DNA of 64,000 bases, taken from the NCBI GenBank assembly GCA_026929865.2, contig CM049395.1, positions 14,607,001 to 14,671,000 on the forward strand. Direction: 5' to 3'. Positions within the stretch are counted from its first letter, which is position 1. Each line of letters opens with the position of its first letter. Positions 1 to 64,000 of this stretch are shown piece by piece. The notes beneath the pieces were generated by a model. It saw nothing but the letters and a program-made list of their open reading frames with translations, searched no databases and was not told the DNA's origin. The translations under genes and the position numbers were made by a program. The DNA is from Hyperoplus lanceolatus. Its lineage: Eukaryota; Chordata; Actinopteri; Uranoscopiformes; Ammodytidae.

Positions 1-13
1 TTGTTTCCGACAG

Positions 14-7515
<7,502 letters not shown>

Positions 7516-9328
7516 TGGAGCTGTGAAGGTTTCAAAGAGAAAAACATTACACAAAGGTTGCAATGCTCAAGCCTAGAGGTTCATTCTTTTTTTCTTTTTA
7601 AAAGAAATCACAGCTCTGAGGACCTTGTGCGTGTAGTTACGGGTTAACTAGCCATGTGCGTGCATGATGGGACGTATTCGAGTGATAGGTTGTGAGATCC
7701 CGCCTGCCGCAGATAGGAGAAAGGTGCAGGCTTATTGTGCAATGCTTCAGCTACTAGAGGACCCTATACCTGATTAAAACAACATGCTGTTTGTACATAT
7801 TACTGATTATCTAAGGACTAAACAGATGCTCTTTTTTTCTCTGCCTTCTAAACCTTGGTGGTTGGTTGTGTTTTAGGGCTGACAGCTGGTTCAAATACTT
7901 TGTCATTTCTGTTGCAATCAGTGTGGATGGCCATATTCGCTGAGCTGACCTCCAGCTTTCTCCTACTGTGTATTCTCCACGGTTAACAGTCTGAGGTTAT
8001 GTACATACTAACCAATGCTGATATTGAACATTCACACATGTAAATACTCCAGAGAAATGTGTCTGTCTGTTATGTGACCAAATAATCATTATTTCTTTTT
8101 TTTTTCTTGAAAGTAGCTGGCATCATAATATCACCATATTCATGTGTTTTAGGGGTTTAACTTCATAGCCTTCTGATATTTAACATGATTTTAAAGGGGA
8201 TGGAAGAGACTGTGATTGTTGAATTTTTGCTTTCCTCCTAAAAAGAAGAGGGAATTGAGATTGTTGCTTGTTGATATTAGCCACTCCCTTGCACTTCAGT
8301 TTGCAATCAGTTAAAGTTTATGCCGAACAAATTGTTTAACAACATTAATACTCGACTCTTTTGCTCGATGCTTTTAAACAATACTTATACTGAGATCCTG
8401 TTTTCTTCTCTGTCCAGCCACTGACATAAAAAACTGCCCGTTTCTACTATGTCTGTCACAGACGGTATTCTCTGTTAAACTATGCTTAACTCATAACATT
8501 TAAAAGGAAATGTTAAGGAAACATGAATGGGATAAGTCTGCATACTTGGCTTATACCGCTGATGTTGAGTTTACAAAGAATGCTTTTTCTAGTAGGCTAT
8601 CTAGGGATTCTGATTAATCTGAGTCATTTTATTTCTGTGAACAGTACTGACCCAGGAAAATATGAAGACGTGACAAATTGACCTTATTCACACAAGTGCA
8701 TTAGTGTCAACGTTTGCTGCCTGACCGACTGACTGACTGACCAGAGCAAGCACAAACTATACTGATAGTTTTTTTCTGAATGGACCAGATATCTGAGGTG
8801 GCAGGATTCAACTCACTACTTCCTGAATACAGTTGTATTGCCTAGCATGATATTATTATTGGTTTTCTTTTTACTTGTACATTGTTTATTTAATTTCTTA
8901 ATGCTAATCTTGTTTCAGATATAATGATAATATTACAGCAAACAACTCATATGACTTATTTATTAAAACTGCTTAAAATTAGTGTTCCTTCTTGTGTCTG
9001 AATGAATCTCTCCATAGCAGGAAAAAGACTGACTGAGGGCTGAATGAAACCCTGTGGTTTATACTATATAGTTATATGACAACATGGTGGATAAAACACT
9101 GCACATAAACAGATGGTCATATTTGTGGATCTCTGAAATTTATTTGGAGCATTGGTATCAGCTAGAAGACATTCAAGCATCAGACATGTTCACTTATAAA
9201 GAACAAATTCAAATACATGTGCAAGAGTACTCTAGCTTTAGCTTTGGACTTTGTTATATTGTCTCAAAATTGACTCAAGATGGAACAAAAAAGTCAATGA
9301 AAAAAAAAATAATAATTTGAAACTGTGC
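7516..9328. other. usp8 3' UTR and intergenic gap between convergent genes
   Basis: No ORF of note. The usp8 3' UTR must lie here; ATTAAA at about 8960 is a candidate signal, and more than one end is possible. The stop of the convergent USP50-like gene is at 9331-9329, so the two 3' UTRs are close or overlap. Confidence 0.5.
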
Positions 9329-12300
9329 TCAAAGTCCATTGATCATTGGCTTCTGAAAAGGTTTGCGGCTGTAGAGCAGCATGTAGGCATTTGGAGATTG
9401 AACAAGGCTGTCTTGTACCTCCCTGACCACTGAGTCGTCAAAACAGTGCCAGGTCCGGATCAGGGCGTTGTGACACAGAGCTGTGTAGTGACCCATGTTC
9501 AGATGCCCCAAATGGTTCTAGAGAAGAAAAGGATTCATTTTATTGTAACAATTTCCAGAAAGATGGAAAAGAAAAATGGTTGGCCAGGGTCAAACCTCAT
9601 TACAAGGCAAAGAGTTTGACATTTCATGCACACATAATTATAATGTGGCATTTTTTTCTTAATATTGTAAATAATAAACATGCTGTAGGGGAGAACGGGG
9701 TAATATGTCACACGGGTTGGTTGTCACAATCGTTATATCTCCGAACCAGAAGGTGCTGTCTGTGAAATGTTGGTATGGTAATATCCAGAATTGGGGTCAG
9801 AGGTCACCTACATAGTCTTCCTTGGAGTTAGACTGCTGAATTTGAGGTGAGAGGACTGTTTGTGTTTTTCATGTCAAATTGAAAATATTTAGCTCCTCAT
9901 TATTTTTCTTCTAGGCTTTTACACAATGGGTTTTTAACAAAATACTTGTTACCCTCAAAAAGTGTGAAGGGTGAACTGTAGTTTAGATTGTGGTTAGCAA
10001 GCTAATCAGTTGTCAGATGGTTGTTGGCTTTGATGCTGGCAAGAAATTCAAGTTGGGGTTGGTTGTCACATGTTATCCAAAGGCTGCAGCCAGAAAAGGA
10101 ACCCAATAACGAAAGAAATTGTCAAACTGTATCCTCACTGACACCCCAGTGAAGGAGAGAATAGAGCAGGAAAAGGCAGCTAGCATACAAAAGAAAAAAG
10201 GGCAACAAAATCAAAACAACCCAGTGCATCCCAAACTAGACCAGCTGCCGAGGTAAGTTCGAGTAAGTTATGTAGGCCTATTTGTCCACTTGACAATGCA
10301 ATTAAACTTTCAAATTTAGTTCTGCTTTCTTGCCTTCTTTTTAAGATTATTCCCATAGATAACATTGTGACAAACAACCCCATAGTGTGTGACAACCGAC
10401 CCCTTGATGGGGTTGGTTGTCACAATGTGTAAGGGTGTCTTTGATGATTAATTTCTTCTTTATTACAATAAGATTAAGAGAAAAAGTGAGGGGTACACAT
10501 TTCAAGCCAACACCTTAAACTTCAATCTAATGTTTAGGTGATGAGCAATTCTCACTAGAGTAAAAAGTGTGCCTACGTACCCCGTTCTCCCCTACACAGT
10601 TGAACTTGTTTGTGAGTTAAAGGCCTACTTCACCGCCGGTTTGAATATGAAGGTGTATTGAATTCTGAGATCCTATGTAGTATAAATGTGCAAAAAAAAA
10701 AAAAAAAATCGGTTCATCCTAGCCTAAGAAAACGCAGAAAGAGTGTTTTTTTAACCCTATATTTCTCTTTCTTGTGACATCACAGAAAGAGAAATATAGA
10801 GTTAAAAAAACGTACTTTGTAAATATTACTGTGATGTCACAGTAAAAGACATCACAGTAATATTTACAAAGTAAGTATACTATACAATTTACTACATCAA
10901 CCTAGAAGCCAACAAATATATGTTATCTGATATAAAAAATATATATTCAACAATTTGTAGAGCAAATGGGTCTCCATGTGTGTTTTGTGAATCCATCTTC
11001 GTGTGTACCGGTTTGATATTTTTGGAAAATAAGGACATTTTGAGGGTCCTGACTTGGTTTCAAGGTACAGGTGAGAGCCAATTTAAGTTGAATATTAGGG
11101 TTGGGGTAAAGAATTAAGTCGTGATGGTAAGGGGCTATGGAATGCATTATGTCATTGAGGATCCTCACAAAGGGGTTTGTCTGTGTGCGTGCGAGCGTGT
11201 GTTTGTGTTCACTCACCACAACAGCATATAGGCGGTATGAAGAATATGAGGTGTTCTGCACTGAGCTGGGTAGAAACCGGGTGAGATCGAGCCTCATGGG
11301 GAACACAACATTAGTCCTCAGTTTCACCTGGTTCTTCCCTTTACAACCAAATCTGCAGAGGAGACAGGGATCATATTGACTCCAGAAGATATTGTTAGCT
11401 TACAGCCAATAATACAAACAACGTTAACTGGAGTAAATCAAGATAGCAGTTCATTTTGGGACACATTACGCGTGTTGATGTGTTAGTGCATTCACCTTCA
11501 GTTGGACATAGCTGTTTTAACTAGCCGTCCATGATTAAAATGTCAGGTACTTCTATTCGTTTCCACATGGGCAGTGGCACTATTATAATCTAAAGATTAC
11601 TGCTTTACTTCATATGGAATGCAGAAAACTTGCAGAATTCTAATTTTCACTATACCTTTCCAATGGGTAAATTTTTGTCAAAATGTCTTTTCGAGGTACA
11701 GACAAGAAGGTACAAATATGTACCAATGTTTAAGGTGCAGTGTTGTACCCTGCTAAGGTACCACTGGCAAAGCATTTGTACCCTTTTAGGACAATTCATG
11801 TACCTTGATTTCTTAGTGTGTATGGCAACTGGGAAAAGTTCAGGTACTTATTAAGTTCATGTGGTATGATTGAAAGCCCCATGCCAGCTACTAAGTGGGC
11901 CTTTAGGTTAGAGTTTTATATAAATGATTAAAATTTTAAGTTTTGAATCTTGTGTATTCTTTCAAATAGCCCAAACATGCCTAAACTTATTTTAAGATTT
12001 TACCATGAAAGATGATGTCACTATACCCACCGTTTCAGGTGCAACATGAGGATCTCTGGAGGTTTGTCCAAACACGTGAGGACTGTTGTTTCTCTTCTCA
12101 GCCCACACTCTGAACACAGCATCTGCTCTCCCCCGGTCAGAATAGTCTGTTCAAAGAACAACGACAGGCAATCCTGCACAACGTAGAGACGGAACAATTA
12201 GGACAAGACCAACAATGTCTGAAATTGGACATTTGAATGGTGCAAATTGGAGCTGCACGCTATTAAAAGTTACCTGAATGGAACACTTAATGACGACTGT

Positions 12301-15300
12301 TGGAATGGGTAGTGACAGTACAGTGAAGGTCTGTGTGCTGTGTGTCTGGAGTTCACAATGCATGCAGAGGGTCATGTAGCTCAGCTGGCCCTCAAACAGA
12401 CGCAAGACCACGGTGGACTCATCTGCAGTGGCACAGTCCCTGTTCTGGTCTGAGCTGGGCTGTCGTATTGAGGAGCGCATCTGGCGTTTTGCAACCTTGT
12501 AAAAGTACACACAAACAAAGATGTGCTTGTTCAGTAAGGTGTATGGACTTGCAGCTGCAGGATAGAGAAGGTGTCATGGATCACGCTGCACCTTCTTGAG
12601 GTCGTCGTGAAGAGCATTGAGGAGAAATAGCAGGAGTTCCTGGGCGTCCTGCTGGGAGGAGTTGTTGAACTGTGGGAGGATGCAGCCTAACACAGAGCGG
12701 GCCTCCACAGGGGCACAGCTGGAGCTCCTGCCCAGCCACATCTCCTGCAGCAGGCGGACAAACACCTCGGCCACCCGGCAATTAGACCTGCACCAAGAAA
12801 GATTAAAACGCTTGGAAAACACAACAGTCGTTGTTGGAGAGATAAGGGTTGGTGGTCTTACCTTACCTTGCCAGCTCTTTGCGAGTGTCTTGATTAAGGA
12901 GGTGCTCCACCAGGGGCACGGTGGAACACAGGCATTGTAACACAGAATTTAGGTAGCAGGAGTTGCCGGAGTTGTCCAAACCACACACTCCTGGTCTGTT
13001 CCACCTCTGCAGCCTACCTGCAGCGCTGCAGCCTCGCTCCTCACTTTCCACCTCCTGACCACAGCTGATAGTATTTGTCCTGCAACACCAGTGACAGACC
13101 TTAAGTCAAAACTAACCTCAATCTTTTATAACATAATGAACAGACACTTTCTCAAGCTAAAGACCCAAACATTTTATTCTACTTTTCGATTTTTTGCTGT
13201 ACAGTAAATGGTCTTGGAATGGAATTGATTGAATACAAAATAGCCAATAGCCTTCCACATTAAGCCTTCATACAAACATCTACATGCCTCCGCGCCGGCG
13301 TCAGCCAAAGGCTAAAGGTGATGTGTTTTCGGGGCTGTCCACCGGTCTAAGCCAATCATTTGAGCGTGATACCTCATGGACGCTTTGAGGGATTTTCTTA
13401 TAAGTTTGCACAAATGTCGACTCTGACTCAAGGATGACCTGATTATATCAAAGGTCAAGGGCACTGTGACCTTGACCTGATTATATCAAAGGTCAAGGGC
13501 ACTGTGACCTTGATCTGATTATATCAAAGGTCAAGGGCACTGTGACCTTGACCTGATTATATCAAAGGTCAAGGGCACTGTGACCTTGCATATTGTCCGA
13601 GCAATATCTAAAGCACGCTTTGAGGGATTTTCCTCTTTGAACAAATGTAAACTCTGATTCAAGTCTTGTGAGCACAATATTTTATAAATGCATTGGAGAT
13701 TTTTTTCCCTCAAATTAAGCACAAACCTTCTATTGGATTGAATGTGAACTGGTGATGTTGGAGGTCAAAGGTAATTGTGATGTTACATATTGTGGTTGCA
13801 GCGACCTTGTACCATATTGTAGCTTCTTAGGGGCTTAAACTTTTTGAAAGCATTGCCTATCACCACTGCACTTTCACTGCCAGGTGGTAGTTCTATCTAG
13901 ACATCAAATGCTTTCAAAAATAGAAATATTTATTACTGCCCCACTGCTATGGCTTACCTTTTTTACCTTGTTGTTTGGTAGTTTATTCTAACATCTAACA
14001 TTGTGAAGGCAATTTTATTTCAGCTTTAGTTGAAAACACATCAAACAAACTGTGATACTTACCTTTGCTTTGAAAGATTTGCTAAACCTGTTTGTTGGTA
14101 GGAAGTGCTGTTTAGCTGTGGCAGAACGGGCACAGTGACACTCCTGTCCACGGCCAGTTGAGAGGCCAGAGTCCTGGTGAACTGTGTCAGTGTGACCTGC
14201 CTGTCTGAGCCCGGGCTCTGCAGAGAGTAGAGCGTGAAGGTGTTGATGCAGACAATGTGTAGAGTCGCCCAGAGGCCCGGGAGGAACACATCTGCCACGG
14301 ATCCTTTCAGGTCGGACGGGGGAAAGAGCGCAGGTCCGGTCCAGCCATGCAGGTGGGCTACACCATGAGACAGGGACTCCTCAGATGTTCGTTGGTGCTT
14401 GATTGGAGGAGATGAGGACGGTGTTGCTGCGTCTGTGACTGGACTGGTAGCAGTTTGAACAAAATTAACATTGACTCCAAAGCCAGAGAAGGCATCTGCA
14501 GGTCTGCCATCTATCCAAGCAGAACTGTCCAGCTGAACCAGGTGTCTGCTGCTGCTGCAGAAAGGCCTCAGCAGGTGTCCGACCACCTGCTCCACGACAG
14601 GTTTCCTACTCCCTCTCTGGAGATGCTCTGGACAGTACAGACACATGTTACAGATGAACCCAGAGTCTGTGTCACAGAGGAGGGCGAGATGGAGAGCACA
14701 AGGACCCCCCTGCTCGTAGGTAAGTCGATACTTCTTCACAGCTAGGTTGTGACCGGGTGTGTACAAGGCCTGGAAGCGTCTGGTTAGGTGGCTACAGAAG
14801 GCAGAGAGTGCTTCCAACTTGTCTCCATCCTCCAGTCTGGTCAGAGATAGGAGGTTGTTCTGGAAGCTATTTCTCTTCAGGACCCCCTGCCATCCGTCCA
14901 GTGTTGGGGTCAGCTCTGGTCCAAAGCTGCCGTTCTCTCCAACAGACAGACCACTCTGTAGGACTATAGAGAACCATGTTAACGCCTCGGCATATTCCCC
15001 CTCGGAGAAATGTGCGCTCTGCTCTCTGCTCTGGCCGTATGAGTGACGACGGTTAGCTGCTCCAGCCTTCACACCAGCAGCTCTTTTGATCAGCTCCCGC
15101 ACGGCTCCTCTGTTCAACACTTCCAGGAGAAGTTCTCTGGCTGTATGGTAGACCTGGTAAGTGGGTCCGCTCCGAATAGTAGCGAGCGGCTTCACTTTTT
15201 TGGACCTGAAGATATTTGGTAAGCACAGGTCGTCCTTCTGCTGGGAGTCTCCAGGCAGTCCGTCCGCTAGGTGGCACTCCTCTGTCATCCAGGTGCACTC

Positions 15301-15327
15301 CCTCACTGACAAAATCTTGGCCTTCAT
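9329..15327 (-). CDS. piggyBac-transposase-like domain fused to a complete USP protease (USP50-like)
   Basis: Seven coding exons on the minus strand: 15327-14063, 13079-12867, 12787-12592, 12495-12274, 12173-12031, 11352-11217, 9517-9329; all junctions are in frame, giving about 787 residues. Residues 1-422 come from one exon and match piggyBac transposase order: helical N-terminus, YTPG (189-192), LLCDTDSG (216-223), QLDSSAW (265-271), [10 protein letters not shown] (359-368). Residues 455-787 form a full USP domain: Cys box [12 protein letters not shown] (Cys463), QQDAQELL, zinc pairs CMHC and CSEC, His box [12 protein letters not shown] (His735), FDD (752-753). Intron phases equal those of usp8, and it lies tail-to-tail with usp8, as USP50 does in mammals. 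The first exon's ORF ends exactly at a strong donor (AAAG|GTAAGT). A possible acceptor at about 15354 hints at further 5' exons, so the true N-terminus is uncertain. The USP part is sure; the transposase origin is likely; the fused transcript is inferred from splice sites. Confidence 0.8.
9686..10594. mobile_element. TA-flanked TIR element in the USP50-like intron
   Basis: Inverted ends GGGGAGAACGGGGTA (about 9688) and TACCCCGTTCTCCCC (to 10592), with TA on both sides as in Tc1/mariner-type targets. The interior repeats the word GTTGGTTGTCACA several times. No transposase ORF. Related by its ends to the element at 58351-59605. Confidence 0.7.
10744..10872. repeat. Two adjacent inverted repeats (tandem hairpins)
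   Basis: Hairpin 1: arms of about 32 nt at 10744-10776 and 10780-10811, near perfect. Hairpin 2: a perfect 24/24 match between 10814-10837 and 10849-10872 with an 11-nt loop. Both carry TGTGATGTCA-like words. They lie in the USP50-like intron. Confidence 0.85.
13270..13920. repeat. Dispersed repeat copy with internal 38-bp tandem array
   Basis: Begins ATGCCTCCGCGCCGGCGTCAGCC and includes TGTGAGCACAATATT, AGCACAAAC and TTGAAAGCATTGCCTA. The same phrases occur in order at 40260-40625, so this is an interspersed family. A 38-bp unit (CCTGATTATATCAAAGGTCA...) repeats four times at 13438-13588. Lies in the intron between the transposase-like exon and the Cys-box exon. Confidence 0.8.
13438..13588. 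repeat. 38-bp tandem repeat, four copies
   Basis: Units at 13438, 13476, 13514 and 13552 (last one 37 bp), differing by one or two bases. Each contains TCAAAGGTCAAGGGCA and the opposed TGACCTTGA, i.e. nuclear-receptor-type half-sites in both directions. Confidence 0.9.
14063..15327 (-). other. Single-exon piggyBac-like (DDE_Tnp_1_7-type) region of the fusion gene
   Basis: The exon covers nearly the whole length of a piggyBac transposase core in the right order. Residues 111-128 match the conserved helix before the catalytic core, 148-166 the SRDRFD...LRMDD region, 181-200 the ...YTPGAHLTIDEQ region, 212-224 the strand with LMMCDSGT, 259-271 the CRNITCDNW region, and 353-368 the conserved INIACINSFIIYS helix. 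The position of the first catalytic Asp (TIDEQ in the insect enzyme) reads VKK here (197-199), so the triad is broken. A candidate second Asp, D267, remains. I see no C-terminal cysteine-rich domain. No intron, stop or frameshift interrupts 1265 nt, which argues for long-term constraint on a domesticated domain rather than a decaying copy. Alignment is from memory of the Trichoplusia enzyme. Confidence 0.7.
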
Positions 15328-15353
15328 CTTCACCTCTCTGCTGCTCCGTCTAA

Positions 15354-18300
15354 GAAAGAGCCATCAATAAATAGTGATAGCTTTTCTCAAAACGGATATC
15401 TCTGATCTGACCTAGATGGAGATGGAAAGAGATGAGCTAACAAAAAATTAAAAATTAAATAAATACCGTGTGCCTGAAAGTCCAAAATGAGAAGAGCACC
15501 AGACTATGAACACAGTGCGCTCAAGAGCTTGTTTCATCCTGTAAGGTGTGTGTGTGTGTGTGTGTGTTGATCTGTTTTAAGTTGCAACACACACTCATGA
15601 GACTCTGCTGTTGATGTAAATCACCAGGCATCCACTGTAACTACACAACTGTTTCTCAGCAACCAACAAATGCAACACTTTGACCTCAGTGCAGCAGCTC
15701 TCGTGACATGTTATTGTCCCCAGGGTTCGGCCTGACATTAATCAAACCATTTAGGAGCCAAGGGGAAACCAGTATTATCATTTGCTTCATAGTCATTGTT
15801 AGTTAGTCATTGTTTGCAGTTTCATATGATCCACCAGATGGGTCTCAGTATATTATTTTGTCTTTCAATGCAGAAAATTAAGCTTATGTAAGGAACACCT
15901 GCCTAACCTAATGCATTGTTCTTTCTTTCTTTTTGCTTGTACATGGCACTGAATTACAGTTTCTTTGGTTTGCTGGCGTGTGACGCTGTTGGACTGGCAT
16001 GCTACTCCTTAGCTTATTCCTAAAAAGCACAACCTGTTATAAAAACATGAAATCAAACTGAAGCCCCATCAGAAACATTGAGATACATGAGTGGAACATG
16101 ATGTATTCTCAGAGATCAGATGAAAGACAGACTTAAAACAGATTAATAGTTTATATGTGTTGATTTTAAACAACTTAAATCTGCTTAGTAGGCTCTCACA
16201 GACTTAAAAACAAAGTTAACTTTCTATTGTAAGCAATGCTATCAGCTGATTTGATTAACAGTGCATTCTGCATTCTGTACCTATCGCCATGGTGTCCCAC
16301 AGCCCCTCATTGATTATCAGTGGATCTATTTGCTGGTGTGACATCGCAAAAAACATCTATATGTGTGTCCTGTTACTGGGTCTTAGAGATAGAAGTGTAT
16401 GTTTATTAAAACTTGATTTAAAAAAAAATTGTCAATGCTGAATGTCAAAAATGATTCCCTTCTATAGAACAATGTATTTATTCTATTAAATGGCAAAGGC
16501 TTATATTCTTTGAATACAACATGAGAGAGGCCACGTGTAATATTACCTGCCACTGCCAGACACATCATCTCATATTGGCCAGGCTGAATATACTCCACAA
16601 AGGGGAGCTGTTTAGTCACTGTCAAATCGGCCACATTGACAAACCTGTCTGAACTTACTGCAGTAAAGGAAAGTAGAAGCAACAGCACTTTAAACCTTCA
16701 GATTTACACTTGATTATATCGCCACCCACAGGAATAAGAAGTTATAGTCCACAGTTGCAAATGGTGGCACGTCATTAAAAATTATTGTAACGTTGCATTA
16801 ATAACAAACTATTGAGTCTGCAGTCATGCATTTGATTTAACAAATCATACATTGCTCATTATTTCAATCCTTACATAATGAAAAGCCACACAGCCATGTG
16901 GACATATAGTCAGGGCCCCACCTTTTCTCCTCTCCAAACAAAGGATGACACACCTAAATGACACACGCATTGCATTGCCATACGTGTAACATTGTATCTC
17001 TATTACTTTGTTTGACTATAGATATAGATACGTAGATGTTAACCTTTACGTTTAAATCTCCTGGTATGCATTAGCACCAATGGTCTTGTTTCAAAGATCT
17101 CATTCCATTGGGGCAGCGCTCTGTTCAACAAATAAAGCCTGGTTGGCATTTCAGCCAAATGATTCAGCCAGCATTGTATGTTATGACAAAACCTCCACAG
17201 ATTTGATCGCACATTCACCTCATGGGAACAGAACTATCTGTTGGGAAGCTTTTATTTTGGCTGGAGCACAAGCTGTTTGGCTGTGAAATGCAGATTCATT
17301 TGGCAGTGAAGAAACAGACACAAAAGGCCTTTCTCAGCTTTGTTTTTTTTGCCTATAATCTTGATCACAATTACAATACAATTAAGTCATCACAAGTGTA
17401 CTGTTCACCTGGGACTATACCCGTAACCTCCAACAGATAGTATTGGAAAGCAAAACAGATGGTTGGTGTCTCGTCTCCTACATAATTCTGTTGGATGAAA
17501 AATCTCTTGAAAAAGGTGTCATCCATTGTCAACAAAAAGTATCATGTTTGCCTGTAGAACAAAATAACAGTTTAAGCGTGGGTGCAGAGTTATGTGACTA
17601 TAACACTGTATATTTCTGTCCAATAGGACACAACAAGTAGATGAACAAACAATAACAGTCCCTCAGTAGCAGTCTTAAGTGTTTTGCTTTTTTCTTGTGC
17701 AGCAACACCAGGGCGTCGTGACAATACCCTGCCTTCTGTCACTGGGGGAGGAAGGATCACACAATTACCTTGTGGGCTCTGGAAGCTCTCCTGCATAAAT
17801 CAAATCCACTTTTGAGCTCAAAATATGTTAATTTGTGAATATCAAAGGGCAATCTTCTCTCCTCCAGTAAGCCCTTTGAGGCTATCTGCACGTTCTACTG
17901 TATTAGAAAACCTGCTCATTTTAATCCCAGAAAATATCATCCAGAATTCACTGATACAGGATGAGCTTTGCTGTGACATGGCCGGTTCATGTCAATCACA
18001 CGATAAATAAGAAAATACACAGGTGAAGATTGTATTTCATATAGGAGTCTCGAGTATGACATGTAAGTTATATTTTGCAGCACACCGCCCAAACACTATT
18101 TGCTTCTCTGTTGGTGAAACAGAATGAAAAGTCAGAAAACACCCCCCCCCCCCCCCCCCCTGTAAGTTTCCTCGGTTCTCTGGACAGTAGGCCTACATGG
18201 ACAATAGAACATATGATAAATGATTGATGATGAAACTGTCAGAGACTTCTCAATGGAAACTGTTTGGTCACTGTTGTCAGACAGCTGTTTGTAAGCTATA

Positions 18301-18790
18301 CCTTATTATTCTCTGTGTGGAAAAAATCACACACACAAAAGGCCGACGCACACGATCATTTCACCTACATAAAAAGGGCTTACTATCAGTTCAATTTCAA
18401 AATCTCCAAATATCTCACAAAATATGGTGAGAAAAGCTTTTTATTTAAAACTCTGGCTTGGTTTGTCACTGCCGAATTATATTTATTATTATGTACTTTG
18501 CACAACTGTGGAAAAGAAGAGTAGAAACAAGTAAAGATGTCAGTGGAGGTGAAGTGTCATGGCTGCTTTATTTCCCTAAAAACCAGTGAAAGGTCACATG
18601 AGTGAGTGTGACTAATAACACACACGTCAGCCACTTCTTATAATGACATCTTGTCTTGATCCGTCTTTCCTCGGCAGCATACTGACAGGGTGAAGTCTTT
18701 CTACAGCTGCTCATTATATGTATCAGGAATACAGGTAGTTATTTAGGAATAGAACATTGAGTCACTGAATTGTGCAGAACACAAGAGACC

Positions 18791-18858
<68 letters not shown>

Positions 18859-20160
18859 CTGAATAAAAAGGCAAAATGCAACAGTGTGAATACAAGACAT
18901 GTGTGAAACTACATTTCTAACTATAGCTCTGCCATCTCCCAGGAGTAGTGTGGGAAAATACATTATGCTACTTTTCCGAGAAGATAATCAGAAATAGTTT
19001 GATATCTATTCTAGATAAACAGTAGGCTACATCAGGTATGTTTCTGTATTTAATGTCTGAAACTGAAATGTCTGAGTTGTCTTTAATGAAAATGGACAGT
19101 AGAAACCTCTATACCCTGGAAAAGGTCAACTTTGTTTTGGAAAATTCGAGGGAAAAGATATTGCAGTGGGAATTTTTGCAGGCTTGTGAACAGTTGCTTG
19201 GAAAACTGGCCACGATGTGGAAAAAATTATGTCGACTGATAAGCCTTTCGCATTATTTTCCTTTTCTTTTCATGTCAGATCTGCTCCAAAACACACGAAA
19301 AAAAAAGATGGAACTTACGTTAAGACGAACATACGTCTTAACATTCTAGATTTGTAAGCTTCTGTAAAGTATAGCTAAATATAGCTAAAATATTCTGGGA
19401 AAATCATTTCCTCAAGCGGTGAAATTCTGGACGAGATCAACTGACATGGTCTAAATCTGAGGTGCTTCTGTCATCTTACACATCAGATGATTCCTGCCGG
19501 GTCAAAGCTTGTGTTTACTTTGAGCACGAGCGGCAAGAACTCCTTTGTATGAGAGTCCAAAGTAGAAAATACAACTTTATTGCTCTCCTTTTTGAGGTTG
19601 CTTTGCACATTGTGTGAATTAAACCTGCATGGGAGGGAAGGAAAGCAAAGTCGGTGTAGTAGGCCTATTGCCGAGATGATAACTTATACTCAGAATGTAA
19701 TATTTTAATTTGTACAGGATAAATAAAAATAAGGTATTTATGAGTGTCCGTTGGCTTGTGCACAAAATAATGTTTCATTAATTGAACAGCCGATGTTGCT
19801 ACACTGCAAGCAGGGGGAACATTGTGTATTGAGGACAAGGTGAATATTAATAAGCTTTTATGATACACGGTCTTTGAATGAGTGCACGACTTACTTAAAG
19901 CCGCCATTATTTGTACTGCAGCCACACTGGGGACTAATACATTGTTCTCAAACTGATCACTCTTTTTCAATGTTAGACCATGCAACTTTTAAATATTTCC
20001 GCTTAAAGCCTGTTCTGTAGTTCCACTGGACTCTCAAGTAACAAGACTAAAATAATATTCTTCCAGTACTCACATTTCCACGCTACACTGAAAGACTTCT
20101 TGCTGTAACTACCCCTTCTATTCATACTGGCAGTGAAAAGATCCCTCTACTGCTGGGAGT

Positions 20161-20206
<46 letters not shown>

Positions 20207-20442
20207 CGAGCGAGAGAGAGACCATCACATTTTTAAAGTTGATATAGTGAACCCGTTTGCAACCATCTGCTATTTTACACATATCCAGCAGTTACGGAGC
20301 AACATTACCAATCATTTGGATGTAAGTCCAGTTTTTACACAATCAGTTGCTGGTCTTTACCAGCCTTCTGAGGGAAATTGCTGGTTATTTTCGCTCCTAA
20401 ATGCTCCACTATTTTCATCTGCTAGTCACTCACTTTGTGTGG

Positions 20443-20496
<54 letters not shown>

Positions 20497-22889
20497 GTGT
20501 GTGTGTGTGCATGCGTGTGTATGTGTGCTTTAGGGTTTTCCAAAGATGGAGATGCACTCTTAATGGAATGCATGCGGAGAAAGTTTCACTTTCAAGGTGA
20601 GCATAAGGTCACAGTGTATTTTCCAAGATTGTCAAATGAAAACAGCATCCCCCTTGAATACTAGGTTTGTAAAGTTGATGTCATAAACTGCAGGGAGCTT
20701 GAATGTCATACAAAATGATACACTGATAGGATGTCAATGGTCAGGAGACTGTGTTACTTTGGCAGTGGTTAAAGCTTTCAGAGGCCAGGTCTCTGAGGGC
20801 TGCTGTCTATTTTTAAAGGCACTTTGTGTTCTAACTTTAGTATCCAGCATCGTGCAGCACGTCTCTGGTCTGAATATGGACACACATTCTGACACTGAGG
20901 ATCCCATAATGAACAACCTCAAGTTTGTGGGAGATAGATAACCACTGGAGACACTTGCACCTTTGTCTCCACACTCACTCCTTCATTCTGAACAGGCCTA
21001 TAAGTAGATCCTCTGGTCTTTTCAGAATGTTCAATATTGAGTTTGTAATTGTCCTTCCGGGAAAGAGAATAGCATTAATGACCTTGAATTAGCAGGCAAT
21101 GTGCTGTGAGCCATACTGTCAGTCGATGCACGGTTTGTGAGTTGAGTTGCTTAGTCCTGGTGTTCCTGGATTGTATTTTTAACCCTGACAGGCCCGGGAC
21201 CCTGGGCGAGACCTGAGAAGGTGAGGGAAGAGCAGAAGCTGGGAGTAGGAAGTGAGGTTAGTAGGTGCAAGACTGAGGAGAGCTAAACGCCTTGGTATCT
21301 CCTATATCAATCAAAACCAATTGCAAGAGTGAACGCAAAGAGGAAGCTGCAGAAAGCCTTATGTGACTAGCTAGGCAGGGTAGAGAGACATGCGTCAGCA
21401 GACGTGAAGTGATTTCAACTGAAAGTAATGAATGACATTATGACTTTGACCTACATTTGGTCTTTAGGCACTCCCCCCTCGCTTGGCACAAATCCGGTGC
21501 CTATTAGCTTTGATCGAGTTCAGTATTCCAGCAGGGTTTAATCACCATAGGTGAGGCTAGTATATTGTTACCAAGCGAGCTGATAAACAACACATCGGTG
21601 GCCTGATTCCCCCCCAGGCAGGAAGTAGCAGCGGTGAAAATAAAACCCAAGCCCAGCTGTAGCTGATTATGGAGAGACAAACCATGCTCCAACCTTTGCA
21701 CCAACACTTCTCCCTTCCTGTATTTTTGGTACAGAGGATTCAACTTGACACCACAAGATTGTGCCAACTTCAAATGAAAGGGTTTATCCACTGCAGGAAA
21801 CCCAGACGTTAGAAGCATATAGAAGAATGTACTGAAGCTTTGACTTCCCATTCTATGCTACTTTATACTTATATTAAGATTTTACATACAAAACACAAGA
21901 TCAGCCCATTAATACATGATAGATTATAATAGTCTGAACTTAAATTGGCCCCAAATCTACCAGCAACATTAGTGCTGCTTACATGTTAATGCATCAATCC
22001 TAACCAATAAATAAAATACAGATGGGGGGTATCTACATAAATGCTTTTACTGTAATACTGAAGTATGTTTTGCTGGTTTTACTAGTTAACATTTTGAATG
22101 CAGGACTATTTTACTGTAACATTTTTATAGCTTGGAATTATAGCCAAAGAAAGACTATTTTCCTCCTTTGTGGCTCACAGTCAAACATATATTCATTAAG
22201 AAATATAGAATGCACCACTTCTGACTGCTATATCACATTGTATTGATAGTTAAGGGTTACACAGTAAAGAGGCTATTTTCTAAGTAAGACAAAAATATTT
22301 CCTTTCGAGGTAACTCCCAATTATCCTGTGTGACTGATGCCTATGACTGACACCATGATCATTGCCACACAATCTGTCGTCATCATCTTGTTCTGTCTCT
22401 CATGTAAAAGTTTCATAGACATGAGGACATGTGTTCAGTAAAGGTGCCTATGAAGGGATGTGAAATGACTCTAGTGCAGTCCTACAGGTTTTACTGACAG
22501 TGAAATGACTGAGTCACTGTTGCAGAACAGGCAAAAATGTTGCCTAACCTCATTGGTTTCTCTGCAGTGTCCTTTACCAAAAGGCAGGTGGGAAACTGTG
22601 TACCCAAAGTGAACAGCTCTGATATATGGTGGTCTGAGCCAGAGAGCCACATTTAGCTGATGATTCAAAGCTTGTGTCCCCAGAGCTCGCAGTGTAATTT
22701 AGTCTGCCCACTTAAACATTAAAAGTGGAGTCTAGAGGTGGCAGCACTGTAGTCAGCACTTCTTCACCAACAAGGCTCTCTTGGCTGTGTGCAGTAGTCA
22801 CAAGAAAAAAAATCATTCAAATTAGTGTGAGAGGTAACGGAATCCTATCTGACCAAAATACTAAACTAAACAAATAAAGACAGACACAG
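15354..22889. other. Intergenic region between the USP50-like gene and mapk6
   Basis: No ORF here looks like a real gene. The longer open frames at 16383-16688 (-) and 19038-19349 (+) lack family motifs and splice support. It holds microsatellites: (GT)n 15546-15567, a C-run 18142-18160, (CA)n 18791-18855, (TG)n/(AG)n 20166-20219 and (TG)n 20443-20530. The 5' UTR of the USP50-like gene probably starts here. Confidence 0.6.
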
Positions 22890-24241
22890 GCCAAACTCTT
22901 TGCCAGTAATTTTATTTTGAGATATTTTGTAGAACAGGGGATGATAACAAAAAAATAAAATTGTCCACAAGTGTTCTACATGCTACACCTTAACCTAATT
23001 CATCATGCTTGCCTGGAAAAAGTACATAGAAATTTAACAAAAAACGTACAATTAAAACTGACGTACATTATACTCACCATTGACTTTACTTTGTAATGTA
23101 CTTTCCTCTTGCCTCCATGCACGCAATTTTTTTTATACATTACATTTAGATAAAAAATTAAGACTTGTAGGCGCTTCTTTAAAACATAAAGTAGTTTCTT
23201 TTTTCACTAAAGACAGAACGCACCTATAAATAAAAAAACAAAATCATCAGAAAAGAATGATATTCGTTTGGACAATATTGTTGGAAAATGGAAAGCCTCA
23301 ACTCCTTTCTTATAAAACAACAGATTAATTTTTGCATCCTACCATTAAACAAAAGGAACAGTTACACGCCCATATAGTGCCGAAATGAAAATGGAAGTCT
23401 GTCCAACTCCTCGGTCTTCAATAATCACATTGAAATAACACATTTTGATAAAATAAATATCGCACATCTGCTAGAAATAAATAATGATGATTACTGAAAC
23501 ACCTCACTATGTTAACTGCTTAAGTGAGACAGATTTCATCTACGCGACCACTTCATTTCATGGTACGAGGATGGTCATGTGTGTAAAGCACTAGTGCGGC
23601 TTCGAGTGTCTCTCGCGGCTGTTACCTTGAGGTAGATAACACATTTACATTAACGCCTACGATAATGGTTGCTGCTGGCATCATGTGTCAGATTTACAGT
23701 ATGAAAGGGCTATTAAGGAAGCTTTCATAGGGGGAAAAAAAAAGTCATAAACGGAAATTGTTTATATATGTAAAAAAAAAAAAAAAAAAAAAAAAAAAGA
23801 CATCCCATCCCCTTTTTTCTGTTGGATCCCATCCCAGGAAAAAGTGTTTGAAAGCACTTTACAGCAATGTTAGCGTCTACTATCCTTCCTTATGCCAAGC
23901 CCAAATCTCCTCCTCCTGCCTTCCCATCCATCTCTTCAAGCCAATTCCCCCTCTGCTTTGTCCGTCTACAGTACTTTAAGTGTGCGAGTGACATGCCAGT
24001 TTAGCAATAAGGGCGTAGACATTAACCCATGAAGGCCCGGTGATCAAGGCTCAAGAGTGATGACCAATACTCTATAAATATAATAAATCACCCTTCTCAA
24101 CTCTTAAAAAAAAAGATAAAAACACAAGAAACCATAATAAAAAAGTATGAAATGATTCAAGTACAATAATATACCATATTGGAAAAAAAAAAACACTAAA
24201 CTGCCAAGATTTTGCACTGTCGGGGGAGGATAAAGATTTAT
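22890..24241 (-). other. Probable mapk6 3' UTR
   Basis: AT-rich, ORF-free DNA directly after the mapk6 stop. On the minus strand an AATAAA occurs at about 22913, so the transcript could end near 22890. It contains an A-run (T on the message strand) of about 27 at 23772-23798. A second AATAAA overlaps the stop region near 24235 but is too close to be the main signal. The 3' end is inferred, not proven. The sequence TTAACCCATGAAGGCCC at about 24023 resembles one end of a TTAA-type transposon, but no partner end was seen. Confidence 0.4.
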
Positions 24242-32546
<8,305 letters not shown>

Positions 32547-33973
32547 TTACACCAAGTGTAAGTTACCTCTCTGACGTTTGGTCTCTGGCCTGTTTCAGGT
32601 CCAAAAACTGCTTTAGAAGCTGAGCAAACTGACCCCTATACAGGCGACTACCAACTCCCCCCTGGTCTAGCCAGTCAGATGTGTGGCACTAAAGTGTAGT
32701 AAAACTTTCCTTCCATTTTGAATGCTAAATTCCCCCTCAAATCCTAGATGCTTGTTATCTTTAACAGAACAGTTTTAGTAGACTAGTGTTTAAAGATTGC
32801 AATGGAATGGGCTGGAATGGGGCCAATTAAAACAATGTTAAACTATAAAAGCATGTAGTTGCATCCTTAACAGTGCAGATACATTCAGTGTATGACTGGT
32901 CCTGAGCAGCTTCATATGAATGTTTTTTTCTTCTTCCTTTTTTAAATTTTATATACAATTTAAATATCTAGTCATCTGTGTGTCAAGGCACCTGATTTAT
33001 AAAATTGAAATGAGTGTGGCCTTTGAGTCTTCAGAGTAAATTTCCCCCCTCAATGATCAGGTGGCTCAAGCTCGCCACAGTCGCAATCAAAACTATCCTC
33101 CATTTTACTTGGGTATAACCTGAAAGACAAGAGAAAATAGAACAAAAAAAGGAAAGGGTAAGAAACAAAATAGATAACAGTGTCAGATAGAAATGGAAAG
33201 TCAATTATTTAACAAAATAACATTTTCCCAATTATATCACACCGTTCCGCGAACATTGAGTCATTTGTACCTCAACCTAATCATGGTAAAACACATGTGG
33301 GGGTTTCACAAACGCATCAGACAAACAAGAAACCGGGTTAGCTACTTCACCGGGTTGAGTAAACGTGGTGTGTCAATGATGGAAACTGAATCCTCCCCCG
33401 CCCGGTTTAGGCGAATACTAGTCCGGTTTCTGGGTATCGTTGCAATTGAGAGATACTAAGTTAACCCTCTGTGGGAGGATAGACATATATTCCTTACATT
33501 AAAAAGACAAACTAAGCATTTTTGTTCCGAGTTTAACATGTTCACACGGTCTATATTTGGCCTACAATCGGGTCTGAGACATACTGGCGGAAAGAAAAAA
33601 AAACCCAGAATAGAAGCTTAACGGCTGCTGACAAGCTAGAGACCTCCATCATTTTGGTTTTAATTCATCACATAAACCGTGGCCACTCGGTAACACACAT
33701 ACACCATAATATACTAGGAAGACACATACATATAACAGAAGACAGTAGGATACATATCAAAGATAAAGTTGGGAGCAAAACCCGCCGACAGCGCGAACAA
33801 AGGACTCGTTGTTGGCGGAGGCTCCTGACTACGTGGTAGCTACAGCGTTCCTTGCGTTAAGCAGAGAGCACAAAGCCGACGTTCGTTAAACCGCTAAAAA
33901 ACATCGATATTCTACAGTGACATGACACCAATGTACCTAAGTGACATAAAGCGACACATGGGAAATTACTTAC

Positions 33974-34110
33974 AGTCCGTATTCGTCGCATTGGTTAGGT
34001 TGTAAGATTAATCAAACCTAGAAGAGGTTTGACTGCGCTCCGCTATACAGCTCTGCGGCTCTGTTGCAATCGCCATTGAGGCTGAGGCAGAGCGGTGCAG
34101 TGAGGTCACT
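33974..34110 (-). promoter_or_regulatory. Probable mapk6 5' non-coding exon and promoter edge
   Basis: A strong minus-strand donor (GGACT|GTAAGT) at 33973/33974 follows CG-richer DNA, in the right place and orientation for a 5' UTR exon 1.5 kb before the mapk6 ATG exon. No TATA box was seen. The exact transcription start cannot be read and 34110 is only an estimate. Confidence 0.4.
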
Positions 34111-34329
34111 AGGCTGCCTTCAAGGACTGTCGGAAATATCCTTCTACTTAGGGTTTTCCTCCTCTACTAAGGTAAGAGCCCTTCACAGTGATATGATAAA
34201 GTGCTACTTATATGGACTTTTATCGGCACACTATTAAAAATATTCTGATGCTACTCAGTGGTTCATTGGGTTCAGTCGTGCTAATGTAGATGTATTTTAC
34301 CTTGTCCAAATGTGGTTGATAACCCAGCA

Positions 34330-34695
34330 TTCAAGATTCAAGATTTTTATTAAATGTCCCACGAGGGCAAATTTGTTCACACCAGGAGAAGTGGTTTAAC
34401 CCACATGACAAAACAAAACAACAATGAACACAAAACACTGTGGAGACAAAGTGCTGAAAAGATAAAGTGCCAGGATATAAAAAATGTAAAATACAAATTA
34501 AAAAATTAAAACATTAAAATAAATAAAAATAAAAGTCATCACAACACAAATAAAATAAATTATCTGCTGCTGGCCGCATTGAATGCCTGGATGGCTGCGG
34601 GGACAAAAGAATACCCGTATCTATTCCTGCTGATCCTTGGTACACAGAAACGTTTGCCAGATGGCAACAGCCTGAACTCATTTAGGTCGACTGCT
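34330..34695 (-). mobile_element. LINE fragment: C-terminal end of ORF2 plus 3' end
   Basis: On the minus strand, 34690-34570 reads FRLLPSGKRFCVPRISRNRY followed by GYSFVPAAIQAFNAAS, which is the usual C-terminus of fish L2/CR1/Rex1-type ORF2 proteins. The tail toward 34330 ends in TCTTGAA repeats. Only the 3' piece is present (5'-truncated, as is normal for LINEs). Confidence 0.65.
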
Positions 34696-34699
34696 GTAG

Positions 34700-35999
34700 C
34701 CTATCACCAATTAAAACTCTTATAGGATTTACATTCATTGATATTTACCTTATATGTTTAGCTACTCTCATGATCACAGAAACATTATAGGCTACTCCTT
34801 ATTTTAAGGAGGCACATTGAAATTGATCTTTTCGCATATCCCCCTCAAGTTTTCCACTTCAGAAGTAAGGAGGGGGTCAGAGCGTAGGGTCAGCATTGGT
34901 ACAGCGCCCCTGTATCAGTAGGCTAAAGGGTGAGTGCCTTGCTCAATGACACAATGGTAGAGATTGTGGGCACCGTAATACCGTAATACCAGCCAACACT
35001 AGTTTTACAAATAACTGTAAAATAATTATGTCTCATCTCTCATGTAGGCTAATGCTATTATTAGTTTTTCTTATTTTAAATATTCATAATGAAGTAGGCC
35101 TAATAGAAATTTACCATAATACAATGATACAGTAGGCTTTATTAATTGCATTGTTGCTCTTTTCAATAAATGATGGCTAAAATAGTATAGCCTATTTATT
35201 TAATGTAAATGTCTATATTTTTTTCTCTTTTTATTACATAGTGAATCTCCGAGCTGTACATGAAAGCATCAGGAGTCATTCAAAACATGTTTATAGTTGG
35301 AGGTCACGTGACAGCGGTAGATTCAAAATCCAATTTTACAGGTGAATGGACGAAATGATACCAGCGCCAGATGCCAGTGAAACGTGCAACAATGCCAATA
35401 TAATCTATGTGGGGGCTGTACCTTCAAAACAAAGTCATGTAACAGCTGCAAAAAAAAAAAAAAAAAAAATCAGCAGCATAATGGACCTAATTTTTATAAA
35501 AACCTAGTAATAGTAAAATCGTGACAATTAAGCTTGAACGCTTGAATTATAGTTGCTGTCTTTCAAAATATCAACAAAATGAAGTATGATAAGGAATCGA
35601 AAAAGAACATGCTGTAGGCCCTATCTCATTTTATTGCCAATTCTGGAAGATTTGGAAAAACTCCAAAAACAGGAGAGTGGTGCATCTGCATGCCTTTATT
35701 ATCTTACCTGAATTAGAGATCTCAGTCTTCTTTCTATTTGCTGTTTATAAGCCTATATTCAAATTATTTCCATAACAAGTCAAGTGCAATACAAATTGAG
35801 GCTTCTCTTGGCCTGACTGTCTGCTCTTTTTCCTATTTCTCATACATCCGTAATAGTCTAGACTTAGTTGTTTTCTTTTTTCTCGGCAAAATAGGCTGTT
35901 GATTTCCGGAATGACCCACGATTTGTTTCCCCTTATTCTCCTTCTTTGGTATTAATGACGTTCATCACTTGTTTATGCCAGGCAGTGTTGCATTGGTCG
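34700..35999. other. AT-rich non-coding DNA
   Basis: No gene seen. Contains an A-run (35450-35469) and repeated TAGGCCTA-type words near 34750-35180, which may mark degraded elements. Confidence 0.4.
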
Positions 36000-36540
36000 T
36001 GGTGTCAGTGACAACAATCGCTCACTGCGGCTGGCTTTCGTATTAAAGAAAGTCCATCTGGCACCGAGATGCGCGAGGTGTTTCCCTTTTAACGGTCAGT
36101 CCTCACATCCGATCTCCGCGGGGCTTAAGGCGTATTACACATCCCGAGCAAAACAAAGTTCAGGCTTTACAGAGAATGCATTGTTTTCCTCTTTGCAGGT
36201 CCCTTATTTTATTCAGACTGCGGGTCGGTAGCCTATCCTCCTCTCTCACTGACTGTGGATGCTGTGAATGGATGGAGGGACGAGTGGGCGGCCAGGCAGC
36301 AACATCACAGCCGCAGCAGTCTACATCAGCATCCGCAGCCAGACCATGTGGGAACCCATGTGCCCGAGAATGCAGATTCCCCCACACGGGCCGGGATGGG
36401 CTCTGCGATGGAGAGAGAACACGAGCTGCATGCGGACTCAGCGGCATATGCGGCAGACTTGGAGAAGCCCTTCAGTTGTTAAAAATTGTTGAGAGAAAGA
36501 CACGATGTACCTTTTCACAGCCAGGCTAAACAGTTATTTT
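36000..36540 (+). promoter_or_regulatory. GC-richer stretch with short ORFs, possible promoter or first exon
   Basis: Compared with its AT-rich flanks this stretch is rich in G, C and CpG. It has an ATTAAAG just upstream (about 36042), an acceptor-like CTCTTTGCAG at about 36198, and overlapping ORFs of 68-117 codons on the plus strand (for example the frame ending AADLEKPFSC). None resembles a protein family I know and no donor closes the ORF. It could be the promoter or first exon of the gene whose start exon may lie at 40.0 kb. Confidence 0.25.
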
Positions 36541-37586
36541 TAGCTTGTGACGTCGATTTTTTTGTCTCGTGCCTCCATCCCAAACACATTAAGTTACATA
36601 ATAATAATAATAGCCTAACAGAAGCATAGGCCTATCATTTTAAAGAGATACTGGGGAAGAGGGAGCTTTAATTAATAAAGTACAAAGCTTTTCCGTTTGA
36701 TGAGAAATATGCAGTTTATTGTGTTTAAGGAAATCTGAGTTTATTTGTTCAATTAAAGGAAATATGTGAATGAAACTTTCCTTTAAGGTTTCCTCTATTT
36801 TTATGAATTGAAATTTAGTAGCCTAAACCATTCTAAAATGATACTTTATTGGTACAATCTGTGATGCCCCTATATGTTGGAATGTCAGAGATCAAACCAA
36901 TGCAGATTATTTGTCTTTCCTCAAAGGCAGTATAGATGTTTTCTGATGAGACGTTTTTTTTTAACACATGATGTCCTCCTTTTCAGGGATGTACTGCCAC
37001 CAGTTTAAGATTTTCTTTCAATAGGGAATAATATGATTCCCTCCAACTGGCCTCTGGACACCTTTTAGACTGGTCACCAATTGCCATCAGGTAAAGCTAC
37101 ATTACTTATTAAAGATCACATTTGTCGATAAAGTATTGACACTTGCTGGCCCCATGATTGCACTTAGCCTTCTTCTGTAGGCTACATACTTGTTGAGGGA
37201 TAATAAGATAATTCCCTCACATTTTGGTTGTTTTGGAGAAGACAGATTAAAGTTATGTAATTTGTGTTGCAATTGCAAACAGCTTCTGACAATGTGTCCC
37301 CACTCTCCAGGGTCATTACAACTTCTGCTGCTGGCCTCGCTTGTTACAAACAGTTGACACCAAGTCTTAGCCCAACACATTTTTACCATGTAATTCAGTT
37401 GAGATTGCAGTGTCATCTTTTGCTTCCAGTTACTGTGTGTGCTGTATTGATGTGTTGCTCTTTGCTTCAAAACAAACTGTTGCAACCCAGGGGGGTCATA
37501 TTTGTTGAGTATCCCTTGTGTGACAAATGAAGTTACGCACACGCTTTTAACCTACATTAATCTGCAGGCGACAGTGGACAGTGGTA

Positions 37587-37590
<4 letters not shown>

Positions 37591-37638
<48 letters not shown>

Positions 37639-37690
37639 TCTCTCTCTCTCTCTCTCTCACAAACACACATATACACACACACACACCTAC
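37591..37690. repeat. (TC)n then (CA)n compound microsatellite
   Basis: About 68 bp of TC interrupted once by CA, then an ACACAC stretch and three CACCTA units. Confidence 0.9.
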
Positions 37691-37817
37691 ACCTACACCT
37701 ACACAGAGCATGTGAGTGCATGTCTCAATCCTGCATCTTCTAGCTCACTAGAACTCAAGACACATGCACCTGCACTTCCCTAGTTTCACTTGACTTCCTT
37801 GTTACAGTGTTTTGGCT

Positions 37818-38092
37818 TTAAAGGTGTAGTCAAAGATTCTAAAAAGTGCTTGTTGTCAAAATCACTTTTTTTCAAATTCAGTTCATATCTCCTCACAGCC
37901 TATATAGGCTCTGTAAATGGGCACGTTGCTATATGTCGGGCCTCCTTTGTTTGCATAGCAGTTTACAGAGCCTAGGCTGTGTATTAACAACAGCTTTTTT
38001 TCAGCACAAACATGGAAAGGCAGCGGATCGCGATGAGATATTCACTGATTTTGACAAAAGGTTTCTCAAGAATCTTTGACTCCACCTTTTGA
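37818..38092. mobile_element. TTAA-type MITE, 275 bp
   Basis: Left end TTAAAGGTGTAGTCAAAGAT; right end is the reverse complement of GGTGGAGTCAAAGATTCT followed by TTTTGAA, so the right TTAA is diverged to TTGA. Confidence 0.65.
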
Positions 38093-40005
38093 ATGTAGGC
38101 AGAAACAGAACTATCATGTCTAACACACCACATTCATGTCTACTACTTGTTCCTCAGGGAAAGCAAAATCTTCATGCCACTTACCGACACTCTCCTGAGA
38201 TGACTGGAGAACCATTGTAGAGAGGTTAATAGTCCATCCAGGAGAAATGATACTTTGTCCAACAATGCTGGTTTGACTGGAGAGGTTTCAGCAGCACAGT
38301 CCAATATATCTCCCAGTGGGCATCAGGATGTGTTCGCAGAGCTTTGTCGGTGTGTTATCCTACTCCATGTGCCTCTATTTGTGAGGTGGAGCTCCAAGGG
38401 CAGTTAATATAGGCCAGGCCAGAGAGGGGAGGAGACTGCTTTGTATATGGCTTGGCCTGTCACTGTGTCAGAACTGCCACCAGTAAAGTCCACTGCCCCC
38501 ACCAACTTTACTTTCTAACTATTCTCTCCGTCTTTCTTTTCTACTTTTCATTGATTTTTTTTCTCAATATATATCTAGTCTATATTTATTTATGATAATA
38601 ATGATTAAAACAATATTTATGTTTTTGGTGCACTCCAAGCAAAAATAAAATATCTTTTGTGGCCTCTCAGTGTGAGTCAGGTTGCAAATCCAGTTTCTGT
38701 TGATTCGTGATTTTTTTAATCTTTCATCTTAAATAAGAGGATCGCACAGCCCTATGGGTTCTGAATGTTCTGATGAAAAAACGCTCCAAAAATAAAATAA
38801 GAATAAAAATTAGAATGAAATGAAAAATTGCGGATTCTGTCACATTACATCACATGCACACACTCTATTTTTTTGGACGCATATTTTCACAAGTTGAGAG
38901 TTGGAATGTGAAGTTGCTATTCTACAAATGCCAGAGTATATAGTAGTCAGTGCTGAAAAAAAGTGTGATTTTTCCTTCCTTACATTCACAATCTCACAAT
39001 CCGTCTCCTGCTCTGCTGCCTGTGAGGCTGGTCCTTCTGCCAGGACTCCCTTCTCTTTCTTGATCGGCCCTGTCGTTTTGCAGGTTTTGGCATCTCGACA
39101 GACAGGCATGTTTGGATTGCATGGAAAATGTGTGTATCTGTTTGATATTCAAACCAATCTGCTGCAGGGTCTGTGTGTTGTCAACATATCTGAATGGACA
39201 TACAGTATGAGGAAATGAGGGCAAAGATATGGATGTTGATCTTGTTTGCCTTTATTTTGCTTTTCCTCTGACTGACTCCCGTATTATTACTTTAGCCTAA
39301 GAGCTACAGTGGTGACCTGGTATGCCTGCAGTGTAAACTTGTGTGTTTGTTTGGTCTTGCAGCTATGTGGATCTCCTGTTACACTCACAGGATAGCCTGA
39401 CATGGGGAGCAGATTAACACCATTAATTAATTAATCACTGACAGCCTTGAATGGGTACAGTGAGACATCATGACGTAACACCATTTTCAGAGGCAATGTG
39501 GCAATCGTAATGACTGCTCCTGTTGCCTATATGCAAATGTGTGTAGTATCTGTTGTTCCATAGCAGTTTGTCTATGTGGACCTGAAACCAAGGTGCAGAA
39601 GGGATCAAGGGCATACATTCTTTCACCCAGCTGGTAAAAGAGCACATTTGGCCGAGATGACTTATCCATGCACTTTCTGTTCATGTCAAATATCACACAA
39701 CTCAGGCATTTGACGGTGGTGTGAAAGAGGCCTACAAGGCACTGTGTTGGGACACTTGTATCTCCAGTGCGGGGACCAAACATGTTTACATAATGGCATC
39801 CTTAAGGGGGTTGACATACAGTACAGCTACGTAATAATTATTGAATTATGATTAATACTTAATTTCTAAACCTCTGGGGCTCTCACCTGAAGATTGAGGT
39901 AAAAAGTCTCCTCCACATACCCATTAACTCAGAGGGAACTGGATGTCTCTTCTCATTGTGTTCTCTGACAGGGTGTCTCTCTCTCTTCCTGCGTCAGCAC
40001 CCAAG

Positions 40006-40029
40006 ATGTCTAAGCACCGCCGCTCAAAG
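40006..40029 (+). CDS. Possible tiny start exon encoding MSKHRRSK
   Basis: ATG in a fair context (CCAAGATGT) opens eight codons (MSKHRRSK) that end at a donor, AAAG|GTAATG. A pyrimidine-rich stretch with acceptors (CTCTGACAG at 39963-39971 or CTGCGTCAG near 39998) precedes it. This looks like a first coding exon with splice-in 5' UTR. No continuing exon was recognised downstream in the window, so it may be the start of a long-intron gene leaving to the right, or chance. I do not recognise the protein. Confidence 0.3.
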
Positions 40030-41059
40030 GTAATGCGAGATTAGTGTAAAGAAACAAGTACATGCCATAGATAGTAAATAATACACAGACACAGACACAG
40101 ACAAACACGCACACACCTGCATCAAAGTTATGTCAGAACAGCTGGGATCTCATCCAGCTGTTAGAATGATTTACTTCAAGAGTAGAGTGTTAGTGGGACA
40201 TGACAGTGATATTACGTTATGCACAGTACCACCATAAGTGTCCTGAAAATAGTGTTCTTTATGCCTCTGCTCCGACGCTAGCCAAAGGCCTGCACTTTGT
40301 TTTCAGGTTGTCCGCCCGTCTGTCTGTATGTACAGTTTGTACATCACTTTGACCTCAAATCCTGTGAGCACAATATTATACGCATGCATTGATGGATTTT
40401 TTAGCAAATTTAGCACAAACTTGCACTTGGACTTGAAGGTGAACTGATTCGATTTTGGAGGTAAAAGGTTACCTTACATATTAAAAGTAGCTATGACCTT
40501 GTAGCAACTAGATTGTAGCTCCTAAGGAGCTTTGCCCTCTTTAAAACATTGCCTACCACCACTACTTTTAATGGTCACCAATTGTGTATCTCACATAGGC
40601 ATTTTACCAGCAAGTGCTAGTTCTAATTACTCGTACAGTTGGATGATCTTCTTTCAGATTTGAGATGAGAACAGCAAACTGCAGTGGATTGTCCACAGTG
40701 TTAACAGGCGCCTCAGCTGAGAGTTTAACTTCACAGAACATGTTAGATCAGCAACAGGTCTTCTTCCATGCACTCATTACTTTTCAAGTCATTATCAAAT
40801 GTTGCTGAAAGTGAGGATACTGTACATAAAGCCCATTCACATGGCCAAAAAGTATAGGCCAGAATCGTATTCCTTTGCATTTAGGAATCCGACCAATCAC
40901 CATGCATGATTTGCTTTATGAGGGCCTTTCTTCGTGTGGAGAGCATCCTAAGGGGCCTGTTTACGCTAACGATTTAGTAACGATTAAGTATCGATTTGGT
41001 TTTGATTTAGTATCAATACGATTTACAATTACTGTAAGACTACAGGGCACTGTTTGTTG

Positions 41060-41108
<49 letters not shown>

Positions 41109-42216
41109 GGGGTTTTGCCTGCTCCCCGCATTTAGACAAGCGACTAAAAATAAAAGACAGTCAAATTCCGTGGATATTCTGCATAGAAACGATCAAGTGA
41201 TCTGGCAGGGGCATTGTGTGTGTTGTGGGTGCTCTTTGTATTTGATGTGATTGCATTTGTCTCTATGGGGCCAGAGATAAAAACAAACAAAAAACTGGGT
41301 GTTTACTGGTGATGTAAGGGGATCAGAAGCTTTGGAATCCGGAGGTTTAGGACTAATGCAAGAACCTTTCACTTGAAGGGGCCCCCGTGTGTTTGCAACA
41401 ATGCCATTAGTTCAGATAACAAACTTTCCCAGATCAGACTTTTATCTGGTGTAAGCTATAGCTGTAGCCATAATCATAAGTCCAGGGAAGCTTTCCAGCA
41501 CATATAAAGACAACTGGAAACTTTATTTAAGGCACTTCTCCAAAGTATGATGTCATTCTTTTGGCAATAAAAGCATAAAGATAAAAAAAGAAAAAGAAAA
41601 CAGGTTCAAAGTTAGAAGCTGCCCGCTATTTCCTCCACAGTTGTGACAGAACATATCCGGGAGCTCACCGTTCAATGTCTGAACGAGACCATTAAAACAC
41701 TGATAATTAGTCCAGGGAACAAACTGTCCAAAGCATTGCAATGGAAAAAGAGAGAGGGAGAGAGAGAGAGAGAGAGAGAGGCAGAGATTGGTAGATACGA
41801 GACAGCTGCAATTTAACATGCTGTGTGTAATATCTGCTATCTAGATTTTTGCTAATATGACCAGCGTATCTATGTCCTCTCACTCTCTTTTTACTGTCTA
41901 CAGGACCCTTACTACTCATAATATTTGGGTTTCAAATAGGATCAAGGACATCTGTGTCATCATTATCAGCACTCTGCTGTCTGGACATGTGTCACAATGC
42001 CTGCTTTTGTCTCCCACAGTGTGTTGTGTGCATGTTGCTGGTCCAGCATCAGATGTTTTCCCCATTTAATTATCGACACATGTGCTGTGTCAGAGAATGA
42101 CTAATTGTGGGTTTGCATGTAATCACTGCTGTTTGCGCTGTGTGTTGTATATCTGTCTGTGCATGTGTGCATTTATGCAACTTGAGGCTGCGGTGCTGTT
42201 CACACCCAAAAAAACC
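40030..42216. other. Non-coding DNA with microsatellites
   Basis: After the possible start exon. Holds the dispersed repeat at 40260-40625, (TG)n 41065-41107 and (GA)n 41753-41780; no gene seen. Confidence 0.5.
40260..40625. repeat. Second copy of the 13.3-kb dispersed repeat
   Basis: Shares TATGCCTCTGCTCCGACGCTAGCC, TGTGAGCACAATATTAT, AGCACAAACTT and AACATTGCCTACCACCAC with 13270-13920, in the same order, without the 38-bp array. Confidence 0.7.
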
Positions 42217-42615
42217 TTAAAGCCCTAGTAAACCCAAATCCACAAAATCCTTGTCATTTGGGGAGTGAATTGTGTTATAGTAATTATCTGAAAAGAGTTA
42301 AGCATATTTATCAACATTTATCAATCCAAATGAAAAAGTTTTTCATTCTTTGAAATTCGGTTTCGATCTAAGGGGCTATGCTCTGGTTCCTCTGACAGGT
42401 ATTTTGAACCAATCACGGCAGTTCTTTGCCTGAACATTCTATAAAACAATTACTGTTGCCATGGATACCGTTTTATATGGCCACACCCACACACTCCTGT
42501 CAAACAGTCTGTTTTTTGAACTGTTTTATAATAGTTAATAGTAGTTTTAAGACACCCAACATTGATATCATGTATTGATTTTGACTATTTAAGACCAGGT
42601 TTCCAGAGGCTTTAA
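42217..42615. mobile_element. TTAA-flanked MITE, family A copy 2
   Basis: Starts TTAAAGCCCTAGTAAACCC, ends GGTTTCCAGAGGCTTTAA; same orientation and interior words as 26542-26972, 399 bp. Two copies with the same ends and different flanks define the family's borders. Confidence 0.8.
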
Positions 42616-44941
42616 ATCCATTATTGAGTTATTACCTAACAATTCCTCTTATCTCTCCTGTCAGACGTACCGTCACAGAGACACATTTCCATTCGCTGAC
42701 CTTTAGCAGCTCTCTCCAATCTCCCAAATGGCGGCGGACTCAAACCTCGGATCGCACCGGCGGTACGCTTGGCACTGATTGGCCTCTTTTCTTTAGAGTG
42801 TGTTTGTCACAGGAGCTGAACAGCAGCACTCCGTCAATCACAGACTGATCACAGCTGAACCTGAGGCCGGGTCAGCGGGTCGGCCTCTGTCCCTCTTCTG
42901 TTTCCCCATCAGCCAAAAAACTCAGGAGGACTACAGAGTGGATGGCATGTCACAATAATGAGGCTGTTATAGAAAGCCAGCCAGCAGTATTAAGATGACC
43001 AGCATGGAATCTGCCCTGTCTTTTAAATGCGGCAGCGGTCGGTGAATAGCCCCACAAGCTGCTCCCACTGCCCTGCTTCCTTTTGACTGCATTGGCCCTG
43101 TGTGTGTCTGTCACTGCGGGTCGATGCAGCACCGGACCAGTGAGGAGAGCACAATATGTTCACTTCTATTGGAAGAGTGGCAGATCTAATGGGGCAGCCA
43201 TGTCTGGCCAATCTTGGCCTGACCAAAGCCAAGCTGTCACTGCAATCTACCCAGCCTTGCATACAAATCTTTGAAAGAAAAAAAGGGGTTTCACAATGCT
43301 ACACTTGGATTTGATTTCTACACATCTCTGGGTCTTCGAAGACCTGGGTTTGAAAATCAATATGTTTTTCCAGCCCAGTGACCCCAATCACGCATCTTTG
43401 AAAATGGGATTTTCCAGTCACACGACAAAAGCTATCAATCGTTAACCTGTATGACTACTACTGAGGTGAGATAGGAGGGAAAGTGGAAAAACACAGTGCT
43501 GTTGTTGCAAGTCCGCAGTAGTGTATCCTTCCTTTAATCAGGGGACACTGAACTCAGGTTTGTTTTGCAATAACATGTAATCCTGTATCAAGGAATGCTA
43601 ACCGGAATCTTAACCCTAACCTCTGAACAACTGAGGTGTGTGTTCATTGCGTAATCTGGAGATGTGTGTGTGTGTGTGTGTGTGTTTTTTAAGCGTGTAT
43701 GTGTTTTCCCAGCTGCACTACATGCTCCACAGTACTCCCTATGTGGGATGATAGTTTAGAGCTGAGTTTATTTGAGTGGATGGTTCATTGCAGTTCAGTT
43801 CATTTATGCTCCTTTGCACCACTGAGGAAATATATTGTATAATGAGAAGGGGGTTGGGGGGGATCAGGATTAAGGCTCTCTTTTGTGTGTCTGTTGCACT
43901 TATTTGCAGCCTGCATAACACTTAATAAGGAAGTATTAGATTGGGAGATTGGGTGGTGCAGAGTTCACCCAAAAATCCTTTTAAGAGTGTGTCATAATTT
44001 GGGATAGAGGGATTGTATCATTCTCCAGTGGTTACATAAATGGTTGATCCATATTTCTCTTTCTGTGTAAATGGCATGTGATGTGTGTAAAGCCTCTGTG
44101 ATGTCACTGCATAAATCCTCCAGTAACAATGAGCCAGATCAATACGCTGGGTTTTGCTATGAGTGTGTGTGGACATGCATGCACAGATGTGTTCTTTTAA
44201 CAGCAGTTAATTAATGGATGACCATGTGCTTCCAGATTAAATCCAGCTACAGTGGCACAACTAGGCCAAGGCATCAGGCCAGGACTGATTTTATCACACA
44301 GATACTTAGGAATGTAATGTAATGCTATATCCGCAGAAGGGAGATAACTCATGCATTTTGCTCTTCTTCTCTGCATTTAGAGCAATATTTTGTCTTTTTG
44401 ATCACATGTACAGTACATACACTTTCAATGCGCTCCTACAGTAGAGGGCATCCTACAGACATACTTTTATTATGCTTTTGAAATATATTTTTATTCCGGG
44501 ATTTGGGTGAAAAGATCGATGGGATGGAATATTCCTTTGATGGATGCAGTGACTTCCTGGATTCTTGTCTTGCCTTGGTTGAAAACCCAGGTCTTCTCAT
44601 TATTTTGATAAGAACATAACCTGGGTGCTATTATGTTTCCTCCAAGGCGTATTTGCTGTTGCAGATTTGTACTTTATAAACTTAATTTCTAGGAAACAGG
44701 TTTGAATAAAAGTGCGGTGAAACATTGATTTCTATGACAGAAACAATGTATTGGATAAGAATCCAACGTGTGAACTTTTGTGCGTCAGGGCAAAGAAGAG
44801 AGAAAGCTGTGGCTGTTTTGTTTAATTGCATAACTCATCTTAGTCACGCATGAGCGGCTGAACTCTGTGGGCTGTGTTCCTTTTCCAAACTGCAGAGGAG
44901 TTCAGAGCAGCAGAAGTGTCTGATGGGGAGTGTCAGCTGAG

Positions 44942-45461
44942 TTAAAAGGTCACCTATTATACAAAATGTACTTTTTCATGTTTTTGTAAAAACAATATGA
45001 GTCTCTGTGTTTCCCAAAGTACAAGAAAAAAACAACCCCCTCTCTCTTCTCTCCTACTCCACCTTTCTGAAACCTGTGTTCAAAAACCCCAGTCATATTT
45101 CTCTCCCCTTATGATGTCATAAGGGAGAAGCCACGCCCCCTCATTACCAACATTACCTAGCACTACCTCCACCTTTGATAAGAACAACCCCAGATACCCC
45201 TGAATCAAACTGGCAGTAAGATTCAAACCAGCAGTTAGGTTCATGGTCAGTCAGAACAGACTAGGCTTTTTGTAAGGCGGGGTTTAAAGAAACAGGCTCT
45301 AAAACTGAACGCTTCACACAGAGGCTGAACAGTAGAGATTAAGCAATGTCCTTGTGAGAATTGTAAATGTTTTTATTGGAAACTACACCATGAAAAACAT
45401 TTCTTGTAAAAACCAGAATCAAAATCTGAACCTAAAAATTAGCATAATATGTGACCTTTAA
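44942..45461. mobile_element. TTAA-flanked MITE, 520 bp
   Basis: Left end TTAAAAGGTCACCTATTATA; right end reads GCATAATATGTGACCTTTAA, its near-exact inverse. No ORF inside. Confidence 0.8.
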
Positions 45462-46411
45462 TGTAGAAAGAAAGCACAAACAGACAGAAGAGCATGGTCT
45501 CGCATGAAAATTGCGTGTTAGGCTTTCAGATACACATGCAAATTTCACAGGATGATACTCTGAGATTTCATGTTTCATCATGAGGCCAACGACAACCTCT
45601 TTCTCTCTTTGTGCCTTTTGTCTCACTTACCTGTTACTCCCTTTGTTCCTGCAACATGACATCTCAGGATAATAGGTACACATGTCACCCAAATTCTTCA
45701 GATGCTCATGACGTTGTCAAACTCTGTAAGCAAATGACTGTGGTACGCTTTCTGTGAAATTTGAAAGGTGAACAAGACACACACACATACTGTACTCTCC
45801 GCTTTTTTTCCTGGTCAAGGCCTGAGGCTTTCTTAGCAAACCTGCCATGTCTGTGTGTGTGTGTGTGTGTGCATACTGTTCTCATAGACAATGCTTGAAC
45901 AAATATACATTACAATAATAAGAGAGGAGACCGGCTGTGGCCTGGGGACAGGCTTAATAGATACATTTTATGCAAATACAGAGAAATAGGAAAGTGTGAA
46001 CGCGAAAATGGAGATGCAGATCTACGCTTCACAAAGACAGAGAAAAGTAATATAGGAGAAAATAGGAAAGCTACAACAAGAATCCAGATCATGGCAACAT
46101 TTTCATCCAAGGTGTTGACCACAACTTTATTTTCCATTGCTTTCAATGATAAATGTACAGAATTTGATTATGTCTGCGGATATGTTTTATACATTTAAAC
46201 AACAACTGAGGAGGCTCCCTGGGAGAAAGCAGGGCACAACCTTTCATATATTTAAAGGAGATTTTCGGCAAAATAATAAAATGAAAGAAACATGTTGAGG
46301 CCCTTACAATAAAATATTTCCTTTTCATAGTCCAATCCTGACACTTGACATTTTAGAGGGACCGTAGAGTCATAATTTAACAAACTTCATCCAAGAATGA
46401 TACGAATACAG

Positions 46412-46590
46412 GGGGCGCCCTTAACTCAGTTGGTAGCCCCCCCCCCCGGGCCAGGCCCAGCAGCAGACCCGGGTTCGACTCCCGCCCGCGGTCGTTCTCT
46501 GCATGCCACTCCCCTCTCTGCCCCATTTCACCTCTGTCTCTCTGCACTATCAATAAAGCATAACAATGCCCCCCCCCCCCAAAAAAAAAT
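46412..46590 (+). mobile_element. tRNA-derived SINE with intact target duplication
   Basis: tRNA-like head: CTTAACTCAGTTGGTAG (A box) and GGGTTCGACTCCC (B box). The tail contains CAATAAAGCATAACAATGCC then C and A runs. The 16-bp repeats AATGATACGAATACAG at 46396-46411 and 46591-46606 are identical, pointing to a fairly recent insertion. Confidence 0.85.
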
Positions 46591-46989
46591 AATGATACGA
46601 ATACAGACCATGCAATGTAGCAACATGTATCAGTGTGTGGATACACCATGTGTATGGGAACCCTTCCTCACACGTACTGATGAGGGCCCAGCAGAAGAAA
46701 ACAATAGAGAGCAACAGAGACTGAGGTGAGAACAGCCGGTCCTAGAGATGCGATTTGCTTCTCTTCTTTGTATGTGTTGTTACAGACAAACAAGAGTTCC
46801 TCCCTTCATGCTGGCCCTGGGTGTTGATTTGCTCTCTGCTCTGAGAAATGGGGCTTAGGGGTGTTCACAGGTAGACACACTCTGGGAATGAATAAGTGAA
46901 TGTGCCCTACTTACTGATAAAGAAAGGAGCCAAGAAGTGTGTAGCAGTCCTCTACACATCTGCTGCTCAGCCCCTTTGCCAGTCCTCCC

Positions 46990-47917
46990 TTAAAGCCACT
47001 ACGAGTAAGTCGGCACGTTGGCGACACCTTTGAACAAAAGCGGTAGTATTTTAACGACGCCAGCTGTCGTGAAGCTGTTTTCTAGCTCGTGCAGGGAGTG
47101 CAAGATTCAAATAATCAGGAAGCAATATGGTGCGTGTCCGTGTGTTGAAAGTGTGGAGGGCACCGGACTCTTTTCGGCTCTGTGAGTCTATGGGTGACAC
47201 AGCATCAACTAATGGCAGTAAGTGCTAAACACACCTGATTGCAATGAGTTGATGCATTGTCACCTCTCACGGAGCTGAACGAGTCCGTGTCCTCACACCA
47301 AGCGAATGAACGAGAGATGGCAGTTAGTTAGTATGGATCACGATGAGGTAATGTGTTTATGTTGTAAATAATGACTATTTCAGATGAATAATGGTCATCT
47401 GATGATGCTGGTGAGGCAAAGTAAACTTTGTTTTAGTAGGCTACCGCTCATTCATTTAGGAGTAAACACTGCAGTCTAGGTTCGCTGCGTGAAATTGTGT
47501 ATACGTTGCTTGGCAACGCCCTCCCCGCCCCGCCTATCACTCTTTTAGCTTTTCTTCATTGCATTTTCTTTTTTTTCTTTGATGGTTCAGCCCCGTTATC
47601 AGTCATTATGAACAAACAACTGTCTCAAACAAGGCTCCCGCTCCCCTTCCCTCACCTGGAGCCATAGGCTTCTCAAATCGCGTTCCTGCGCCGCACTGAA
47701 ATCTGCGACCAATACGGATATGTGACCATAGAGCATGCACGCGTGAACCGAAAATCGGACTGGGTGTACGACCAGATCAAATGCAGTAATAAAAACTATA
47801 TAAAAAAGTCTTTCTTTGCACAGATGGTCTCGTTTGCTGTTAAAGGTAATTTATGATTATGAGAGGAAACATGAGGCTGTTTAAAAGATATTTAAATGTT
47901 ACTCGTTGCTGCTTTAA
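46990..47917. mobile_element. TTAA-flanked element, about 930 bp
   Basis: Left end TTAAAGCCACTACGAGTAA; right end is the inverse of TTAAAGCAGCAACGAGTAA. Interior is CG-rich in parts and has no transposase ORF. Confidence 0.7.
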
Positions 47918-49846
47918 GGACTGTGTTGTGCAGCCAAGCAGAGCCGGAATATCTCACCCACATGTCAAATACATGTAATCAAAAAATTTGCCCTAGCCTG
48001 CACACATGACGGACATAACAGAACATACTCTCCTCTACACACGCCTACACTGACCAAGCATACACAGCCTTAGAGCGATAGACAGCCTTAGACAGACATT
48101 TAATAATGCCCCAAAGCTGTATACTAAGGGATTCAGAGGTCAGTTATATAATGCAACCATATTAGAACAGACAGCAGAGAGTCTTATTCTGGGAGCAAAA
48201 ATGTCTCAGTATCCTTGCGTTTAGATCAAGTGGTGTGTCTTTTAAATTACAATAAGATAGGGTTTTATTTTACATATTCACACATTACATGAGAAATATG
48301 AAAAACCTGTAACCTTTTTAAATCCTGATACAGTATATATGGCTTAAAATATCATTCAATAACATGCATTTGCCCTGTTCAAGGTATCCAATAATATTAA
48401 TCTCACTTTGGCAACATAATCTTGTATCTATTTGCACGGGCGTTGCTAAAAATGAGCCGGACACTTCCAACCTCTTTGGATAAATAAACAGCACACAGTA
48501 TTTTTGCAACAAAGGGTGTTGTTTCCACCTCATCCTCTCCAGCGCAAACAGTTCATGCCAAGGCAGTGGCACTTTGAGATTTACATTGTAGTTTGGATCA
48601 GGTTCCGATAAGGTGTTGTTGTAGTTTAATAAAAAAACAAAATGAATAGAGGCAGCTCATTTGTACTACCTCTTCACATACATTGGTCTCACAGGACAGG
48701 GATGACATTTTGAAACTGAGAGCAAAATAATGGAAATTCATCCTGCAACACACGTAAAACACTGTGTGTGTGCGCGCTGCTGTGAAAAGTCATTGTTCTA
48801 CCGATGTGGTAAACCATATATCTTCAGACAGTGAAGGGGCGGCTTTAATCCCCTAAACTTTATTAAACAAACAATAAACCAACAAGACATACAGTGGGTG
48901 TGACAGTGGCAGAGAAATAACGTTATTCTGTGAGACTCATTTCCCTCTCCCCTCTGAGTGCATACGTTTCCATGTGCACCAGACAGTGTCAGTCTCTCTC
49001 TCTGTCATAGGCATGTCTCCTCCCCGCCCCCTCCATAGTCAGGGCTTTACTCTCCCCACAGACTGTAGGAACTTGTGAACCTTTAGCCTGCATACCATAA
49101 GAACCATGGAGAGGCCAGTTATTCTGAGAAATAAAGAGAAGCACAATTAACAACCGCTTGTCAGACAGGTTGACACAAAATGACATCCCGAAAGTACGGC
49201 AAAGAAACAATAAAGAAAGCTAGGCCTGGGGAAACTAATGATACATTTTCCTCTGGCATGTTATAGCCAAGGAGACATATAATGGCCAACAAGAATGTGT
49301 TCTATCTGATTAATCTGGTAACAGGCATGGGAATAGAGGTGTCACCTTGGGAGTGTTGTTAGTTTCGACTTCAGGTTGGACATGATGGCACTGCCTGTGT
49401 GTGCTTTGGCAAAACAAGCACGAAAGATGCAACACTATTTTTCCAAAGAGATGAGGTATAGGAAAACAAATTTGGCATTTAGAATAGGTAATAGGATGGA
49501 TAAGTTGATGAATATATGTAGAGAAAAAAAACTGTATGGGGACTGGATATGAATGGTGGGGCTATCTATCTTCATATCATCTTTTTCTAAGGACCAAAAC
49601 CACATATATGGAGCTGTTGGTGTGGATGAGAGACTGCGTGGGAGGTGATAGGCAGCACGTCCTGTTTTCTGCATCATTGTGAAGGGCTAATTATAGGAAA
49701 GCTAAGCAGCAAATGTGAGATGAGAGATCTGAGGACGAATGAAAACAGAAAACCTGAGGCAATAGTTAAATGCTGCACAACGATTGATTCTGGCCAAAGT
49801 CATCTATTAACATTGACAGATGACACCCCCCCCCCAATAAAAAAAA

Positions 49847-49930
<84 letters not shown>

Positions 49931-52518
49931 CACAATAAAATAATAAATTAATGAAAAAATACACAAGGAGTCATTTCTGTTGTGGATTTATTTTAGAGAG
50001 TGCAAAGAAATTATTCTGCCCCTGGGGGGTAATGAGAGTCCTCAGCAGAATGTGCTGTCTCTTACTCTTCAGGTTTGCCATGGGGATTCCTTACTTAACA
50101 CTAGGCCTCCCAGCATGCAACAGAGCCTGCTGATATATGTTTATTCACACAGTCACTCAGCCATTCCACTCTCCAGCGGAGGGATGTGCAGTCTATGAAC
50201 AGTGCCAAAAAGGAAAATATATTACAAATAGAAAACCCGCATTCAAATCTTGCTGCAAAAAAAAACAAAAAAAACAAAGGTAAATGAGCCTTAGCAATGC
50301 TGTACAATAATATTAAGTCTAAATACATCATCATAATATTGGGAAGTTTATTCCATTATAATGCATGGTATTGTTTAATATGTTGTTAAAACTATGTCAC
50401 TCTAAAACTTTGTGTAATTTTAGTAGTCAGTGGGACTTTAGAATCTAGAAGATCCTCCCTGCTTTTAAAATAACATACTCTTTCTTTTTTTGTGGAGTTG
50501 TCCATAAAAAGTATAGGTTTGCATGCAATATGCATACAGTCATGACATACTATTTTGTTGTAACATTGCCCTTGACCCTTTGTTGTTATATATCCATTGC
50601 ATCACTTTGTTCTCTCTCTGCTGTGATGAGGACAGTGGGTCAGATCCAGCTGAAAAAGCATACTGGTTTTGCAGACTTCAAAATATGACCAGAGGTTTAT
50701 GACATCCGGGTATGTATATTTGGGACATCCTGAATCCCTTTCTGCCATACTAAATAGCATGGGAGTATGGTAATTGGAATACAGGGCCAGCAGAAATGGG
50801 ACAAAGAACGTGGGAACAACAGGTGTGTCAGTGGAAGGGTGCTTAGGTAAGAAAAGGCGACGCAAGAAGTGTGGTATGCCTCTTTGTCGCGCACCTCTTG
50901 CTTGAGGCACGCACACTGAGATCTAGGCCAAGAGACATGCAGTGATTTTCAAGTGTCTTGTGTAAAGTTCAGATAGGAAGTGTATATATCTGTACTCTTG
51001 TGGCACCTGGATTTGCAATGGAGTGGTATCCAGGCTTTTGTTTTGTTTGTAGTTAATATTTTACAATTTGTTCTTAGTGCCGCACTGGGCTGCCCCCCTC
51101 TTGCTGTCTCCCCTTCCTTCTTGGTCTTTGTCAGTAGTGCCAGGTCAGCAAATACATTTTAAATTACATTTTCTGACAGTAAAACTTCTTGTATTGCTTG
51201 TTTCGGTTTTGCCGACTGCTGTTGTGTTTATTTAGAATTAGTGTCAGCCATAATTATTGATGGTGCTTGACACATTTTGTTAAGCACCATCGTCGACATG
51301 ATGTTAAAGAGCAGTTTGTGTGTAAGACATTTACGCCTAATAATATAGAATATCTTTCCTTCATAAAGCGAAAAAGTAGATTATATTTATAGAAATGAGA
51401 AATTGAATTTATAGACACTGAGACACAGCCCATTTTTGTAAAAGTATTTTTTTTATTTAGGTATTAACATCATTTTGTCCCTGTTTTGTACTTTTTGTCA
51501 TCATGGGAGTGGATTTCTGGCCCCTTCCTGCTTTTCCTTATATACATTTTGATCTCAGTGCAATTTCTGTGGCGCGTGCATGCATTTTAAAGTGCTCAGC
51601 TGTGATTGTTTGATATGTTGAAAGAGAAAATCCTCCCACAAAGGTATGTAGCCCTCACAGATCAACCCTCTTAACTGATTAAAGCTTTATGAGAGTTTTC
51701 ACTGTGTGCAGCCGCCTACAGGTCGGCCGCCTGCTGTTACTGATCAACCCATGGATTCAACACTGATTAGGACCATTAAAGCTGATGCTATCTCTAAAGA
51801 AAATGTGTTGTAAATGAACATTAACAATAGAAATTAAATGTATAGCATTGTATAAAAGGTAGATTATGTTGTATTGCTTTGTGATTGCAATGCTCAAACA
51901 AATTAAACAGATAATTTGCGTTCGGCCATTTCTGAATGAAGACACAGCACCCTGACGTCAATGGTCAATGAGAAATGTGAACTTTGTACAGCTCCTTCAT
52001 TTTCTAGATATTCTAATTCAGTCTTCTTGACCCAGTTAGGACACTTCGGTTCACTGATTGTTTTCCTCTGTGTCTGCACTTCTATGTGCTATATATGTCA
52101 CACGTAAAGGAGACTGAAAGTGGGTCAGTCTGGGCATGCGAGGCCTTGGTAAAAAGCAGGTCAGATCCCCCCCCCCTCTCCCCTTGCAGGTATAAAATGA
52201 TTTTGTGTGCCTTTTGGCGTCTCCCTAATGCTCCGGGTGTTCTCGTTCAACTGATGCTCTATTTGTGGAAGTATCCATGGTGATGATTTGCAGTCATGGA
52301 AAAGGGGCGGATGGACAAGTGGGTCTGTCTATTTGGCACACATGGGGAAGTTCTCTGTGCGCTCCCTGCCTGTCTATTTGCCTTCTCAAACAAGACTGGG
52401 GGAAGTGGGGGGGCTGGACAGGGAAAAGGGTTATGGGGATATAAGGATGGGTAAATAGTTACAGAAAAACCACAGCCAAGGAAATTGGGGGGGGGGGGGG
52501 GGGGTGGAAAGAGGGAAG

Positions 52519-52553
<35 letters not shown>

Positions 52554-53010
52554 ATGACAAGAGCAAAAGCTCCAGTCAGGCCCCAAGGGTAATTTGGTTT
52601 TGCAATGAGACACGTCGCAGTACATTCCCGACATGACTAAAGCTGCTGCGTTCCTTATTTTTTTCCTACAGTAAAGAACCATTACATAACCAGCAGCTTA
52701 AGGCGTGTTTACAAAACATGTATGGTAAGGAGAAGAGAACCTGATCGACGAACGTACACTGTACAAATCCACAGAGGAAAATCCCTAAGTTAGCAAACAT
52801 AATGTGAGGATTTTTTTTTTCATAAAAATGTTTTACTTTAAAACTTTTTTTACGTTAAAACTTTACTATTGATTGTACACAATAGCAGCAGTCAGCAGAC
52901 TCCTGAGAGCGAGAGAGGGAGGGACGGACAGGACTGGGGAAAACTGGTAATGAGCTGAAAGCAACTGATACCTAGAGACTACAGATAGGACTGGTTGGAA
53001 GGCCTAGGCC
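47918..53010. other. Gene-free stretch with microsatellites
   Basis: No supported gene. Contains (TAA)n at 49850-49929 (about 27 units), a G-run at 52487-52503, (GA)n at 52519-52551, and a 10-bp perfect hairpin GATGGTGCTT/AAGCACCATC at 51259-51291. Confidence 0.5.
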
Positions 53011-53972
53011 GGGTTCAAAAAGCTCTACTAACGTCCTCCCTCCTACATACTCAACATGTATATACTACATACTGTCTACTTAAAGAGGACCTATTATGCT
53101 ACTTTTCTGGTCTTAATTTCTTGTTTTACACTTCTATAGAGCAACCTGACACGAATCACATCACAAAAAACTATGTAGATTTTCGGGAAGCTCTTTCTCT
53201 TATTTTGGCGATCCAGCACATCCTGTCAACACTTGAGTGTGTGTGCTTCGGCTCCCTCCGCCTGTGCTTCGGCCATCTCCGCCCCCCTCCCCCCCCTCCT
53301 GCAAACCCCACTCCGTTGTGATTGGTTACCTTCCTTCCGGAACACTTTCAGTGGCGGGAAGCGCGAGCATGGACCTATAAGGGCGCGAGGCAGACGCGAA
53401 CAGGGAAGTGACAGCATTACCATACATGGAAACATCCGCGTGGAGACGTCACAAAGTTTTATGCGACGTCACAAATTATGAAAGGGTAGACCGCTTTGAA
53501 GACGTGACTTCTCGACTGGCTAGAATAGTGTTTAGTGCTCTGCACAGACACCCCAGACGGTCAGCAGGGAATATGTCGAAATGCATGTAAGTCATTATTT
53601 GATAATTTAGTATGGTTAAGCATGACTATGAATCATCATAACAACGTTTATAGGTCATAAAAGTCAAAAAGCATCATAGGTCCTCTTTAATGATCGATTG
53701 TGTATGCGGGGTTCGTCGGACCGTTTACACTGAATTATACAGAAGCAATAAAGAATTTTAAAAATAACTTCTGTGTCGTTTGAAAAGACGCAATGCATTG
53801 TGGGGCGGTTGAGTAGGAAAAAGTAACCTGTCGATCTATACACAAAATCTTCCCGGAAGTCAGTACTCATCCGGGCATTTATCGCCTTCACAAACTTGCC
53901 TACACAACCACGACATTATCAAATTGATGTAAAAATTAGTAGGACGTTGGTAGGACTTTTCGAACAGAGCCC
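53011..53972. mobile_element. TIR element interrupted by a TTAA MITE
   Basis: The left arm (53011 onward) has TTCAAAAAGCTCTACTAACG and the right arm the inverse of TTCGAAAAGTCCTACCAACG, the same terminal repeat with a few changes. Between the arms sits a complete TTAA element (53080-53690), so the host element is older. Confidence 0.6.
53080..53690. mobile_element. TTAA-flanked MITE, 611 bp, nested
   Basis: Left end TTAAAGAGGACCTATTATGC; right end GCATCATAGGTCCTCTTTAA is its inverse with one mismatch. Its ends resemble those of the 44942 element (CTATTATGC core), so the two may belong to one superfamily group. Confidence 0.85.
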
Positions 53973-54794
53973 TGACTCTGTCAAACACTTACAACCAGAT
54001 TTGAATCATTCCCTCACTGTGGGGACCTGTTTTGAGCATGGAAAAGATGTTAGCTTCAGCAGAACCCAGCCCCTTATTCGTCTCCCTACAGCAGCCCTCT
54101 GGGTACAGTCGGGCCTGTTGCATAACTGCAGACTCCAATGAAGTTTTTTAATTCAACAGACGCCAGGTCATAAATCAACAACCATTCCAAAACAGACATC
54201 TAAATGAAAGTGCCCCGACGAAGATGTAAATGTTACCCTGTGTTGCCGTGTAACCGCGGATGACGAAACAACCCTGTCGCTGTTTGCTCTGCTACTTTAC
54301 AGTTTCAAATTTGTCCCAGAGGACTGGGGGCCATAACGCCAAAGTAGCATCAAATGTAGCGTCAAATCCATGCTATCTAATAAAAATGCCACCGACTCCT
54401 TGCACCGGTGTCTACATTGCACATTGTGCAACAGAGTGACTCTTTGAAAACTCTTCAGATTTGCCTCAGTGTTGCTCTGACATCAAGGACTCTAAATATA
54501 TGGGTCATTATGACAGTTCAGCTGAAACAGTACAAAAACACTGTTTCTGAAATGTGAAGCTGGGAATAAGGAATCAATTAAACTCAAGTCTGTGCAAAAG
54601 TTGGAATATTAAGTCATCTGTCTAACAAAAATCCTGAGAAAGTGGGTAGATGAAAGAATAACAAGAGAGAAAAAGAGAGAGAAAACATAGAGAGCGAAAG
54701 AGTTTGCTTGGCACGGTTGAAGCCGGTTAGATAACTGAAGGTCAGAAGTAGGGTGTTATGTGCTTTCAGTCGCACTAGGCTACGAAATACCACA

Positions 54795-54870
54795 GGCCCA
54801 GGGAGACAGGCCCCAGCCCTCGGCCCACACCTGGCCCAGGGAGACAGGCCCCAGCCCTCGGCCCACACCT
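54795..54870. repeat. 38-bp GC-rich tandem duplication
   Basis: Two identical copies of a unit starting GGCCCAGGGAGACAGGCCCC (54795-54832 and 54833-54870), immediately before the Harbinger-like element. Confidence 0.9.
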
Positions 54871-54899
54871 GGCCTCAGCATTCTGTTCCCCATCCTCAG

Positions 54900-56554
54900 G
54901 GGCCTGTTTCAGGTAGCTGGTTTTGAGGCAACCCAGAGTTTGTTCGCTCTGAGTTGGTGGAAACTCTGGGTTTTCCGTTTCAGGTAGCAGGTTCAGTGCA
55001 ACCGAGAGTCAGTTACTGCGGCAACATACGCCGTGGGTCTAACCTGCTGGATAGGTGGTTAGACCTACCCTGAGTTTGTTTTCATTTTACGCTGCAGCTC
55101 CGACTGAAGAAAGAGTGTCACTGTCACACGCGTCCCTGTACAGTTTGAAGCAAAATCACTCTATAGAAATCTCCATCGGGATGTTTTTATCATTTCCTGA
55201 TGATTTTACGTTTGACCAATCATTTATCTGATCAGTAGCCTTGTTCTCAGCCCTCGGTCCGTTCATATAGGCGGCCACCTTACACATCGTGACATGCTCT
55301 ACAATCAGATTAATAAACCTATTTGTATTGTATGCTTTTTAACGTCTGTGCCACTGAACAGATTTTTGTCAGGTGGATTCATGTAACGCTGCGGCTGCAC
55401 GCGATCGTTGTAGTTCACTTGTGCGATCCTAAAGTCACAGACAAGCCTCGTTAAATAGCCTAATATGAATATAAAAATGATATAATAATTTAAACTGTGA
55501 TCACTTGAGGAAAATGGATCTGGTAATAAATCAATCAGGCTCTTCAATGGAAACTGTCACCTAATGTGTCTTGACGTTCATGTATTTCACTCCCCATTTA
55601 AAAGAAGCGACAGTCTGTTCTGTTTACTGCACAGTAGGCTTTAGGCACTGTCAGCAATGCTGTGCTGCGCCAGCTTTATTACTTTACAGCTGATATGCGT
55701 AACTTTTTAAAATAGACTATGGCTTCTCATACGGAAGCGAAATGATTATCTTGACAAAAAATGTTTGCTCTGTTTTTTTTCTGAATTGCCGAGGAGATTA
55801 GATCAGAGTTATGAGACAATATCCCGTTAATTCTTCTCCATAGGCTACCATAAACTCATTCGTTAATATTTCTAGCTCTAGTGGGAGGAGCGGAGATTTC
55901 TTTTTTTCTTTTTTGAGAAGTGGAGAAGTGGGAGGATCAATCATTTGTTTCTTCTGTTTCCATGGTGAATCATGTTATCAGCGATCCATTGACGATGGCT
56001 TTTATGCACACGCTCCACCCAGAGTGAACACGCTCAGAGTTGATAAACCCAACGCTGATCCAGGCTGCGTTCCGAATCGCATACTTTCTACTATATAGTA
56101 TGTAGAAAAAAGATTTAGGATGTCCCGATTCTTGTGGCCAGATTTAGGATGGTTAGAATACCCGGATGGTCTACTTCATGCGGCCAAGATTGTTAGTGTT
56201 GAAAAGTGCATCCTATTTGGGCGATTCTGACCCACAATCCAGTGCGCACGTGAAGTGACGTAACATCGACGAAGCCTATAGGTCCATGTTATGAAAACAA
56301 ACGGGGATGCGACGGATATAAAAGCAAGAGGCAAGATCAAGGCGCAATGTTATGATGAATTAAGAGAGAAAAGTATGTCCCAATAGTATGCCTACTGCAT
56401 CCTAACTAGATTCTTTTTATCGTCAGATGTAGTATGTAGAATAGAAAAAAGAAAGAGTATGCGATTCGGAACGCAACCCCACTGTTCTGAAACCGAAAAC
56501 CCAGAGTTGCTTATCAACCCAGAGTATGTAAAACCAGCTACCTGAAACAGGCCC
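54900..56554. mobile_element. PIF/Harbinger-like TIR element with a nested MITE
   Basis: Left end GGGCCTGTTTCAGGTAGCTG, right end the exact inverse (CAGCTACCTGAAACAGGCCC... read on the minus strand the same). A 3-bp CAG duplication flanks it (54897-54899, 56555-56557). Internal copies of CCAGAGTT/AACTCTGGG repeat near both ends. No transposase ORF. Confidence 0.75.
56066..56475. mobile_element. MITE nested in the Harbinger-like element
   Basis: Inverted ends TGCGTTCCGAATCGCATACT and AGTATGCGATTCGGAACGCA form a perfect 20-bp match. The target duplication is unclear. It must be younger than its host element. Confidence 0.8.
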
Positions 56555-56686
56555 CAGATCTCTTCCACAATACTCTTCTCCTCTGTTTTGGCACCATTTA
56601 ACAACCTCCTGGACTTCCTATGTCACATATGACACAGGATCACACATATGACTCTGAGTGAGAGAAGAGCGCTATATGAATAAAAT

Positions 56687-56688
<2 letters not shown>

Positions 56689-56759
<71 letters not shown>
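56689..56759. repeat. (ATT)n microsatellite
   Basis: About 24 ATT units following GCGCTATATGAATAAAATG, a common 3'-tail phrase of fish retroposons, so the run probably grew from an element's tail. Confidence 0.85.
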
Positions 56760-56761
<2 letters not shown>

Positions 56762-57549
56762 GTACATCGTTTGGTTGGTGTGTGTATTTTTGCATTTCAA
56801 TTTTGAACGTCACAGAACTGCTGATGGCCCCATGAGTAAAAAAACTCCTGTTGTGCAAACAATTACAATTGAATTTATTTGCACTGAGAATCAATAGTGC
56901 CTTTCAGGGGTACATCATGTATTAATTATTCAACTAGCTATTCAAATGCAGATGCAGAGTCTGCTGATCAATGGTACTTGTGTCCAGATTTCAGTTTACA
57001 TTTACATGCCAGTAGATTATGTCCTCTTGTAGACACCATAATACTGAGAGCTAGCTGTTCCTAAGCTGTTCATGAAAGCAGCATGTTCCACTGCAACCAA
57101 ACACAGTTCAAACCCATATAACTTTATTGTGCAGATCCCAACCACATTTTCCAAATATACCAAGTCAGAGTCAGACTTAAATTTGGGAAAATGTGCAGAG
57201 AACGATGCAAGACACCTACAATATATAAACGAGCAGCCATAGAAAAGGGTCCTGAGTTTTGACAATTGGAAAAGTTGAAATACAGAGTAAAATTACAGTG
57301 CGTTTATAAACAGTTAGTCAATTAAGATATAGACTATAAGACAATGGGAAGTAGAATGATATTTAAAAACATTAAAAGTAAAAGAGGAAACCTGTCTGTC
57401 ATGGGGTAAATCTAGAGGAAGGTGTAAGATATTCCAGGCCAATAACAATATACTACTGCATGGCTCATTAAGGGATACCATTTTGCCATCATATCCTTTT
57501 TAACAGCCCATTACACATGTTTTACCAACATGGAACTGACTCCATTTGG

Positions 57550-58110
57550 CAACCTTAGTTACGATCCAGCCTGGGCCTCATGCCCTTTGTTGTGGTGTTC
57601 TCCTCTTTCCCTTGTCTGGTCTGATTGCAGGGTTGGAGTCAGGTGTGCAGGAGCCCGGCACCAGCATCCACAGCTGCCACCAATCTACTAATCTACTGCT
57701 CTACATATACCCGGTTCAACCTACCAGACACTGCCAGATTGTAAACTCTGTTACCCAGTCAGTAACTCTCCAGCCACCTAGACCGTTTGTAATTCTGCCT
57801 GCATTTAGCTTGATACTAATTCTGTTCTTTTTTGCCACAGTCTCCCAGCCTGACTCGTGCCACCAGCTCCAGCCCTCGTCAGCCAGCTCTCTCTCCTTGG
57901 ACCCCCCTGCCTGCCTGCTCTTGCCTGCCTCTGCTCGTCTCCCCGGATTCTCCCCTTGGCACTTCCCTCTGGACCCCCATGCCTGCCAGCCCACTCCGGA
58001 GCCTGGCCCCGGAGCCTGGCCCAAAACCCCAGAACCCCAGATTCCTTCTAAATAAACCCTCTTAAACTGGTACTGTCTCCGCGCCTGTGTCCTCCCTGTC
58101 CAGCCGTTAC
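57550..58110 (+). mobile_element. Possible LTR-type retroelement end fragment (fossil)
   Basis: A C-rich segment with a polyadenylation signal (AATAAA near 58050) followed by GCGCCTGTGTCCTCCC and ending CGTTACA resembles the end of a fish Ty3/gypsy-type LTR. The open frames inside are low-complexity proline/serine-rich and are not taken as genes. It appears to be an isolated piece with no partner seen in the window. Family and borders are uncertain. Confidence 0.3.
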
Positions 58111-58350
58111 AACCTTTTGTTCCATAATATCCCTCTAGTCGAGCTGTCAACACACGATGCAGAAACAACACTTGGGTCAAGAATTGTGTCACATTTCTGT
58201 CTACTCAGTGTATAATCACATGTAAATCATTTCTCACTTAGCAAACAGTAATGGAAAACTCATTTAGATTCACTTCAGTGCTGGTACAACAATGTAAAAG
58301 TAAGTATCACCAACCAGATCTACATAGAATATCAAAACTAAAATTAAAAT

Positions 58351-59605
58351 TAAGGGAGAACGGGGGAATGTGAGACACCCCCTGTATCTAGGCAATGGAA
58401 CACATTTTTGGTCATGTGAGATATGTTTTCAGGTCCCTCTCATTCCCCCTTGGCCATGAAAGAGAGGACCTCCTGGTGATGTAATCAGGTTGTTTTCACA
58501 AAAATGTATTTTTCCATGTAAAAGTAAATTTTCTTGCTGTCAACTTAATCGATTGTTGTGTCAAAGCAAATTGATTCAGGTAGAAAAACTTCTATCATGT
58601 GTTGAAGAACTATCAACATATGAAACCATGTGATGATGATAACTGAAGATTAGCCTGAATTGCTGAGAGAGGTAGTTTTTTCTCAAATTGTGGCAGTGGG
58701 GTAAAGTGAGACAAATGCTGTGGGGTAACGTGAGACAGTGTCTGTGCCCTCTTTTAATGAATCCATTATATTTGAGGTAGCAAGGAGACTAGTTTGAATA
58801 AGACAAAAGACAATGCGGGCCAGAGGTGGGGGTTGATGATTGAAGGGCATGGTTTGGCACATGTGGGAGACAGAAGAGTGACCTTTAACATCAATAGACT
58901 CTTTGTCATTATGTATTTATTAAATGAATGATCCCAATAAAACAAATGCATAAAAATATTATTCAAAGACTCAAAAGATGGAAAATAACAGCTGGGTCTA
59001 GTCCTGTGTTCTGAGTCCCAGGCTGTTCTAGCTGGTTCTGGTTGTTCTTTGCTCTGACCCCCAGACACTAGCTGGCTCTAAGGGTCCTGTGTTCTGACCC
59101 CCAGACTGTGTTTTAATCTAACTGGTTCTAGCTGTAATTTGAATGTTAATTATTGAATATGAATTATATGTTGTATTTGATCAGAGTTACTTTTAAGTGT
59201 TTAGAATTTGTTTTTGCTTAATTGACCAAACCCCATGATTCTGTTACTAGTCCGACATTAGTTTTGGAATATTTGGTTTTCAAGCTAACTGTCAGGATTC
59301 TAACTGTTACAACATGTGTTGTTATGGTAGTTTCAGAGTGGACAAAGTAAGTGGATCAGTTTACCCCCTTGATTTCTCTGGTCTGTCTCAGTTTACCCCA
59401 CAGCTGGGGTAAAGTGAGACACAAGACAACTTTTTTTAAAACAATCATATTTGCACTGCCCTTTGTCTGGAATAAATTCTGCTAATGCCCATTTATAGGA
59501 AACATCCTGAATTAATGGGAAATGTGTAAATTTGACTGATAAATAATTTTAGCTCGCTTAGAGAGCAAATGTAAAAAGTGTCTCACATTACCCCGTTCTC
59601 CCCTA
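58351..59605. mobile_element. TA-flanked TIR element, second family member
   Basis: Ends AGGGAGAACGGGGGAATGTG and the inverse of GGGGAGAACGGGGTAATGTG with TA on both sides. Inside, GGGGTAAAGTGAGACA-like words recur at 58690, 58720 and 59405. About 1.25 kb, no transposase. Confidence 0.7.

Positions 59606-64000
<4,395 letters not shown>

Follow-up and report, generated by a model that had tools for sequence, protein, structure and literature searches.

A piggyBac-derived first exon predicted for the deubiquitinase gene usp50 in the fish Hyperoplus lanceolatus

In the fish Hyperoplus lanceolatus, the first coding exon of the deubiquitinase gene usp50 appears to be a captured piggyBac transposase, a reading to which we assign a probability of roughly three in four. 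The gene lies on the minus strand of the window (the whole 64,000-nucleotide stretch of DNA analyzed), where seven exons, running from 15327 down to 9329, translate in frame into 787 residues with no internal stop (Table 1). Best read, the product would carry a domesticated, catalytically dead piggyBac domain at the amino terminus, followed by a deubiquitinase that is probably active. Direct observations are the domains, the open frame, the splice signals, the loss of the first catalytic aspartate, and the lack of a close second copy in the genome. The gene is likely a true fusion, of a known kind, with a new arrangement and a new partner.

Table 1. Features of the predicted usp50 gene and of its neighbor usp8, in window coordinates (a slash marks the splice point)
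Feature	Position	Strand	Basis
Candidate 3' splice site CTCTTTCTTAG/A, 22 nt 5' of the exon 1 ATG	15350..15373	-	sequence only
Exon 1: piggyBac-derived (DDE_Tnp_1_7) open frame, 421 codons + 2 bases, 1265 nt, ATG at 15327	14063..15327	-	frame and profile match, hhalign residues 5-398
Splice donor AAG/GTAAGT, 9/9, phase 2; the frame's own stop TAA (14061-14059) inside	14057..14065	-	consensus score
Intron 1: 983 nt, 39% GC; AATAAA at 14019, 13987, 13934, 13178	13080..14062	-	sequence
Exon 2: USP Cys box, phase-2 acceptor, no in-frame ATG	12867..13079	-	translation
Exon 3: USP, QQDAQE	12592..12787	-	translation
Exon 4: USP, first CxxC	12274..12495	-	translation
Exon 5: USP, second CxxC, LHLKR	12031..12173	-	translation
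Exon 6: USP	11217..11352	-	translation
Exon 7: USP, His box GHYTA, FDD, stop codon at 9329	9329..9517	-	translation
usp8 catalytic-domain exons; Cys-box exon from 3097, phase-2 acceptor; stop 7513-7515	3097..7515	+	sequence

The original prediction had joined a 1265-nt transposase-like exon, with a donor after two bases of a codon, to USP exons whose five later junctions also fit; all of these coordinates and junctions recur in our model. The later junctions (12867/12787, 12592/12495, 12274/12173, 12031/11352, and 11217/9517) all have GT-AG borders and preserve the frame. Exons 3, 5, and 6 end in weaker donors, matching 6, 7, and 7 of nine consensus positions, respectively. (An alternative donor for intron 2, GTAAG, 5 nt downstream, was rejected because its reading is full of stops.) The exon 1 frame is open from 15363 to the TAA that directly follows its last codon. 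An open frame of 421 codons with the same composition has a chance probability of about 4e-8, which argues against a chance frame. Exon 1 is coding in composition: its GC content is 0.545 (GC3 0.594), that of the USP part is 0.527 (GC3 0.632), and that of intron 1 and the surroundings is about 0.39. Given the candidate 3' splice site before the ATG, an untranslated 5' exon may lie farther upstream. Two introns hold repeats: intron 1 a minisatellite at 13435-13588 (period 38, 4.1 copies, 98% matches), and intron 6 a possible nonautonomous transposon at 9684-10596, whose 30-nt ends are inverted (83% complementary) and which carries internal GGTTGGTTGTCACA repeats.

The critical junction is that between exons 1 and 2. 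The acceptor at 13079 completes the third base of the codon split at the exon 1 donor. No other minus-strand site from 13095 to 23000 reaches 9/9, and the phase of the exon 1 donor fits exon 2. Because the Cys-box exon has no in-frame ATG of its own, it requires a start upstream. Other first exons were sought on 13095-23000 as donors of at least 8/9 with ATG frames, a scan that a weak, distant, or multi-exon start could escape. It found six such donors, three with an in-phase ATG frame: 421 codons (exon 1), 46 codons, and 8 codons. The usp8 Cys-box exon likewise opens with a phase-2 acceptor, 106 nt before the motif (97 nt in usp50); thus the acceptor probably dates back as far as the USP8-USP50 pair, with exon 1 as the later arrival. 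The sequence model upholds the in-frame junctions first proposed for the transposase and USP exons.

The strongest rival reading makes exon 1 a separate domesticated piggyBac gene of 422 codons, its TAA falling in a donor-like site with AATAAA signals nearby, while usp50 starts elsewhere. In a mixed form, a single promoter would yield a short protein through intronic polyadenylation and the fusion through splicing. The placement of the TAA suits both forms, as do three AATAAA motifs (14019, 13987, and 13934) within 130 nt past it; three or more occur in only 31 of 12,774 overlapping 130-nt windows (both strands, the exon 1 cluster included). These motifs make a stand-alone product, or a two-product gene, possible. 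However, few stops fall exactly within a 9/9 donor (of the 2525 TAA triplets in the window, over both strands and any frame, two do, exon 1's own among them), the phase of this donor suits exon 2, and no other strong candidate was found on 13095-23000 for the upstream start that exon 2 requires. We consider a separate gene, mixed form included, unlikely.

The USP half of the predicted protein matches UCH over the entire profile (hmmscan; positions 1-254 of 254, E 7.4e-59), in line with the full USP domain claimed at the outset. Its best solved relative is USP8 (217.8 bits), followed by USP15 (186.9 bits). The catalytic Cys, His, and FDD aspartates are kept as in USP8, and the fish deubiquitinase is probably active. 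A genome search returned 19 matches, of which six belong to the gene itself; none of the remaining 13 exceeds 50% identity. The expected usp8 neighborhood was also found, with usp50 and usp8 arranged tail-to-tail. This linkage, together with a complete UCH domain closest to USP8, is the basis for the probable name usp50. Elsewhere in the window, a kinase gene, probably mapk6, occupies 24242-32546 on the minus strand; it has HRDLKPAN near 31988, and its C-terminal exon is long. A Pfam scan of five window frames, including the kinase C-terminal exon, gave no match, whereas the control piggyBac copy, L001, matched.

How firmly is exon 1 tied to piggyBac? In a hmmscan search of Pfam, exon 1 matches DDE_Tnp_1_7 with E 4.3e-8 and 33.3 bits (cut-off, 22.4 bits), a significant profile match that places it in the piggyBac superfamily. 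The whole spliced protein retains the match (E 1.3e-7), alongside UCH. Such a profile search had been named as one of two tests that could refute the proposed fusion; it returned the match instead, and so does not refute it. A profile built from 16 piggyBac proteins of the same genome gives one colinear alignment in hhalign (residues 5-398, probability 81.5%, P 1.1e-5), and scores exon 1 at 16.4 bits; the best of 2000 shuffles reached 1.9 bits. The match to this profile is strongest in two blocks, the core and the C-terminal helix, and the N-terminal part aligns in order, but weakly. Among solved structures, the sole transposase match is piggyBat, weak taken alone (E 0.036). Relatives were sought also in viral contigs, where two pattern matches proved not to be relatives, and in phages, where none was found.

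In the genome (806.7 Mb in 527 contigs), piggyBac matches number at least 119, and many of them have long open frames. Of 804 candidates, 116 were scored to give these matches, and exon 1 of the window is absent among those listed. From these, 28 loci were compared (L001-L008 and L010-L029), 16 of them as representatives and 15 in column counts (L025, incomplete, was left out). The 28 copies represent many lineages, with mutual identity mostly 25-35%. The closest to exon 1 shares 28% identity over 102 residues, a low value for a domain of this type. In a tree of 15 copies, exon 1 groups with the piggyBat-like L001, with support of 0.75 and the longest branch (2.37); this support is too weak to assign exon 1 to a parent family. 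Exon 1 as a search query, a method that detects close copies only (even relatives at 28% go unlisted, and there was one candidate at first look), returned itself alone from the 807-Mb genome. The lack of a close second copy argues against a recent transposon copy.

Among the other piggyBac copies, a 616-residue open frame occurs at three places (C4:6573357, which is L016; C17:10034951; and C4:20450928), with scores of 243 bits for two and 237 bits for one, which suggests a recently active family. Among the matches listed, 21 fragments cover profile positions 1-212, each with one inner TAA and mostly with near-equal scores; perhaps these form an amplified defective family.

The transposase domain itself has decayed. 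The first catalytic Asp-Glu is replaced by Lys-Lys (residues 198-199) in all three alignments of exon 1. The second catalytic Asp corresponds to Asp 267 in two alignments and to a gap in the other. Opposite the third (within GGVD in transposons), one alignment has Ala 324, and the other two leave a gap. Exon 1 is shortened from the second position to the third, a region that the three alignments place differently. Exon 1 therefore lacks the catalytic DDD triad, and is derived from piggyBac rather than an active member of the superfamily. Its last cysteine is residue 360, so the cysteine-rich C-terminal domain that occurs in most aligned piggyBac copies is absent. With this domain missing and at least the first catalytic aspartate replaced, the DNA- or chromatin-binding module that had been envisaged for the N-terminal half is a weaker proposition.

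Of 45 columns near-invariant among 15 piggyBac copies, exon 1 keeps 17 (or 7, in a second alignment), whereas individual copies retain 75-98%. Some of this divergence may be old. Median identity is 25% among the piggyBac families of the genome and 20% between them and exon 1 (over 104-113 columns only); the families are almost as divergent from one another, so part of the exon 1 divergence may predate capture. Nevertheless, its frame is intact. In simulated neutral decay, 0.2 substitutions per site introduced a mean of 7.0 stops per 421 codons in exon 1 and 7.9 in L001, and the frame was still open in 1 of 400 runs and in none of 400, respectively. Most simply, selection would have maintained the frame of exon 1 while transposase function was lost.

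These results bear on a second rival, in which exon 1 is an unexpressed piggyBac fossil, open by chance, that happens to adjoin usp50. The many long-framed piggyBac matches in the genome lend this idea some plausibility, but a fossil sits poorly with a frame that stayed free of stops although at least one catalytic aspartate and most near-invariant residues are gone, and with the failure to find a close second copy; we regard it as very improbable. Least probable of all is that exon 1 is some other host N-terminal domain with a chance piggyBac score: pairwise identity is weak and HMMER local scoring passes only part of the domain, but the Pfam score exceeds the curated cut-off by about 11 bits, the core and C-terminal blocks are colinear, and 2000 shuffles score far lower.

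The capture may have proceeded as follows. On its 5' side, and in matching orientation, usp50 would have had a piggyBac element or a gene that had earlier arisen from one. Splicing from a phase-2 donor close to the end of the DDE domain to the old phase-2 acceptor before the Cys box would then have excluded the cysteine-rich C-terminal domain and joined the USP domain in frame. Subsequently, the transposase part would have lost catalysis (Asp to Lys at 198; third Asp not found) with its frame preserved. We infer a fusion mRNA, whose frame is selectively retained, and an N-terminal domain that may now serve in assembly, or in targeting to chromatin, for a protease that retains its Cys, His, and Asp residues.

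A fuller version of this scheme is held more tentatively, at slightly less than even odds. It envisions an active fish usp50 whose N-terminal 420 or so residues, a dead transposase domain, would serve permanently for targeting or assembly. The same exon might also yield a second product, a stand-alone transposase-derived protein, through polyadenylation in intron 1. Such a gene would be the mirror image of CSB-PGBD3, and the first transposase-deubiquitinase fusion.

In primate CSB-PGBD3, as described, the host part is N-terminal, and the transposase is a C-terminal, alternative 3' terminal exon with a single catalytic change, D to N (PMC3902484). Both there and, by prediction, in the fish gene, a host gene and a piggyBac domain are spliced into one protein. 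In the fish model, however, the transposase is N-terminal, as the first coding exon; at least its first catalytic Asp is replaced, its third was not located, and it is joined to a protease. PGBD1, PGBD2, and PGBD3 are reported to have their transposase part in a single 3' terminal exon (PMC3902484). PGBD1 and PGBD2 resemble the fish gene as domesticated vertebrate piggyBac genes with additional coding exons, but in the fish gene model a splice donor closes the transposase exon, and six USP exons come after it. PGBD5, with 7 exons, is reported to lack three of four conserved catalytic aspartates and to match an IS4 transposase profile at 1.7e-80 (PMC3902484). Like exon 1, it has lost catalytic aspartates, and it is an old domesticated piggyBac gene, as exon 1 may be, but its profile match is far better than that of exon 1 (a comparison of scores, not of sequences).

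Mammalian USP50 is not known to have a piggyBac domain. Like the fish gene, it is USP8-linked and has a USP8-like USP domain. Human USP50 is classed in one account as a non-protease homologue without conserved acidic residues, and its pairing with USP8 is given there as head-to-head (PMC11405836). In contrast, the fish gene keeps the Cys, His, and FDD aspartates, so that the fish protein may differ from human USP50 in being active. In the window, the fish gene lies tail-to-tail with usp8.

Enzyme and transposase domains are also combined in SETMAR, described as a mariner transposase with a histone methyltransferase (PMC12062965); this resembles the fish gene as a single protein, but the transposase is mariner, not piggyBac, and the enzyme is a methyltransferase, not a deubiquitinase. 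The main text of a survey of transposon-host domain pairs refers to piggyBac but nowhere to UCH (PMC12062965), and "transposase" is absent from the main text of an account of deubiquitinase domain architectures in 14 animal taxa (PMC4774998). No description of a piggyBac-deubiquitinase fusion was found in the open-access literature, so the original remark that none was known stands to that extent; database annotations may already list the gene unnamed.

Host-transposase fusion is a known vertebrate route to new genes, and the fused piggyBac cases reported put the transposase in a 3' terminal exon (PMC3902484). An N-terminal piggyBac exon driving a deubiquitinase, if true, would be capture in the opposite order. 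Moreover, human USP50, reported as chromatin-associated and classed as inactive (PMC11405836), would have a counterpart in fish that combines a transposase domain with intact catalytic residues, and in that protein the two activities, chromatin targeting and deubiquitination, could be tested side by side.
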